NCBI RefSeq assembly: GCF_000496075.1
Contig: NZ_AWXZ01000017.1
Coordinates: forward strand, 1 to 64,000
DNA length: 64,000 nucleotides
From: Lutibaculum baratangense AMV1
GTDB lineage: Bacteria > Pseudomonadota > Alphaproteobacteria > Rhizobiales > Tepidamorphaceae
Direction of reading: 5' to 3'
Shown: one piece after another, positions 1 through 64,000 of the stretch
Layout: each line of letters starts with the position of its first letter
Position numbering within the stretch: the first letter of the stretch is position 1
Made by a program: the position numbers and the translations under genes
Notes under the pieces: model-generated
What the model was told of the DNA's origin: nothing
Seen by the model: only the letters and a program-made list of their open reading frames with translations
Databases searched by the model: none

Positions 1-13
1 ACGGAAGCGGGCC

Positions 14-844
14 TCACGAGTCCCTTGCGATCTCGAGCGGCCACTCGCCCTGGAAGACGTTGTCCTCCGTGTCGACCACCTCGACGCGGAGAGGCTCCCC
101 GGTCGGCACGAAGTCGAAACGGAAGTTCGGGTCCTCCGCCAGGGAGATGCCGCCCTCCATCCGCATCACCAGGTCGCCGCCCTGCAGGATCGACACCTCG
201 CGCACGAAGTGGGCGGGGATGTAGTGCCTTGTCAGCTGGTCCATCTGCAGGCCGGAATTGTTCGGGTGGCGGATCATGAGCTGGACCTCGGCGCGCGGGC
301 CCTCCCCTCCCGGCTCGCTCATACGGCCGAACTGCCTCAGCTTCATCTCGCCGAGATGGGCCAGCGCCTCCTGCGGGTCCTTGGCCGCCGGCGCCGAGCA
401 GCCGCCCGACGCCTTCACGAAGGCTTCCGCCACGTGAAGCGATCCGTCGGAGAGTTCGGCGACGGCGTGGACGTTCGTGTAGCGGTTGACCCGGACGCGC
501 GTGGCGATGCGCGTGACGCCCGCCGTCTCGCCGAGCTCGAAGGTGGCCGCGACGGGGGCAGGGTTCTCGTCGATCACCAGCGTCAGCCGCTCGACCCGCC
601 GCCCATCCTCCGGCGGCAGTCCGGCCGCGATCGTCATCGGGACGATCGCGGCGTCCTCGGCGCGATAGGGCGCCTCGAGCGTGACGACGCCGTCTGCGAG
701 CATCGGCCGGCCGTCGAAGACATTCTCGACGATGTCGGCCCACGCCCCGCCGTCCTCCTCGGCACCGGAAGCGGGTATGGGGACGGAGGCGGCCAGAATG
801 GCGGCCATGCCCGCGACGATCATCCCACGGAGACGTTCCAGCAT
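14..844 (-). CDS. SoxYZ-like carrier protein associated with quinoprotein dehydrogenase
   Basis: 276 aa with a signal peptide (residues about 1-28, hydrophobic MIVAGMAAILAAS then ASGA). The N-terminal half is SoxY-like and the C-terminal half (from about residue 180) SoxZ-like, a fused arrangement known from families found beside PQQ dehydrogenases. A GGC motif with Cys149 matches the position of the SoxY carrier cysteine, but here it is internal, between the two domains. In Sox systems that cysteine carries sulfur intermediates; what the PQQ-linked form carries is not known to me. The ATG at 844 has a clear AGGAG ribosome site and precedes the signal peptide, so upstream in-frame codons were rejected. 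It lies 74 bases downstream of the metallohydrolase on the same strand, probably one operon. Confidence 0.85.
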   Translation of the reverse strand: MLERLRGMIVAGMAAILAASVPIPASGAEEDGGAWADIVENVFDGRPMLADGVVTLEAPYRAEDAAIVPMTIAAGLPPEDGRRVERLTLVIDENPAPVAATFELGETAGVTRIATRVRVNRYTNVHAVAELSDGSLHVAEAFVKASGGCSAPAAKDPQEALAHLGEMKLRQFGRMSEPGGEGPRAEVQLMIRHPNNSGLQMDQLTRHYIPAHFVREVSILQGGDLVMRMEGGISLAEDPNFRFDFVPTGEPLRVEVVDTEDNVFQGEWPLEIARDS

Positions 845-918
845 GCGATTTCTCCTCGTGTCGGTGCGCCCCGGGCGCGCCCATCCTTCAAGCCCCCCCG
901 CAACCGCCACGGGGCAGT

Positions 919-1905
919 CTACTCCCATTCGAGCTCGGCGAAGGCCGCCGTCGTGTTGCGGCGGTGGAACTCCTCGACGAGCGCCCACCCGCCCGCCGGC
1001 GGGCCTATGCCCCCGACCGCTCCCGCCATACCCGCGCCATCCGCGATCGCCGCGCGAAGCTCCTCCGCGAGCCCTTCGAGATAGGCAAGTTGCGGCGCGA
1101 GCGCGTCCGGCCAGGGTGACGCGGCAGGGCCGTGGCCCGGCACGACCTGCCGGGCCGGAAGTCCCGCCAGCTCATCCTGAATGGCGAGCCAGCCCAACAG
1201 GCTGCCGTCGATCACCGGGAGGTGGCGCTGGAACAGGAGGTCGCCGGCGAAGAGCGTCCCCGTGCGGACGTCGAGGACGGTCAGATCGTTGTCCGTGTGG
1301 GCCGTCGGCCAGGCGCGCAGCTCGATCTCGCGGCCGCCGAGGTCGAGTGTGAGACGGTCCTCGACGGCGAGGTCCGGCAGCACGATCTCGATCTCGCCCG
1401 CCAGGTCGTTCCCGAGCAGCGACGCGTTGGCGGCGAGATAGTGCTCCGCCCGGCTCGACAGCGCGCGCGACAGGTCGGCATGGCCGACAAAGGCGGGGTC
1501 GCCGCCTTCGGGCCCGCTGCCCCTGAAGGCCATGTTGCCGAAGACGTGGTCGGGGTGCATGTGGGTGTTCACGACATAGGCGACGGGCAGGTCGCTCACC
1601 CCCCGGACCGCCGCCAGGAGCGCCCGCCCCTCCGCGGCGCTGCCGCCGGTGTCGACCACCGCCACGGCCCGTTCGCCGACGATGAACCCGACATTGGCGA
1701 TCGCCCCGCGGTTCTGCGCCGACATGAGCGCGACGGCCCCCTGATGGACGAAGACGCCCGGCGCCACCGCCACGACGGGAAGCGACGCCTCGTCGGCCCT
1801 CGGTGACCCGCACGCGAGGAGGAGGAGACAGGCGCACAGCCACGCCGAGCGCAACCTGGCCAGCGGTGCGCAGATGCCGGAGGCCGGGCAAGCAGAGGAC
1901 AACAT
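919..1905 (-). CDS. Quinoprotein-relay zinc metallohydrolase (metallo-beta-lactamase fold)
   Basis: 328 aa. The N-terminus has a hydrophobic segment ending LLLLAC (Cys32), which reads as a lipobox, so this may be a periplasmic lipoprotein. The zinc motif HMHPDH is at 115-120, and later His (AHTDND) and Asp/His (AGDLLF, PGHGP) ligands of the metallo-beta-lactamase fold are present. Proteins of this type occur with SoxYZ-like carriers beside PQQ dehydrogenases and are thought to act in the same relay, perhaps on a thioester or persulfide-type adduct; this is inference. The ATG at 1905 was chosen because it starts the signal region; its ribosome site is weak (GGCGAG). It diverges from xoxF across a 375-base regulatory gap. 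Confidence 0.85.
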   Translation of the reverse strand: MLSSACPASGICAPLARLRSAWLCACLLLLACGSPRADEASLPVVAVAPGVFVHQGAVALMSAQNRGAIANVGFIVGERAVAVVDTGGSAAEGRALLAAVRGVSDLPVAYVVNTHMHPDHVFGNMAFRGSGPEGGDPAFVGHADLSRALSSRAEHYLAANASLLGNDLAGEIEIVLPDLAVEDRLTLDLGGREIELRAWPTAHTDNDLTVLDVRTGTLFAGDLLFQRHLPVIDGSLLGWLAIQDELAGLPARQVVPGHGPAASPWPDALAPQLAYLEGLAEELRAAIADGAGMAGAVGGIGPPAGGWALVEEFHRRNTTAAFAELEWE

Positions 1906-2008
1906 CGCGTCTCGCCAGCGGATGCCTTTCAAGCCGCCGTTCTGGTATACCACAGTAGTTCGCACTGCTTCATCGGCGGATCGAAACACGACAAAACGAA
2001 CTATGCAA

Positions 2009-2026
2009 GTCACACGCCCGTGTGAC
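2009..2026. promoter_or_regulatory. 18-base palindromic operator candidate
   Basis: GTCACACG and CGTGTGAC flank a CC spacer, a perfect 8-2-8 inverted repeat. It lies about 255 bases upstream of the xoxF start and about 105 bases upstream of the metallohydrolase start. The symmetry fits a dimeric regulator. It is not a CRP site: the half-sites are in the reverse order. The regulator is unknown. Confidence 0.5.
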
Positions 2027-2069
2027 GCCATGTCAGATCAAGACCTTTTCCGTTCCAGCCTCCCGCAAT

Positions 2070-2102
2070 TCGCAGATGCAAAGAAACTTAATCGCAGATG
2101 CA
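2070..2102. repeat. Tandem 11-base direct repeats upstream of xoxF
   Basis: TCGCAGATGCA occurs exactly at 2070-2080 and again at 2092-2102. The 22-base period is about two helical turns, so both copies face the same side of the DNA. This is typical of paired response-regulator sites. They lie about 180-210 bases upstream of the xoxF start codon. Confidence 0.5.
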
Positions 2103-2280
2103 CAATGCGCTACTTCCAAAACTTGTTGTGGAAACCGGCGTTTTGCGCATAGGCTGAGCGCGTCGTGCGAAGTCCACCATGCGAAAGGCGCGGTTCTTCC
2201 AGACCGCTCCTTCGAACCGGGAGAGTTTGCTCCTGAAGCGCACGGCTCGAAGAGCCGGTGATAAATTGGGGAGGAGAACC

Positions 2281-4128
2281 ATGCGGAAGCTGATGCTTCG
2301 GTCGGCCTGTCTGCTTTCAGCGACAGCCCTCGTGACCACGACGGCCCTGGCGAACGACAAGCTCGTTGAGATGCAGGAGAACGCATCCGACTGGGTGATG
2401 CAGACAGGGAACTACGCCAACTGGCGCTGGTCCGAGCTCGACCAGATCAACAAGGACAATGTCGGCGAGTTGCAGGTCGCCTGGACGATGTCCACCGGCG
2501 TCCTTCGCGGTCACGAAGGCGGGCCCCTCGTGATCGGCGACATGATGTACTTCACGACGCCGTTCCCGAACAATGTCTTCGCCGTCGATCTCTCCGACGA
2601 GCACATCATCAAGTGGAAGTACGAGCCGCAGCAGGACCCGAACGTCATCGGCGTGATGTGCTGCGACACCGTCAACCGCGGCGTCACCTTCGCGCCCGGC
2701 GAGGGCGACCGGCCCGACATCATCCTCCTGCAGCAGGCCGACACGACCGTGGTCGCGCTCAATGCCGAGACGGGCGAGGTCGTGTGGGAAGCCGTGAACG
2801 GCGATCCGGCCAAGGGCGAGACGGCGACGATGGCGCCGATCGTCGTCAAGGACAAGGTGATGGTCGGCATCTCCGGCGGCGAGTACGGCGTGCAGGGCCA
2901 CCTGACGGCCTACGATCTCAACACCGGCGAGCAGGCCTGGCGGGCCTATTCGACCGGCCCCGACGACCAGATCCTGTTCGATCCCGAGAACACGACCCAT
3001 CTCGGCGAGCCGGTCGGGGCGGATTCGAGCATCAAGACCTGGGAAGGCGACCAGTGGCAGCTCGGCGGCGGCACGACCTGGGGCTGGTTCTCCTACGATC
3101 CCGAACTCGACCTCATATATTACGGCAGCGGCAACCCCGGCACATGGAACCCCTCGCAGCGCCCCGGCGACAACCGCTGGTCGATGACGATCTTCGCGCG
3201 CAATCCCGACGACGGGATGGCGAAGTGGGTCTACCAGATGACGCCGCACGACGAGTGGGACTATGACGGCGTCAACGAGATGATCCTGGCCGATCTCGAG
3301 ATCGACGGACAGACCAGGAAGACCCTCGTCCATCCCGACCGCAACGGCTTCTCCTACACGCTCGACCGCGAGACGGGCGAGCTCCTCGTGGCGGAGAAGT
3401 TCGATCCGGCCGTGAACTGGGCGACCGAAGTCGTGATGGATCCCTCGAGCGACCAGCACGGCCGGCCGCAGGTGGTCGAGGAGTTCTCGACGGCGGCGAA
3501 CGGCGAGGACGTCAACACGACGGGCATCTGCCCCGCCGCGCTCGGCACGAAGGACCAGCAGCCCTCCGCCTTCTCGCCGAAGACGAAGCTCTTCTACATC
3601 CCGACGAACCACGTGTGCATGGACTATGAGCCGTTCCGCGTGAGCTACACGGCCGGCCAGCCCTATGTCGGCGCCACCCTGTCGATGTACCCCGCCCCCG
3701 ACAGCCACGGCGGCATGGGCAACTTCATCGCCTGGGACGCGGCGGTCGGCGAGATCAAGTGGTCGCTGCCGGAGCGCTTCTCCGTGTGGTCGGGCGCCCT
3801 CGCCACGGCCGGCGACGTCGTCTTCTACGGCACGCTCGAGGGCTATCTGAAGGCCGTCGACGCGGAGACGGGCGACGAGCTCTACAGGTTCAAGACTCCG
3901 TCGGGGATCATCGGCAACGTGACGACCTACGAGCACGGCGACAAGCAGTACGTCGCGGTGTTCTCGGGCGTCGGCGGGTGGGCCGGCATCGGCCTCGCCG
4001 CGGGGCTGACCGATCCGACCGCAGGCCTCGGCGCCGTCGGCGGCTATGCGAGCCTGAAGAACTACACCGACCTCGGCGGCCAGCTGACGGTCTTCGCCCT
4101 GCCCGACAGGGTGACTTCGGGCCAGTAG
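2281..4128 (+). CDS. xoxF: Lanthanide-dependent PQQ methanol dehydrogenase XoxF
   Basis: 615 aa, normal family length, with a Sec signal peptide ending near TTTALA-N (residue about 24). It is an eight-bladed PQQ propeller with tryptophan-docking-type repeats. The adjacent cysteines Cys127-Cys128 (VMCCDT) form the vicinal disulfide over PQQ. The catalytic Asp is Asp327, and Asp329 two residues on (WDYDGVNE) is the extra acidic ligand that marks lanthanide-dependent XoxF; calcium MxaF enzymes have Ala there. The enzyme oxidises methanol to formaldehyde or formate in the periplasm and passes electrons to a cytochrome c, here xoxG. The start at 2281 has GGGGAGGAG 4 bases upstream and fits the signal peptide; the in-frame ATG at 2179 is less likely. 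Confidence 0.96.
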
Positions 4129-4140
4129 GCGACAGCGTCC

Positions 4141-4204
4141 TGGCCCGGTGCCGGCACCGGGCCAGCCCTGAGACCTTGGCGAAGGCGGCACCGTCGCCTT
4201 CGCC
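4141..4204 (+). promoter_or_regulatory. Two consecutive stem-loops between xoxF and xoxG
   Basis: The first is a perfect 24-base palindrome at 4141-4164 (half-site TGGCCCGGTGCC). The second is a 10-base stem at 4178-4187 and 4195-4204 (GGCGAAGGCG / CGCCTTCGCC) with a 7-base loop. Neither is followed by a T run, so they are not classic intrinsic terminators. They may act as partial terminators or as 3' stabilisers that let xoxF mRNA outnumber the downstream genes. This is inference from structure and position. Confidence 0.55.
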
Positions 4205-4308
4205 GTTCGCCCCTTGAACGCCATTGATCACCATCGCGGCCGCGCCGGTGACCCTCTCCGGGAGATCGAAGCCCGTGAGGCCGTCGGCCACGCGACCGAG
4301 AGGAAAAT

Positions 4309-4827
4309 ATGCTGCTGAAGCAGACCATGCTGACCGCCGCCCTGGCCCTCGCCCTCTGCGGCCCCGCCGTGGCGCAATCGACCGGACCAGGCGATCCCGA
4401 GGCCGTGGACGAGGATGACGGCCGCTACTACGACGCCGACGGGCTTCCGACGTTCAACATCGCCGAGGACGGCACCGTCGACTTCCCCACCTATTCCGGC
4501 TTCCGCCGCTACCACGCGGAATGCCACGTGTGCCACGGGCCAGACGGGCTCGGCTCGACCTACGCCCCCTCGCTCGTGCAGAGCGTGCGCCAGAAGAGCT
4601 ACGAGACGTTCGTCGAGGTGGTGGTGAACGGGCGGGAGCACGTCGATTCCGGCAATCGCAACGTCATGCCGGCCTTCGGCACGAACCCGAACGTCATGTG
4701 CTACCTCGACGACATCTACACCTACCTCAGGGCCCGCGCGCAGGGCGACCTTCCGCGGGGCCGGCCGGCGAACACCGAGCCGAAGAGCGACACCTTCTCG
4801 GACATGGAAAATGCGTGCATGGGCTAA
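4309..4827 (+). CDS. xoxG: Methanol metabolism-related cytochrome c, XoxG
   Basis: 172 aa with a signal peptide (cleavage near AVAQ). There is a single haem c site CHVCH at residues 72-76, and a Met in NVMPAF around residue 120 that could be the sixth ligand. Extra cysteines near the C-terminus (VMCYLDD, NACMG) match the four-cysteine cytochrome family found with methanol dehydrogenases. Its role is periplasmic electron acceptor of XoxF, handing electrons to the terminal oxidase chain. The ribosome site GAGAGGAAA lies just before ATG 4309. The last 17 bases overlap xoxJ, so the two are probably translationally coupled. Confidence 0.93.
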   Translation: MLLKQTMLTAALALALCGPAVAQSTGPGDPEAVDEDDGRYYDADGLPTFNIAEDGTVDFPTYSGFRRYHAECHVCHGPDGLGSTYAPSLVQSVRQKSYETFVEVVVNGREHVDSGNRNVMPAFGTNPNVMCYLDDIYTYLRARAQGDLPRGRPANTEPKSDTFSDMENACMG

Positions 4828-5680
4828 GCAGACGGGCCGGGCGCTCGCCCGGCTCGCCGTCGCCGCGACGGTGATCGGCGGCGCCGCCTCCACCGCGGGC
4901 GCCGCCGGTCCCGGTGCGGAGTTCGAGCTCGTCGACCCGAACGTCCTGCGGGTCTGCGCCGATCCCCGCAACATGCCGTTCTCCAACGAAGCGGGCGAAG
5001 GCTTCGAGAACAAGCTCGCCGAGCTCATCGCCCGGAAGCTCGGCAAGGGCCTGTCCTACACCTACTTCCCGCAAGGGCTCGGCTTCCTGCGCAACACGCT
5101 CGACGCGGTGCGCTGCGACGTCGTGATGGGCTACGCCCAGGGCGAGGAGCTCGTCCAGAACACGAACGCCTACTACCGCTCCGCCTACGTGATCGCCGTC
5201 CCCGCGGACTCCGAGCTCGCCGGCGTCACCGCGCTCTCGGACCCCCGCCTCAAGGGCAAGAAGATCGGCGTCGTCGCGCAGACGCCCCCGGCGACGGCCC
5301 TCGCGAGAAACGGCCTGATGGGCAGGGCGAAGCCTTACTACCTCATGGTCGACACGCGCATCTCCGCCCCGGTGAGAGACATGTTCGCCGACCTCGAGGG
5401 CGGCCAGATCGACGCGGCGGTCGCCTGGGGTCCGATGGCGGGCTACTACGCGAAGGAAAGTGGCAGGGAGATCACGGTGATCCCGCTCATGCACGAGGAC
5501 CCGAACCCTCGCATGAGCTTCCGCATCACCATGGGCGTGCGCCACAGCGACCAGGAGTGGAAGCGCACGCTGAACCGTCTGATCCGCGAGAGCCAGGACG
5601 AGATCAACCAGATCCTGCTCGACTACGGCGTTCCGCTGATCGACGAGCAGGGCAACCAGATCACGCAAGCGGGAGAGTGA
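4811..5680 (+). CDS. xoxJ: XoxJ, periplasmic binding-protein-like partner of methanol dehydrogenase
   Basis: 289 aa with a signal peptide (residues about 1-32, ending AGAAG). It has the solute-binding-protein fold of the MxaJ/XoxJ family; the opening LRVCADPRNMPFSNE is characteristic. It is encoded directly after the cytochrome, as in other xoxFGJ clusters. Known structures have a large cavity and suggest a chaperone or activation role for XoxF rather than transport. The start at 4811 lies inside xoxG. The stop overlaps the next gene's GTG start (GTGA at 5677-5680). Confidence 0.92.
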   Translation: MRAWAKQTGRALARLAVAATVIGGAASTAGAAGPGAEFELVDPNVLRVCADPRNMPFSNEAGEGFENKLAELIARKLGKGLSYTYFPQGLGFLRNTLDAVRCDVVMGYAQGEELVQNTNAYYRSAYVIAVPADSELAGVTALSDPRLKGKKIGVVAQTPPATALARNGLMGRAKPYYLMVDTRISAPVRDMFADLEGGQIDAAVAWGPMAGYYAKESGREITVIPLMHEDPNPRMSFRITMGVRHSDQEWKRTLNRLIRESQDEINQILLDYGVPLIDEQGNQITQAGE

Positions 5681-6237
5681 AGACGAGAATCGCGGCGGCG
5701 CTGCTGCTCGCCTGGCTGCCGCAGCAGGATGCGGGCGCCAACGAACCGGTGCCGGAGCCGCCGGGCTTCCGCACCGAGGACTACCGCAGCCCGGTCCCGG
5801 CCACACTCGCGGGCGCGACGGTTCTCGACACCGCCCGGGCGCACGAGATGTGGCTCGCGGGCGCCGCGATCTTCGTCGACGTGCTGCCGCGCCCACCGCG
5901 GCCGGACCTCCCGGAGGGGACCTACTGGCGGCCGCCGCAGCGGGAGAGCATTCCCGGCAGCACGTGGCTGCCGAATACGGGCTATGGCGTGCTGTCCCCG
6001 GAGATGGCAGCCTATTTCGCGGACGAGCTCGACCGCCTGGCCACGCAGCATCCCGGCAAGCCTCTCGTGATCTTCTGCCTGCGCGACTGCTGGATGTCGT
6101 GGAACGCGGCCAAGCGCGCGCTCGTGCTCGGCCACGCGGCCGTGGCCTGGTATCCGGACGGCACGGACGGCTGGGCCGAGAGCGGCCATCCGCTCGAGCG
6201 CATCGACCCGGTGCCGCGTCCCGGCGCCGCGGAGTGA
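5677..6237 (+). CDS. PQQ-dependent catabolism-associated CXXXCW protein
   Basis: 186 aa from a GTG at 5677 that overlaps the xoxJ stop, with GGGAGA immediately upstream. A signal peptide (residues about 2-21) makes it periplasmic. It has a rhodanese-like fold with Cys134-Leu-Arg-Asp-Cys138-Trp139, the motif that defines this PQQ-associated family. The cysteine pair suggests redox or cofactor binding; the function has not been shown. Last gene of the xoxFGJ operon. Confidence 0.85.
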   Translation: MKTRIAAALLLAWLPQQDAGANEPVPEPPGFRTEDYRSPVPATLAGATVLDTARAHEMWLAGAAIFVDVLPRPPRPDLPEGTYWRPPQRESIPGSTWLPNTGYGVLSPEMAAYFADELDRLATQHPGKPLVIFCLRDCWMSWNAAKRALVLGHAAVAWYPDGTDGWAESGHPLERIDPVPRPGAAE

Positions 6238-6313
6238 GCGGGAGGGCGCCGCCATGCCGGAGAAGGCCTCCTTCGGCCGACGAAGCGCCCCGATCGCGTG
6301 CGGTGCCGGAGGC

Positions 6314-6937
6314 TCAGTCCGGCATCTCTCCGGCGATCACGCGGCCGAGCGCGAAGAGGCGCTGCTCGACGAGCCGCGGCATCTCGCAGATATAGGTGAG
6401 CGCGCGGCGGCGCTCGTCGAAGATCCGGCGGTTCCAGAACAGCGCCTGCTCTTCCGCCGTCGCCCCCTCCCGCTGCCGCGCGTCGTTGATCTCCGACCCC
6501 TGCTCGCGCAGGGCTTCCGCCGCGGCCCTCTGGCGCCGCGCGTAGCGTGCGATGCCATCCATGATCTCGCCGCGCTCGGCATTCATCGTGTCGAAGAGGC
6601 CGGCGAAGAGCAGCGTCAGACGGCCCTGGCGATCCTCGGGCGGCAGCCCTTCGGCGAAGGCCCTGATCCTGGCCTCGGCCTCCTCGATCGGCAGGCGCCG
6701 CTGGCTCAGGTCGAGGGCCAGCCGCGACACCTCCTCGTCCTGGCGCCATGCCCGCCCGACATCTTCGATCGGAGGCCCCGACCACACGGCGGCGGGCGTC
6801 AGGCTCGGCACCTTTCTCTGGATGCAGGGCCAGTCCGGATCGGCCTCGGTCGCCGGCTGTGCGGACACGGCGCCGGAGGCCAGCGAGGCGGCGATCGCGA
6901 TCGCGACCGCCATGCGGATGCCTTCAGCCTTTGACAT
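6314..6937 (-). CDS. Uncharacterised secreted protein of the methanol dehydrogenase locus
   Basis: 207 aa with a signal peptide (MAVAIAIAASLASGAVSAQ, cleaved near residue 27). The mature part is largely alpha-helical and charged, with only two cysteines (WPCIQRK and YICEMP). It contains no motif I can name. The ATG at 6935-6937 lies within the end of the upstream gene (14-base overlap), so it is translationally coupled to the 142-aa secreted protein. The operon partners suggest a periplasmic role linked to quinoprotein oxidation; nothing more can be supported. Confidence 0.75.
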   Translation of the reverse strand: MSKAEGIRMAVAIAIAASLASGAVSAQPATEADPDWPCIQRKVPSLTPAAVWSGPPIEDVGRAWRQDEEVSRLALDLSQRRLPIEEAEARIRAFAEGLPPEDRQGRLTLLFAGLFDTMNAERGEIMDGIARYARRQRAAAEALREQGSEINDARQREGATAEEQALFWNRRIFDERRRALTYICEMPRLVEQRLFALGRVIAGEMPD

Positions 6938-7352
6938 TGAATATCGCCTGCTGCGTCTCCCCCGTCGTCCCGGGGATCCGCAGGATGAAGCGTCCGGGCC
7001 GGATCGGGATGAAGGTGATCGTCGCCTCTCCCTCGTCGTCGAACTCGAGGGAGTCGATGCCGAGAGGCCTGACTTCGATGTCGTTGATGACGACCTCGTT
7101 GACCCAGACGTTGCGGAAGAACTCCGCGCCCGAGATCGCGAGCTCGGCCGAGCCGTCGGACTGTATAGCGAGCCTGTAGTACTTGCCGGCCTCAAGCTCG
7201 TAGGGCTCCTCCGCGAGGGGCTGGCCCGAGGACAGCGTGATCGGCGGCAGCGCCTGCGCGCCACCCGTCATCAGGCCAGCCTGGCCGAAGGCCGGTCCGG
7301 CGAGCCCAAGCGCCGCAAGCCCCGCGATGATGCCCGTGATTGCCCTGTTCAT
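6924..7352 (-). CDS. Uncharacterised secreted beta-rich protein
   Basis: 142 aa with a signal peptide (cleaved near GPAFGQ, residue about 23). The mature part is beta-rich (GKYYRLAIQSDG, EATITFIPIRPGRF), resembling small cupredoxin- or Ig-like folds. It has no His and no Cys, so a copper site is excluded. It ends within the next gene and sits 53 bases after the beta-propeller gene on the same strand, so it is probably co-transcribed. Function unknown. Confidence 0.75.
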   Translation of the reverse strand: MNRAITGIIAGLAALGLAGPAFGQAGLMTGGAQALPPITLSSGQPLAEEPYELEAGKYYRLAIQSDGSAELAISGAEFFRNVWVNEVVINDIEVRPLGIDSLEFDDEGEATITFIPIRPGRFILRIPGTTGETQQAIFNVKG

Positions 7353-7405
7353 CCCGTTTCCTCCCGTCTCTTCTTCAGGTCTTGCTACTGATCAGGTGCT
7401 GTCCG

Positions 7406-8377
7406 TCATTCCGGGCGGGCGACGACGCCCCAGGGAAACTCGCCAACCGGAACCGTGTCGATGACCCGCCGCGCGCCGACATCGATGACGGACACGTCGT
7501 TCGAGACGCCGTTCGTGCTGAAGAGGAGGTCGCCGTCCGGCGAGAAGCCGAGCTGCCAGACGCGCTGGCCGACGAGCAGGTAATCCTGCACCTCGTAGGT
7601 CTCGGCATCGATGACGGCGACCCGGTTAGCCGGCCCTAGGGCGACGAAGGCCGTTTCGCCGTCGCTCGTGATGCGCACGCCGACCGGCTGGATCGCCTCC
7701 GGCCGGAGGCCCGGGATCTCGAAGGTGATCTTGTGCTTCACCTCGTGCGTCTTCGGATCGATCACGCTGACCGTCCCGCCGATCTCGGCCGAGACCCAAA
7801 CCTCCGAGCCGTCGGGCTTGAACTCCGCGAAGCGCGGCCGCTGGTCCACGAGGACGTTCGCCACGATCTCGAATGTCTCGGGATCGATGAAATGGGCCAT
7901 GTTCGTCGTCTCGGACGTGTTCACGATGACGCTGCCGTCCGGCGCCACGCCCATCCCCTCGGGCTCGACGCCGACAGGGATCTCGGCGAGCACCGTCCGC
8001 GCCTCGAGGTCGACAACGGTGACGAGATTGTCGTCCTCGTTCGCGATGTAGAGCGGGTTGCCGGAGGGGTGGAGCACGAAGAGCTCCGGGTCCGGTCCCG
8101 AGGGAAGGGTATGGAGGCGCTCGTAGGTGTCGGTGTCGAAGACCTCCACCGTGTCGTCGTCGCCGACCGCGACGAGCAGGTGCTTTCCCTCCGCCGCGAG
8201 GGTGATGCCGCGCGGGCGCTGGCCCACCTTGATCGTGTCGACGACCTCCATCGTCTCGGAGTCGATGACGCTGACCGTGTTGCCCTTCTCGTTCGAGACG
8301 AAGATCTTGTAGGCGTCGGCCGGGTGCGCCGCGGCCACCACCGCGCAGAAGGCGACCGCTCCGAGAAGACGTGACAT
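7406..8377 (-). CDS. PQQ-associated YVTN-type beta-propeller protein
   Basis: 323 aa with a signal peptide (cleaved near ADA-Y, residue about 22). At least six YVTN/NHL-like repeats of about 40 residues can be read (NTVSVIDSETMEV, DTVEVFDTDTYE, NLVTVVDLEARTV, GTVSVIDPKTHEV, NRVAVIDAETYEV, NDVSVIDVGARRV), giving a seven-bladed propeller. This matches the propeller family encoded beside PQQ alcohol dehydrogenases and their ABC systems. It is periplasmic; a scaffold or binding role is inferred, no catalytic residues are seen. Confidence 0.85.
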   Translation of the reverse strand: MSRLLGAVAFCAVVAAAHPADAYKIFVSNEKGNTVSVIDSETMEVVDTIKVGQRPRGITLAAEGKHLLVAVGDDDTVEVFDTDTYERLHTLPSGPDPELFVLHPSGNPLYIANEDDNLVTVVDLEARTVLAEIPVGVEPEGMGVAPDGSVIVNTSETTNMAHFIDPETFEIVANVLVDQRPRFAEFKPDGSEVWVSAEIGGTVSVIDPKTHEVKHKITFEIPGLRPEAIQPVGVRITSDGETAFVALGPANRVAVIDAETYEVQDYLLVGQRVWQLGFSPDGDLLFSTNGVSNDVSVIDVGARRVIDTVPVGEFPWGVVARPE

Positions 8378-8429
8378 TCCTGGACCCTCCCATAATGGCG
8401 GCGCTCCCGAGGCGGCGCCGCTCCCGTTT

Positions 8430-8445
8430 TCACTGCCCGCAGTGA
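8430..8445 (-). promoter_or_regulatory. Small palindrome between binding-protein and propeller genes
   Basis: TCACTGC and GCAGTGA flank a CC spacer, a perfect 7-2-7 inverted repeat in the 111-base gap between the binding-protein stop (8489) and the propeller start (8377). It could be an operator for the propeller operon or a weak hairpin. There is no T run, so a terminator is unlikely. Confidence 0.35.
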
Positions 8446-8488
8446 CGCCGCCGCTTCCTCCCGCCGACGAAGGCGGGCGGAGCGACCT

Positions 8489-9697
8489 TCAGCCCCGGTC
8501 GAGCGAGCACGAGCTTTCCGGCCGGTCGTGGCCCAGCGTGTCGAGATAGGACGAGGGGTGCAGGAAGCCCTCCTGTGGCGACACGGTGACGACCTGCTGG
8601 CCGTCGGCGAGCAGGATCGGCTGGCGCAGCTGCTGGTTCCACGGCCTCAGCGTGAGCGCCTGCCCCTTGAAGCCCGCGAGCTGGAAGTCCGGCCCTTTCA
8701 TGAAGTCGGCGATCGCCTGCCGCTCCGCCGCGCCCGCTCGGGTCGCCGCCTCGCCCACCATCCGGACGGCCATCCACGCGAGCATGTCCTCCTTCTCCAT
8801 GCGGCGGCCGAACCGGTCGAGGAAGCGGTTCTGCAGCTGCACCGCACCCCACTGCTCGTGCGCCGAGCTCCACACGGTCGGCTCGAGCCCGGCAGTGCCG
8901 GCGATCGGCCGCGGGTCCCAAGTGTGGTAGGGCACGTAGGTGCCGAAAACCTCGCTTTCGTCCGCGACGACGACGACGTCATGCGCCGAAGCGTTCTGCA
9001 GGAAGACGGGCATGCGGGCCTGCACCTGCACGTGCCCCGTGTCCGTGGTGCGGGCGCCGCCGGTGTCCGCGAAGACGCGTTCCTCCACGACCCGGCCGCC
9101 GAACCGGTCGGCGGCGCGGCGGATCGCCGCCGCGTAGGCCTGATCCTCCGGATGGGACCCCGTGACGAGGAACCAGCGCGGCCACTTCTTCCAGACGAGG
9201 TACTGGGCGAGCGCATCGGCCAGCATCGCGCGGCTCGGGATGACGTGGACCAGGTTCTCCCGGCAGTCGCGCAGCCTGAGATCGTCGTCCGGGGCGCCGA
9301 CATTGAAGACGAGCATGTCGCGTTCCGCGGCCGCATCGGCGACCTCGAGGAGGGCCTCGGCGCCGAGATCCGCCACGATCCAGCCGACCCCCGCCGCGTC
9401 GAGCCGCTCGACCGCCGCCACCGCCTCGGCAGCCTCGCCCACCGGCACGGCGTCGAGAACGTAGGTCTGGCCGGTGAAGCGCCCCGTCGTGTTGTTGTCG
9501 GCGATCGCCAGCTCGGCGCCCGCCGTGCCGAAATCCTCCCGCGGGCGGTCGATCAGCGACAGCGTCAGCTCGCGCTCGGCGGGATGGATGTAGCCGATCC
9601 GGAACTCGTCGGCCTCGGCAACGGCCGAAACTGCCGCGAACGCGCAGCCGACGACCGCAAGAGTCAGATGGCGGAGAGCGCGGCTCGCGTGCCCCAT
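8489..9697 (-). CDS. ABC-type periplasmic binding protein of the PQQ alcohol dehydrogenase system
   Basis: 402 aa with a signal peptide (cleaved near AVAEADE, residue about 30). It has the type I periplasmic-binding fold like branched-chain amino acid receptors (opening FRIGYIHPAERELTLSLIDR). It corresponds to the binding-protein family that travels with PQQ-dependent alcohol dehydrogenases; its ligand is not known. Its likely ATPase and permease are on the opposite strand at 10690-12323. The ATG at 9697 has GGGAGGG 6 bases upstream; a longer in-frame extension to 9766 lacks a ribosome site and would bury the signal peptide. Confidence 0.88.
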   Translation of the reverse strand: MGHASRALRHLTLAVVGCAFAAVSAVAEADEFRIGYIHPAERELTLSLIDRPREDFGTAGAELAIADNNTTGRFTGQTYVLDAVPVGEAAEAVAAVERLDAAGVGWIVADLGAEALLEVADAAAERDMLVFNVGAPDDDLRLRDCRENLVHVIPSRAMLADALAQYLVWKKWPRWFLVTGSHPEDQAYAAAIRRAADRFGGRVVEERVFADTGGARTTDTGHVQVQARMPVFLQNASAHDVVVVADESEVFGTYVPYHTWDPRPIAGTAGLEPTVWSSAHEQWGAVQLQNRFLDRFGRRMEKEDMLAWMAVRMVGEAATRAGAAERQAIADFMKGPDFQLAGFKGQALTLRPWNQQLRQPILLADGQQVVTVSPQEGFLHPSSYLDTLGHDRPESSCSLDRG

Positions 9698-9868
9698 GAC
9701 GTCCCTCCCGACTTCTTTTTTCAAGTTTAGGCACGAAGAAAAGCTGGCCGCAAGGGATTCTCGCAAAGAACCCTCCGAAACCCGAGATCAATGCGTTCTC
9801 TCAACAAGTTGACCCAAGGTTTCATTGCAAGCTTGCCTTGCCGCACGGCATGGTCATATCATGCCGAA

Positions 9869-10384
9869 ATGGTCAAACGGATCCTGTGGCTCTGCGCTAT
9901 TGGCATTGCACTTGCTGCGAGCGCGAATGTTGCTGCACATGCGAAGGATAGCCGGACGCAGGTGGCTGTCTTCGACTTCGAGCTGATCGACTCGAGCCTC
10001 GAGGGCGAGCTGACGGGACCGAAGGCGGAGGAGACGGCGCGTCTGGAGATGCTCGGCGAGCGGTTGCGGGCAGCTTTCGCGAGCGCGGAGGGATTCGAGG
10101 TCGTCGACGTCGAGCCCGTTCGGGAGGACGCATCGAGGCGAAACCTGCAGGCCTGCGGCGGCTGCGACCGCGCTCTGGCCGCTGAGCTCGGCGCGGAGTG
10201 GGCGGTGACGGGCACCGTGCAGAAGGTCTCGAACCTCATCCTCAACATCAACCTCTACGTGCGCGACGTCGCGACGGGAGAGCGCCTCCAGACGATGAGC
10301 GCGGATATCCGAGGCAACACCGACGAGTCGTGGCAGAGGGGCCTCGACTGGCTGATCCGCAACCGGCTGGCCATCGGGAAGTGA
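9869..10384 (+). CDS. Secreted DUF2380/DUF3280-type protein
   Basis: 171 aa with a signal peptide (ALAASANVAAHA, residue about 24). The core opens TQVAVFDFELIDSSLEG and contains a Cys pair, ACGGCDRALAAELGAEW, typical of a family often encoded beside PQQ-linked ABC transporters. The fold resembles outer-membrane-associated lipoprotein cores, but no catalytic residues are seen. The start at 9869 is chosen for the signal peptide; no good ribosome site is visible, and an in-frame ATG at 9791 is the alternative. First gene of a plus-strand unit leading to the ABC transporter. Confidence 0.75.
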   Translation: MVKRILWLCAIGIALAASANVAAHAKDSRTQVAVFDFELIDSSLEGELTGPKAEETARLEMLGERLRAAFASAEGFEVVDVEPVREDASRRNLQACGGCDRALAAELGAEWAVTGTVQKVSNLILNINLYVRDVATGERLQTMSADIRGNTDESWQRGLDWLIRNRLAIGK

Positions 10385-10519
10385 CGCCCTACCTGAGGGG
10401 AGCGACGCACCAGTTGACACCGGAGCGGCGCCCCAGAAGGATGGCACGTGACTTGCGTCTCGTGGTGGGGCCACGGGCAACTGACATGGTCCGGGCGCCC
10501 CAACGCAAGCGAGGATGCC

Positions 10520-10762
10520 ATGCCCCTCATCGAACTCGTCGTCGCGGTCTGCCTGATCGCCAATCCCGACACCTGCAAGGAACAGCGCTTTCAGTTCACG
10601 GAGCACATGACGCTCACGGGCTGCATGTTGCGGGCGGAGCCCTTCCTGGCGGACTGGACGCGCATGCACGGGGCTTGGAAGGTCGAGAGGTGGACGTGCA
10701 ACTATCCCGACAGGCGGGAACGCAAGGCGGACGCGGCGGCGGCACAGACGCTCTCGTCGTAA
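10520..10762 (+). CDS. Small secreted four-cysteine protein
   Basis: 80 aa from ATG 10520, preceded by GAGGA. A short hydrophobic N-terminus (LIELVVAVCLIA) could be a membrane anchor or uncleaved signal. Besides Cys10 it has cysteines in DTCKEQ, GCMLRA and WTCNYP. It is not a family I can name. It lies between the DUF2380-type gene and the ABC ATPase, and its 3' end overlaps the likely GTG start of the ATPase, so it is part of the same unit. Confidence 0.6.
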   Translation: MPLIELVVAVCLIANPDTCKEQRFQFTEHMTLTGCMLRAEPFLADWTRMHGAWKVERWTCNYPDRRERKADAAAAQTLSS

Positions 10763-11523
10763 GGGGGGTCTCTCACGCCTACGGCGCCCGCAAGGCGCTC
10801 GACGGCGTCGGCTTCTCGGTATCACGCGGTAGCTTCACCGCCCTCCTCGGCCCCAACGGCGCGGGCAAGACGACGCTGTTCGGCCTCGTCACGCGGCTCA
10901 TCGGACTGCGGACGGGCACGATCGAGATCTGCGGCCTGAACCTCGCCGGGGCACGGGCCAAGGCTCTCGCGCCGCTCGGGCTCGTCTTCCAGCAGCCGAC
11001 CCTCGACCTCGATCTGACCGTCCGGCAGAACCTCTTCTATTTTGCTGCACTGCGGAATATGTCGCGTGCAACTGCACAAAAGCGCATCATCGAGGAGCTG
11101 ACCCGCCTCGACATGGCCGAGCGTGTCGACGAGCGCGTGCGCAATCTCAATGGCGGCCACCGGCGGCGCGTCGAGCTCGCGAGAGCCCTCCTGCACGATC
11201 CGGCGCTCCTCTTGCTCGACGAGCCGACCGTAGGCCTCGACGTGGAGTCGCGGCGGCGCATCGTGGCCCACGTGCACGACCTCGCCGAGGAGCGCGGGCT
11301 CGGCGTGCTGTGGGCGACGCACCTGATCGACGAGGTGCTGCCGCACGACGACCTCGTCGTGCTGAACCGCGGCCGCGTCGTCGCGAGCGGCAAGGCGGTC
11401 GAAGTGGCGCGCGAGGTGGGGGAAGACGACCTCGACGGCGCCTTCGCCCGCCTCACCGCGCCCGAAGCGGGCGGCACCGCCGAATCCGGCCGAGCCGGCG
11501 CCGCGGAGGCGTGGCGAGCGTGA
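10690..11523 (+). CDS. ABC transporter ATP-binding protein, PQQ alcohol dehydrogenase system
   Basis: 277 aa if read from GTG 10690, which has GGAAGG 7 bases upstream; GTG 10696 is also possible, and the conserved domain begins near LVVRGVSHAYGA. Walker A is GPNGAGKTT (54-62), the Q-loop FQQP, Walker B LLLLDEPTVGLD and the switch His is in ATHLIDE. The signature is LNGG rather than LSGG. It matches the ATPase found with PQQ-dependent alcohol dehydrogenases and the permease that follows. Its end overlaps the permease start by 4 bases (GTGA). Confidence 0.88.
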   Translation: MDVQLSRQAGTQGGRGGGTDALVVRGVSHAYGARKALDGVGFSVSRGSFTALLGPNGAGKTTLFGLVTRLIGLRTGTIEICGLNLAGARAKALAPLGLVFQQPTLDLDLTVRQNLFYFAALRNMSRATAQKRIIEELTRLDMAERVDERVRNLNGGHRRRVELARALLHDPALLLLDEPTVGLDVESRRRIVAHVHDLAEERGLGVLWATHLIDEVLPHDDLVVLNRGRVVASGKAVEVAREVGEDDLDGAFARLTAPEAGGTAESGRAGAAEAWRA

Positions 11524-12323
11524 GTGCGTACGGCCGCGCGCTTCTGGGCATCATGCGGCGCGAGGTGCTGCGCTTCCTGCAGCAGCGCGGCCGCTTCATC
11601 GCGGCTCTCGTGCGGCCGATGGTGTGGCTCGTCGTCTTCGCGGCCGGGTTCCGCTCGGTGCTCGGCGTTGCGATCCAGCCGCCCTACCAGACCTACATCA
11701 CCTACGACGTCTATATCGTGCCGGGCCTGATCGGCATGATCCAGCTGTTCAACGGCATGCAGTCCTCGCTGTCGATGGTCTACGACCGCGAGATGGGCTC
11801 GATGCGCGTTCTGATGACGACGCCCCTGCCGCGATGGTTCCTCCTCACCGCGAAGCTCGCCGCCGGCGTGGCCGTCTCGATCCTGCAGGTCTACGCCTTC
11901 CTCGCGATCGCGGCGCTCCTCGGCATCGGCTTCCGCTGGCAGGGCTACGTCGCGCTGCTGCCGGCGCTCGTCCTCTCGGGCTTCATGCTCGGCGCGGTCG
12001 GCATGTTCCTGTCCTCGACGATCCGCCAGCTCGAGAACTTCGCGGGCGTGATGAACTTCGTCATCTTTCCGGCCTTCTTCCTGTCCTCCGCGCTCTACCC
12101 GCTGTGGCGCATGCGGGAATCGAGCGTGGTCCTGTGGCAGATCGCGTCCGCGAACCCCTTCACGCACGCCGTCGAGCTGATCCGCTTCGCGCTCCACGGC
12201 CAGGCGAACCTGACGGCGGCGGCGATCGTGGCGGCCACGTTCACCGTCGCGCTGGCGCTCGCGATGTGGGGCTACGACCCCTCGCACGGCTTCTCCGCCC
12301 GGAGGCTGCGCGGCGGCGATTGA
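11520..12323 (+). CDS. ABC transporter permease of the PQQ alcohol dehydrogenase system (PedC-like)
   Basis: 267 aa ABC-2 type permease with about six membrane segments (LVRPMVWLVVFAAGF, VPGLIGMIQLF, AAGVAVSILQVYAFLAIAALL, LLPALVLSGFMLGAVGMFL, FVIFPAFFLSSALYP and a C-terminal helix). GTG 11520 was chosen because GGAGG lies 10 bases upstream; GTG 11511 would touch that site. ABC-2 permeases usually export or extract substrates, so this system may not be an importer despite its association with a binding-like protein. Confidence 0.88.
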   Translation: MSAYGRALLGIMRREVLRFLQQRGRFIAALVRPMVWLVVFAAGFRSVLGVAIQPPYQTYITYDVYIVPGLIGMIQLFNGMQSSLSMVYDREMGSMRVLMTTPLPRWFLLTAKLAAGVAVSILQVYAFLAIAALLGIGFRWQGYVALLPALVLSGFMLGAVGMFLSSTIRQLENFAGVMNFVIFPAFFLSSALYPLWRMRESSVVLWQIASANPFTHAVELIRFALHGQANLTAAAIVAATFTVALALAMWGYDPSHGFSARRLRGGD

Positions 12324-12415
12324 CGCGGGCCACGGACCGGGCTCAGGATTCTCCGGCCGGCTTCAGGCTCGAGAACTGTCCGCAAAGCCCGCGAAGACGG
12401 GCGCGCGAAAGAAGC

Positions 12416-12438
12416 GGTGGAGCTTCGCTAGCTCCACC
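12416..12438 (+). promoter_or_regulatory. Perfect hairpin just upstream of the NitT/TauT-type transporter genes
   Basis: GGTGGAGCT at 12416-12424 and AGCTCCACC at 12430-12438 form a 9-base stem with loop TCGCT. The ribosome site GGGAGGAG begins 3 bases later. There is no T run. It could be a leader hairpin affecting translation or mRNA stability; it matches no riboswitch I recognise, and the TPP consensus is absent. Confidence 0.45.
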
Positions 12439-12452
12439 CCCGGGAGGAGACG

Positions 12453-13442
12453 ATGACCCGAAAGACCATCGGCGCCCTTTGCCTTGCGATGATCTTGGCG
12501 GCGAGCGGCCCCGCCGGCGCCCAGGACCGGCCGACGCTCAGGCTCGGCCTCCTGAAGTTCGGCACGGTGAACTGGGAAGCGCAGACGATCATCGACGAGG
12601 GGCTCGACGAGCGGCACGGCTTTGAGCTTCGGATCGTGTCCTTCGCCGGCGGCGACGCGACGAAGGTCGCGATGCAAGCCGGCGACATCGACGTGACGAC
12701 CGGCGACTGGCTCTTCGTCTCGCGGCAGCGGGCGGAGGGCGCGCCGCTGACCTTCGTTCCCTACTCCTCCTCGATCGGCGCCGTGATGGCCCCGTGCGAG
12801 TCCGACATCGCCTCGATCGAGGACCTCAGGAGCAAGAGGCTCGGCGTCGCCGGCGGCCCGCTCGACAAGAGCTGGCTCATGCTCCTGGCCCTGGCGGAGC
12901 GCCGGCACGGCATCGACCTCGCCCGCGAGACGAGCCCGGTCTACGGGGCGCCGCCGCTCCTGGCGGAGAAGCTGCGCCAGGGCGAGCTCGGCGCCGGCCT
13001 CAACTACTGGCACTACAACGCCCGCCTCGAGACCGAGGGGTTCTGCGAGATCGTCTCGGCCCAGGAGGCGGCGCGGGAGCTCGGCGCGCGGGGCGACATC
13101 TCGGCGGTCGGCTACATCTTCGACGAGGGCTGGGCCCAGGAGAACCGCGACCTCGCCCTCGGCTTCGTCGCCGCCTCGCGCGAGGCCAAGGCCGTGCTCG
13201 CCGGGTCGGACGCGGCCTGGCAGCGCATCCGCCCGATCATGGGCGCGGAGAACGACGCGGTCTTCGAGGCGCTCGTCCGCCGCTACCGCGAGGGCATACC
13301 GGACCGGCCCGTCGAGGAGGAGGAGGCCGACACGCGGGCCGTCTACCGCCACCTCGCGGAAATCGGCGGCGAGAAGCTCGTCGGCGTGGCGCAGGAGATG
13401 ACGCCGGGCACGTTCTGGCAGGCGCTCAAGGATGGCTCCTGA
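12453..13442 (+). CDS. NitT/TauT-type ABC transporter substrate-binding protein
   Basis: 329 aa with a signal peptide (cleaved near AGAQ, residue about 23). It has an NMT1/SsuA-type type II binding fold: TLRLGLLKFGTVNWEAQTI at the start, then ATKVAMQAGDIDVTTGDW. First gene of a complete importer (binding protein, permease, ATPase). Family ligands include sulfonates, nitrate and thiamin precursors; the ligand here cannot be told. Its place between the PQQ-linked ABC genes and pqqABCDE suggests a link to alcohol oxidation. The last 11 bases overlap the permease gene. Confidence 0.88.
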   Translation: MTRKTIGALCLAMILAASGPAGAQDRPTLRLGLLKFGTVNWEAQTIIDEGLDERHGFELRIVSFAGGDATKVAMQAGDIDVTTGDWLFVSRQRAEGAPLTFVPYSSSIGAVMAPCESDIASIEDLRSKRLGVAGGPLDKSWLMLLALAERRHGIDLARETSPVYGAPPLLAEKLRQGELGAGLNYWHYNARLETEGFCEIVSAQEAARELGARGDISAVGYIFDEGWAQENRDLALGFVAASREAKAVLAGSDAAWQRIRPIMGAENDAVFEALVRRYREGIPDRPVEEEEADTRAVYRHLAEIGGEKLVGVAQEMTPGTFWQALKDGS

Positions 13443-14274
13443 CACCGGGCAGGGCGTGGCGCGGGCGTCCGGGGCTGCCGGGGCGCGTCCACGCGCGCGG
13501 CCGCGCGACCTCCTCGGCGGACGCTCCGGCACGTTCCTCGTGAGGTCCCTCTCCGTGCTCGGCTTCTTCGCCCTCTGGATGGCCGGCACGCTGCTCCTCG
13601 GGCCCCGCCTCTGCCCGAGCCCTGCCACCGTCGCCGCGTTCGTGGTGCGGGAAACCGCGTCGGGGGAACTGCCCTACCACCTGGGCGTCACGCTCCTGCG
13701 GGTCGCCGCGGCCTTCCTCCTCGCCATGACGATCGGCACGCTCGCCGGGCTCGCGATGGGCCGCTCGCGCACGGCCAATCTCGTCATGGAGCCGTGGCTC
13801 GTCCTCCTCCTGAACGCGCCGGCGCTGATCGTCATCGTGCTCGCCTACATCTGGATCGGCCTCACTGAGACGGCGGCGATCCTCGCCGTGGCGATCAACA
13901 AGATCCCGAACGTGACGGTGACGATCCGCGAAGGCGCACGCGCGATGGAGCCTGCCTACATGGAGATGGCGCGCGTCTACAAGTTCCCGAAGGCGAGCCT
14001 CTATCGCGACGTGATCCTGCCGCAGCTCCAGCCATATCTCGCCGCCGCCGGCCGATCAGGCCTCGCGCTCATCTGGAAGATCGTGCTGGTGGTCGAGCTT
14101 CTCGGCCGCTCGAACGGCGTGGGCTTCCAGGTCCACCTCTACTTCCAGATGTTCGACGTGCGGGCGATCCTCGGCTACACGCTGGCCTTCGTCACCGTGA
14201 TGCTGCTCATCGAGTTCCTCCTGGTGCAGCCCCTCGAGCGGCGCGCCAATCGCTGGCGCTCGAGGCCGGCCTGA
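13432..14274 (+). CDS. NitT/TauT-type ABC transporter permease
   Basis: 280 aa inner-membrane permease with a cytoplasmic Arg/Pro-rich N-terminus and about six membrane helices. The EAA loop is readable as MEMARVYKFPKASLYRDVIL with the following LPQLQPYLAAAG, as in SsuC/TauC proteins. It starts at ATG 13432 inside the preceding gene and ends one base before the ATPase GTG, so all three genes are coupled. Confidence 0.9.
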   Translation: MAPDTGQGVARASGAAGARPRARPRDLLGGRSGTFLVRSLSVLGFFALWMAGTLLLGPRLCPSPATVAAFVVRETASGELPYHLGVTLLRVAAAFLLAMTIGTLAGLAMGRSRTANLVMEPWLVLLLNAPALIVIVLAYIWIGLTETAAILAVAINKIPNVTVTIREGARAMEPAYMEMARVYKFPKASLYRDVILPQLQPYLAAAGRSGLALIWKIVLVVELLGRSNGVGFQVHLYFQMFDVRAILGYTLAFVTVMLLIEFLLVQPLERRANRWRSRPA

Positions 14275-14275
14275 G

Positions 14276-15019
14276 GTGGCAGGGGACGGGGCAGCGCTTC
14301 GCGTGCGCATCGAGGAAAAGTCCTATGCGTCGCCCGGCGGAGAGACCGTGCCGGTGATCTCCGGCCTCGAGATGTCCCTGCCGCCGCGCGCCTTCACCTG
14401 CCTCATCGGCCCCTCGGGCTGCGGCAAGACGACGACCCTCAGGATCCTCCTGGGGCTCGACGACGAGTTCGAGGGGAAGATCGACGATCGATTCCGGACG
14501 GCGCGCCTCGCAGCCGCCTTCCAGGAGCCGCGCCTCCTGCCCTGGCGCACGGTCCGGCAGAACGTCGACCTCGCCCTGCCGAGAGACATGACCGACCGGG
14601 AGGCGGTGATCGGACGGGCGCTCGCCGACGTGGGGCTCGAGGAGCTCTTGGACCGCTATCCGGGCCAGCTCTCCCTCGGCCAGGCGCGCCGCGCCGCGCT
14701 CGCGCGCGCCTTCGCCGTCAGGCCCGACATCCTCTTCCTCGACGAGCCCTTCGTCTCCCTCGACGAGGCGACGGCACAGCGGCTGCGCGGCCTGCTGATC
14801 GAGCTCTGGACGCATCATCCCGTGACCGTGCTGATGGTCACCCACAATGTGCGCGAGGCGGTGCAGCTCGCCGACCGCATCGTGCTCCTGACCCACCGCC
14901 CGGCGCGGGTCGTGGGCGAGGTCGCCGTCACGCTGCCTCGCGAGGCCCGCACGCAGGAGACGGTCGGCGCCTTCGCCGCCGAGCTCGCCCGGCGTCATCC
15001 GGGGCTCGTGACGCTCTGA
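14276..15019 (+). CDS. NitT/TauT-type ABC transporter ATP-binding protein
   Basis: 247 aa from GTG 14276. Walker A is GPSGCGKTT (45-53), the Q-loop is in FQEPRLLPWRT, the signature is LSLGQ, Walker B is ILFLDEPFVSLDE and the switch His is in VTHNVREA. It is an SsuB/TauB-like energiser of the adjacent permease. It converges with pqqE (stop at 15048), leaving 28 bases between them. Confidence 0.9.
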   Translation: MAGDGAALRVRIEEKSYASPGGETVPVISGLEMSLPPRAFTCLIGPSGCGKTTTLRILLGLDDEFEGKIDDRFRTARLAAAFQEPRLLPWRTVRQNVDLALPRDMTDREAVIGRALADVGLEELLDRYPGQLSLGQARRAALARAFAVRPDILFLDEPFVSLDEATAQRLRGLLIELWTHHPVTVLMVTHNVREAVQLADRIVLLTHRPARVVGEVAVTLPREARTQETVGAFAAELARRHPGLVTL

Positions 15020-15047
15020 CGGGGGCGGCGCCCCCCCGGCCGCCGCC

Positions 15048-16163
15048 TCAGCCGACCGGCTCGGGATCGCGGGTCGGCGTCTTCATCGTGCGGTAGCGGT
15101 AGGGGTGGCCGCGCTGGACGGCATCCTCGCGCGCCATGTCCCGCAGCACCTCGTGATAGGCCGACTTCTCGCAGGCCGGGTCGGCCGCCTCGGCCCGTCC
15201 GGCGATCGCCAGCGCCTGGCAGCGGCAGCCGCCGCGGCACGAGGCCTTGATCTCGCAGGAGGAGCACGGCTCCTCTATCCAGTCGGTGCCCCTGAAGGCG
15301 TTGAAGGCCGGCGCGTTCGCCCAGATGTCGGCGAGGCTGTGGTCGCGCACGGTCCAGAACTCGAGCCCCGGGATCGTCTCGGCCGCGTGGCAGGGCAGCA
15401 CCTTGCCGGCCGGCGTGACGTTGAGGGCGCGGCTGCCCCAGCCGCCCATGCACGCCTTCGGGCGGCGGGCGTAGTAGTCGGGCGTCACGGAATCGATGAC
15501 CATCCGCCCCTTGAGGCGCGCCTGCGCCTCCGCCGTCACCTTCAGCGCCTCCTCGACCTGCGGCCATTCCGGCATCAGCGAGGCGCGGTTCACGAAGGCC
15601 CAGCCGTAATACTGGACGTGCGCCACCTCGAGGCGCTTCGCGCCCATCTCGGCGGCGAGGTCGATCGCGCGGCCGAGCCGCGCGATGTTGCCGCGGTGGA
15701 CGACGAGATTGACGGTCAGCGGGAAGCCCTGCTCGCGGACGTGGCGCGCGAACGCCATCTTCCTCAGGTGCGCCCCCTTCATGCCCGCGACCTCGTCGGC
15801 CGGGCCGATCTCGACGTCCTGGATCGAAAGCTGCACGTGGTCGAGACCGGCGTCGCCGAGACGGGCTAGACGCGCCTCGTCGATCTGCACGCCGGAGGTG
15901 ATGAGGTTCGTGTAGATGCCGTGCTCTGCGCACCGCGCCACGATCTCCTCGAGGTCGCGGCGCAGGCCGGGCTCGCCTCCCGAGAGGTGGACCTGCAGCA
16001 CGCCCAGCGCCTTCGCCTCGTCGAAGACGCGCAGCCACTCGGCCGTCGAGAGCTCGCCCTGGCGGGCATCGAGCTCGACAGGGTTCGAGCAGTAGGGGCA
16101 GCTCAGCGGGCAGCGATGCGTCAGCTCCGCCAGCATGCCGATCGGCGCGGGAATATCGTTCAT
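15048..16163 (-). CDS. pqqE: PqqE, PQQ peptide cyclase (radical SAM)
   Basis: 371 aa. The radical SAM cluster Cys18-x3-Cys22-x2-Cys25 (CPLSCPYC) is near the N-terminus. A SPASM domain with further cysteines ([32 protein letters not shown]) is at the C-terminus. It makes the Glu-Tyr carbon-carbon crosslink in PqqA, the first step of PQQ synthesis, with PqqD as peptide chaperone. ATG 16163 overlaps the pqqD stop by 4 bases. Full length; last gene of pqqABCDE. Confidence 0.97.
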
Positions 16164-16450
16164 AGCTCGATCATCCCTTTCTCGTTCAGGCCGCGGAGGA
16201 ACTCCTCGACATCCGCGGCAACCTCCTCGCGCGGCGCCGCGAAGTCCCGCGCGAGCTGGTCGACGATCTCTCCGAGCGTCGCCTCGCCGTCGATCCTGCG
16301 CAGGATCTCGACCGCGATCTCGTCCGGCTCGAGGATCCGCTCCGGCGCCAGGAGGACGAAGCGGCCACGCGCCTCGTCCCGGCTGAAGCGCACGCCGCGC
16401 GGGAGCCGCGGCACCACGGCCGGCGACAGCGGCGGCGCCTCCCCGCTCAT
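16160..16450 (-). CDS. pqqD: PqqD, PqqA-binding chaperone
   Basis: 96 aa, normal size for PqqD. The recognisable core runs [20 protein letters not shown] then [19 protein letters not shown]. It binds the PqqA precursor and presents it to PqqE. It overlaps pqqC upstream (4 bases) and pqqE downstream (4 bases), a tightly coupled arrangement. Confidence 0.95.
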
Positions 16451-17181
16451 GGGCCCTCCGGCACGAAGGCGTCCGGCGGCCGCAGGCCCGGCTCCACATA
16501 CGCGAAGTGAAGCGCGTCGAGCATGCTCCACAGCACGTGGCACTTGAAGACCAGCGCCTCCTGCACGGCCCGCTGGTCTTCCGGGGTCTTCGCGTGCTCT
16601 TTCACGTAGTCGAGCGCGAAATCGGCGTCCCGCGGCGCCTGGGTCAGGCGGGGCTCGAAATAGCTGAGCGTCTCCGGGCTCACGAAATCGTAGGACGACA
16701 GAAGCCCCTTCACCCGTTCGCCGATCGCCGTCGGCGAGAACAGCTCGGTCAGCGACGAGGCGATCGCCTCGAGCATCGGGCGCTCCGCGCAGAAGCGCAC
16801 ATAGGCGTCGACCGCGAAGCGCGTCGCGGGGAGCACGCCTTTGAGCCCCGTCACGTCCGCGCGGGGGATGCCGAGGCCGGTCGCCAGCGCGATCCACTTC
16901 TCGATGCCGCCCTGCCCCTCCGCGTCGCCGTCGTGGTCGATGATGCGCTGGCGCCAGATGCGGCGCAGGGCCGGATCGTCCATGCGGGCGAGGATCGTCG
17001 CGTCCTTCATCGGGATGCGCGACTGGTAGTAGTAGCGGTTGAGCGCCCAGGCCTGGAGCTGCCCCTTCGTCAGGGCGCCGTCGACCATCAGGCGGTGGAA
17101 GGCGTGCCTGTTGTGGTAGCGCTCCGCGCCGATGGCACGCAGCGACTGCTCGAGTTCCTCGGGAGAGAGCAGGCGTGTCAC
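16447..17181 (-). CDS. pqqC: PqqC, pyrroloquinoline-quinone synthase
   Basis: 244 aa, TenA-like all-helical oxidase. The typical PqqC stretch is [15 protein letters not shown] followed by [16 protein letters not shown] and [10 protein letters not shown], containing the His/Tyr/Arg active-site residues. It catalyses ring closure and eight-electron oxidation to PQQ, the last step. The start is GTG at 17179-17181, overlapping the pqqB stop. Confidence 0.96.
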
Positions 17182-18101
17182 GGGACGATCTCCATGCCGT
17201 CTTCGGCCACGACCCAGCCCGCCGCCTCGACGGTCAAGCGCTCGGGCGAGCCTTCGATCAGGATCGGGTTCGTGTTGTTGATGTGGATGTAGATGCGCCG
17301 CCCGATCCCGCTTCCCGCGAACGCCTCGAGCGACCCGCCGTCCCCAGAGATCGGCACGTGGCCCATGCGCCGGCCGGTCTTTCGGCCCACGCCGGCCGAC
17401 ATCATTTCGTCGTCGGTGAAGACCGTGCCGTCGAACAGGAGCGCGTCCGCCCCCTCGGCCCGCTCGAGCACATCCTCGTCGACGAGGGCGCAGCCCGGCA
17501 GGTAGACGAGACGCTTGTCCCCGGCCCGCACCTCGAGGCCGACCGTCGCCTCGGTGCGCCTGTCGGTCTCGACCTCGCCGGCCTCCGCGTAGAGCGGCAC
17601 CTTGCCCGGCGCGAGGAAGGGCACGACCGAGAGTGCTTCAAGCGGCGCGAAGGCTGCCTCCGGCTCGATCGTCCGCCATTCGACGACGTCGTCGGCCAGG
17701 ACCGAGAAGATCGGGTTCTGCCGCAGGTATCGGGCGGTGGTCGCCGTCGCCCAGAGCGTGAGCCCGGAGCGCTCCCTGAGCGACAGGAGGCCCGCCACGT
17801 GGTCGACATCGGCGTTCGTCAGCACGACCGAGCCTATCGGGGTGTGCCGCGCCTCGCCGGTGGGCCAGAGCGCCTGAGTGGCACCGATCTGCTCGCGAAT
17901 GTCGGGGCTGCAGTTCAGGATCGCCCATGTTCGGCCGTCGACCGACACCGCGAGCGAGGACTGCGTCCGTCGCGGCACCCGCGGATCGCCCGCCCAGGCG
18001 AGGGAACAGACGGGACAGCGGCAGTTCCACTGTGGACTTCCCCCGCCGGCCGCCGAGCCGAGCACGATGACCCGCAGGTGGCCGACGGGGGTGGACGTCA
18101 T
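17178..18101 (-). CDS. pqqB: PqqB, metallo-beta-lactamase-fold PQQ biosynthesis hydroxylase
   Basis: 307 aa, typical length. The structural zinc motif Cys27-x-Cys29-x2-Cys32 (NCRCPVC) follows the conserved GSAAGGGSPQW. The active-site motif reads TNADVDHVAGLL, the PqqB variant of the lactamase HxHxDH. It acts on the crosslinked, released Glu-Tyr intermediate. ATG 18101 lies 7 bases after the pqqA stop. Confidence 0.96.
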   Translation of the reverse strand: MTSTPVGHLRVIVLGSAAGGGSPQWNCRCPVCSLAWAGDPRVPRRTQSSLAVSVDGRTWAILNCSPDIREQIGATQALWPTGEARHTPIGSVVLTNADVDHVAGLLSLRERSGLTLWATATTARYLRQNPIFSVLADDVVEWRTIEPEAAFAPLEALSVVPFLAPGKVPLYAEAGEVETDRRTEATVGLEVRAGDKRLVYLPGCALVDEDVLERAEGADALLFDGTVFTDDEMMSAGVGRKTGRRMGHVPISGDGGSLEAFAGSGIGRRIYIHINNTNPILIEGSPERLTVEAAGWVVAEDGMEIVP

Positions 18102-18108
18102 CTAGCCC

Positions 18109-18189
18109 TCAGAGAAGGGCCGGGAAATAGTCGTTGATCTCAAGTGCGACGCAGACTTCCACGACGCACGGCTTGTGCCACGCCTTCAT
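18109..18189 (-). CDS. pqqA: PqqA, precursor peptide of PQQ
   Basis: 26 aa, very short but clearly placed: AGGAGGG ribosome site, ATG 18187-18189, stop 18109-18111, then pqqB 7 bases on. The peptide begins MKAWHKPCVVEVCV and contains EINDY, giving the required Glu17-x3-Tyr21 pair that PqqE crosslinks to form the PQQ skeleton. It also has two cysteines (8 and 13). Its position ahead of pqqBCDE leaves little doubt. Confidence 0.93.
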   Translation of the reverse strand: MKAWHKPCVVEVCVALEINDYFPALL

Positions 18190-18568
18190 GTGGACCCTCC
18201 TTGGCAAGATCAGATTGCTTCACCGCTTCCCTATCGGAAGATAGAGAAGCTTAGGCACGTTCTAAACTTGTGTCAAACGGCGCAAGCGCCCGGCACGTTC
18301 CTCGCCGGACACCGTTTTCGCGACTGCAGAAGATCTTGCTGCAAAGCGGCAACCGCTCGAAAAGGCGAAGTATCGCGAGGAGAACTCCGGACCAGAGGTC
18401 CGGCCGCCGCCGGATCGACCGGTTCGATCGCGAAGCCGCCGAAACTGAGATGGGCGCGGCCCCCTCGGGGGCCCCACGTCCGGGCAAATCGTGATCGCCC
18501 CGTGATCGCAACGCGGCGAGGCCTGCTGATCCAACTCAACCGCCCTTTCGCAGAGGAGACGCCCCCTC
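18190..18568. other. Intergenic region between pqqA and an acyltransferase gene
   Basis: 379 bases without a gene. It holds the pqqA promoter candidate (18248-18276), a 7-2-7 inverted repeat GGCCCCC/GGGGGCC at 18458-18473, and a direct repeat GTGATCGC at 18491 and 18502 (11-base period). A GAGGAGA ribosome site at 18553-18559 serves the acyltransferase GTG start. No other feature was recognised. Confidence 0.5.
18248..18276 (-). promoter_or_regulatory. Sigma70-type promoter candidate for pqqABCDE
   Basis: Read on the minus strand: -35 TTGACA (18271-18276, consensus), a 17-base spacer, -10 TAAGCT (18248-18253, three of six). A start near 18241 would leave about a 50-base leader before pqqA. 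The -10 match is only fair, so an activator may be needed. Confidence 0.5.
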
Positions 18569-19762
18569 GTGTCGGCGGGAAAGACCAACATGCGCCGCGA
18601 GTCTACGATTGGATTCGCCAATTCTTATCAATTCGAAGCGACACTCGCGCGCCTTCGAGGGGCAGGAGGAGGTGCGGTGCGTTCCGGATCGAGACTGAGG
18701 GTCCTGGTGGACGGCAGCGGAAACTCGCTGACCTTCGTCCGGCTGCTCTGCGCGCTGGCCGTGGTCGTCTCGCATTCCTTCCAGGTCGTCGGGGGCGCGG
18801 ACGCCGTGCAGCCGCTCGGCCTCCTCACGCCCTACGATCTCGGCCAGCACGCGGTGAACGCGTTCTTCGCGATGTCGGGCCTCACCCTGTCCGCCAGCGT
18901 CACGAGAAACACCGACCTCCGCCGGTTCGCGGTCGCGCGCTGCCTCCGCATCTTTCCGGGCCTCGTCGCGTTCGGCGTCGTCTTCGCATTCCTGCTCGGC
19001 CCGTTCCTCTCCTCGCGCGCCGTGGGCGAGTATTTCCTCGACATCCACACCTATCTCTACCCCTTGCGCGTGCTCCTCTATTTCAGCGACGCGGCCCCGC
19101 CCCAGGGGATCTTCGAGACCGTTCCGATGGCCGGACTGGTCAACGCGCCGCTCTGGACGGTGCGCTACGAGCTCGTAGCCTACGCCGGACTCGCCCTCCT
19201 CGTCGCCAGCGGCCTCTTCCTGCGCGCCTGGGGCCTCGCCTTGGCGAGCGCAGCGATCATAGCCTACTGGTCCGTCTTCGAGATCTTTCCCGAACTCGGC
19301 GCCGGTATCGGCGGCTTCGCGAGCCTCGGACGGTTCGGCCTCTGCTTCCTGCTCGGCGTGCTCGCCTTCGTCCTGCGCGACCGCATCGTCCTGTCGGCCT
19401 ATGGCGTCGTCGCCGGGGCGGCAGCGCTCTGGCTTCTGAACGGCACGGCGGCGGATCGGCTCGCGAACATCCTGTTCGTGGCGTATCTGGTCTTCTTCCT
19501 GGGTTCGCTGTCCTTCGGCGCCCTCGGCCGCTGGGCGCAGCGCACCGACATCTCCTACGGCACCTATCTCTACGGATGGCCGATCCAGCAGACCCTGGTG
19601 ATGGCGCTTCCCGGGCTCGGCGTGCCTCTTCACCTCGCGCTGTCGCTCATCCTCGCGCCGATCGCGGGCCTCCTCTCCTGGCACTACGTCGAGGAGAGGG
19701 CGATGCGGCTCAAGGGGCGCTTCCGCTTCAAGACGCGCCCGATCCCGCCGACGAACGGCTGA
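18569..19762 (+). CDS. Acyltransferase family 3 membrane protein
   Basis: 397 aa from GTG 18569 (GAGGAGA upstream); ATG 18590 is an alternative. About ten membrane helices. The N-terminal LTFVRLLCALAVVVSHSF holds the conserved His of the family (OafA/NodX-like O-acyltransferases). The final helix ends SWHYVEERAM, also typical. Such enzymes acetylate or succinylate surface polysaccharides or lipids; the substrate cannot be inferred. It stands alone and converges with a pseudogene region. Confidence 0.85.
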   Translation: MSAGKTNMRRESTIGFANSYQFEATLARLRGAGGGAVRSGSRLRVLVDGSGNSLTFVRLLCALAVVVSHSFQVVGGADAVQPLGLLTPYDLGQHAVNAFFAMSGLTLSASVTRNTDLRRFAVARCLRIFPGLVAFGVVFAFLLGPFLSSRAVGEYFLDIHTYLYPLRVLLYFSDAAPPQGIFETVPMAGLVNAPLWTVRYELVAYAGLALLVASGLFLRAWGLALASAAIIAYWSVFEIFPELGAGIGGFASLGRFGLCFLLGVLAFVLRDRIVLSAYGVVAGAAALWLLNGTAADRLANILFVAYLVFFLGSLSFGALGRWAQRTDISYGTYLYGWPIQQTLVMALPGLGVPLHLALSLILAPIAGLLSWHYVEERAMRLKGRFRFKTRPIPPTNG

Positions 19763-19899
19763 CCAGGCGACGGCCGCCATCCCGCGATAAATCTCTTCGA
19801 TGCCGGCTTCGCAGTGATGATGACCCCACTCTCCCAGGAACTGAGGTCCCGGGGAAAGCCGGGGCGGCTCGTGCCACCCCGTGGAGATTGGCGTGCTGG

Positions 19900-21066
19900 T
19901 GCCGCCTCGCGCGGCGATACGCTCGGCCGGTGCTGCGATGCCGCTCGCGAACGTGTTGCGGCCGACCTTGTGCTTGATGTCCGCCTCGTCGTCTGGTGAC
20001 ACGTCGAACTCCGCCCACCACTCGACGAAGGTGCGGTCGCCCTCGGTGACGGGCGTGCAGCGGAATGTCGCGACGTAGTTCTCGATCGGCATCGGCGAGA
20101 CGAGGATGTTGTACGTGAACGAATGGTCGAGGTCGGGAAAGGCGGGAGACGCTCGCGAAGATGGCCGCCGTCAGCGAGCGTGAAGTTGCGCACGCAGCCG
20201 ACCTGGTCGCTCGGCCTGCCGTCCTCGACGTGGCTCTCCGCGATCAGGGGATGCCAGTCGCCATGGCCGTTGAAGTCGCGCGCCAGCGCCCAGACGCGGT
20301 CGATCGGGGCGTCGATGACGCCGACGATCGGCAGCTCGCCGCCCATCTGGGCGTACTGGTTGAGGAAGTCGACCGCGTCCGACCCGCCGAGGACCACGAA
20401 CATCCCGTCGACGCCGTTCGGCTCGAGCGGCAACTGCGCGATGACCGACGAGTAGTCCTTCGTTCCGAGCGGAATGAAGTGCTTGGCGCTGACCTTGCCG
20501 CCCGCCTCGCAACAGGTGGCCATGAAGCCGAAGATCTGGGCGTAGGGGAAGGAATAGTCCTCAGAGACGATGACGATGTTGTCCCAGCCCCGCTCCTCGA
20601 CGAGGTAGCGCCCGAGCGGCGCCGTCCACTGGGCCCCTTCGGTGTTGAAGCGGTAGAAGTTCTCGGCCGGATCGACGAGCGTCGTCTCGATGGCCGCCGA
20701 GCCGCCGTTGAGGAAGGTCGTGTCGGGATGCTCCTTGGCGTACTGCGCCAGGCGGATGCCTTCGGAGCCCGAGAGCGGCCCGACCATGATGTCGACGTCG
20801 TCCTGCTCCACGAGCCGGCGGGCCGACGCCAGGGCGACGTCGGGATTGCCGTCCGACGAGGCGGAGGTGAACTCGATCTTCTTGCCCGCGATGTTCCAGT
20901 CGAACTCCTCGAAGGCGAGCTCCATGCCGCGCAGGCCGTCCTTGCCCGGCTCGGCGAACGGCCCCTCGAGCGTGGCGAGGTCGCCGAAATGGATCGTCTC
21001 CTCCTGCGCGTGAAGGGCGGTGGCCATGAGGCCCGTGGCGAGCGCGGACGCGGGCGTCCGGCTCAC
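19900..21066 (-). pseudogene. Chimeric remnant: ABC binding protein fused to a frameshifted SRPBCC protein
   Basis: From 21066 down to about 20322 the frame encodes a type I periplasmic binding protein (EETIHFGDLATLEGPFAEPG, IMVGPLSGSEGIRL, IVIVSEDYSFPYAQIFGF) that stops abruptly at GGELPIVG, about 250 aa instead of about 400. The same frame then runs straight into an SRPBCC (Bet v1-like) domain lacking its start (VIDAPIDRVWALARDF, WHPLIAESHVEDG). At about 20138-20147 the SRPBCC frame breaks; continuation (AFPDLDHSFTYNILVSP, ENYVATFRCTPVTEGDR) is one base out of frame. No stop follows the expected SRPBCC end. The GTG at 21066 overlaps the previous gene's stop, and the signal peptide looks truncated. 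A deletion joined two genes, then a frameshift occurred. The lower boundary is approximate. Confidence 0.7.
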
Positions 21067-22002
21067 TTCGTCTCGATGCTGCCTTCCGGTGCGGCTTCGG
21101 CCGCGAGCGTGGCGACTGCATCGGCCCAGGCGGGGTCGTCGGGGTAGAGCGCGCTACGCAGGAAGGCGGTTGAAAGTCGTTGGATCGCGGCGACCCGCTC
21201 TGGCCGTTCGTCCGTCGTCTCACGCGCCTCGTACCCCGGGGATGCCGCCAAGAGCGTGCTCGCCGCCAAACGCCGTGAACAGCGCTTTTGGCGACGGACT
21301 GAGGTCGTAGGCATCGCGCCACCAGTCCGGTCCTCGCGTGGTCAGTCCACCCTTGTCCGCGTCACCGGCTATGACCAGCGTGGGCGTGGTCATGCCGGAA
21401 AAATCTGGGTGCATGAACGGCAGCGAGCGGGCTGCAAACGGGTTCAGATCCTTACCGCCACGACCGGGTGCCGCCAGCAGCACGCCCGCCTTGATGCGAG
21501 CATCCTTCCTGTGGACCACCGATCCGTCGTCAGGATCAGGATGGGTGGCCCCCAGCAATGTGCTGGCGGTCTGCCCACCCCATGAATGGCCGGCAACCGC
21601 GATGCGTGAGCGATCGAGCCGCCCCTGGACCATCGGCGCCTCGCCCTCGATGCGGTCGAAACGGTCGAGAATGGCCGCAAGGTCATCCTCACGGAATCGC
21701 CAGAACTGCGGGCGGCGAGGATCGCCCGGGGCAAGGCCCAGCATGCGCGAATCCAGGTGCGTCGGCTGGATCACGACAAAGCCGTGTGCCGCCCAGTGAT
21801 CGGCGAGGGGGCCGTAGGCGTACAGCGATTGGCCGTTGCCATGCGAGAAGATGATGACAGGCAATGCGTCGCCCATGGCCGGCGCGGAAACCCGCACCTG
21901 CAGGTCGACGCCACGCCCCGGAGACGGCAGGGCGATGGGAGCGATGGAGACGACGGCAGGCAGGCCAAGGCTCTGTGTGCGGGCTTTGTTTGAGCTGGAC
22001 AT
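21063..22002 (-). pseudogene. Alpha/beta hydrolase (dienelactone-hydrolase-like), frameshifted
   Basis: Starts at ATG 22002 with AGGAGG upstream. The lipase-type nucleophile motif GHSWGG and IIFSHGNGQSLY oxyanion region are intact, as are DADKGG (Asp) and GGEHALGG (His). Just after that His the frame meets a stop at 21220. Removing one G from CCCCGGGG at 21234-21241 restores GYEARETTDERPERV and 60 more residues to a stop at 21063. Either a one-base insertion or a homopolymer sequencing error. Divergent from a TetR gene with operator-like palindromes between them, so probably its target. Confidence 0.7.
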
Positions 22003-22028
22003 GGACAGCCATCCTCCTAACTATCAAA

Positions 22029-22070
22029 CGGATCAGTGATCCGATAAGCGATATGCGGATCATTGTTCCG
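22029..22070. promoter_or_regulatory. Paired operator candidates between hydrolase and TetR genes
   Basis: CGGATCAGTGATCCG (22029-22043) is a perfect 7-1-7 palindrome. CGGATCATTGTTCCG (22056-22070) is an imperfect second copy 27 bases downstream. Both lie between the divergent start codons (22002 and 22089), the usual place for autoregulatory TetR sites. Confidence 0.6.
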
Positions 22071-22088
22071 TTTATCAAGAGGGCGACA

Positions 22089-22724
22089 ATGGCCGCGTCC
22101 GAATCCCGCAATGCGACCAACTCCGCCTCCCCGACCAAGGACGCCGGCAAGACGTCCGCGCCCCGAAGGCGCGCCGATGCGCGCAGAAACGAGGAAGCGC
22201 TTCTGGAGGCCGCGAAGATCGTGTTCGCCCGTTCGGGAGTTGATGCACCGATCCGGGAGATCGCCGCACAGGCAGGTGTCGGGCTGGGTACGCTCTACCG
22301 CCGTTTCCCGACCCGCGCCGACCTGGTGGCGGCGGTGTTCCGCCGCGAGGTCGATGCCTGTGCCGATGCGGCAGAACCGTTGGCCGCCGAGCGCGGGCCT
22401 GCGGATGCACTCGCGGCCTGGCTGATGCTCTACACGCGCTTCCTGGCCACCAAACAGGGGCTGGCCGCCGCGCTTCATTCCGGCGACCCGGCATTCGCCA
22501 CCTTGCCGGACTATTTCCGAAACCGGTTCGAGCCTGCCCTGTCGATGCTGCTGAACGCCGCCGCCGATGCGGGAGAAGTCCGTGCCGACGTCGCGCCCTA
22601 CGATCTGCTGCGCGCGATCGGCAACCTCGCCGTGTCGACCGGGGAGGATGGAGCGGCGCACACCGAACGCATGGTCATGCTGCTGCTGGACGGCCTGCGC
22701 CACGGCGCGGCCACGCCGAGATAG
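22089..22724 (+). CDS. TetR/AcrR family transcriptional regulator
   Basis: 211 aa from ATG 22089 (AGAGGG upstream). An in-frame ATG at 22053 lies just before the second palindrome and was rejected for that reason. The N-terminal helix-turn-helix reads IREIAAQAGVGLGTLYRRFPTRADL, the canonical TetR signature. The C-terminal ligand domain has no named motif. It is probably a repressor of the divergent hydrolase and of itself. Confidence 0.88.
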   Translation: MAASESRNATNSASPTKDAGKTSAPRRRADARRNEEALLEAAKIVFARSGVDAPIREIAAQAGVGLGTLYRRFPTRADLVAAVFRREVDACADAAEPLAAERGPADALAAWLMLYTRFLATKQGLAAALHSGDPAFATLPDYFRNRFEPALSMLLNAAADAGEVRADVAPYDLLRAIGNLAVSTGEDGAAHTERMVMLLLDGLRHGAATPR

Positions 22725-22754
22725 CCGGGATCGCTTCGAGGGCGCGCGCGAGAA

Positions 22755-22994
22755 TCAGCCGATGACCTCTGTGCGCGGCCTGTCGCCGGCGCGCGAGAGT
22801 TCCGCGTGCCAGTGGCCGGTCGCGTCCTCCCAGACGATGCCCGTGGTCTCGCCCGGGCGCATCTGCTTGCACGCCGCCCGCCGCGCCGCGCCGAAGGCCG
22901 CATCATGGCTGGGAAAGGTCTCGGAATAGGTCCCGTTCACGAGATAGGCCCAGCCGCCGTCATGTTCGACGACCCGATATTTCACGCCGCTCAT
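22755..22994 (-). CDS. DUF2188-type small protein
   Basis: 79 aa, opening YRVVEHDGGWAYLVNGTYSE with SHDAAFGAARRAA, as in the DUF2188 family. No signal peptide, no catalytic motif. Function unknown; the family is common in stress-related small genes. It ends close to the TetR gene and stands 99 bases after the DUF5996/GNAT gene on the same strand. Confidence 0.7.
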   Translation of the reverse strand: MSGVKYRVVEHDGGWAYLVNGTYSETFPSHDAAFGAARRAACKQMRPGETTGIVWEDATGHWHAELSRAGDRPRTEVIG

Positions 22995-23093
22995 TTCGTT
23001 GCTCCTGCCGTTTTCCTGTTTGCTGGTCGCGCTGCGGGGATTCCTCCAAAGGGAAGAGGCGCAGAGCCGCGCCGATCCGCCGGCACCCTCCCG

Positions 23094-24341
23094 TCACCGG
23101 CGCACCACGTCCTGCCATTCCGGGTGCCGTCCGATCTGCGCCTTCGCGAAGGGGCAGAGCGGCAGGATGGCGACCCCATCGCGGCGGGCGTCCTCGATCG
23201 CCTGGCGCACCAGTCTCTCGCCGACCTTGCGGCCGCGCAGCGCCGCAGGCACTTCCGTGTGATCGATGATGATCAGGCCTCCGCCGGCGCGGCTGTAGGT
23301 CATCTCGGCTTCTTCGCCGTCGATGACGAGGCGGTAGCGCCCCTTCGAGGCGCCATCCTCCCGCTCGACCGTCCCGCCGCCGCTCGAGGCTGTGGGCTCG
23401 ACCGTTTCGGCGTCCGGCCGGCGGACCTGCCGCGGCGCTCCATGCGCGCATTCGAGGAGCTCGCGGTCCCATCCGCCCAGCTCGGCCGCCGCCTCGTAGG
23501 TCGAGACGAGAAATGCCAGCAGAGCTTCGTCGGGATCGGCGGCCGACCGCACGGCGTCGTAGGGGAGAATGAACTCCGACAGTCCCTCGTGCCAGAATGC
23601 CGCCTCGGGCCGGACCGTCGCCGCCCGGTAGCCTGCCGGTGCCGGATAGGCGTAGGCGTAGAAGGCGGGATAGTCGATCCCGTTGCCGCCCGGCCAGAAG
23701 CCCGCCGAGGACACCTCGCGGTCATAGGCCTCCTGCGCCACGTCGTCGGGCAGGGCGGGAATGCCCGCCGGATGGAGCGGCGCGCGCCGGCCCGAGAACC
23801 GGGTCACGGCGAGGTCGAGAGCGCCCCAGAAGAGGTGGACGGGGCTCGACTTGCCGAGGAAGGACGTGCGGAACCGGCTGAAGACCCTGTCGGCTGCCAT
23901 CAGGGCCTGATGGAAACGCTCAACGGCTTCGCGGTCGTAGGGCCGGTCGCGATCATCCTCGGCGAAGGGAACCGGGTCGGGCACCTCGTTCGGCCGGCCG
24001 TTGAAGGTCGGGGTGCCGCCGAGCTCCGTGATCAGCCGAGCGAAGCGCCCGTGGAACGTCGCGACTGTGGTCGGGCCGAGATCGAACGACGCTTGCCGGC
24101 CGTTGCCGCAGGTGCCCACCACCCGGTGCTCGCGCAGGTCGAACAGGATTTCGATGCCCGGGCCGTCGGGAATGGGCGAGGAGGCGAGACCCTGGGGCGT
24201 GACGTAGAAGGTCGCGTTCCAGGAATGGTTGAGCCATGGCGTGTGGGCGAGCCGGTACTTCCCCGCGATCTGGAGGTAGAGATGCAGCGCGGAGCACGTC
24301 TCGCGCCAGCCGAGGTAATCGAGTTCGGGCCATTTGTTCAT
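23094..24341 (-). CDS. DUF5996 domain fused to a small GNAT-type acetyltransferase domain
   Basis: 415 aa from ATG 24341. Residues about 1-305 read as a DUF5996 protein (WPELDYLGWRETCSALHLYL near the start, FWHEGLSEFILPYDAVR near the end). After a low-complexity linker, residues about 330-415 read as a GCN5-like YidJ-type acetyltransferase (ADHTEVPAALRGRKVG-like stretch, IIDHTEVPAALRGRKVG, ending PFAKAQIGRHPEWQDVV). Both domains are usually separate small proteins, so a fusion is unusual. The frame is continuous with no stop at the junction. Functions of both halves are unknown in detail. Confidence 0.7.
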   Translation of the reverse strand: MNKWPELDYLGWRETCSALHLYLQIAGKYRLAHTPWLNHSWNATFYVTPQGLASSPIPDGPGIEILFDLREHRVVGTCGNGRQASFDLGPTTVATFHGRFARLITELGGTPTFNGRPNEVPDPVPFAEDDRDRPYDREAVERFHQALMAADRVFSRFRTSFLGKSSPVHLFWGALDLAVTRFSGRRAPLHPAGIPALPDDVAQEAYDREVSSAGFWPGGNGIDYPAFYAYAYPAPAGYRAATVRPEAAFWHEGLSEFILPYDAVRSAADPDEALLAFLVSTYEAAAELGGWDRELLECAHGAPRQVRRPDAETVEPTASSGGGTVEREDGASKGRYRLVIDGEEAEMTYSRAGGGLIIIDHTEVPAALRGRKVGERLVRQAIEDARRDGVAILPLCPFAKAQIGRHPEWQDVVRR

Positions 24342-24366
24342 GGTCGTTTCTCCAGGCTGGTGCCGG

Positions 24367-25283
24367 TCAATCCGGAAGCGGGATGTGCTCGTTCCGGTCG
24401 TCGACGGGCAGGTCGAAGCGCCCCTTGCCCCAGTTCGCTGCCCGCCATTCGGCCTTCGCCTGTTCGATCCGCTCCCGCGACGAGGCGACGAAGTTCCACC
24501 AGATGTAGCGCGGTCCGCTGAAGGTCGCGCCACCGAGGATCATCAATCGCGCGCCCCGCTCTCCGGCGGCCACCGGAAGACCATCATCCGGCCCGCCTCG
24601 AAGTCCTGGCCCGCGACCGAGATCGAGCCCTCGACGATGTAGATGCCGCGGTCTTCGTGGCCGTCCGGCATCGGCAGCCGGCTTTCCGGCTCGAGCCTCA
24701 CGTCGGCGTAGAATGTTTCGGAGAACATTCTCGCGGGCGCGACCTTGCCATAGGCACTGCCGAGGATGAGCCTGACCGAGACGCCGTCGTCCTCGATGAT
24801 CGGCAGCGTCTCCTTGCCGTGATGCGCGAAGCTCGGCGCGATATCCTCGTGGCTTTCCGGCAGGGCCAGCCAGGTCTGGATGCCGAACAGGCTGTTCGGG
24901 CCGCTCCGCGCCGTCGCGGAGGTGCGCTCCGAATGGGTGACGCCGCGACCCGCGACCATCCAGTTCAGGGCGCCGGGACTGATGATCTGGTCGGCCCCGG
25001 TGCTGTCGCGGTGATGGAAGTCGCCCTTGAACAGGTAGGTCACCGTGCCGAGGCCGATATGGGGATGCGGTCGGACGTCGACCCCCTGCCCGGTCAAGAG
25101 CTCGGCCGGTCCCGCCTGGTCGAAGAAGATGAACGGACCGACCATCTGGCGCTTCGGCGCCGGCAGGGCACGCCGGACCTCGAATCCGCCGAGGTCGCGG
25201 GAGCGCGGGACGATGAGGGTCTCGATCGCATCGATCCCTACCTCGTCGGGGCAGCCGGGTTCGAGTGCCGGGTTCCAACTCAT
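24367..25283 (-). pseudogene. Pirin family protein, frameshifted near its C-terminus
   Basis: Starts at ATG 25283 (GAGAGGA 8 bases upstream). It has the pirin cupin metal site (RPHPHIGLGTVTYLF, later DSTGADQIISPGALNWM and THSE). The frame ends at 24543 after MMVFRWPPESGARD. The typical pirin C-terminus (GARLMILGGATFSGPRYIWW, then NFVASSRERIEQAKAEW) lies one frame away and ends at 24367. The break is at about 24550-24573 and one missing base would explain it. Pirins can have quercetin dioxygenase activity or act as regulators. It is either a pseudogene or a sequencing error. Confidence 0.7.
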
Positions 25284-25551
25284 GTGCGTCATCCTCTCGC
25301 GTCGGGCCACCGATGGCGACGCCACTTGCTCGCTCGCCCGACGGATGGGCCGTCACGCATGTCTGCAAGCGGATCGCCGAATTCGGTCGAACCGTCTTCA
25401 AGAAACCGAAGGAACTCAAGTCTTCGCGTGGCGACGAGCCTGATTGGGAGCAAGAACGGCACCGGCTCGGCAGGTTCTGCACCGCGGCGCTCAAGAGCGT
25501 TCGCTAGCGTCCTGAACAGGCGAATGCTATCCGCGAAATCGGGAGATTTGG

Positions 25552-26205
25552 ATGACTTTTCGTAACGGGCTGAATTCGCTTCTGCGCCCCGAAGACTCGG
25601 TCCTCGTTCTGATCGACCACCAGCCTTACCAACTCGCGAACCTGAACAGCCACGACCCGCACATGGTGGTGAACAACACGACCGCTCTTGCCAAGTGCGC
25701 CAAGGTGTTCGGCGTGCCCACGATCCTGACCAGCGTCGTCGCGGATCGCGGCGGTCACATCTTCCCGCACGTCACGGAGGTGTTCCCCGACCAGGAGGTG
25801 ATCGACCGGACCTTCATCAACACCTGGGAGGATTCAAAGGTCGTCGATGCCGTGAAGGCGACGGGCCGCAAGCAGCTGATCATCGCCGGTCTCTGGACCG
25901 AAATCTGCGTCGCGATGCCGGCGATCCAGGCCGCTGGCGAAGGCTGGGACGTGACCGTGATCACCGATGCGTCGGGCGGCACGTCGCTCGAGGCCCACGA
26001 GGTCGCGATCCAGCGCATGATCGCGGCAGGCATCAACATGATGACGTGGCTGGCCCTGGCTTCCGAATGGCAACGCGACTGGGCCCGGGCCGAGACCGCG
26101 ACCGCACTGAACGACGCCCTCAAGTACCATATCGGCGGCAGTGCCATCGCCTATCTCTGGGAACAGCAGCTGCTCAACACGCCGGTGCCGAGCCCGGCGG
26201 GCTGA
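25552..26205 (+). CDS. Isochorismatase-family hydrolase (YcaC-like)
   Basis: 217 aa. The cysteine hydrolase fold has catalytic Asp22 (LIDHQPYQ) and nucleophile Cys119 in LWTEICVAMP with the non-proline cis-peptide region before it. This resembles YcaC-type enzymes of uncertain substrate, often seen in stress clusters. GGAG lies just upstream of ATG 25552. Divergent from the pirin gene, 268 bases apart. Confidence 0.85.
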   Translation: MTFRNGLNSLLRPEDSVLVLIDHQPYQLANLNSHDPHMVVNNTTALAKCAKVFGVPTILTSVVADRGGHIFPHVTEVFPDQEVIDRTFINTWEDSKVVDAVKATGRKQLIIAGLWTEICVAMPAIQAAGEGWDVTVITDASGGTSLEAHEVAIQRMIAAGINMMTWLALASEWQRDWARAETATALNDALKYHIGGSAIAYLWEQQLLNTPVPSPAG

Positions 26206-26304
26206 TTTGAGCCTCGATGGCGAGGCGAGCCTCGGAGCATTCCCCGAACGGGCTCGGCCTCGTCATCCCTGCCGCCGCTCAAACCTGCCGCGAAGGAGGC
26301 GCCG

Positions 26305-26667
26305 ATGGATTTCGAGATGCTCATGCAGGACAACCTCGATCTGGTGTTCGGCGAACGTGACCCCGCACGGCGGCTCGCGGCGATTCGAAACATCTACAAT
26401 GCGGACGCGGAGCTTCACGAACCCGAGCGTTCGGCGCGGGGACATGAAGCGATCTCGCAGGCCGTCGGGGACGTCCTGAAGCTTCTGCCCCCGGATTTCG
26501 TTTTCACCGCGTTGAGGCCCGCGCTTGGTCATAACGGCGTCGGCCGCCTGCAGTGGGGCGCCGGCCCGGCCGGCGGCCCGTATGCGATCACGGGCACCGA
26601 TGTCGCGCATGTGGCGGGCGGGCTCATTCGAACCCTCCATGTCTTCATCGATCAACCGGACTTCTGA
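26305..26667 (+). CDS. SnoaL/NTF2-like small protein
   Basis: 120 aa, an alpha+beta barrel of the nuclear transport factor 2 superfamily (RLAAIRNIYNADAELHEPER, then ITGTDVAHVAGGLIRTLHVF). GAAGGAGG precedes ATG 26305. The residues of a given enzymatic subgroup are not evident, so the function stays open. Likely in one unit with the isochorismatase-like gene. Confidence 0.72.
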   Translation: MDFEMLMQDNLDLVFGERDPARRLAAIRNIYNADAELHEPERSARGHEAISQAVGDVLKLLPPDFVFTALRPALGHNGVGRLQWGAGPAGGPYAITGTDVAHVAGGLIRTLHVFIDQPDF

Positions 26668-26732
26668 ACGGCGAGACGCGACGAGTGGAGGTCGCGCCGG
26701 CGACAGGGCGGCTTCCTTCGGCCACCGATCGC

Positions 26733-26877
26733 ATGGCCGACCTCCCTGAGGAGATTGAAACCGCTGACCGCGTCGGGCTCGACGTCGTCGGCATCGGCGG
26801 GCACCAACGCGCCGCGTCTCTCGAATGCGCGCCCGCCGTCATCCCGACCGCCGCCGCAGCCCGGACCAACAACAACC
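26733..26877 (+). pseudogene. N-terminal stub of a luciferase-like (LLM) flavin oxidoreductase
   Basis: About 48 codons reading ETADRVGLDVVGIGGHQRA then APAVIPTAAAARTNN. This closely resembles the second conserved block of LLM-class oxidoreductases (ADQ-x-GLDVFGVGEHHR, AAAARTKNI). Everything after it is missing: the sequence passes directly to the leader of the DJ-1 gene in the same frame. It is a deletion remnant, not a working gene. Confidence 0.55.
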
Positions 26878-26894
26878 TAGTGGAGAACAAAGTC

Positions 26895-27581
26895 ATGAAA
26901 GTTGTGATGATTCTGACGTCGCATGACCAGCTCGGCGACACCGGCCGCAAGACCGGTTTCTGGCTCGAAGAGCTGGCCGCGCCTTATTACGTGTTCAAGG
27001 AAGCTGGCTACGAGATCACGCTCGCGTCGCCGGAGGGCGGCCAGCCGCCGCTTGATCCCAAAAGCAACGAGCCCGCCTTCCAGACCGAGGACACGCGCCG
27101 CTTCGAGGCCGACGCCGAGGCGCGAGAAGCGCTGGCGAATACCGTGAAGCTCGCCGACATATCCCAGGCTGATTTCGATACGGTCTTCTATCCAGGCGGC
27201 CACGGCCCGATGTGGGATCTCGCCGAAAGCCCGGTCTCGGCGGCGCTGATCGAGAGCTTCCTTGCCGCGAACAAACCGGTCGCGCTGGTGTGCCACGCGC
27301 CGGGCGTGCTCCGTCACGTCAAGACGCCGAACGGCCGTCCGCTCGTCGAAGGAAAGAAGGTCACCGGCTTCACCAACAGCGAGGAGGCCGCCGTCGGCCT
27401 GACCGACGTCGTGCCGTTCCTCGTCGAGGACGAGTTGCAAGCCAAGGGCGGCATCTACTCGAAGGGTCCCGACTGGGGTCCGTACTTCGTACAGGATGGC
27501 CTGCTGATCACAGGCCAGAACCCGGCCTCGTCCGCCGGCGCCGCCCGGCGCCTGGTCGAGGAACTCGCAATGTCGGCATGA
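26895..27581 (+). CDS. DJ-1/PfpI family protein (type 1 glutamine amidotransferase-like)
   Basis: 228 aa. It begins MKVVMILTSHDQLGDTGRKT. The nucleophile elbow is VALVCHAPGVL (Cys133) with Glu25/26 in GFWLEELAAPYY and FYPGGHGPMWDL, as in Hsp31-like glyoxalase III or chaperone proteins. It probably protects against reactive aldehydes such as methylglyoxal. ATG 26895 follows GGAGAAC; the open frame continues upstream only because the LLM stub is in phase. Confidence 0.85.
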   Translation: MKVVMILTSHDQLGDTGRKTGFWLEELAAPYYVFKEAGYEITLASPEGGQPPLDPKSNEPAFQTEDTRRFEADAEAREALANTVKLADISQADFDTVFYPGGHGPMWDLAESPVSAALIESFLAANKPVALVCHAPGVLRHVKTPNGRPLVEGKKVTGFTNSEEAAVGLTDVVPFLVEDELQAKGGIYSKGPDWGPYFVQDGLLITGQNPASSAGAARRLVEELAMSA

Positions 27582-27589
27582 GCGCCTAG

Positions 27590-27769
27590 GTGGTCTTCGT
27601 CCGTGACACGGTGACCGACGAGCAGGCGCTCGATCGCTACCGGGAGCGGACGCCGGCCACGCGCGACGCGTATCCGCTGGAACCGCTCGCCTTCTACGGC
27701 CCTCAAGAGGTGCTCGAGGGCGAGCCGGTCGACGGGGTCGCGATCTTGCGCTTCCCCACGATGGAGTAA
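27590..27769 (+). pseudogene. Truncated DUF1330-type protein
   Basis: 59 codons from GTG 27590 to TAA 27767-27769. The text VVFVRDTVTDEQALDRYRER then EVLEGEPVDGVAILRFPTME matches the first two thirds of DUF1330 proteins (about 95 aa). The family's C-terminal ARAWYDSPEYQ block is missing. It ends 4 bases before the next ATG. It is read here as a remnant; a short functional form cannot be excluded. Confidence 0.5.
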
Positions 27770-27773
27770 GAGC

Positions 27774-28457
27774 ATGAAGGTATTCATCGTTGGTATCGGC
27801 GGCGGCGTCGGCCGTCGTGTCGGGGAGCAACTCGCCGCGGCGGGCGACGAACCCACCGGTCTCGTACGTCAGCAGCGTCAGGTCGAGGCGCTGGCGTCCC
27901 TCGGCATCAAGGCGAAGTTCGGCGACCTCGTCACGATGTCGGTCGATGAGCTCGCCGACGCGGTGCGCGGCGTCGACGCGGTCGTCTTCAGCGCTGGCGC
28001 CGGCGGCAAGGACGGCGACGATGCGACGACCCGCATCGATGGCGATGGACCGGGCAAGCTCGCAGAGGCGGCGGCCCTCGCCGGCGTGCGACGGTTCATG
28101 CTCGTCTCCGTCTTCCCTGAAGCCTGGCGCGAGCGGCGCATGGACGCTTCGTTCGAGCACTACATGGTTCAGAAGAAGCGGGCGGAAATCGCGCTCGTTC
28201 AGACAGATCTCGACTGGCTGATCGTGCGCCCCTCTGCGCTTCTCAACGATCCGGGGACGGGTCGGGTCGATCTTGGTCTCGCCAAGGTCCGCGAGGAGAT
28301 CACGCGCGACGACGTCGCAACCACGGTCGTCGCACTGCTCAAATCGCCCGACCTGAGCCGCCTGATCCTGGAGGTGACCGGCGGCGACGTACCCATCGCC
28401 GAGGCGGTAGCGGCTGTCCGAGAAGCCGCTGCGCCGTCCGGCTCCGAGCAAGCGTGA
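27774..28457 (+). CDS. NAD(P)-binding SDR-type protein (atypical, NmrA/YwnB-like)
   Basis: 227 aa. A Rossmann glycine motif is at the very start (VFIVGIGGGVGRRVGEQL). Later conserved features are DAVVFSAGAG and FMLVSVFPEAW, then the helix DASFEHYMVQKKRAEIAL with Tyr and Lys. It resembles atypical SDRs that sense or reduce NAD(P)-linked substrates. The family varies too much to name a substrate. Confidence 0.82.
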   Translation: MKVFIVGIGGGVGRRVGEQLAAAGDEPTGLVRQQRQVEALASLGIKAKFGDLVTMSVDELADAVRGVDAVVFSAGAGGKDGDDATTRIDGDGPGKLAEAAALAGVRRFMLVSVFPEAWRERRMDASFEHYMVQKKRAEIALVQTDLDWLIVRPSALLNDPGTGRVDLGLAKVREEITRDDVATTVVALLKSPDLSRLILEVTGGDVPIAEAVAAVREAAAPSGSEQA

Positions 28458-28810
28458 CACGTCCATGCGCGCTCATCACACACGGCACTCCCGTCGACCG
28501 GTGATCGCGATGCCGGCAGGAACGGCGATGATCGCCGTTATGGCGGGGCCTTGACAGGGCGCAGGTGAGAGCTCCGCGGCCGAGGCTCGAACCTGTAGAG
28601 GTGTTGGTGAAGGTCGCTGCAGCGCTATAGAGCAGACGGGATCGCGGACCGCTCGTCTATGGTCGGATGGGCTCGACCGCATGTGCCTGAGAAAACCCGT
28701 GCGGGGAACCGATTCCAGGATTCCCCAGCCTCCAGCGCATTATACGGTTCGTCTGACCGTTCACGATCACCGCACGTTCCGTCGAAACCAACAGCTAGAG
28801 ACTTCAGGCC
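28458..28810. other. Intergenic region upstream of the acetolactate synthase operon
   Basis: 353 bases without a recognisable gene. It has an inverted pair ACGGT-N7-ACCGT near 28743-28761 and an AGACG/CGTCT pair near 28636-28657, either of which could be regulatory. A weak GGCTCGAACC at 28584-28593 resembles a tRNA T-loop but has no acceptor stem. The promoter for the following operon must lie here. Confidence 0.4.
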
Positions 28811-30466
28811 ATGCCCAAAGGATCTGACCTTCTTGTCGCCGCGCTGGAGAACGAAGGCGTGGAGCGCGTCTTCGGCGTGCCGGGCGAGGAGAACCTCGAC
28901 CTCCTCGAATCGCTGCGAACCTCCGGCATCGAGCTCGTTCTGACCCGTCACGAGCAGGCCGCGGCCTTCATGGCCGCGACGCATGGCCGGCTGACCGGCA
29001 AGCCCGGCGTCTGCCTGGCGACGCTCGGCCCCGGCGCACTCAATTTCTCGACCGGGGCGGCCTATGCGCATCTGGGCGCGATGCCGATGATCCTCGTCAC
29101 CGGCCAGAAGCCCGTGTTGAGCGCCAAGCAGGCCCGGTTCCAGATCGTCGATATCGTCGCGTCCATGAAGCCGCTCACGAAGATGACGCGACAGATCGTC
29201 AGCGCAGCTTCTATCCCCTCCATGGTGCGCGACGCCTTCCGGGTGGCGATGGAGGAGCGGCCGGGACCGGTGCATCTGGAACTGCCCGAGGACATCGCCG
29301 CCGAGGAGGTCGAGAACACCCCGGTCATTCCGCTCCACCAGACAGAGCGGCCGGTCCCCTCGGCCCTGTCGCTCGACGACGCGGCGGAGAAAATCCTGGC
29401 GGCCAGCCGGCCGCTCGTCATGGTCGGCGCGGCGGGGAACCGGCCCGCGCTGGTCGAGGCGCTTTCGGCCTTCGTCAGTCGCACGAGGCTGCCGTTCTTC
29501 AACACCCAGATGGGCAAGGGCGCGGTCACCGGCGGATCGAACCTCTACATGGGAACCGCGGCACTGTCGGAGGGAGACTACGTCCACGAGGCCATCGAGC
29601 GCGCCGACCTGATCATCGCCATCGGGCACGACACGGTCGAGAAGCCGCCCTTCCTCATGAAGAGCGCCGGTGGCCCGAAGGTCATCCATGTCGGCTACCA
29701 GTCCGCGACCGTCGAGCAGGTCTATCACCCGGACATCGAGGTGATCGGCGACATCGGGGCCGCCGTCGAGGCGCTTGCCGCGCGGCTCGAAGGAAAGCTG
29801 ACGCCCGACGAGGGAATGCTCGATCTGCGTCAGCGTATCCTCGCCCGGCTCAACGACCGCGCCGAGGAGGCTCGTTTCCCGGTCACGCCCCAGCGCCTCG
29901 TCCACGATGTCCGCGAGGTGATGCCGGAAGACGGCATCGTCTGCCTCGACAACGGCATGTACAAGATCTGGTTCGCCCGCAACTACCGCACCCATGTCGC
30001 CAACACGCTGCTGCTCGACAATGCGCTCGCCACGATGGGCGCCGGCCTGCCCTCGGCGATGATGGCGGCCATGCTTCATCCGGAGCGACGCGTCATGGCG
30101 GTCTGCGGCGACGGCGGCTTCATGATGAACTCGCAGGAGATGGAGACGGCGGTCCGCCTCGGGCTCGACCTCGTCGTCGTCATCCTCAACGACAGCGCCT
30201 ACGGCATGATCCGCTGGAAGCAGGCGGTCGACGGCTTCCCGGATTTCGGCATGAGCTTCGGCAATCCCGATTTCGTGCGCTATGCCGAAGCCTACGGTGC
30301 GAAGGGCTCGCGCGTGACCGCAGTGGAAGACCTCGTGCCCACGCTCGATGCCGCGTTCGCCGGCGGCGGGGTTCACCTCGTCGATGTGCCGATCGACTAC
30401 TCCGAGAACACGCGCGTCCTGGTCGACGAGTTGCGCAACCGGACGCCCGACGTGGAATGCGCCTGA
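28811..30466 (+). CDS. Acetolactate synthase, catabolic AlsS-like ThDP enzyme
   Basis: 551 aa, full length for AlsS-type enzymes. The catalytic Glu is in LTRHEQAAAFMAA. The ThDP/Mg motif starts VCGDGGFMMNSQEMETA and reaches ILND. The C-terminal YSENTRVLVDEL is typical of the FAD-independent catabolic form. It condenses two pyruvates to acetolactate, or may act on related 2-oxoacids. No small regulatory subunit gene is adjacent, which fits AlsS rather than IlvB. It lies 23 bases before the aldehyde dehydrogenase gene. Confidence 0.85.
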   Translation: MPKGSDLLVAALENEGVERVFGVPGEENLDLLESLRTSGIELVLTRHEQAAAFMAATHGRLTGKPGVCLATLGPGALNFSTGAAYAHLGAMPMILVTGQKPVLSAKQARFQIVDIVASMKPLTKMTRQIVSAASIPSMVRDAFRVAMEERPGPVHLELPEDIAAEEVENTPVIPLHQTERPVPSALSLDDAAEKILAASRPLVMVGAAGNRPALVEALSAFVSRTRLPFFNTQMGKGAVTGGSNLYMGTAALSEGDYVHEAIERADLIIAIGHDTVEKPPFLMKSAGGPKVIHVGYQSATVEQVYHPDIEVIGDIGAAVEALAARLEGKLTPDEGMLDLRQRILARLNDRAEEARFPVTPQRLVHDVREVMPEDGIVCLDNGMYKIWFARNYRTHVANTLLLDNALATMGAGLPSAMMAAMLHPERRVMAVCGDGGFMMNSQEMETAVRLGLDLVVVILNDSAYGMIRWKQAVDGFPDFGMSFGNPDFVRYAEAYGAKGSRVTAVEDLVPTLDAAFAGGGVHLVDVPIDYSENTRVLVDELRNRTPDVECA

Positions 30467-30489
30467 GCGCATGTCGAGGAAAACAGCCA

Positions 30490-31872
30490 ATGCTGACAGT
30501 CGTGCAAGCCTTCGATCGTGCACCGATCGCGGAAATCGAGATCGACGACGCCGCCGCGCTGGAGCGCAAGCTGCAGGCGGCCGACAAGATCTTCAGGGAT
30601 CGTGACGGTTGGCTGAAGCCTCACCGGCGCATCGCCATCCTGCGCAGGCTGGCCGAGCTGATGGAGGGCAGGCGCGATCATCTCGCCATGCAGATCGCGC
30701 GGGAGGGCGGCAAGCCGCTGCCCGACGCGATCGTCGAGACGAACCGCGCCATCGACGGGGTCCACAACGCTGCCGACGAGCTGCGCAATCTCGCCGGCCG
30801 CGAGATCCCGATGGGACTGTCGACGGCAGCCGAGAGCCGCTGGGCCTTCACGACGAAGGAGCCCATCGGCGTCGTCGCGGCGATCTCTGCCTTCAACCAT
30901 CCGTTGAACCTGATCGTCCATCAGGTGGCACCGGCCATCGCGGTCGGCTGCCCGGTCATCGTCAAGCCGGCCTCCACGACGCCGCTCTCCTGCCTCGATT
31001 TCGTGGCGCTGGTCCGCGAGGCCGGTCTGCCCGAGCCGTGGTGCCAGACCTTCGTCACGGAAGACAACGCATTGGCCGAAAGGCTGGCGACCGATGCCCG
31101 CGTCGCCTTCCTCAGCTTCATCGGCTCGGCCCGGGTCGGTTGGTCGCTGCATGCCAAGCTCGCCCCCGGCACGCGATCGGCGCTCGAGCATGGCGGGGCC
31201 GCACCGGCCATCGTCGACCGCACCGCCGATCTCGGCAAGGTGATCGAGCCCATCGTCAAGGGCGGCTACTACCATGCCGGGCAGGTCTGCGTGTCGACGC
31301 AGCGCATCTATGTCCACGCCGACATCGCGGACGACTTCACGCATGACCTCGTCGCGCGCGTGGAGACATTGCGCACGGCCGACCCGGCCCTGCCGGACAC
31401 CGAGGTAGGCCCGCTGATCCTGCCGCGCGAGGCGGACCGCGTCGCACAGTGGATCAGGGAAGCGGTCGAGGGCGGGGCGACGCTGGCGACCGGCGGCAAG
31501 CGTCTCTCGGAGACGACACTGGAGCCGGCGGTTCTGCTCGATCCCGCCGCCGACGCGAAGCTCTCGACGCTGGAGGTGTTCGGTCCGGTGGTCGCGGTGT
31601 ATCGCTATGCCGATCTGGACGAGGCCATTCGCCAGGCCAATGCACTGCCGACAGCGTTCCAGGCCAGTGTCTTCGCGCAGGATATCAACGTTGCGTTGCG
31701 CGCCGCAAATCGGCTCGACGCCTCGGCCGTGATGATCAACGACCCCACAGCGTTTCGCACCGACTGGATGCCCTTCGCCGGCCGCCGCGAGTCCGGCTAC
31801 GGCACCGGCGGCATCCCCTACACGATGCGCGACATGACGCAGGAGAAGATGATCCTGATGCGCAGGAGCTGA
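30490..31872 (+). CDS. NAD(P)-dependent aldehyde dehydrogenase
   Basis: 460 aa. The catalytic Cys is in YYHAGQVCVSTQRIYVH, the general base Glu in RSALEHGGAAPAIV, and the Rossmann-type cofactor segment contains ISAFNHPLNLIVHQVAP and FIGSARVG. It belongs to the broad aldehyde dehydrogenase superfamily, and the substrate cannot be assigned. ATG 30490 (M-L-T-V) is preferred over upstream codons because AGGAAA lies before it. Apparent operon with the acetolactate synthase and DUF4260 genes. Confidence 0.87.
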   Translation: MLTVVQAFDRAPIAEIEIDDAAALERKLQAADKIFRDRDGWLKPHRRIAILRRLAELMEGRRDHLAMQIAREGGKPLPDAIVETNRAIDGVHNAADELRNLAGREIPMGLSTAAESRWAFTTKEPIGVVAAISAFNHPLNLIVHQVAPAIAVGCPVIVKPASTTPLSCLDFVALVREAGLPEPWCQTFVTEDNALAERLATDARVAFLSFIGSARVGWSLHAKLAPGTRSALEHGGAAPAIVDRTADLGKVIEPIVKGGYYHAGQVCVSTQRIYVHADIADDFTHDLVARVETLRTADPALPDTEVGPLILPREADRVAQWIREAVEGGATLATGGKRLSETTLEPAVLLDPAADAKLSTLEVFGPVVAVYRYADLDEAIRQANALPTAFQASVFAQDINVALRAANRLDASAVMINDPTAFRTDWMPFAGRRESGYGTGGIPYTMRDMTQEKMILMRRS

Positions 31873-31897
31873 CCGGCCGTTCCGAGGAGGGCTAAGT

Positions 31898-32287
31898 GTG
31901 ACTGGCTTCGTGACGGGAGCACCGAGGGCACTCCTGCGGCTCGAGGGTCTCCTCGTTCTCGCCGCGGCCATCCTCTACTATGCCGGGCTGGATGCGAGTT
32001 GGTGGTTGTTCGCATTTCTGTTTTTCGGGCCCGACCTGTCGATGGCCGGCTATCTGGCCGGACCGAAGGCCGGAGCGGCGATCTACAACACGGCTCACTG
32101 CTACGGTCTTCCGCTCGCCCTGATCGCCTGCGGCGGGTTGATGCCCAGTCCACAGGCCCTGGCGATCGGGCTGATCTGGGCTGCCCACATAGGCTTCGAC
32201 CGCGCGCTGGGCTATGGCCTCAAATATGGCGAAGGCTTCGGCGCGAGCCATCTCGGGCGCATCGGGAAGACGAAGGAACCGGACTGA
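31898..32287 (+). CDS. DUF4260 membrane protein
   Basis: 129 aa from GTG 31898 with GAGGAGG upstream. Three or four membrane helices (LLVLAAAILYYAGL, WWLFAFLFFGPDLSMAGYLAG, LALIACGGLMPSP). The end FDRALGYGLKYGEGFGASHLG is the conserved DUF4260 signature. Function unknown. Converges with the MhqO-MhqD-like fusion gene 2 bases on. Confidence 0.82.
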   Translation: MTGFVTGAPRALLRLEGLLVLAAAILYYAGLDASWWLFAFLFFGPDLSMAGYLAGPKAGAAIYNTAHCYGLPLALIACGGLMPSPQALAIGLIWAAHIGFDRALGYGLKYGEGFGASHLGRIGKTKEPD

Positions 32288-32289
32288 TG

Positions 32290-33846
32290 CTAGGGGGTGG
32301 CGGCCTCGGCGGAGAAGGCCCCCGGGAGATTGCGCCGTATCCACTCGGCAGCCTCCCTGGCATCGGCCGCGGCCAGTTCGTGACCGGCCGGCAACTCGCG
32401 TCGGTCGACGTGTGCTCCGCGGGCTTTCAGGGCAGAGGCGACTGCCGGCGCATTGCGGGCGAAGGGATCGTCGCGTCCGTCGACAACCAGCACGCTGGCT
32501 TCCGAAAGGTCGGCAGCCGGTGGATCTTCCAGCACCTGTATCCCGCGCAGCAGAACCGCGCGGCGCACGACCCCGGGATATAGCTGGATGACCGCCGCGA
32601 GGATGTTCGCACCGTTGGAGTAGCCGAGGAATACGAGCCGGTCCGGATCGAGCCCGTATCCGCTTACGGCGCCTTCGACGAACGCGGAGAAGGCTTCGGC
32701 TTCGCCGCGTATATCCGCCTGATCGAAGGTCAAGGCGTCGAAGCGGCGGAACCAGCGGTTGACGCCCTCCTCCGTTGCGCGCCCGCGCACGCCCAGCAAC
32801 GTCGCGCGAGGTGCGATGCGGCGGGCGATCGGCATCAGGTCGGCCTCGTCTCCGCCGGTGCCGTGCAGCAGCACCATCGCCGTGCCGTCCGGGTCATCCG
32901 GCCGGTTGAAACGATGAACGAAGGGCAGTCGTCGAGCGGGAAGCCGCTCTTCGCCCGGCAGCGCGAATTGCGGGAGCATCGCCTTCAGGTCCTCGGCGCG
33001 ATCGGCTTCACCCGGGGGGACGAACAAGGTCTCGCCGAGCCTGTCGGGCGCTTCGTCGACGGTCATTCCCGGGCCGTCGGTCGCGTGCTCCATGAGTATC
33101 CCGGCAGGGTCGCGAACGTAGAGCGACAGGAAGTACTTTCGATCATGAATCTCGGTCGGCCCATAATCCTCGAGTGAAAGCCGCATCGCGCGCACCTCGT
33201 CGGCACTCCCCGCGCGGAAAGCCACGTGGTCGGGAACGCCGGCCCCCGGCACGGACGGCACGAAGCCCGACACTTCCCTGACGTCGACGACGTCGGTATC
33301 GGAGAGCATGCGCCGCGTCAGGCCCACAAGCTCGCCGTGTCTGTAGCCGAAGCGTCTCAAGAAGCCTGCGGTCTCCTCCGCCCTGTCGGTCAGGACCGTC
33401 ACGCCCCGCAGGCGCGTCGGCGCATCCGGAAGGGACGCGGGCGTCGCCAGCTCGACGCCGACCAGCTTCACGATCAGCCCGTCGGGATCCTTCAGCCGGA
33501 GGACGGGTTCGCCGAACTCCCGGGACGGACCTTCGAGCGGGATGCCGGCGGCGAGCGCCCTGGTGATCCAGTCGCCGAGCGACACCGGCGGCACCGCCAA
33601 CGCCACTTCCGAGACCTGACCGATGCCGGTGCGGCCGCGGCCGGCCGCCTCCCAGACGAGAAAGGTCAGCAGCGAGCCCGGACTGCCGAGACGGTCTCCA
33701 TAGACCAGGTGCAACTGCTCGGCGTCGGCAAAGCCTCCGGTCCGCTTCACGAGCTTGAGACCCAGGAACCCGACATAGAAGTCGACGTTGGCCTGCACGT
33801 CGGCGGTGATGCCGGTGACGTGGTGTATGCCGCTGCTCACTTCCAT
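32290..33846 (-). CDS. MhqO-MhqD-like fusion: VOC ring-cleaving dioxygenase plus alpha/beta hydrolase
   Basis: 518 aa. Residues about 1-310 form two VOC modules (IHHVTGITADVQANVDFYVG with a metal His; DHVAFRA; ILMEHATDGPG with the metal Glu) like MhqO/PcpA-type hydroquinone dioxygenases. Residues about 325-518 form a phospholipase/carboxylesterase like MhqD: oxyanion VLLHGTGGDEAD, nucleophile GYSNGAN, Asp in DGRDDPF, His in PAGHELAA. In Bacillus these are separate quinone-resistance genes. ATG 33846 has GGAGG upstream; an in-frame extension was rejected. A TetR gene is immediately upstream on the same strand. Confidence 0.88.
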   Translation of the reverse strand: MEVSSGIHHVTGITADVQANVDFYVGFLGLKLVKRTGGFADAEQLHLVYGDRLGSPGSLLTFLVWEAAGRGRTGIGQVSEVALAVPPVSLGDWITRALAAGIPLEGPSREFGEPVLRLKDPDGLIVKLVGVELATPASLPDAPTRLRGVTVLTDRAEETAGFLRRFGYRHGELVGLTRRMLSDTDVVDVREVSGFVPSVPGAGVPDHVAFRAGSADEVRAMRLSLEDYGPTEIHDRKYFLSLYVRDPAGILMEHATDGPGMTVDEAPDRLGETLFVPPGEADRAEDLKAMLPQFALPGEERLPARRLPFVHRFNRPDDPDGTAMVLLHGTGGDEADLMPIARRIAPRATLLGVRGRATEEGVNRWFRRFDALTFDQADIRGEAEAFSAFVEGAVSGYGLDPDRLVFLGYSNGANILAAVIQLYPGVVRRAVLLRGIQVLEDPPAADLSEASVLVVDGRDDPFARNAPAVASALKARGAHVDRRELPAGHELAAADAREAAEWIRRNLPGAFSAEAATP

Positions 33847-33877
33847 GATACCTCCCGCGCCCTTCCCGAGATCTGGC

Positions 33878-33895
33878 GTATGGTACCAGCCATAC
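33878..33895 (-). promoter_or_regulatory. Inverted repeat upstream of the MhqO-MhqD-like gene
   Basis: GTATGG and CCATAC separated by TACCAG, a perfect 6-6-6 repeat about 32-49 bases upstream of the start at 33846. Position and symmetry suit a repressor operator overlapping the promoter. The nearby TetR protein is the natural candidate; this is inference. Confidence 0.45.
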
Positions 33896-34021
33896 ATCGC
33901 GGAGGCTGCGGTGACGGTGCCGTTCTTGCGACGATTCCGGTGCCCGGAGATATAGGGGCGGTCGCCGCACCGGCGGGGACGACATGCCGCCTGACCGCGC
34001 TGCCCGGGTGCGATCGCCGGT

Positions 34022-34648
34022 TCAACAGGCCATGACGGCGGCGTGCAGGGCGATGCCCAGCCTGTCGAGGTCGGCATTGGTGAAGTACTTTCCTCGAACG
34101 ATCATGCGCGCGTAGAGGGGGGCGAAGAGCAGATCGAGCGCCAGCTCCCTGTCGAGGTCGGCGCGCAGCTCGTTCCGGGCGATGGCGCGATCGAGCAGCC
34201 GGTGTCCGAACTGTCGCCGTGCCTCCGCGATGCCCTGCAGCAACGCCGCCAACTCGTGCGATCGCAGGCGTTCGGCAACCAGATCTGGGATGATCCGGCG
34301 GACCAGAGGATGTCTCAGGACCGCGCGCGTCGCGCGAAGATATTCATTTATGTCAGCCTGCAGGGACCCCTGATCGGTGCAACCCAGCCGCATGACCTCG
34401 ACGCTTCGGATCGCTTCGCACGCGAACTCGAGCTTCGACGGCCACCGCCTGTAGATGGCCGCCTTGCCGGCTCCTGCCCGCGCCGCCACGCGCTCCAGGC
34501 TGACGGCCGCATAGCCCGTCTCTGCCCACTCCTCGAAAAACGCCCTGAACAGCGCGATCGTCAGTTCAGGCCGGATGACCGCCGCGCCAGTCGGCCTCCG
34601 AGTTTCGCCCCCGTCGATACGCTTGCGTTCCATCCAGGACTTCTCCAT
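34022..34648 (-). CDS. TetR/AcrR family transcriptional regulator
   Basis: 208 aa. The helix-turn-helix is VSLERVAARAGAGKAAIYRRWPSKLEF and the C-terminal part has the TetR_C_11-like helix set (DLLFAPLYARMIVRG). Start is ATG 34648; a second in-frame ATG at 34633 is equally possible. An inverted repeat surrounds both start codons. It lies 175 bases upstream of the MhqO-MhqD-like gene on the same strand and probably controls it. Confidence 0.87.
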   Translation of the reverse strand: MEKSWMERKRIDGGETRRPTGAAVIRPELTIALFRAFFEEWAETGYAAVSLERVAARAGAGKAAIYRRWPSKLEFACEAIRSVEVMRLGCTDQGSLQADINEYLRATRAVLRHPLVRRIIPDLVAERLRSHELAALLQGIAEARRQFGHRLLDRAIARNELRADLDRELALDLLFAPLYARMIVRGKYFTNADLDRLGIALHAAVMAC

Positions 34649-34661
34649 TGTGGATGGAACG
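34626..34661. repeat. 10-base inverted repeat around the TetR start codon
   Basis: CGTTCCATCC (34626-34635) and GGATGGAACG (34652-34661) are perfect complements, 16 bases apart, with the start codon at 34646-34648 between them. It could be an autoregulatory operator or an mRNA hairpin masking the start. Confidence 0.45.
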
Positions 34662-34879
34662 GTATCGTCTCGACCCTCTGCCGAGAAGCGGTTGGGACAA
34701 CCTTCAACGGTTATTTCTGGATCGTTGCGCGCGGCCGGACAGCAAGAGCCCCGCAGCGTCGCTCGCGTGCCACCTGAACGGAGGATGCTGGCTTCGGCCA
34801 GTCACACTCCGTTCGGTCTCCGAGGCATGACGCCGGCCGCCAAGCCTGATCCAGCGGCGACCACCATGGGAGACACAGC

Positions 34880-35791
34880 ATGAGCGTGCCTGCCTATTCG
34901 TCTTTCGCCCAGTGGTACGGCGACGGTCACCTCGCGCACTATGTTCGCACGATGAAGTCCGCAGGTGGCTTTCTTCATCTGATCGAAGCCGCGCAGCCGG
35001 CCGGGGACATGTCCGACCCCGCCGTTCCGGATCTCGTCCTTTATCAGGACCTGCGTGGCGGCAGCCGCGTCAGCGGCGATATGGGAGGGGGGCGCTTCGA
35101 CGTGCGGAGCGAAAAGGGTAGCTTCTTTCTCTCCGCTCCGAAGTTCGCGAATACGGTCATGGTCGACGCCGCTCATGAGCTTCGCAGCTTGTCGTTTCCC
35201 CTGGCGCAGTGGCAACCCGTTCTGGATCAAGCCGGCGACGGGCGTTTCCCTCTGGACTATCAGAAACTATGCATGGGGGCCTTCGCCTCGCAGACTATCC
35301 GATCAGCAGTCCGCAACCTGTGGGCCCTGTGCGAGGAGGAGGGTGCGCCGTCGCGCCTGCTGGCCCGGGCCGCAGGCTGCGAGATCCTCGCCGAACTCTG
35401 CCGGTTGGGCGGCGCGCCGTTCGGGCCGGCGAGGGCCGGCCTCGCCCCGTGGGCAGAGCGGCGCTGCCTGGACCTCATGCGGGCGCGGCTTTCGGAAGAC
35501 GTCAGCCTCGACGAGCTGGCCGCCGAGGCGCGGCTCTCTCCGTTCCATTTCGCGCGCATGTTCAAGCAGAGCGTCGGTGTGCCGCCACGGGTCCATCTGA
35601 CGCGATTGAGGATGGAGAAAGCCTGCGAGCTGCTCGCGCTGACGGATCTCCCGATCACGGAGATCGCGCAGGAGGTGGGATATTCCTCCAACCAGGTCCT
35701 GGCCCGGGTGTTCGTCAAGCATCAGCGAATGACCCCATCCGACTATCGTCGGGCGGTGCGCGTGAAGACGTCTTGTTCTTTGGAACGATAG
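34880..35791 (+). CDS. AraC family transcriptional regulator
   Basis: 303 aa. The C-terminal pair of helix-turn-helices is clear: SLDELAAEARLSPFHFARMF and ITEIAQEVGYSSNQVLARVF, followed by the RMTPSDYRR signature. The N-terminal sensing domain has no named motif. Targets are unknown. It opens 231 bases from the divergent TetR gene. Confidence 0.88.
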   Translation: MSVPAYSSFAQWYGDGHLAHYVRTMKSAGGFLHLIEAAQPAGDMSDPAVPDLVLYQDLRGGSRVSGDMGGGRFDVRSEKGSFFLSAPKFANTVMVDAAHELRSLSFPLAQWQPVLDQAGDGRFPLDYQKLCMGAFASQTIRSAVRNLWALCEEEGAPSRLLARAAGCEILAELCRLGGAPFGPARAGLAPWAERRCLDLMRARLSEDVSLDELAAEARLSPFHFARMFKQSVGVPPRVHLTRLRMEKACELLALTDLPITEIAQEVGYSSNQVLARVFVKHQRMTPSDYRRAVRVKTSCSLER

Positions 35792-36429
35792 ATCTTCGAG
35801 CTCCCCCGCGCGGCGCACAAACTGCTACGACGTTGCTCGGCTTGCTGTTCGCCCGAATGCCATCCGACGCCGCCGCTCTCCCCGGAGTACACGGGGTCGT
35901 TCCTGCTCCAGTACGATCACGGCCTCCCGGACAGGACGCTCGTCATCCAGTTCCACAGGCTCGGCATGTTGCTGCCTCCGTCTTGACGGGCTCGCCGATG
36001 TCCGGTTTGGCGACCTGCGCCTCCGGATCGGTGCTTCTCGGGTGGCCTGGGACGTCCTCTACATGGAGGGCATCAGCCACTGACGGAGGCGTAGCTCGGT
36101 CGGCCGAGGCCCGGCGTCCCGATGCAGCGGGTGGGATGGCCAACCGACGAACATGCTCCCGCCGCCCTGGACCGGGCCCGCGGCACGAGCGATCCTGTGG
36201 CTCTAGGGGGTGGCGAAAGGCCTGCCATGCGGTGGCCCGATGGCAGATCCAATCTCGAGTGACCATGGGGACCGACCGCCGATCGCCCAGATCGACAATG
36301 AAGGAACACGTGCCTCGCTCGAGGGCGGGCAAGAGCGGACGCCCGGTACCTCACCTACGTCCACCTATTGCTGCCTGTCGGGTCGCGGCCAGCTCGGGTC
36401 ATTGCCGACGAGCTGGAACGATCGAGGCG
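35792..36429. other. Gene-free stretch with decayed coding traces
   Basis: 638 bases between the AraC gene and gyrB. No intact gene is credible. On the plus strand, short stop-bounded stretches look protein-like (SPEYTGSFLLQYDHGLPDR ending at a stop near 35984; RFGDLRLRIGASRVAWDVLY ending at a stop near 36082) but match nothing I recognise. It may be the eroded junction between the accessory region and the replication genes. Confidence 0.4.
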
Positions 36430-38877
<2,448 letters not shown>

Positions 38878-39077
38878 CTAGGGATGCCGCGGGCAATGAG
38901 GCCGGGCCTCGGGGAACGCGGCGGAATCGATCCAGAAGAATCAGCGGCAGACTAGCATCCGGAGGCCCCTCGTGCCGAGCCCTCCGACGCCGTCCAGCGG
39001 ATGTGCGCAATACCCGAATTATATGGGGATTCTGGGGCGCCGACCCAAGGGGCGGGCGCCCCCTCGAAGGCCCGCCG

Positions 39078-40244
39078 TCACCCCTCCTCAAGCCCGCCGG
39101 AGACCACCTCGAAGCACTGCGCCTCGTCGACGACGTCGGCGAAGAGGGCGCGGTCGGTGCCGGTCATGAAGGCCTGCGCGCCGAGCGCCCGGATCTCGGA
39201 GAACAGCGCCGCACGCCTGATGTCGTCGAGATGCGCCGCGACCTCGTCGAGGAGCAGGATCGGCGCCGTCATGTCCGTCGCAGCCGCGACATGCCTCGCC
39301 TGCGCGAGCACGAGCGCGATCAGGAGGGCCTTCTGCTCGCCCGTCGAGCAGAGCGCGGCCGGCATGCCCCGGGCCTTGTGCGTCACCTCGAGGTCGGTGC
39401 GGTGCGGCCCCTCGAGCGTGCGCCCGGCCGCAGCGTCCGCCCTGCGCGCCTCGCGCAGCCGCCGCCCATAGGCCTCCTCGACCTCGATCGCGGGGCTAAG
39501 CGCGACCTCCGTCTCGAGCGTGCCCTGAAGCGCGACCTCGGGCTCCGGGAAGACCCCGCCCGCCCGCTCGGCGAGATATGCCTTGAGTCGCCCGACGACG
39601 GCGGCGCGGGTCGCGGCGACGGCGACGGCCGACGCCGCCATCTGCGCCTCGACGCCGTCGAGCCAGCGTGTATCGCCCACGCGCGTCTCGAGCAGGCGGT
39701 TGCGCTGGCGCATCGCCTTCTCGAACTCGCCGACCCGCGCCGCATGGGCCGGATCGGCCGTCAGCACGAGCCGGTCGAGGAAGCGGCGGCGGTCCGACGG
39801 CGAGCCGGTGAACAGCCCGTCCATCGCCGGCGTGAGCCACAAGGCCCGCACCACCTCGCCGAGCGCGGCGGTCGAGCGCACGCTCGCATGGTCGATGCGC
39901 ACGCTGCGGCCGGCCTCGCCGAGCTTGTAGCCCGTGCCGACCTGCGCCTCCCCGTCCGGCCACTCGACCCGGGCCGCGACCGCCCAGCGCTCCTGGCCGA
40001 CCCGGCAAACGCGCTCGAGCGGGGCGCCGCGCAGGCCCCTGCCAGGCACGAGGTAGGAGACGGCCTCGAGGAGGTTCGTCTTGCCCGCCCCGTTCGCCCC
40101 CGTCAGCACGACGGGCCCCGGCGCGAAATCGAGCCTGAGCGCGGCGTAGTTGCGGAAGTCCGAGAGGCTGAGGCGCCCGATCGCGATCCGGCGCGGCCTG
40201 GCCGACGCCGCCGCGCCCGCCGTCCGCTGCTCGAGCACGCTCAT
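39078..40244 (-). CDS. recF: DNA replication and repair protein RecF
   Basis: 388 aa. SMC-like ATPase: Walker A TGANGAGKTNLLEA near the N-terminus, RecF-type LSDFRNYAALRLDF, signature CSTGEQKALLIALVLAQA and Walker B ILLLDEVAAHLD. It loads RecA at gaps with RecO and RecR. The ATG at 40244 starts a short basic extension (RPRRIAIGRLSLSDFRNY). 209 bases separate it from gyrB. Confidence 0.95.
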   Translation of the reverse strand: MSVLEQRTAGAAASARPRRIAIGRLSLSDFRNYAALRLDFAPGPVVLTGANGAGKTNLLEAVSYLVPGRGLRGAPLERVCRVGQERWAVAARVEWPDGEAQVGTGYKLGEAGRSVRIDHASVRSTAALGEVVRALWLTPAMDGLFTGSPSDRRRFLDRLVLTADPAHAARVGEFEKAMRQRNRLLETRVGDTRWLDGVEAQMAASAVAVAATRAAVVGRLKAYLAERAGGVFPEPEVALQGTLETEVALSPAIEVEEAYGRRLREARRADAAAGRTLEGPHRTDLEVTHKARGMPAALCSTGEQKALLIALVLAQARHVAAATDMTAPILLLDEVAAHLDDIRRAALFSEIRALGAQAFMTGTDRALFADVVDEAQCFEVVSGGLEEG

Positions 40245-40476
40245 CGGCCGGCTCCCCCGCGAGGCGATCGGCGGGCGGCCCCGGAGGTACCGGGCCGCTG
40301 GGTCGGACATCGCTCGCGTGGCATGGCTCGATACGGTGTGGCGGGACAGGTCATGAGTGTAGGGTCTCGAACCGACGGTTCCAACCTCTCCCCTCGGATC
40401 GGGCCACGGGAACGACAGAACGGCCGCGGCCGTTGGCGCCCGACGGACGCGAGGTTTCAAGCGACAGGAGCAAGCC

Positions 40477-40506
40477 ATGCACCCGTTCCCCGCAGGCAGG
40501 CGATGA
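40477..40506 (+). CDS. Possible 9-residue leader reading frame coupled to a lipoprotein gene
   Basis: ATG 40477 has a good AGGAG 6 bases upstream and encodes MHPFPAGRR before TGA at 40504-40506. That stop overlaps the ATG of the lipoprotein (ATGA). Either this is a coupling leader, or it is the true N-terminus of the lipoprotein gene displaced by a one-base frameshift. The two cannot be separated from sequence alone. Confidence 0.3.
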   Translation: MHPFPAGRR

Positions 40507-40802
40507 TCGCCGCGATCGCGGCGCCGCTCGCCCTTCTCGCCACCGCCTGCAACACGGTCCCGGATGGGCCGCCCGACGGCGCTCTGGGCGACGGCCGCGC
40601 CTTCGAGGGCCGGGTCTCGGCCGGCGCGGAATGCCCGATCCTGACCACGACGGACGGCCGGGTCTACAGCCTCGCCGGCGGCGGGGAGGCGCATATGGGC
40701 GAGCGCGTCCGGGTGTGCGGCACGATGGCCGAGATGTCGTTCTGCATGCAGGGCGAAGGCACGATCTCGGTGGAGTCGATCGAGGCCTTGCCAGGCCGGT
40801 GA
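40503..40802 (+). CDS. Small lipoprotein, DUF5818-type
   Basis: 99 aa. The N-terminus is MIAAIAAPLALLATAC with a lipobox-like LATAC (Cys16). The mature part carries FEGRVSAGAECPILTTTDGR and GERVRVCGTMAEMSFCM, similar to DUF5818 domains. Periplasmic function unknown. Lies opposite to the recF and GNAT genes and converges with the latter. Confidence 0.65.
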   Translation: MIAAIAAPLALLATACNTVPDGPPDGALGDGRAFEGRVSAGAECPILTTTDGRVYSLAGGGEAHMGERVRVCGTMAEMSFCMQGEGTISVESIEALPGR

Positions 40803-40810
40803 CGCGGCTC

Positions 40811-41257
40811 TCAGTCTAGCGCCTCGATGATCTTCTGCAGGCAGACGGTGCGGGTGTCGCGGTAGCCCAGCGTCTCGTAGAAGGCGACGACCGGCGCGTT
40901 GTCCTCGCGGACGAGGAGCTGCACCTTCCAGACGCCGCGTGCGGCGAGCCAGGCCTCGGCCGCCGCCATGATCGCGGCTCCGTGGCCGTGACCCTGGAGG
41001 GCCGGCTCGACGGCGACGTAGTAGACCCAGCCGCGGTGCCCGTCCTCGCCGACCATGGCGGTCGCCACGGGGCGTCCCTCGATCCCGCCCACGAGCACGC
41101 AGGCGTGGCCGTCGCGCCTCGCGAACGCGAAGTCCCGCACCGGATCGTTCCAGGGGCGGCTGACGCCCGCGGCGTGCCACAGCGCGATCACGGCTCCGGC
41201 GTCGCCGTCTTCCGCCTCGCGAATGGCGAGGCCCGACGTCGGCGCGCGCGTCCTCAC
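40811..41257 (-). CDS. GNAT family N-acetyltransferase
   Basis: 148 aa from GTG 41255-41257. The acetyl-CoA motif reads VYYVAVEPALQGHGHGAAIM, followed by VREDNAPVVAFYETLGYRD, as in YpeA-like acetyltransferases. Substrate unknown. Its start overlaps the dnaN stop by 4 bases, so it is translated together with dnaN. Confidence 0.85.
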   Translation of the reverse strand: MRTRAPTSGLAIREAEDGDAGAVIALWHAAGVSRPWNDPVRDFAFARRDGHACVLVGGIEGRPVATAMVGEDGHRGWVYYVAVEPALQGHGHGAAIMAAAEAWLAARGVWKVQLLVREDNAPVVAFYETLGYRDTRTVCLQKIIEALD

Positions 41258-42375
41258 ACCCGCATCGGCATGAGGACGTAGAGCGTCGCGTCGTCGCTGT
41301 CGTCGCGGATCAGCGTCGGCGAGCCCGGATCGGCCAGCTCGAAGCGGGCGTTGCCGGATTCGATCTGCGAGGTGATGTCGAGGAGGTAGCGGGCGTTGAA
41401 GCCGATCTCGAGGGGATCGCTCTCGTAGCCGACGGGGATCTCTTCCGTCGCGCTGCCGGAATCGGGATTGTTCACCGTCAGCACGAGCTGGTCCTGGCCG
41501 ATCGCGAGCTTCACCGCCCGGCCGCGCTCGCTCGAGACGGTGGAGACGAGGTCGACGGCCTTGCCGAACGAGGCGGTGTCGACCTGCATCACCTTGTCGT
41601 TGCCGCTCGGGATCACGCGGGCATAGTCGGGGAAGGTCCCGTCGATCAGCTTCGAGGTGAGGATCGTCTGGCCGACCGAGAAGCGGATCTTGTTGACCGA
41701 CAGCTCGATGTCGACGCCGGCCTCGTCGGATTCGAGCAGGCGCTGGAGTTCCTGCACGGCCTTGCGGGGCACGATCACGCCCGGCATGCCGACGGTGCCT
41801 TCCGGTGCCTCGATCTCGGCGCGCGCGAGCCGGTGGCCGTCGGTCGCCACCGCGCGCAGCTTCAGTTCGCCCCCCTCGCCCTCGATCGTGTGCAGGAAGA
41901 TGCCGTTCAGGTAGTAGCGCGTCTCCTCGAGCGAGATCGCGAACTGCGTCTTCTCGATCAGCTTCTTCAGCGCCGCCCCCGAGAGGGAGAAGGTGTGGCT
42001 CATCTCGCCGGCGGTGATGTCGGGGAAGTCGGTGTCCGGCAGCGTCTGCAGCGTGAAGCGCGCGCGGCCGGCCGAGAGGATCATCGTCCCGCTGTCGCTG
42101 CCCGTGTCGAGCGAGATCTCCGAGCCTTCGGGCAGCTTGCGCACGATGTCGTAGACGACGTGCGCCGGCACCGTCGTCGCGCCCGGCTGCACGACCGTCG
42201 CGGGCGTCGTCTCCACGACCTCGATGTCGAGGTCGGTCGCCTTCATCTGCAGCGAGGCGCCGTCGGCGCGCAGGAGGATGTTCGACAGGATCGGGATCGT
42301 GGTGCGCCGCTCGACCACACGGTGAACGCGACCGAGGGACTTGAGAAGGGCGGCCCGCTCAACAGTGACACGCAT
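41254..42375 (-). CDS. dnaN: DNA polymerase III beta subunit (sliding clamp)
   Basis: 373 aa, normal length. Three clamp domains are recognisable from MRVTVERAALLKSLGRVHRV through the C-terminal LMPMRV end. The VVERRTTIPILSNILL and IGFNARYLLDI stretches are family hallmarks. It tethers replicative polymerase to DNA. It lies 180 bases downstream of dnaA. Confidence 0.97.
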   Translation of the reverse strand: MRVTVERAALLKSLGRVHRVVERRTTIPILSNILLRADGASLQMKATDLDIEVVETTPATVVQPGATTVPAHVVYDIVRKLPEGSEISLDTGSDSGTMILSAGRARFTLQTLPDTDFPDITAGEMSHTFSLSGAALKKLIEKTQFAISLEETRYYLNGIFLHTIEGEGGELKLRAVATDGHRLARAEIEAPEGTVGMPGVIVPRKAVQELQRLLESDEAGVDIELSVNKIRFSVGQTILTSKLIDGTFPDYARVIPSGNDKVMQVDTASFGKAVDLVSTVSSERGRAVKLAIGQDQLVLTVNNPDSGSATEEIPVGYESDPLEIGFNARYLLDITSQIESGNARFELADPGSPTLIRDDSDDATLYVLMPMRV

Positions 42376-42555
42376 TTTCTAGAACCTGACGGTCTTGCCC
42401 GCGCGGAATGCATGATCCGTCCCGCGCCAGCCTCAGGGGAATAAGGGGAGGCAGACCTTGCCGTCAAACCCGCCGGTTTTCAAGCCCGACGAACGGAGGG
42501 ACGGCACTACGTTCCGTCATCCGCCCTTCTTCGCTCGCGGTCCGGGGAAGCGCCC

Positions 42556-44118
42556 TCAGGCCTCCCCGTCCTCGACCCGCCGCTTCAGCGTCTCGACGTC
42601 GCGGGCGAGATTGCCGTCGCTGCCGAGAAGCTTCTCGATCTTCCGGATCGCGTGCAGCACCGTCGTGTGGTCGCGATTGCCGAAGCGCCGGCCGATCTCC
42701 GGCAGCGAGCGCGGCGTCATCGTCTTGGCGAGGTACATCGCCACCTGCCGCGGCAGGACGATCGCCCGGTTGCGGCGGCTCGAGACGAGGTCCTGGCGGC
42801 TCAGCTGGTAGTGTGACGAGACGACGCGCTGGATGTCCTCGATCTTCACCGGCGCCCGCTCGTGCTGCGAGACGAGGTCGCGGATCACCTTCTCGGCGAG
42901 CTCGACCGTCACGGGCACGCCGGCATAGCACTGATGCGCGGCGAGCCGGTTGATCGCGCCCTCGAGTTCGCGGCCGTTCGAGGAGACGTTCTTGGCGACG
43001 TATTCGAGAACCTCGTCCGGCAAGTCGACGCGCTGGCCCTGCCGGCCGAGGGCGGCGGCCCGCGCCTCGAGAATCCGGCGGCGCAGCACGAATTCCTGCT
43101 GCCCGACTCCGGCGACGAGGCCGCCTGCGAGGCGCGAGCGGGTGCGCTCGTCGAAGCCCTCGAGCTCGGCAGGCGAGCGATCCGCGACGATCACCACCTG
43201 GCGACACGCCTCGATCAGCGCGTTCATCGTGTGGCCGAACTCGCGGTGCGTCGCCTTGCCCTGCAGGAACTGCAGGTCGTCGATCAGCAGTAGGTCGACC
43301 TGGCGCAGCCTGTCCTTGAAGTCGATCGCGGAATCCGCCCGAAGCGCGGACACGAAGCGGAACACGAACTGCTCGGCGGAGAGGTGGAGCACCCGCCGGC
43401 CCGGCCCGAGCTCCTTGGTACGCCACGCGATCGCGTGCAGGAGGTGCGTCTTGCCGCGGCCGACGCCGCCGTGAATGAACAGCGGGTTGAACAGGGTCTC
43501 GCCGGACGCCGCAGCAGCGGCCACGGCGAAGGCCGTGTCGTGGGCGATCTTGTTCGAATCGCCCGTCGCGAAGCTGTCGAAACGGAAGCGCGGATCGAGG
43601 GGTGCGCTCTCGAGGCCGCCGGCCTCTCCCGCAGGCAGCTCGACGCGCGGCGGCCGCACCTCGCCGCTCGGCTCGACGACCTTCAGCGCGTCTCGCGCCG
43701 CGGCCCGGCGCGGCTCCGCCGGCGCCTTCTCGCACGCCGGCACCGTCGCGACGCCGCGAACCCTGATGTCGACCCGCTGCACGCTCGGCCGCTCCGCGCG
43801 CCACAGCGCGAGAAGCCTCGTGCCGTAGTTGTTGCGCAGCCACATCCGCAGGAACTGGGTCGGCACGGAGAGATGGACGGTGAACTCGTCGGCCTCGACG
43901 ACCGCCACCCCCTTGAACCAGCTGCGGTAGACGTCCTCGCCATACTCCTGGCGAATGCGCTCTACGATGCGGGCCCAGACCGCCTCCGTGGTGCCCGGGG
44001 CATCCTCCGCGCCGCTGCCCTCCGCGTCCGACGCCTGGCAGTCGTCCCTGGTGCTCCCGGCCCAGCGTCCGGTCGCCACACCCGGCCCTCCGAGGACCCC
44101 GTGTCCTGCAAAGTCCAT
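42556..44118 (-). CDS. dnaA: Chromosomal replication initiator DnaA
   Basis: 520 aa. Domain I is at about 45-105 (WARIVERIRQEYGEDVYRSWF). The AAA+ domain has Walker A GGVGRGKT (217-224) and Walker B LLLIDDLQFLQGK. Domain IV carries LSRQDLVSSRRNRAIVLPRQ and FGNRDHTTVLHAIRKIE, the DnaA-box binding signature. ATG 44118 was chosen for its strong AAGGAGG 5 bases upstream; an in-frame ATG at 44154 would overlap the rhodanese stop. The N-terminal 40 residues are an unusual extension. Confidence 0.97.
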   Translation of the reverse strand: MDFAGHGVLGGPGVATGRWAGSTRDDCQASDAEGSGAEDAPGTTEAVWARIVERIRQEYGEDVYRSWFKGVAVVEADEFTVHLSVPTQFLRMWLRNNYGTRLLALWRAERPSVQRVDIRVRGVATVPACEKAPAEPRRAAARDALKVVEPSGEVRPPRVELPAGEAGGLESAPLDPRFRFDSFATGDSNKIAHDTAFAVAAAAASGETLFNPLFIHGGVGRGKTHLLHAIAWRTKELGPGRRVLHLSAEQFVFRFVSALRADSAIDFKDRLRQVDLLLIDDLQFLQGKATHREFGHTMNALIEACRQVVIVADRSPAELEGFDERTRSRLAGGLVAGVGQQEFVLRRRILEARAAALGRQGQRVDLPDEVLEYVAKNVSSNGRELEGAINRLAAHQCYAGVPVTVELAEKVIRDLVSQHERAPVKIEDIQRVVSSHYQLSRQDLVSSRRNRAIVLPRQVAMYLAKTMTPRSLPEIGRRFGNRDHTTVLHAIRKIEKLLGSDGNLARDVETLKRRVEDGEA

Positions 44119-44150
44119 ACCTGCCTCCTTCGCCGCCGCCTTCAGATCCT

Positions 44151-44585
44151 TCATGCCTGCACCCACGGGAGCCCCGCCGCCTTCCAGCCCTCGACCGTGC
44201 CCCTGTGCCGCGCGGCGTCGAGACGCCCCTCGAAGCCCCCAGCCACGTTGAAGCAGCTGGAATAGCCGGCCGCCGTCATCGCCGCGGCAGCCGCCGCGCT
44301 GCGCGCGCCGGACCTGCAGATGAAATAGACCGGCACGTCCTTCCTGAGCCCCCGCCGCTCCAGTTCGCTGCCCACCGCGTCGACGAAGCGCGCGGGGTCG
44401 GCCTGCATGCTCGGGAAGGCCTGCCACTCCACGAAGAGTGCCTCGCGTCCGAGCGGGCTCAGGTCCGGCACGCCCACGAAGCTCCATTCGGCCCTGGTGC
44501 GCACGTCGACCAGCACCGCATCGGGATCCTCCGCCAGAGCGAGCCATGTGTCGCTCGCGCTCGGATCCCCCGCATAGTCGCTCAT
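44151..44585 (-). CDS. Rhodanese-like sulfurtransferase
   Basis: 144 aa, single rhodanese domain: VLVDVRTRAEW at the start and active-site Cys90 in YFICRSGARS. Likely a sulfur carrier or thiosulfate/persulfide transferase; substrate unknown. It sits 32 bases upstream of dnaA on the same strand, so dnaA may be partly transcribed with it. Upstream lies the long origin-type gap. Confidence 0.88.
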   Translation of the reverse strand: MSDYAGDPSASDTWLALAEDPDAVLVDVRTRAEWSFVGVPDLSPLGREALFVEWQAFPSMQADPARFVDAVGSELERRGLRKDVPVYFICRSGARSAAAAAAMTAAGYSSCFNVAGGFEGRLDAARHRGTVEGWKAAGLPWVQA

Positions 44586-44893
44586 TCCGTCTTCACTCCA
44601 CGAGATCAGCAGGCGCGCGTCGAGCCGCTTCCGGCCAGGGCCGGACGAGCCGCGACAGATTGTTGTGTATTCTTGAGTTACAGCAGCTGGCGCGCCCTAC
44701 CACGATCCAGCATATGCGGAGGTGAGCACGCACCGAACACTATCGAAGCGACGCCCAAACCTTCCATGAATCATGGTAGAATTCTCCCGTTGCTTGCAAG
44801 CAAGCATGGTATTGGCAAATTTTCTGCTGTGACGCTGGGGCGATCCCCCGAACGTCTTTGAAAGATACACAGCCCCCCCTGAGGAGGCAACCT

Positions 44894-45221
44894 GACTCGA
44901 TTAAGAATCGGTTGCAGTTTGGTGACAGTGTGCCCCTCGCGGCGGGCCGGTCCGGCGAGTCGTTCAAACAAGCTTCTGTAGAGTCATGTGAATCGATTTC
45001 ACGCCGCTCGCCCGTTCGGCCGACACGGCCGGCCGGATTCTTTTGCCTTGACTCTCGAAGACTCTCCGCGGCGATGCGCCACCCGTGTCCAGGCACGCCC
45101 ACTATGGATCATGTGCCTGCAATGACTGGAGAATTTCTGTCTGCTTCAAAGCGCGACCTTATCCACAGGGGCGCACGATATGCGCTTCAACGGACTCGAC
45201 TCCGCGGCCGAACCCGGACTC
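44894..45221. promoter_or_regulatory. Cluster of eleven GANTC (CcrM methylation) sites
   Basis: GANTC starts at 44894, 44905, 44957, 44981, 44990, 45036, 45050, 45060, 45193, 45198 and 45217. About one would be expected in 328 bases. GANTC is the CcrM methyltransferase site in most alphaproteobacteria and its methylation state times dnaA and other cell-cycle promoters. Confidence 0.7.
45159..45167 (+). promoter_or_regulatory. DnaA box
   Basis: TTATCCACA, an exact match to the high-affinity DnaA-binding consensus. Only weaker matches (7 of 9, for example AGATACACA near 44868) were seen elsewhere in the region. Confidence 0.7.
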
Positions 45222-45302
45222 GAAGCCAGCCGTCAATCCCCACATTCGGGTGGAGCCGCCAACTGCCTTGATGACGCGGGCATGACAGGGGCACGACACG
45301 AA

Positions 45303-45330
45303 AAAAGCCCGGGCGACTGCCCGGGCTTTT
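45303..45330 (-). terminator. Intrinsic terminator of rpsT
   Basis: AAAAGCCCGGGC (45303-45314) and GCCCGGGCTTTT (45319-45330) form a strong stem with a 4-base loop. On the minus strand the stem is followed by six T residues. It lies 27 bases after the rpsT stop. The T run on the other strand is shorter, but it may work both ways. Confidence 0.85.
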
Positions 45331-45356
45331 CTACAACCTCGACGTACGGTAACGCG

Positions 45357-45623
45357 TCAGGCGTTCATCGTCTTGATACGATGGGAGAGACGGGAGATCT
45401 TCCGAGAGGCGGTATTGGTGTGAAAGATACCCTTTTGGGCGGCGCGCATGACCTCCGGCTGCGCTGCGCGCAGGGCCTCGTCGGCCGCGCTCTTGTCGCC
45501 GGAGGCGATCGCCTCCTCGACACGGCGCAGGAAGGTGCGAACGCGGCTCCGGCGCGTCTTGTTGATCGCGGTGCGGCGCTCGATCTTACGCACCGCCTTC
45601 TTAGCGGACGGTGTATTGGCCAT
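45357..45623 (-). CDS. rpsT: 30S ribosomal protein S20
   Basis: 88 aa, normal length and composition: [19 protein letters not shown], basic helical core, [19 protein letters not shown] and [14 protein letters not shown]. Assembles into the small ribosomal subunit. ATG 45623 is the family start; an upstream in-frame ATG is not credible. rpsT beside dnaA is the usual alphaproteobacterial order. Confidence 0.97.
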
Positions 45624-45788
45624 TGCCAGTCTCCAGAGATCGGGACGGCGCACGGGCTGCGCGGGGCCCCGGATAATAAGCTGCGTCTCCGGCGGACATG
45701 ACGTGCGCCGGGCGTGGCCGGCACCTATAGTCGGATGCCCCGCCGCCGTCAACCGTCCGGCGGGATCGAAGCGCGCAGATCCGCGCGC

Positions 45789-46562
45789 TCAGCGGTGACG
45801 GAACTGCGGCGTCCGCTTCTCCGCGAAGGCCTTCATGCCCTCCTTCTGATCCTCTGTGGCGAACAGCGAGTGGAAGAGGCGACGCTCCAGGCGGCAGCCC
45901 TCCGACAGCGTCGTCTCATGCGCGCTGTTCACCGCCTCCTTCGCCATCATCAGGGCCGGCATCGACAGATCGCCGATCCGCTCCGCCGCCTCGAGCGCCG
46001 TGTCGACAAGCTCGCCGACCGGAACGACCCGGCTGACGAGACCCGACCGCTCCGCCTCGCGGGCGTCCATCACGCGGCCGGTGAGGATCATGTCCATCGC
46101 CTTCGCCTTGCCGATCGCCCGGATCAGCCGCTGCGTTCCGCCGGCCCCCGGAATGATGCCGAGCGTGATCTCCGGCTGTCCGAACTTCGCGTTCTCCGCG
46201 GCGATGATGAAGTCGCACATCATCGCGAGCTCGCACCCCCCGCCGAGCGCGTAGCCGGCGACCGCGGCGATCACCGGCTTGCGGGCGCGGGAAAGGCGTT
46301 CCCACTCGGCGATGAAGTCCTCGCGGTAGGCCTGGACGAAGGTCTTGCCCTGCATCTCCTTGATGTCGGCACCGGCGGCGAAGGCCTTCTCGCTGCCGGT
46401 GATGACGATGCAGCGGACATGCGGGTCCTCCTCGAAGCCGTCCACCGCGCCGTTCAGCTCCGAGATGAGGCGCGCGTTCAACGCGTTCATCGCCTTGGGC
46501 CGGTCGAGGCGGATGAGGCCGGTCGTCCCCCGCGTCTCGGCGGTGATGCACTCATAGGCCAT
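45789..46562 (-). CDS. Enoyl-CoA hydratase (crotonase family)
   Basis: 257 aa, standard length. The crotonase oxyanion hole is seen in [12 protein letters not shown] and [16 protein letters not shown]. Both catalytic glutamates are present: Glu in GGGCELAM and Glu in [20 protein letters not shown]. It hydrates trans-2-enoyl-CoA in fatty acid breakdown. A copy between rpsT and mutM is conserved in Rhizobiales. Confidence 0.93.
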
Positions 46563-46640
46563 GGCGTCGCTCGAAGCCCCCGAATTGCGTGTCCTTCTCC
46601 AGCGCTACAGGACGTGGGCGCCGCTTTCAACGCCGCGGGC

Positions 46641-47516
46641 TCACCTCTGGCATTCCGGGCAGTAGAAGGTCGACCGTCCTGCCTGCACGATCCGCCGGAC
46701 GGTGCCGCGGCAGCCGGGCGTCGGGCAGGGCGCGTCCAGCCGGTCGTAGACGCGGAAGGCGTGCTGGAACATGCCGAGCGTGCCGTCGGAACGGACATAG
46801 TCCCTGAGCGAGGATCCGCCCGCCTCGATCGCCTCGGCGAGCACCTCCTTCACCGCGTGCACGAGCCGCTCCGCGCGCTGCCCGGCGGTCCCGTCGCGCC
46901 GCGCCAGCGTCGCCGCGATGCGCTGCGGCGACAGTCGCGCCCGGTTCAGCGCCTCGCAGACATAGATGTTGCCGAGCCCGGCCACCACGCGCTGGTCGAG
47001 GAGCGCCGCCTTGAGGGGCGTCTGCCGCCCGGCTAGCGCCCGCGCGAGACAGGCCGCGTCGAATGCCGCGCCCATCGGCTCGGGGCCGAGGTCGCGGAAC
47101 ATCGGCGAGGCGTCCATCTCGTCGCGCGCGACGAGGTTCATGAAGCCGAAGCGGCGCGGGTCGTTGTACGTCATTGATTTCCCGTCATCGAGATTCATGA
47201 TGACGTGGTCGTGTCGAGGGTCCTTCGCGCGCTCGTAGTGGAAAGAGTCCGCACCGGCGATCGCCTCCTCGACCCGCAGCGATCCCGACATGCCGAGATG
47301 GACGACGAGGCTGAGCCCGCCTTCGAGGTGAAGGAGGAGGTATTTCGCCCGCCGGCCGAGCTCCTCGATCCGCCGGCCCTCGATCCGCATCGCGAAATCG
47401 GGCGGAAAGGGAAAGCGCAGGTCGGGGCGGCGCAGATCGACGCGCGCGATCCTGCGGCCGGTCAGGGCCGGGGCGAGCCCGCGGCGAACGGTCTCGACTT
47501 CGGGCAGTTCGGGCAT
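46641..47516 (-). CDS. mutM: Formamidopyrimidine-DNA glycosylase
   Basis: 291 aa. It starts [14 protein letters not shown], in which Pro2 is the nucleophile and Glu3 catalytic. [11 protein letters not shown] and DPRRFGFM are family motifs. The C-terminal zinc finger is [15 protein letters not shown] followed by TFYCPECQR. It excises oxidised purines such as 8-oxoguanine. ATG 47514-47516; divergent from ubiE. Confidence 0.97.
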
Positions 47517-47606
47517 GGGCCTTGAAGAATGTCGGAGGAAATCGGCCGCGACGGTGCTCCCGCAACATAGCCTCACCCGCCCCGCTTGCGCTATGGTCCG
47601 CCCGCC

Positions 47607-48380
47607 ATGAACAGCGATTTCGACGATCAGGCGGGCGCGCCGCACACGCATTTCGGTTTCAGGACCATTCCCGCGGCGGAGAAGCAGGGCCGCGTCGACG
47701 AGGTGTTCCACCGCGTCGCGGCCCGCTACGACATCATGAACGACCTGATGTCCGGCGGCCTCCACCGCGTCTGGAAGGACGCGATGATCAGCTGGCTCGC
47801 GCCGCCGCGCCGAGGGCCCTACAAGGTGCTCGACGTGGCGGGCGGCACCGGCGACATCGCCTTCCGCATCGCGCGCCGGTCGCGCGAGGCGCAGCTCACC
47901 GTCTGCGACATCAACGAGAGCATGCTGACGGTCGGGCGCCAGCGCGCCGAGAAGCAGGGCCTTTCGGACCGTGTCGATTTCGCCCTCGGCAACGCGCAGT
48001 CGCTGCCCTTCCCCGACATGAGCTTCGACGCCTACACGATCGCCTTCGGCATAAGGAACGTGACGGTGATCGAGGAGGCGCTCTCGGAGGCTTTCCGGGT
48101 GCTCCGGCCGGGCGGCCGCTTCATGTGCCTGGAGTTCTCGCCGGTCGACACGCCCGTGCTCGACCGCATCTACGACCTCTACTCCTACAGGGTGATCCCC
48201 GAGATCGGCCGCCGCATCGTAGGTGACCCCGATCCCTACCAGTATCTCGTGGAATCGATCCGCCGCTTCCCGCACAGGGAGACCTTCGCGGAGATGATCG
48301 CCGAGGCGGGATTCTCCCGCGTCTCCTTCCGCAAGATGACGGGCGGCGTCGCGCTCCTGCATTCCGGCTGGCGGCTTTGA
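47607..48380 (+). CDS. ubiE: UbiE quinone C-methyltransferase
   Basis: 257 aa. SAM-binding motif [14 protein letters not shown], with [12 protein letters not shown] and a [20 protein letters not shown] start typical of UbiE/MenG. It methylates the ubiquinone (and possibly menaquinone) ring. ATG 47607 is preferred over a TTG at 47586. First of ubiE-ubiB-coaBC-dut. Confidence 0.96.
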
Positions 48381-48396
48381 AGCCGGAGACGGGCGC

Positions 48397-49959
48397 GTGA
48401 TCGGCCCCTTCGTTCACCTCGGACGCCTCGCGCGCGCTGCCTTCGTCCTCGGTCGCGAGGGCGCGTTCGACCTCGTCGACGACCGCGAGCTGCCGCCCGG
48501 GCCCGCTCTCCTGGTGCGCGCGCTGCGCAAGCTGAAGCGCGGCGGCACGGCCGAGCAGGGACGGCTCGCGAAGGCGTTCGAGCGACTGGGGCCGAGTTGG
48601 ATCAAGCTCGGCCAGTTCCTCGCGACAAGGCGCGACGTTGTCGGAGACGACATCGCCAGGGATCTCTCCGCACTCCAGGACCGGCTGCCGCCCTTTCCCG
48701 ACGAGGTCGCGCGGCGCCAGATCGTCGACGCCTTCGACCGCCCGGTCGAGGGGCTCTACGAGTGGTTCGGGCCGCCCGTCGCCGCCGCCTCCATCGCCCA
48801 GGTGCACAAGGCCCGCACCGGGGGCATGGACGTCGCCGTCAAGATCCTGCGGCCGGGAGTCGAGGGCCGCTTCGCACGCGACCTGCGGACGTTCTTCTTC
48901 GCGGCGTGGATGATGGAGCGCTTGGACCCCATGTCCCAGCGCCTCCGCCCGGTCGACGTCGTCCAGACGCTCGCACGCTCGGTCACAATCGAGATGGACC
49001 TGCGGATGGAGGCCGCCGCCATCTCCGAAATGGCGGAGAACACGAAAAACGACCCAGACTTCCGCGTGCCGAGTGTCGACTGGTCGCGCTCCGGCAAGCG
49101 CATCATGACGATCGAGTGGATCGACGGCGCCCACATCGGCGACCGCGCCACGCTGATCGCCCAGGGCCACGACCTGAAGCGCCTCGGGCGGGTGGTCATC
49201 CAGTCCTTCCTGCGCCATGCGCTGCATCACGGCTTCTTCCACGCCGACATGCATCCGGGCAACCTGTTCATCGACCCGCAGGGCCGGCTCGTCGCCGTCG
49301 ACTTCGGCATCACCGGCCGGCTGGGGCGCCGGGAGCGGCGCATCCTCGCGCAGATCCTGTGGGGGTTCATCCGGCGCGACTACTACGCGACCGCCAAGGC
49401 CCATTTCGAGGCCGGCTACGTTCCCCCGCACCACCGCATCGAGGACTTCGCGCAGGCGCTGCGCGCGATCGGCGAGCCCCTGCGCGACAAGCGCGCGAGC
49501 GAGATCTCGATGGCCAGGCTCCTGCAGCAGCTGATGGAGGTGACGGAGCTCTTCGACATGAGGACGCGTCCCGAGCTCATCATGTTGCAGAAGTCGATGG
49601 TGATCATCGAGGGCGTGGCGCGCGACCTCGATCCCGAGCTCGACATGTGGACGACGGCGGAGCCCGTCGTCGGCGACTATATCCGCAACGAGCTCGGGCC
49701 CCGCCGCCGGATCGAGAACGCGCTCGAGGGGTTGCAGGCGTTGATGGAACTGGCCGAGCAGGTGCCGGACGCCATGAAGCGACTGGAGAGCTTCGTCGAG
49801 TCGATCGATGATACCGTGAACAACGGCATGAAGCTGCACCCCAAGAGCGCGACGGAGTTCGGCCACGAGATCGCGCGCTACGCGCGCTCGGGCCGGATCG
49901 CGCTGTGGATCCTCGTGATCGTGGCGGCGGGCATCGCCGTCGGCGCCTCGATCTTCTAG
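48397..49959 (+). CDS. ubiB: UbiB, ADCK/ABC1 atypical kinase for ubiquinone synthesis
   Basis: 520 aa from GTG 48397. The KxGQ motif ([12 protein letters not shown]) and alanine-rich loop ([12 protein letters not shown]) are the ABC1/ADCK hallmarks, with HADMHPGN and AVDFGITGR as catalytic and metal loops. A C-terminal hydrophobic helix pair ([16 protein letters not shown]) anchors it in the membrane. It supports the aerobic ubiquinone biosynthesis complex. 16 bases after ubiE. Confidence 0.95.
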
Positions 49960-49974
49960 GGAGGGAGTCTCGGC

Positions 49975-51204
49975 ATGGATCGCGGCAAGCGCGTGCTCCT
50001 GATCGTCGGGGGCGGGATCGCCGCCTACAAGTGCCTGGAGCTGACGCGGCGGCTCGTGGAGCGCGGCATCGAGGTGCGCGTCGTCATGACGAGGGGCGCG
50101 ACCGAGTTCGTGACGCCCCTCACCTTCTCGAGCCTCTCGCGCAACAAGGCGATGACCGAGCTCTTCTCCGTGACCGACGAGGCGGAGATCGGCCACATAA
50201 GGCTGTCGCGCGAGGCCGACCTCGTCGTCGTCGCGCCGGCGACGGCCGACCTTCTGGCGAAGATGGCGAACGGCCTCGCCGACGACCTCGCGAGCGCCGT
50301 GCTGCTCGCCACCGACAAGACCGTGCTTGCCGCCCCCGCCATGAACCCCCGCATGTGGGCGCACCCGGCCACGAGGCGCAACGTCCGCCAGCTTCAGGAC
50401 GACGGCATCGCCTTCGTCGGTCCCGCCGAGGGCGAGATGGCGGAGAAGGGCGAGCCCGGCATCGGCCGGATGGCCGAGCCGCAGGAGATCCTCGCCGCCA
50501 TCCTCGCGGAGCTGGACGGGGATGCGGGCCGGCTGAAGGGCCTCCTTCAGGGCCGCCGCGTCGTCGTGACGTCTGGGCCGACGCACGAGCCGATCGATCC
50601 CGTGCGCTATCTCGCCAACCGCTCGTCCGGGCGGCAGGGCCACGCGATCGCGGCCGCCGCCGCCCGGGCCGGGGCGGCGGTGACACTCGTCTCCGGCCCG
50701 GTGGCGATCCCCGATCCGGCCGGTGTGCGGACGATCCACGTCGAGACGGCGCGCCAGATGCTCGACGCGGTCGAGGGGGCGCTACCGGCCGACATCGCGA
50801 TCTGCGCCGCCGCCGTCGCCGACTGGCGCCCGGTGGCGGAAGGCGAGCAGAAGCTCAAGAAGCAACCGGGTGCCGGCGCCCCCGCACTCGACCTCGTCGA
50901 GAACCCGGACATCCTCGCCACAATCTCGAAGCTCGCGAAGCACCGCCCCGGGCTGGTCGTCGGCTTCGCGGCCGAGACGGAGAACCTGATCGAACACGCG
51001 CGCGCGAAGCTTCAGCGGAAGGGCTGCGACCTGATCGTCGCGAACGACGTGTCCCCCTCCGGCGGGGTGATGGGCGGGGCGCGCAACACGGTCCACCTCG
51101 TCACCGCTTCGGGCGTGGAATCGTGGGAGGAGACGACGAAGGAGGAGGTCGCGCGGCGCCTGGTCGCGCACGTCGCCGGCCTCCTGGGGGAGCCCGGCGC
51201 ATGA
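49975..51204 (+). CDS. coaBC: CoaBC, phosphopantothenoylcysteine decarboxylase / synthetase
   Basis: 409 aa bifunctional enzyme. The N-terminal flavin-binding CoaC part (about 1-185) has [16 protein letters not shown] and [15 protein letters not shown]. The CoaB part has [20 protein letters not shown] and the Lys motif EQKLKKQPG. It performs two steps of coenzyme A synthesis. Its stop overlaps the dut start by 4 bases. Confidence 0.96.
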
Positions 51205-51653
51205 CGCTCGCCCTGCGCATCAGGCGCCTGCCACATGCGGACGGCCTGCCGCTGCCGGCATATGCGAGCGAAGGCGCGGCCGGTCTCGATCTCGTCGCCG
51301 CCGTGCCGGCGGACGCTCCCCTGACGCTGGCGCCCGGCGAGCGCGTGCTCGTGCCGACGGGCCTCGCCATGGCCCTTCCCGCCGGACACGAGGGCCAGGT
51401 GCGGCCCCGCTCGGGCCTCGCGAGCCGATCGGGCGTCACCGTCCTCAACTCCCCCGGCACCGTCGACGAGGACTATCGCGGCGAGGTGAAGGTGCTGCTC
51501 GTCAATCTCGGCCGCGAAGCGGTGGAGATCGCGCGCGGCGACCGCATCGCCCAGCTCGTCGTCGCGCCGGTGACGAAGGTGACGATCATCGAGACCGGGA
51601 CGCTTCCGGAGAGCCTTCGGGGCGAAGGCGGGTTCGGCTCGACGGGCCGCTGA
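51201..51653 (+). CDS. dut: dUTPase
   Basis: 150 aa, homotrimer type. Motif 1 AGLDLVAAV, motif 2 RSGLASRSG, motif 3 [17 protein letters not shown], motif 4 RGDRIAQLV and motif 5 [10 protein letters not shown] are all present. It hydrolyses dUTP to keep uracil out of DNA. Coupled to coaBC by ATGA. Confidence 0.96.
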
Positions 51654-51836
51654 GCCACCTGCGAGGGAAAGGCGTTCTCCGGCGCCGGCCGTCTACGGCA
51701 AGCCCGTTGCCGTCACCAGCCGGCAATCGCACGTCAACGCCCTCGTCAGCGGACGACGCTCGCCTTACCTTACGCTCTCGATCGGCCGGACAACTCGTCA
51801 GGGCCGTGAGCCAAGAGAGACATCAGGAGCTCCGAC

Positions 51837-52790
51837 ATGAGCGAGACGCCGAGCCGCGGCCGCATCTTCGATTCGATCACGGAAACGATCGGAAACACGC
51901 CGATCGTACGCCTGAAGCGCATCGCGGAAGAGCATGGCGTGAGGGCGAACATCCTTGCCAAGCTCGAGTTCTTCAACCCGATCTCCAGCGTGAAGGACCG
52001 CATCGGCGTCTCGATGATCGAGGCGCTCGAGCGCGAGGGCAAGATCGGCAAGGACACCGTCCTCGTCGAGCCCACCTCCGGCAACACCGGCATCGCGCTC
52101 GCCTTCGTCGCGGCCTCGAAGGGCTACCGGCTCATCCTGGTGATGCCCGAGACCATGTCGATGGAACGCCGCAAGATGCTGGCGCTCTTGGGCGCGGAGC
52201 TCGTGCTCACGGAGGGTCCCAAGGGCATGAAGGGCGCGGTCGCGCGCGCCGAGGAGCTCCTGGGCGAGATTCCGAACTCCGTCATGCCGCAGCAATTCGC
52301 GAACCCCGCGAACCCCGAGATCCACCGCCGGACGACGGCCGAGGAGATCTGGGCGGACACTGGGGGCGAGATCGACGGCTTCGTCTCCGGCATCGGCACG
52401 GGCGGCACGATCACCGGCGTCGGCCAGGTGCTGAAGCCCCGCAGGCCCCAGCTCAGGATCATCGCCGTCGAGCCCGAGGCGAGCCCGATCCTCTCCGGCG
52501 GCCAGCCCGGCCCGCACAAGATCCAGGGCATCGGCGCGGGCTTCGTGCCCGAAATTCTCGACCGATCCGTGATCGACGAGATCGTCCAGGTCTCGAACGA
52601 AGAGAGCTTCGAGATGGCGCGCCAGATCGCCCGGCTCGAGGGCATTCCCGTCGGCATCTCGTCGGGTGCCGCGGTCGCCGCCGCCGTCAAGGCGACCCGG
52701 GGCGAGGACTGGGTCGGCAAGAACGTCGTCATCATCATCCCCTCCTTCGCCGAGCGCTACCTGTCGACGGCCCTCTTCGACGGCCTCTGA
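51837..52790 (+). CDS. cysK: Cysteine synthase A (O-acetylserine sulfhydrylase)
   Basis: 317 aa, PLP fold type II. The PLP lysine is in [16 protein letters not shown]. The phosphate and substrate loops are [11 protein letters not shown] and [12 protein letters not shown]. It makes cysteine from O-acetylserine and sulfide. AGGAG precedes ATG 51837 after a 183-base gap, so it probably has its own promoter. Confidence 0.94.
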
Positions 52791-52851
52791 CCACCGCCCC
52801 TCACATGCGCCCCGTCCCCTGCTAGAGTGACGGGACAAGGGAGGGCCGCAG

Positions 52852-53589
52852 ATGAGGATCGCAATCGCCGTCTTGCTCGCCGCCGCATGGGCCATTCCCC
52901 CCGCGGCGGCGGGCGACACCGCGGAGAGGCGCATCATCGGCTTCGCGGAGGAGGGCCGTCTCTTCGCCTTCGAGGAGTTCGGCGTCCAGGACGGCTCCGG
53001 CTTCCCGTACTCGAACATCTACGTCGTCGACACCGACACGGATTCCTGGGTCGCCGGCACGCCCATCCGCGTGCGCCTCGAGGAGGATGGCGCGGGCCTG
53101 GAGGACGCGCGCCGGCAGGCCGAGACGAGGCTCGAGGAGGTCGTCGGAGAGGAGCTGGGGGACGCACGTTTCGTGACGCTCGCACATTCGCCGCTGGGCG
53201 AATTCGAACAGAGCCCGACGGAGCTCCTCTTCGCACCGCTGATCCCCTCGAACCCGCTCGCCGATCCCGACCGGACCTACGCCGCCCGTCTCGACCTCTT
53301 CCATGCCGAGACCCAGGCGGCGGACTGCATCACCTATATCGGCGATCGTCCCATGGGCTTCCGCCTCACGGTGGACGGCCTCGAGAAGGGTGGCGGATCC
53401 GTGGTCCTGCACGAGGACGCTGGGCCGGTTCCCGCCTCGCGCGGCTGCCCGATCACGTACCGGCTCAGCGAGATCGTCGTGCCGGACTTTCCCCCCGATC
53501 GGCTCGCCGTGCTGATCAGCGTGTTCACGCCGGGCTTCGAGGGCCCGGACCGACGCTTCATCGCGGTCACGGGAAGGCTGCCGGAGTGA
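52852..53589 (+). CDS. DUF2259 predicted secreted protein
   Basis: 245 aa with a signal peptide (cleaved near AAAGDTAE, residue about 21). The conserved opening RIIGFAEEGRLFAFEEFGVQ and NIYVVDTDTDSWV match DUF2259. Two cysteines (ADCITYIGD, RGCPITYRL). Periplasmic, function unknown. Its stop overlaps the next gene's GTG. Confidence 0.8.
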   Translation: MRIAIAVLLAAAWAIPPAAAGDTAERRIIGFAEEGRLFAFEEFGVQDGSGFPYSNIYVVDTDTDSWVAGTPIRVRLEEDGAGLEDARRQAETRLEEVVGEELGDARFVTLAHSPLGEFEQSPTELLFAPLIPSNPLADPDRTYAARLDLFHAETQAADCITYIGDRPMGFRLTVDGLEKGGGSVVLHEDAGPVPASRGCPITYRLSEIVVPDFPPDRLAVLISVFTPGFEGPDRRFIAVTGRLPE

Positions 53590-53972
53590 GCAGGCCCTCC
53601 CGGCCGACGGCGCCGCTCGCGCTGCTGGCGGCGGTCGCGCTGCCACCGCTCGCCCTCGGCGGCGCGTTCCTGTGGTACGTCTACGCTCCCGTCCGGGTCG
53701 AGGAGATGGTGCGCGGGCTCGCCGCGGAGGTCGTCATGATCGAGGGCATGCTTGAGGGGGTCAACGTGACCTGCCGCTTCGGACGGGGGGTCGAGCTGCG
53801 CGACGCGCGCGTCTCCTATGCCTGCGAGATCACGGGGATCTGCGACACGCCGGTGAGGCGGGAGGCCTTTGTCGGCCTCGAGCAGGGTCCGCATCTGGTA
53901 GGTGAGCCGCTGGCGCGCACGATCGCGGAAACGTGCCCCGACGCTGTCGGCACGGGCACCGACGAGGGATGA
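53586..53972 (+). CDS. Hypothetical single-pass membrane protein
   Basis: 128 aa from GTG 53586, coupled to the DUF2259 gene by GTGA. One N-terminal membrane helix (LALLAAVALPPLALGGAFLW) and a small periplasmic domain with cysteines (VTCRFGRG, YACEITGICD, AETCPDA). No named family. The neighbour suggests a joint envelope role. Confidence 0.65.
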   Translation: MSRPSRPTAPLALLAAVALPPLALGGAFLWYVYAPVRVEEMVRGLAAEVVMIEGMLEGVNVTCRFGRGVELRDARVSYACEITGICDTPVRREAFVGLEQGPHLVGEPLARTIAETCPDAVGTGTDEG

Positions 53973-54019
53973 GCGCGCGGGCGGGGGCAGGAGCCTTCCA
54001 CGGAGAGCCGGAACGGGAC

Positions 54020-54757
54020 ATGGAACTGACGTCGGAGGAAATCGAGCGCTACGCCCGCCATCTCGTCCTGCCGGAGGTCGGCGGAACGGGCCAGCAGAAG
54101 CTGAAGAAGGCGCGCGTCCTCGTGATCGGCGCGGGGGGCCTCGGCGCCCCGGTCCTCATGTACCTCGCGGCGGCAGGCGTCGGCACCCTCGGCATCGTCG
54201 ACGACGACACCGTGTCGCTGTCGAACCTGCAGCGCCAGATCATCCACGACACGGACCAGGTAGGGGCGAAGAAGGTGGAAAGCGCACGGCACGCGATCGG
54301 GCGCGTCAACCCGCACGTGAAGGTCGAGCTTCACGACACGCGGCTCAGCGGCGAAAACGCCCGCGCCCTCGTGCGCGGCCATGACGTCGTGATCGACGGG
54401 TCGGACAACTTCGCGACGCGCTATTGCGTCGCCGACGCCTGCGAGGCCGAGGGCGTGGCCCTGGTGACGGGCGCGGTAGGCCGCTTCGACGGATCGGTCA
54501 CGACGCTCCTGCCCTTCGCCGAGCGCGATGGCCGCAAGCTGCCGTCCTACCGCGACCTCTTCCCCGCGCCACCGCCGGAGGGAACGGTGCCGAGTTGCGC
54601 CGAGGCGGGCATCCTCGGCGCGCTCACCGGCGTCATCGGCTCGATCCAGGCTATGGAAGCCATCAAGCTCGTCACCGGCACCGGCGACGTGCTCGCCGGC
54701 CGCCTGCTCCTGGTCGACGCGCTGTCGATGCGCTTCGAGACGATCGAGTTCGGCTGA
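54020..54757 (+). CDS. MoeB/ThiF/HesA-type adenylyltransferase
   Basis: 245 aa from ATG 54020; an upstream ATG at 53969 overlapping the previous stop would add 17 unconserved residues. Nucleotide-binding VLVIGAGGLGAPVLMYLA, then IVDDDTVSLSNLQRQIIHD and GSDNFATRYCVAD are characteristic. It activates the C-terminus of a sulfur-carrier protein (MoaD or ThiS type), supplying molybdopterin or thiazole synthesis. No partner is adjacent, so MoeB versus ThiF cannot be decided. Confidence 0.88.
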   Translation: MELTSEEIERYARHLVLPEVGGTGQQKLKKARVLVIGAGGLGAPVLMYLAAAGVGTLGIVDDDTVSLSNLQRQIIHDTDQVGAKKVESARHAIGRVNPHVKVELHDTRLSGENARALVRGHDVVIDGSDNFATRYCVADACEAEGVALVTGAVGRFDGSVTTLLPFAERDGRKLPSYRDLFPAPPPEGTVPSCAEAGILGALTGVIGSIQAMEAIKLVTGTGDVLAGRLLLVDALSMRFETIEFG

Positions 54758-54766
54758 GGGCCGGCC

Positions 54767-55075
54767 TCAGGCCCCCACCCTTCGCGCGACGTCGAGATTG
54801 TAGTCGCGAATCCAGCCCGGGATCAGGAAGGCGTCGACCAGCCACCAGAGGCCCCAGAGCCCGAGGAAGAGGTAGCCGATGACGATCGGGGCGGTGAGCC
54901 AGCCGAGGCCGTGCAGCAGGATCTGCAGGATTCCGGTGCCGACGCGGCCGCCATAGAGTCGGTGGGCGCCGAGGAAGCCGAGGAAGAACCACAGGATGTA
55001 GCCGAGCGCCGTCGACTTGGCGCGCGCGTTGTACTCCATCATCGCCCTCGTGTGGGCGGAGTCGACATTGGCCAT
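54767..55075 (-). CDS. TM2 domain membrane protein
   Basis: 102 aa. Two membrane helices (LGYILWFFLGFLGAHRLYGG and IVIGYLFLGLWGLWWLVDAF) in the TM2-domain pattern, with the DAFLIPGWIRDYN end. Family function is unknown. Converges with the MoeB-type gene. Confidence 0.85.
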   Translation of the reverse strand: MANVDSAHTRAMMEYNARAKSTALGYILWFFLGFLGAHRLYGGRVGTGILQILLHGLGWLTAPIVIGYLFLGLWGLWWLVDAFLIPGWIRDYNLDVARRVGA

Positions 55076-55155
55076 TCCGGCACTCCCTCGATCGAACGGA
55101 CGTTGTTCATCCGATATCGGTGCGGGAGGCGGGTTTCGCAAGCTCTCGCCCGCGC

Positions 55156-56532
55156 TCATAGCCAGGGGTGCCGGCCGCGTGCCTCGAACATCGAAAGTTC
55201 CCCCCGCGCCGCCTGCGAGATGATCTCGAACCTCTCGCGGATCTTCCGCCTGTCGACCTCCAGGGCGACCTCCTGCTCCGCGCCGTCGAGCAGGTCGCGC
55301 GCCATCTTCATCAGGAGATCGGTGTTCTTCCGGTCCCGGCTGTCGAGCACGAGCCCGCCGATGCGGGCCATCATGTGCAGCGCCGCGGCCGGATCCCGCT
55401 GGAAGTATGGCCGAAGCCGCCCGAACGCATGCTCGAGCAGGTGCTGGAAGCCCCGCGCGCGCAGGATGAGGCGGGGCCGCCCCTCGGCGTCGCAGCGCAC
55501 CGCCGGTCGCGGCTTGCCCCTCAGCGCACGCGACAGGCCCGAAGTGATCCAGTCGAGGCAGATCATCGCGGTGCGGGGGTCGTTGATGCCGGGCGAGAGG
55601 GCCCGCGAGGCGACGTCCATCAGGAGCTCGAACAGGAATTCGACGTCCTGGGCCGGCGTGCGGTTCGTGCCGATCGAGAAGCACCCGCAGATTTCCTCGG
55701 GGATCGCCTCGTCTGCCCTGCCGGCGGGCCACACCCAGGCGAGCGGCCGTCCCTTCACGACGTAGTCGCCGGAGCGTCGGTCGAGCCGGATGACGAGATC
55801 CTCGTCGCGCGCGAGATCGAGCAGGTAGCCGTGATCGACGAAGCGCACGTAGCCGTTCACCGGTGAGGGCACCGGCAGAGGTTCGCCTTGGGCCGCCTCT
55901 GCGGCCCTCTCGCGATCCGGCGCATCCTCCTGCTCCTGCGTGTCCTCCGGGAAGAGACCGGCGATCTCCTTCAGGAGCTGGTTCCCCGTGTCGGAGACGA
56001 TCCTCATGAGCCGGATCGATTCCGGCGCGTGGTGGAAGAAGAACAGGAGCGCCATCACGCAGGCGACCGCGGAAGCCAGAGCGATCAGCACGGACAGGCC
56101 GGGCACGGAGTCCTCCCCGACCAGGCGAAGCACGAGCACGCAGTAGAGGAAGGTCGAGGAGAAAATGCCGAGGACGACCTGGTTCGCACGGTCGCGCATG
56201 AAGTTCGAGAGAATCCGGGGCCCGAACTGGCCCGACGCGAACACGAAGGCGGCAACGAGGATCGAGAAGGACACGCCGGCGACGCTCAGCATCGCGGTGG
56301 CGACGGTCGTGAGCACGGCGCGGGCGCTGTCGGCGCCGACCGTTTCCGCGAGGCCGAGCCGGGCCAGCGCGTCGTAGTCGCCCGTCGCGTCGAGATAGGC
56401 CGCGACGAAGGCGGTCGAGACCGCCGCGAGCGACAACGCCGCCGGCCAGAACCAGTAGCTTTCCCGGATGCGGTCGACGAGGTTCGCGATCCGGGCGCGC
56501 GCACCCGTGAACCGGCGGCGCCTTCGGCTCAT
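55156..56532 (-). CDS. DUF2254 membrane protein
   Basis: 458 aa. About four membrane helices in the first 200 residues (FWPAALSLAAVSTAFVAAYL, ATAMLSVAGVSFSILVAAFV, VLGIFSSTFLYCVLVL, VLIALASAVACVMALLFFF), then a long soluble part with DVASRALSPGINDPRTAM, the family signature. Function unknown. It lies 7 bases after the dehydrogenase gene and may share its transcript. Confidence 0.85.
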   Translation of the reverse strand: MSRRRRRFTGARARIANLVDRIRESYWFWPAALSLAAVSTAFVAAYLDATGDYDALARLGLAETVGADSARAVLTTVATAMLSVAGVSFSILVAAFVFASGQFGPRILSNFMRDRANQVVLGIFSSTFLYCVLVLRLVGEDSVPGLSVLIALASAVACVMALLFFFHHAPESIRLMRIVSDTGNQLLKEIAGLFPEDTQEQEDAPDRERAAEAAQGEPLPVPSPVNGYVRFVDHGYLLDLARDEDLVIRLDRRSGDYVVKGRPLAWVWPAGRADEAIPEEICGCFSIGTNRTPAQDVEFLFELLMDVASRALSPGINDPRTAMICLDWITSGLSRALRGKPRPAVRCDAEGRPRLILRARGFQHLLEHAFGRLRPYFQRDPAAALHMMARIGGLVLDSRDRKNTDLLMKMARDLLDGAEQEVALEVDRRKIRERFEIISQAARGELSMFEARGRHPWL

Positions 56533-56539
56533 CGCCCGC

Positions 56540-57526
56540 TCACAGCATCGAGGGCAGGATGCGGTTCGGCGGGCGGTGGCCGTCGGCGAAGGTCTTGATG
56601 TTGATGATGACCTTCTCGCCCATGTCGATGCGCCCCTCGATCGTGGCGGAACCCATGTGCGGCAGGAGAACCACCCGCTCGTTCTTCAGGAGCTTCGGGT
56701 TCACCGACGGCTCGTGCTCGAAGACGTCGAGCCCCGCGCCGGCGAGCTCCCCCGCCTCGATCATGCGCGCGAGCGCGTTCTCGTCGATCACCTCGCCGCG
56801 CGCCGTGTTGACCACGTAGGCTTCCGGCCGCAGCAATTTCAGCCGCCGCGCCGACAGGAGATGATAGGTCGCCGGTGTGTGCGGACAGTGGATCGAGATC
56901 ACGTCCATCCGGGCGAGCATCTGGTCGAGGCTGTCCCAGTACGTCGCCTCGAGCTCCTCCTCGGTTTCGGCCGCCACCCGGCGCCGGTTGTGATAATGGA
57001 TCTGCATCCCGAAGCCGCGGGCGCGCCGCGCGACGGCCTGGCCGATTCGCCCCATCCCGATGATGCCGAGACGCTTGCCGTTGATGCGGTGGCCGAGCAT
57101 CCAGTTGGGCGCCCAGCCCTTCCACTTGCCCTCCTCGAGGACGCGCATGCCCTCCGCGAGGCGCCGCGGGACGGCCAGCATCAGCGCCATCGTCATGTCG
57201 GCCGTGTCCTCCGTGAGGACGCCGGGGGTGTTGGTGACGGTGACGCCCTGGTTGTTCGCGGTCTCGACGTCGATATTGTCGACGCCGTTGCCGTAGTTCG
57301 CGATGAGCTTGAGCCGGGGCCCCGCGTGCCGGAGCACCGCGGCGTCGATGCGGTCGGTGACCGTCGGCACGAGCACGTCCGCCTGCCCCGCCGCCTCGAT
57401 CAGCTCATCCTGCGTGAGCGGGCGATCCTCGATGTTCAGCCGCGTGTCGAAGAGCTCCCGCATGCGGGTCTCCACGACGTCCGGCAGCTTGCGCGTCACG
57501 ATGACCACCGGCCTCGTCTTAGACAT
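56540..57526 (-). CDS. D-2-hydroxyacid dehydrogenase (glyoxylate/hydroxypyruvate reductase-like)
   Basis: 328 aa. Rossmann motif LGIIGMGRIGQAVARRA with HNRRRV after the next strand suggests NADP preference. Catalytic Arg in NTARGEVIDENAL, Glu nearby and His in LLPHMGSAT form the triad. In a methylotroph using the serine cycle a hydroxypyruvate reductase is needed, so this is a plausible candidate. The sequence alone does not prove it. Confidence 0.88.
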   Translation of the reverse strand: MSKTRPVVIVTRKLPDVVETRMRELFDTRLNIEDRPLTQDELIEAAGQADVLVPTVTDRIDAAVLRHAGPRLKLIANYGNGVDNIDVETANNQGVTVTNTPGVLTEDTADMTMALMLAVPRRLAEGMRVLEEGKWKGWAPNWMLGHRINGKRLGIIGMGRIGQAVARRARGFGMQIHYHNRRRVAAETEEELEATYWDSLDQMLARMDVISIHCPHTPATYHLLSARRLKLLRPEAYVVNTARGEVIDENALARMIEAGELAGAGLDVFEHEPSVNPKLLKNERVVLLPHMGSATIEGRIDMGEKVIINIKTFADGHRPPNRILPSML

Positions 57527-57715
57527 CAGCGCCGCGCCTCTTCCCGCTGTTCACACACCGTTTACCCTACTCGCGCTTATGTGGCCTCGATGTTCAGGCA
57601 CGCGTACCGCTACTCCTTAGCAGACCGGAATCCGAACGCAAATGACCGCCGCAGCGGGGGCGCGGCATCCAGGACGAACTGGATCCATCGCACCCGCACG
57701 GCAGAGACGGGAACG

Positions 57716-58255
57716 ATGTCAAGCCGCGTCACACGACTGATCCTCGCCGCCCTGGTGGCGGCGGTGCTCGCACTCCCCGCTGTGCCTGCCGCGGCCCAGG
57801 ATGGCATGCGCACCGGTCCGAGCGGGCTGCCGCTGCCGCGCTTCGTGAGCCTGAAATCGGATCGCATCAACCTTCGCGGCGGGCCGGGCCAGGACTATCA
57901 GGTCGAGTGGATCTACAATCGCGAGGGCCTGCCCGTCGAGATCGTGGCGGAGTACGACAACTGGCGCCGGATCCGCGACAGCGAGGGCGACGAGGGCTGG
58001 GTGTTCCACTCGCTCCTTTCCGGGCGCCGCACGGCACTGATCACACCCTGGATCAGGGACAAGGAGACCCGCGCCGAGCTTCACCGCTCCGCCAGCAACA
58101 CCGCGAAGCCGACGGCGATCCTCGAGCCGAACGTGCTCGTCGACGTGCGCGAATGCGACGGCAGCTGGTGCCGGGTCAGGGTGCAGGACGTCGAGGGATG
58201 GATCGAGCAGGAGCGCCTGTGGGGCGTCTATCCCGGAGAAACGATCAGGCCCTGA
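57716..58255 (+). CDS. Secreted bacterial SH3-domain protein
   Basis: 179 aa with a signal peptide (ALPAVPAAAQ, residue about 28). Two SH3-type modules: SDRINLRGGPGQDYQVEW with WRRIRDSEGDEGWVF, then a second with RVRVQDVEGWIEQERLWGVY. These bind peptidoglycan or envelope targets. Start at ATG 57716 for the signal peptide. Its stop is 3 bases from the irr stop (convergent). Confidence 0.85.
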   Translation: MSSRVTRLILAALVAAVLALPAVPAAAQDGMRTGPSGLPLPRFVSLKSDRINLRGGPGQDYQVEWIYNREGLPVEIVAEYDNWRRIRDSEGDEGWVFHSLLSGRRTALITPWIRDKETRAELHRSASNTAKPTAILEPNVLVDVRECDGSWCRVRVQDVEGWIEQERLWGVYPGETIRP

Positions 58256-58258
58256 GGC

Positions 58259-58717
58259 TCAGTCGTCCTCGCCGGCCTCGGGCGCTCTCGCGCCGGGGAC
58301 GTCCTTCGAACGCCGCAGGCGCACCACGACATCGACGAAGGTGACCTCCATGCCGTCGGGCGCGTCGGGCACGCCGCTGACGCTGATCTGCCCCCCCTCG
58401 ATGTCCATGAGGTGGTTGTCGTCCTCGACGTAGAAATGGTGATGGTCGGACGTGTCGGTGTCGAAGTAGGACTTCGTGCCGTCGACGGCGACCTCGCGCA
58501 GGAGCCCGGCCCGCGTGAACTGGTGCAACGTGTTGTAGACGGTCGCGAGCGAGACCGGCACCTGTGCCCGCACCGCGCGCTCGTGCAGTTCCTCGGCGCT
58601 GACGTGGTGGTCCTCGCCGGTGAACAGGAGGCTGGCGAGCGCCTGCCGCTGCCGCGTCGGCCGCAGCCCTGCCTCGCGCAGAAGCGTCGTGATGTCGGTG
58701 TGGTCTGGCCGCGTCAA
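58259..58717 (-). CDS. irr: Iron response regulator Irr (Fur family)
   Basis: 152 aa from a TTG at 58717 (GAGG upstream). Fur-type winged helix with LRPTRQRQALASLLF and SLATVYNTLHQFTRAGLL. The DHHHFYVEDD stretch (His92-94) is the haem/metal-binding HHH motif of Irr. Irr represses haem synthesis and controls iron genes when iron is low. Divergent from fabA, as usual in Rhizobiales. No ATG is in frame near the conserved start, so the TTG is likely real. Confidence 0.9.
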   Translation of the reverse strand: MTRPDHTDITTLLREAGLRPTRQRQALASLLFTGEDHHVSAEELHERAVRAQVPVSLATVYNTLHQFTRAGLLREVAVDGTKSYFDTDTSDHHHFYVEDDNHLMDIEGGQISVSGVPDAPDGMEVTFVDVVVRLRRSKDVPGARAPEAGEDD

Positions 58718-58997
58718 GTCTCGAAACCTCGCCGCATGCGGCCTTCCTCAAGGTCATACGAGAGGCCAGCATGAAGAAAATGCTTATGCGGCAGGAATAT
58801 ATGCATCCCCACTCGCTGCGGCAAGCGGCACCTCGCCCTTGACTCCGGGCCCGCCCGCCCTCTTTCGACACGGGAACGGCTGTGTTACCTAACCGCGCCC
58901 GCCGCTGCAGCGCAGGCCCAACCCCCAACACCTCCCGGACGAGAGATCAGGTGTCTTTCCTCCGGAGACAGCAGAAGGGACCGCAAGGGAAAAGGGA

Positions 58998-59525
58998 ATG
59001 AACGAGAGGCAATCCAGCTACGAATATGAAGAGCTTCTCGCCTGCGGTCGTGGTGAATTGTTCGGGCCGGGCAACGCCCAGCTGCCGCTGCCGCCCATGC
59101 TGATGTTCGACCGCATCTCCGAGATTTCCGAGGAGGGCGGCCCTCACGACAAGGGTCTGGTTCGCGCGGAGCTCGCCATCCGCCCCGACCTCTGGTTCTT
59201 TCCCTGCCACTTCAAGGGCGATCCGGTGATGCCCGGCTGTCTCGGGCTCGATGCGCTCTGGCAGATGGTCGGCTTCTTCCTCGGCTGGGGAGGCGGCAAG
59301 GGCCAGGGTCGCGCGCTCGGTGTCGGGGAAGTCAAGTTCTCCGGTATGGTGCTTCCGAGCGCCAAGCGCGTCGAGTACGGCGTCGACCTCAAGCGCGTGA
59401 TCCGCCGCAAGCTGACGCTCGGCGTCGCCGACGGCTGGCTGAAGGTCGACGGAGATGAAATCTATCGGGCGCTGGACCTCCGGGTCGGCCTGTTCACGCC
59501 GGAATCGGCGGAGATGAAGGTCTGA
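58998..59525 (+). CDS. fabA: FabA, 3-hydroxydecanoyl-ACP dehydratase/isomerase
   Basis: 175 aa, hot-dog fold. Active-site His71 and Asp85 are in [20 protein letters not shown]. It dehydrates 3-hydroxydecanoyl-ACP and isomerises to the cis-3 form, the branch point of unsaturated fatty acid synthesis. First gene of fabA-fabB-fabI. Confidence 0.97.
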
Positions 59526-59583
59526 GGCGGCAGTCGCCGCCATCGCAGCAGGAACGCCCGGCCCAGTGGAGAAAGACCCTTCG

Positions 59584-60813
59584 ATGAGACGTGTCGTCGT
59601 GACTGGCATTGGCATCGTGTCGAGCATCGGCAAGACGGCCGACGAGGTCACCGCATCGCTGCGCGAAGCCAGATCCGGAATCGTGTTCGCGGAGGACTAC
59701 GCTCAGCGCGGCTTTCGCTCGCAGGTGCACGGCGCTCCGGCGGCGGATGCGGCCGATGGCGTGGACCGCCGGGCGCTGAGGTTTCACGGCGGGGGCACCG
59801 CGTGGAACCATGTCGCGATGGAGCAGGCGATCGCGGACGCCGGCCTCGAAGACGGCGACGTGAAGAACGACCGGACCGGCATCATCATGGGCTCGGGCGG
59901 CCCCTCCACCCGCACGATCGTCGAGGCCGCCGACATCGTGCAGGAGAAGGGCAGCCCCAAGCGCATCGGCCCCTTCGCCGTCCCCAAGGCGATGTCGTCG
60001 ACGGCGTCCGCGACCCTCGCGACCTGGTTCGGGATCCGCGGCGTCAACTACTCGATCTCATCCGCCTGCGCGACGTCCTCGCACTGTATCGGCAACGCGG
60101 CCGAGCAGATCCATTTGGGCAAGCAGGACATCGTCTTCGCCGGCGGCTGCGAGGAGCTCCACTGGAGCCTCTCGATGCTGTTCGATGCGATGGGCGCGAT
60201 GTCCTCGCACTTCAACGACACGCCGGCGACGGCGAGCCGGGCCTATGACGCCAATCGCGACGGGTTCGTGATCGCCGGCGGGGCGGGCGTCCTCGTCGTC
60301 GAGGAGCTCGAGCACGCGAAGGCGCGCGGCGCGAGAATCTACGCCGAGCTCCTGGGTTATGGCGCGACCTCCGACGGCTACGACATGGTCGCGCCGTCCG
60401 GAGAGGGTGGCGAGCGGTGCATGCGCCAGGCGCTTGCGACGCTGAATGGCCGCAAGATCGACTACATCAACCCTCATGCGACCTCCACCAAGGTGGGCGA
60501 CGGGGTCGAGATCGAGGCGATCCGCAACATCTTCGGCGCCGGCGAGTCCTGTCCGCCGATCTCGGCGACGAAGTCGCTGACCGGCCACTCCCTCGGAGCG
60601 GCCGGTGTGCAGGAGGCGATCTACTCTCTGCTCATGATGCAGCACGGCTTCATCTGCGAATCAGCCAATATCCAGGAACTGGACCCGGCCTTCGCGGACG
60701 TTCCGATCGTGCGCGAGCGTCGGGACAATGCCGAGATCAACACCGTCCTGTCGAACAGCTTCGGCTTCGGCGGGACGAATGCCAGCCTTGTGTTCGGCCG
60801 CCTCGACGGCTGA
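59584..60813 (+). CDS. fabB: FabB, beta-ketoacyl-ACP synthase I
   Basis: 409 aa. The catalytic triad is Cys162 ([12 protein letters not shown]), His in [12 protein letters not shown] and His in [13 protein letters not shown]. It elongates the cis-3-decenoyl product of FabA. ATG 59584 fits the conserved [16 protein letters not shown]; a GTG six codons earlier is less likely. 58 bases after fabA. Confidence 0.96.
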
Positions 60814-60837
60814 TCGTGCGGCGTATTGGAGGTCGCT

Positions 60838-61668
60838 ATGGCTGAACGACTGATGGAAGGTCGCCGCGGCGTCGTGATGGGGGTGGCCAACCACAACTCC
60901 ATCGCCTGGGGGATCGCGAAGACGCTGGCCGAGCACGGCGCGGAGATCGCCTTCACCTATCAGGGCGAGGCGTTCGGCCGCCGCGTCAGGCCGCTGGCCG
61001 AATCGGTCGGGGCGAAGATTCTCGTTCCGTGCGACGTCGAGGATATCGGCACGGTCGACAACCTCTTCGCCACTCTCAAGGAGGAATGGGGCTCGATCGA
61101 CTTCGTCGTCCACGCCATCGCCTTCTCCGACAAGTCGGAGCTGAAGGGGCGCTACGCCGACACGACGCGCGAGAACTTCGTCCGCACGATGCTGATTTCC
61201 TGCTTCTCCTTCACGGAGATCTCGAAGCGGGCGGTCGAGATCATGAACCCCGGCGGCTCGCTCCTCACCCTGACATACGCCGGCTCGACACGCGTCATGC
61301 CGAACTACAACGTGATGGGCGTCGCGAAGGCCGGACTGGAGGCGAGCGTCCGCTACCTCGCCTCGGATTTCGGGCCGAACGGCGTGCGTGTGAACGCGAT
61401 CTCCGCCGGACCCGTCCGGACGCTCGCCGGCGCGGGCATCACCGACGCGCGCACGATGTACACCTACCACCGCCAGCACGCGCCGCTGCGGCGCGCCACC
61501 TCGCTCGACGATGTCGGCGGCGCGGCGCTCTACCTCCTCTCGCCGCTTTCCGGCGGCGTGACGGGAGAGGTCCACTTCGTGGATTCGGGCTACCACGTCC
61601 TCTCGATGCCGAAGCCCGAGCATCTGCGCTCGGAGGCCGTGCAACAGGAGCTGAAAGCGGCCGAGTGA
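60838..61668 (+). CDS. fabI: FabI, enoyl-ACP reductase (NADH)
   Basis: 276 aa, SDR fold. N-terminal VVMGVANHNSIAWGIAKTL binds the dinucleotide. The catalytic Tyr and Lys are in MPNYNVMGVAKAGLEASVRY. Final reduction step in fatty acid elongation and the target of triclosan-type inhibitors. Ribosome site GGAGG with ATG 60838. Third gene of the fab operon. Confidence 0.96.
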   Translation: MAERLMEGRRGVVMGVANHNSIAWGIAKTLAEHGAEIAFTYQGEAFGRRVRPLAESVGAKILVPCDVEDIGTVDNLFATLKEEWGSIDFVVHAIAFSDKSELKGRYADTTRENFVRTMLISCFSFTEISKRAVEIMNPGGSLLTLTYAGSTRVMPNYNVMGVAKAGLEASVRYLASDFGPNGVRVNAISAGPVRTLAGAGITDARTMYTYHRQHAPLRRATSLDDVGGAALYLLSPLSGGVTGEVHFVDSGYHVLSMPKPEHLRSEAVQQELKAAE

Positions 61669-61693
61669 GCGCGCCTCCTCCGCGGAGGGCGGC

Positions 61694-62530
61694 TCAGCGC
61701 GTGATCGTCCGGCACAGCTTCCGCAGGCCCGCAACCTGCTCCGGCGGCACGTCGGCGGCGCTACGGATGACGGTCGAGACGGTGACGGCCCGCGGGAGTT
61801 CCGACACTTCGCGCATGGCCGGCGTCACCTTGCTCTCCGGCAGAAGCGATATGCCGAGCCCCGCTTGCACGGCAGACGTCGCGCCAGCGAGGCTGCCGCA
61901 CTCCAGAACGACCTCGAGGCGCCGGCCCGTCTCGCGCAGGGTGGTCTCGGCCCAGTCGCGATAGAAGCACTCGCGGTCGAACGAGACGTAGGGGATCTCG
62001 TCCTGGACGCCTCCCGGGGAATCGGCGGAAGCGACCCACACGAGGCGCTCCTCCCACAGGGTCTCATCCCCCGGCTCGAGACGATCCGTGAATGCCTGCA
62101 GGAGAGCCAGGTCGAAGCGACCCTCGCGCAGCCCCTGCGCGAGCAGCTTGCTCGTGTCGACGCGGCACCGCACGTCGACCTGGGGATAGAGCCGCCGGTA
62201 CTGGCCTAGGACGCCCGCCAGATCCCCGCTGACGATCGCTTCTGTGAGGCCGAGTTCCACGACGCCGCTATAGGCGCCGCGTTGGAGGCTCTGCACCGCC
62301 TCGTCGTGGAGGGCGACGATGCGCTCCGCATAGCCGGCGAGGTCCGCACCCGCCCCCGTCAGCGACAGGGGACCATGGCCACGGAGCACGAGCGTCTGCC
62401 CGATCGCCACCTCGAGCCGCCTCAACCTGTGGCTGACCGCCGGTTGCGTGAGATGCAGCCGGGCCGCGGCGGCGGCGAAACCACCCGCGTCGCGCAGCGT
62501 GATCAAGGCCCTCAGTGACTCCACGTCCAA
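61694..62530 (-). CDS. LysR family transcriptional regulator
   Basis: 278 aa if read from TTG 62530, which has AGGAGA 11 bases upstream and starts just before the conserved LDVESLRALITLRDAGGF. An in-frame ATG at 62605 or 62584 would add unusual Cys-rich residues over an operator-like palindrome and has no ribosome site, so it is less likely. The helix-turn-helix is FAAAAARLHLTQPAVSHRLR; the co-inducer domain follows. Likely controls the divergent hydrolase. Confidence 0.82.
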   Translation of the reverse strand: MDVESLRALITLRDAGGFAAAAARLHLTQPAVSHRLRRLEVAIGQTLVLRGHGPLSLTGAGADLAGYAERIVALHDEAVQSLQRGAYSGVVELGLTEAIVSGDLAGVLGQYRRLYPQVDVRCRVDTSKLLAQGLREGRFDLALLQAFTDRLEPGDETLWEERLVWVASADSPGGVQDEIPYVSFDRECFYRDWAETTLRETGRRLEVVLECGSLAGATSAVQAGLGISLLPESKVTPAMREVSELPRAVTVSTVIRSAADVPPEQVAGLRKLCRTITR

Positions 62531-62568
62531 CCGCAGGGGTTTCTCCTGATGCTCGTCATCGACGCGAA

Positions 62569-62585
62569 CATGACAGTTCGTCATG
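62569..62585. promoter_or_regulatory. Inverted repeat between the LysR and hydrolase genes
   Basis: CATGAC and GTCATG with a 5-base spacer, a perfect 6-5-6 repeat. The GTCAT half-site recurs twice more (about 62601 and 62611) toward the hydrolase. This fits LysR-type binding in a divergent promoter. Confidence 0.5.
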
Positions 62586-62659
62586 CAACACGGGCAGATT
62601 GTCATTTGATGTCATGTCGGGCGCGGGAGCACAATCCCTCAATAGCCAAGGAGGTGGTG

Positions 62660-63508
62660 ATGAGAACTCTCGTACCTGAAGACGCTCTGATAGGCCGTCA
62701 GCGCATCGCGCACGGGGTTCACGGAAGCGGCCACCCGCTCGTGCTGATCCACGGCACGCCGTCCTTCTCCTACGCCTGGCGCAAGGTCTTGCCGAAGCTG
62801 ACCGGAGCGGGCTTTCGCCCGTATCTCTTCGACCTGCTGGGCTACGGACACTCCGAGCGGCCGCTCGATCCCCTGGTGGACACATCGGTCTCGGCCCAGG
62901 TGCCCATTCTCCTCGAGCTTCTGGACCATTGGGGGCTCGAGCGCGTCGACATCGTGGGCACCGATATCGGCGGCGCGATCGCCATGCGGCTCGGCGTGTT
63001 CCACCCGGAACGCGTGCGCAGCCTGACGATCATCGACACGGTCAGCTACGACAGCTGGCCCTCGCCGCGGACGCGCCGGCAGATCGCCGATGGCCTCGAT
63101 GCGATCCGGGAGGCGCCGGAGGATCGCCACCGGGTGCACTTCGCGGAATGGCTGCGAACGGCCGTCCGGGAGGGGGAGACGATGCCGGAGGCAACGCTCG
63201 AGGCCTATCTCGCGATGATCTCGGGGCCGATCGGCCAGGCGAGCCTCGTGCAGCACCAGATGCGCCACTACGACGCTCGTCACACGATGGAGATCGTCGG
63301 CCGCCTCCACGAGCTGGGGGCGATGCCGGTCCAGTTCATATGGGGCGCCGACGACGCCTGGCAGCATGTCGACTATGGCAGGCGGCTGAACGCCGACGTC
63401 CCCGGCTCGGTGCTGCACGTACTCGAGGACTGCGGCCATTTCGCCCTCGAGGATCAGCCGGAGCGGATCGCGGAGCTGATCGAGGGCTTCTTGCCCCGCG
63501 AGTCCTGA
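62660..63508 (+). CDS. Alpha/beta hydrolase with Asp nucleophile (haloalkane dehalogenase / epoxide hydrolase-like)
   Basis: 282 aa from ATG 62660 with AAGGAGG upstream. Oxyanion LVLIHGTPSFSYAW; the nucleophile elbow is IVGTDIGGAIAM with Asp102 in place of the Ser of lipases. This places it with haloalkane dehalogenases, haloacetate dehalogenases or epoxide hydrolases. The His is in EDCGHFALEDQPE. The substrate is unknown. It is probably induced through the divergent LysR regulator. Confidence 0.82.
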   Translation: MRTLVPEDALIGRQRIAHGVHGSGHPLVLIHGTPSFSYAWRKVLPKLTGAGFRPYLFDLLGYGHSERPLDPLVDTSVSAQVPILLELLDHWGLERVDIVGTDIGGAIAMRLGVFHPERVRSLTIIDTVSYDSWPSPRTRRQIADGLDAIREAPEDRHRVHFAEWLRTAVREGETMPEATLEAYLAMISGPIGQASLVQHQMRHYDARHTMEIVGRLHELGAMPVQFIWGADDAWQHVDYGRRLNADVPGSVLHVLEDCGHFALEDQPERIAELIEGFLPRES

Positions 63509-63540
63509 GGCCTCGGGAGAGAGGCTCCCTCAAAGAAATC

Positions 63541-63564
63541 GGGCCCGGAGTCGCCTCCGGGCCC
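63541..63564 (-). terminator. Intrinsic terminator of pnp
   Basis: GGGCCCGGAG (63541-63550) and CTCCGGGCCC (63555-63564) form a 10-base stem with a 4-base loop. On the minus strand the stem is followed by GATTTCTTTG, a T-rich tail. It lies 41 bases after the pnp stop. On the plus strand there is no T run. Confidence 0.8.
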
Positions 63565-63604
63565 GGAATTCGCGCGACCAGGCGCGGGCGTCAGCGGCGA
63601 GCGA

Positions 63605-64000
63605 TCACTCGGCCGCTTCCTCGCCCGGCTTGACCTCCTCGCCGGTCTCCTGGTTCACGACCTTCATCGAGAGGCGGACCTTGCCGCGCTCGTCGAAGCC
63701 CATGAGCTTGACGTAGACCTCGTCGCCTTCCTTGACGACGTCCGTCGTCTTCTGCGGCCGGCCGGTGGAGAGCTGCGAGATGTGCACGAGGCCGTCGCGG
63801 GCGCCGAAGAAGTTCACGAAGGCGCCGAAATCGACCGTCTTCACGACCTTGCCGCGGTAGATCTCGCCGATCTCGGGCTCCGCCACGATCGACTTGATCC
63901 AGTCGAGCGCCGCCTTGATCGCCTTGCCGTCCGCCGACGCGACCTTGATCGTGCCGTCGTCCTCGACATTGATCTTCGCACCGGTCTTCTCGACGATCTC
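63605..64000 (-). CDS. pnp: Polyribonucleotide nucleotidyltransferase, C-terminal part (runs off the window)
   Basis: The last 131 residues and stop codon are present; the frame is open at 64000. The KH domain end is readable ([20 protein letters not shown]), then the S1 domain ([49 protein letters not shown]), with an acidic tail. PNPase degrades RNA 3' to 5' using phosphate. The acidic Glu-rich end is usual in alphaproteobacteria. Confidence 0.93.

Follow-up and report, generated by a model that had tools for sequence, protein, structure and literature searches.

A cluster of GANTC sites upstream of dnaA in Lutibaculum baratangense AMV1 is a real, non-random feature of the genome, and it probably belongs to a CcrM/GcrA-type, methylation-sensitive control region of dnaA containing conserved boxes that we call A, B and C, a reading that draws on the comparison of dnaA leaders and on analogy with Caulobacter. 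The cluster lies within the window, the stretch of 64,000 nucleotides that we analysed (positions 1 to 64,000 of contig NZ_AWXZ01000017.1, here C17). A sequence-only reading of the window had proposed a cell-cycle control region here, and this proposal is supported by the presence of ccrM and gcrA in the genome, by the location of the sites upstream of a predicted promoter and by the conservation of some offsets across families. The cluster is surrounded by the following elements:

42556-44118, minus strand: dnaA, the replication initiator, 520 aa (TIGR00362, 463 bits, over cut-off; Pfam DnaA_N, Bac_DnaA and Bac_DnaA_C)
44151-44585, minus strand: gene with a rhodanese domain (PF00581), between the promoter and dnaA
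44792-44805, minus strand: inverted repeat GCTTG-n4/5-CAAGC, ~50 nt downstream of the predicted start site, found also in relatives G004, G005 and G006 at the matching place
45159-45167, plus strand: perfect DnaA box TTATCCACA by sequence match, the sole one in contig C17
45303-45330, minus strand: terminator-like perfect inverted repeat at the end of the rpsT transcript (12-nt arms, 100% complementary, with A/T tails)
45357-45623, minus strand: rpsT, ribosomal protein S20, the upstream neighbour (TIGR00029, PF01649)

We placed the start of dnaA at the ATG at 44118 because AGGAGG lies upstream of that codon. An intergenic leader of 771 bp (44586-45356) separates rpsT from the rhodanese gene; dnaA and dnaN come next, and the minus strand encodes all of these genes. 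The rhodanese gene has the same location in many relatives and probably forms one operon with dnaA. A GGGA-like stretch follows the GCTTG-n-CAAGC repeat of the leader, both here and in its G004-G006 counterparts, and the repeat may act as an operator or form an RNA hairpin. Matches to Rfam were discarded as candidates for an RNA element in the leader, as all of them coincide with the rpsT terminator and none reaches the gathering cut-off of its family, and consensus sites for LexA, CtrA and IHF were not found in the dnaA leader of this genome. A long dnaA leader is in keeping with a report from S. meliloti of a 383-nt transcript, sra10, that lies between rpsT and dnaA and runs the same way as dnaA (PMC2245857).

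Eleven GANTC sites had been claimed in 328 bases beside dnaA, and our recount of 44894-45221 gave the same number, with sites at 44894, 44905, 44957, 44981, 44990, 45036, 45050, 45060, 45193, 45198 and 45217; a twelfth site of the same intergenic region lies at 44768. How far this exceeds expectation, which had been put at about ten-fold, depends on the null model. With equal base frequencies, arithmetic predicts 1.3 sites in 328 bp (8.6-fold excess), and the rate of the 315-kb contig (1.29 GANTC per kb) predicts 0.42 (26-fold). Dinucleotide shuffles of the 771-bp leader contain on average 3.6 sites against the 12 observed (3.3-fold) and reach at least 12 in 3 of 20,000 cases, a stricter null since the G+C content of the leader (59%) is below that of its surroundings (~69% nearby). 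The excess is peculiar to GANTC: the 15 other palindromic pentamers of the same form show no comparable enrichment over the leader shuffles. The whole window is depleted in GANTC, with 99 sites against 379 expected from dinucleotide shuffles. In contig C17 the stretch 44894-45221 is the densest of its size, the next distinct cluster having 8 sites, and among the other stretches examined in the 4.3-Mb genome, which covered every other place with three closely spaced GANTC, the next-densest 328 bp contain 7 sites, at dnaB. It is very unlikely that the cluster is a by-product of the unusual length and low G+C content of this intergenic region in a genome whose genes have been purged of GANTC. Such an origin would agree with the composition of the leader, with the 3.6 sites that shuffling alone yields and with the general excess of intergenic GANTC in CcrM-bearing alphaproteobacteria (PMC3973325), but the 12 observed sites beat the shuffles, and composition predicts neither fixed offsets nor orientation-specific boxes.

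The close pairs 45050/45060 and 45193/45198 lie at the positions given for them in the sequence-only reading, which overlooked two further pairs, 44894/44905 (11 bp) and 44981/44990 (9 bp); the last is more informative than the pairs that were named. A scan of the leader for the sigma-70 consensus gave no match, after which we located the dnaA promoter by comparing the leaders of relatives. The alignment of same-family leaders shows that a GTG ahead of the -10 is kept as well. Every one of the 11 sites lies upstream of this predicted promoter, at offsets (counted from the initial T of the -35) of -8, -19, -71, -95, -104, -150, -164, -174, -307, -312 and -331. The promoter elements and sites are:

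44862-44867, minus strand: predicted dnaA promoter -10, TATCTT (TATCTT in G005 and G006, TAAAGT in G004; 17-nt spacing)
44885-44890, minus strand: predicted dnaA promoter -35, TTGCCT (same element 17 nt from the -10 in family members and in other families)
44894-44898, minus strand: box C, GANTC at -8, 3 nt upstream of the -35 (recurs at -7 to -10 in relatives)
44905-44909, minus strand: GANTC at -19, CGATTCT, which fits the GcrA-type extended motif YGAKTCK (at -18/-19 in several Aurantimonadaceae)
44957-44961, no strand assigned: GANTC at -71, CGAGTCG, which fits YGAKTCK by sequence match
44969-44994, minus strand: box B, GATTC-ACAT-GACTC-TA-CAG-AAGC-TTG, the GANTC pair at -104/-95 plus a tail (offset and motif recur in other families)
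45036-45040, no strand assigned: GANTC at -150 (at -150/-152 in some relatives)
45047-45054, minus strand: box A, GAGTCAAG, with its GANTC at -164 (one of 8 genomic copies; top 8-mer in the leaders of relatives)
45060-45064, minus strand: GANTC at -174 (most other families have box A at this offset)
45193-45221, no strand assigned: three distal GANTC (-307, -312, -331), with comparable, not identical, distal sites in relatives

The dnaA leaders of relatives were anchored on their best-scoring promoter, using a score that is blind to GANTC. In the anchored leaders, offsets of about -8/-10, -95, -104 and -175 from the -35 recur in other families, as in G050 (-176, -104, -95, -7), G023 (-176, -104, -95), Faunimonas L039 (-176, -95) and Aureimonas L076 (-175, -104, -92, -10). 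A GANTC is found between -97 and -91 in 14 of 21 leaders of a diverse set, against 1.75 expected, the set being one picked by hand after the data had been seen. We therefore repeated the test on an unselected set made up of all same-order genomes from earlier searches with a retrievable leader, 53 in total, mostly one genome per family and seven from the window's own family. The promoter score reached at least 11 in only 21 of these 53 leaders, the Rhizobium and Hoeflea promoters not being anchored. In nine of the 21 promoters a GANTC falls within the same 7-bp window, at -96, a result matched by 3 of 2000 random placements in a test that takes the maximum over all windows and whose statistic ignores kinship. 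Flanking columns are near random at family distance, which argues against simple inheritance of the offsets. These comparisons support the conservation of some GANTC offsets at the dnaA promoter across families of Hyphomicrobiales.

Box A, GAGTCAAG read in the dnaA direction, is the commonest 8-mer among the dnaA leaders of 103 relatives, a set rich in Aurantimonadaceae; exactly one copy is present in 63 of the 103, while the opposite orientation and the reversed control both gave 0. Among the 53 leaders of the order set, 16 have GAGTCAA in forward orientation and 3 have it reversed. Across 27 Aurantimonadaceae the seven core columns are invariant (2.0 bits) and the flanks mostly reach 0-0.7 bits; beyond GANTC, the box conserves AAG and then an A/T-rich stretch. 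It is located at about -175 from the promoter in many families, at -42 in Phreatobacter-like genomes and at -164 here, and this departure from -175 counts against our preferred reading. The genome contains eight copies of GAGTCAAG, including one at dnaA and one upstream of dnaB, and most of the copies apart from those at dnaA, dnaB and irr fall within coding sequence. Another, at 58838-58845 of the window, has an Irr/Fur-like regulator gene on one side and a fabA-like gene on the other; read backwards, it may simply be the -35 (CTTGAC) of the latter. A divergent promoter with CTTGACTC, box A read backwards, as its -35 was dropped as a candidate, the relatives having no consistent -10 after it. 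In Phreatobacter-like dnaA leaders (L029, L031, L034, L035, L038 and L040) a perfect CtrA box, TTAACCATTTATTAA, lies between GAGTCAAG and the -35, which suggests that CtrA controls dnaA directly in these genomes.

At -95 most leaders contain the sequence GANTC-N1-2-CAR-N4-TTG or a close form of it, and in many cases another GANTC precedes it by four or five nt. A looser form of this box B is present forward in 16 of the 53 order leaders, in reverse in 1, and in 0 of 35 leaders of other orders; its tail is nearly absent next to cores other than GANTC. Searching the genome with a 17-nt form of the box returned mostly coding or unrelated places. Positions 44981-44998 of the window share the 18-nt GAGTCATKTGAATCGATT, with one mismatch, with L016:7551-7568 in the hemE/ppsR region. 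The palindromic core of this sequence, GANTCANNTGANTC, resembled a dnaA/oriC signature because it occurs just twice in this genome, in the dnaA leader and in the predicted oriC. We rejected it as such, as it is not conserved in relatives: the copies in 60 of them are absent from hemE and from the dnaA leaders examined.

GANTC sites are also grouped elsewhere in the genome (G000). Four lie in the 328 bp directly upstream of gcrA (L279:2245-2572, G000 C5). Seven lie within 120 bp, ~440 bp upstream of dnaK (G000 C17:272807-272926; L017:12807-12926), a cluster that is denser per base than that of dnaA and includes a box-B-like GAGTC-T-CAG-CGGC-TTG. A further 328 bp, covering the start of a putative dnaB and sequence upstream of it (L278:1893-2093, G000 C38; the replicative helicase was identified by eye), contain seven sites, and box A, GAGTCAAG, is present there in the orientation of dnaB.

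A role for CcrM methylation presupposes a ccrM gene, and the genome encodes an orthologue at C16:96376-97506, a full-length CcrM-type protein with N6_N4_Mtase and RAMA domains that scores 634.7 bits over 347 of the 350 positions of NF050803, below the curated cut-off of 830. The gene for GcrA is found at C5:27680-28213 (PF07750, 185.7 bits). In Caulobacter, GcrA binds methylated GANTC (PMC3667746). Two published findings speak against our preferred reading: steady-state DnaA in Caulobacter is unchanged in the absence of CcrM (PMC3667746), and GcrA targets are strongly rewired between orders, according to a comparative study (PMC7987155). The motif YGAKTCK, a preference that is uncertain outside Caulobacter (PMC7987155), fits only 2 of the 11 sites, 44904-44910 (-19) and 44956-44962. 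Boxes A and B do not fit it and conserve other bases, and these bases beyond GANTC, together with the fixed orientation of both boxes, suggest a further regulator than GcrA. It is even conceivable, if rather unlikely, that the boxes are sites of a regulator (MucR/Ros, CtrA-related or other) that merely contain GANTC, methylation being incidental or blocked by the bound protein. MucR does block methylation at some promoters: in Caulobacter and S. meliloti it keeps CcrM from certain GANTC (PMC5172544). The conservation of AAG and an A/T-rich stretch in box A and of CAR-N4-TTG in box B would fit such sites, as would the strict orientation of box A despite the palindromic nature of GANTC. This explanation, however, leaves aside the GANTC outside the boxes (-19, -71, -150, -174, -307, -312 and -331) and the fact that local enrichment is confined to GANTC. 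Further, we know of no regulator for boxes A and B.

In the methylation-sensitive control region that we favour, a predicted sigma-70-type promoter on the minus strand, TTGCCT-17-TATCTT, would drive the rhodanese gene and dnaA, and the array of CcrM sites upstream of it would be built into at least three conserved boxes, with box C abutting the -35, box B (site pair and CAR-N4-TTG) near -95 and box A, GAGTCAAG, near -165/-175. By analogy with Caulobacter, full methylation of the sites by CcrM would come late in the cell cycle; the methylated boxes would be read by GcrA, by a further regulator or by both, favouring dnaA transcription. Since dnaA lies ~200 kb from the predicted oriC, the fork would pass it early, leaving the array hemimethylated until CcrM returns, and we propose that dnaA output would consequently fall after initiation. 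The large number of sites could make the switch sharper or more reliable. If the Caulobacter model applies, the array would signal to the dnaA promoter that the dnaA locus has been replicated. We infer methylation, the reader protein and the direction of the effect at this array from that analogy.

The dnaA region had also been considered as a possible origin, where GANTC would act like the GATC of the E. coli origin. The low G+C content of the leader, its one perfect DnaA box, the gene order dnaA-dnaN-recF and the many adenine-methylation sites would all be in keeping with this, but the conserved oriC neighbourhood is found elsewhere on the same contig. The ppsR/RP001-hemE pair flanks oriC in Caulobacter and Rickettsia. 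Here hemE (C17:247791) adjoins a gene of the ppsR/RP001 family (PF03618) in an intact neighbourhood at C17:246.6-248.8 kb, 203 kb from the dnaA region. The hemE/ppsR intergenic stretch contains 7 GANTC and a full CtrA box, TTAACGCATCCTTAA, and parA and parB lie 13 kb beyond this neighbourhood; most family members have the same hemE arrangement with 5 GANTC, usually accompanied by a CtrA box. At dnaA, only the DnaA box at 45159 is perfect, and no other was found there within one mismatch. The cumulative GC skew of contig C17 is uninformative, a shallow curve that has a sharp extremum neither at dnaA nor at hemE and shows no clear switch at dnaA. On the basis of hemE synteny we rejected the dnaA region as the chromosomal origin, and we consider that interpretation extremely improbable. 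Upstream of hemE in the family (L168-L172 and L175), two GANTC in tandem, GANTC-N-GANTC with a 6-bp offset, are conserved immediately ahead of the gene, as is a TGTGGA farther upstream.

More speculatively, and with considerable doubt, boxes A (GAGTCAAG), B (GANTC-N4-GANTC-N1-2-CAR-N4-TTG) and C could form an as yet undescribed cis-regulatory module of dnaA that the Hyphomicrobiales have in common, with CcrM sites spaced by ~80 bp and a methylation-sensitive reader other than GcrA. The module may extend to dnaB and dnaK, that is, to replication and chaperone genes, with a motif shared with oriC. CcrM input to replication initiation is little known outside Caulobacter, and precisely placed, conserved CcrM sites at the Hyphomicrobiales dnaA promoter would offer a concrete, mutable target for testing the link between CcrM and initiation. 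Boxes A and B, in turn, point to a regulator yet to be identified.

A comparative survey from 2010 counted GANTC per promoter with no positional analysis, could not derive control and questioned the existence of a DnaA-CcrM-CtrA circuit in rhizobia (PMC2877005). In 2021, YGAKTCK was scored upstream of orthologues in a study whose text does not mention dnaA among the targets that it names outside Caulobacterales (PMC7987155). We found no published description of boxes A and B in the searchable literature, outside which most subscription papers lie. Caulobacter already provides an example of this kind of control; what appears to be new is the multi-box architecture across Hyphomicrobiales.

The E. 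coli dnaA promoter and oriC carry GATC sites served by Dam and SeqA, which are hemimethylated after fork passage (work cited among the references of PMC8725594). The L. baratangense region shares this logic of an initiator promoter rich in adenine-methylation sites, although the methylase and its sequence differ and any counterpart of SeqA here is hypothetical. It resembles GcrA-activated sigma-70 promoters in having GANTC near the predicted -35, two matches to YGAKTCK and a gcrA gene in the genome, and differs from them in that boxes A and B deviate from YGAKTCK and carry other conserved bases. The CcrM-sensitive dnaA promoter of Caulobacter crescentus likewise has GANTC in the dnaA transcription region of a genome with CcrM and GcrA. 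There, the methylation state alters the activity of the dnaA promoter (PMC3973325, PMC4287350), as it does that of ctrA and ftsZ (PMC3973325), and timing depends on the position of GANTC relative to the -35 and -10 (PMC4287350). In contrast, the putative control region described here has 11 sites in 328 bp arranged in boxes at conserved offsets, and box B is present in 0 of 35 leaders of other orders. Finally, in the RepABC/ori2 module of Agrobacterium, which belongs to the same order, several CcrM sites are also grouped at a replication-initiator gene; GANTC groups occur in its promoter and origin, and hemimethylation has been proposed to limit re-initiation (PMC11514494). That module serves RepC of a secondary replicon and has three groups of three sites, whereas the initiator gene in L. 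baratangense is the chromosomal dnaA.
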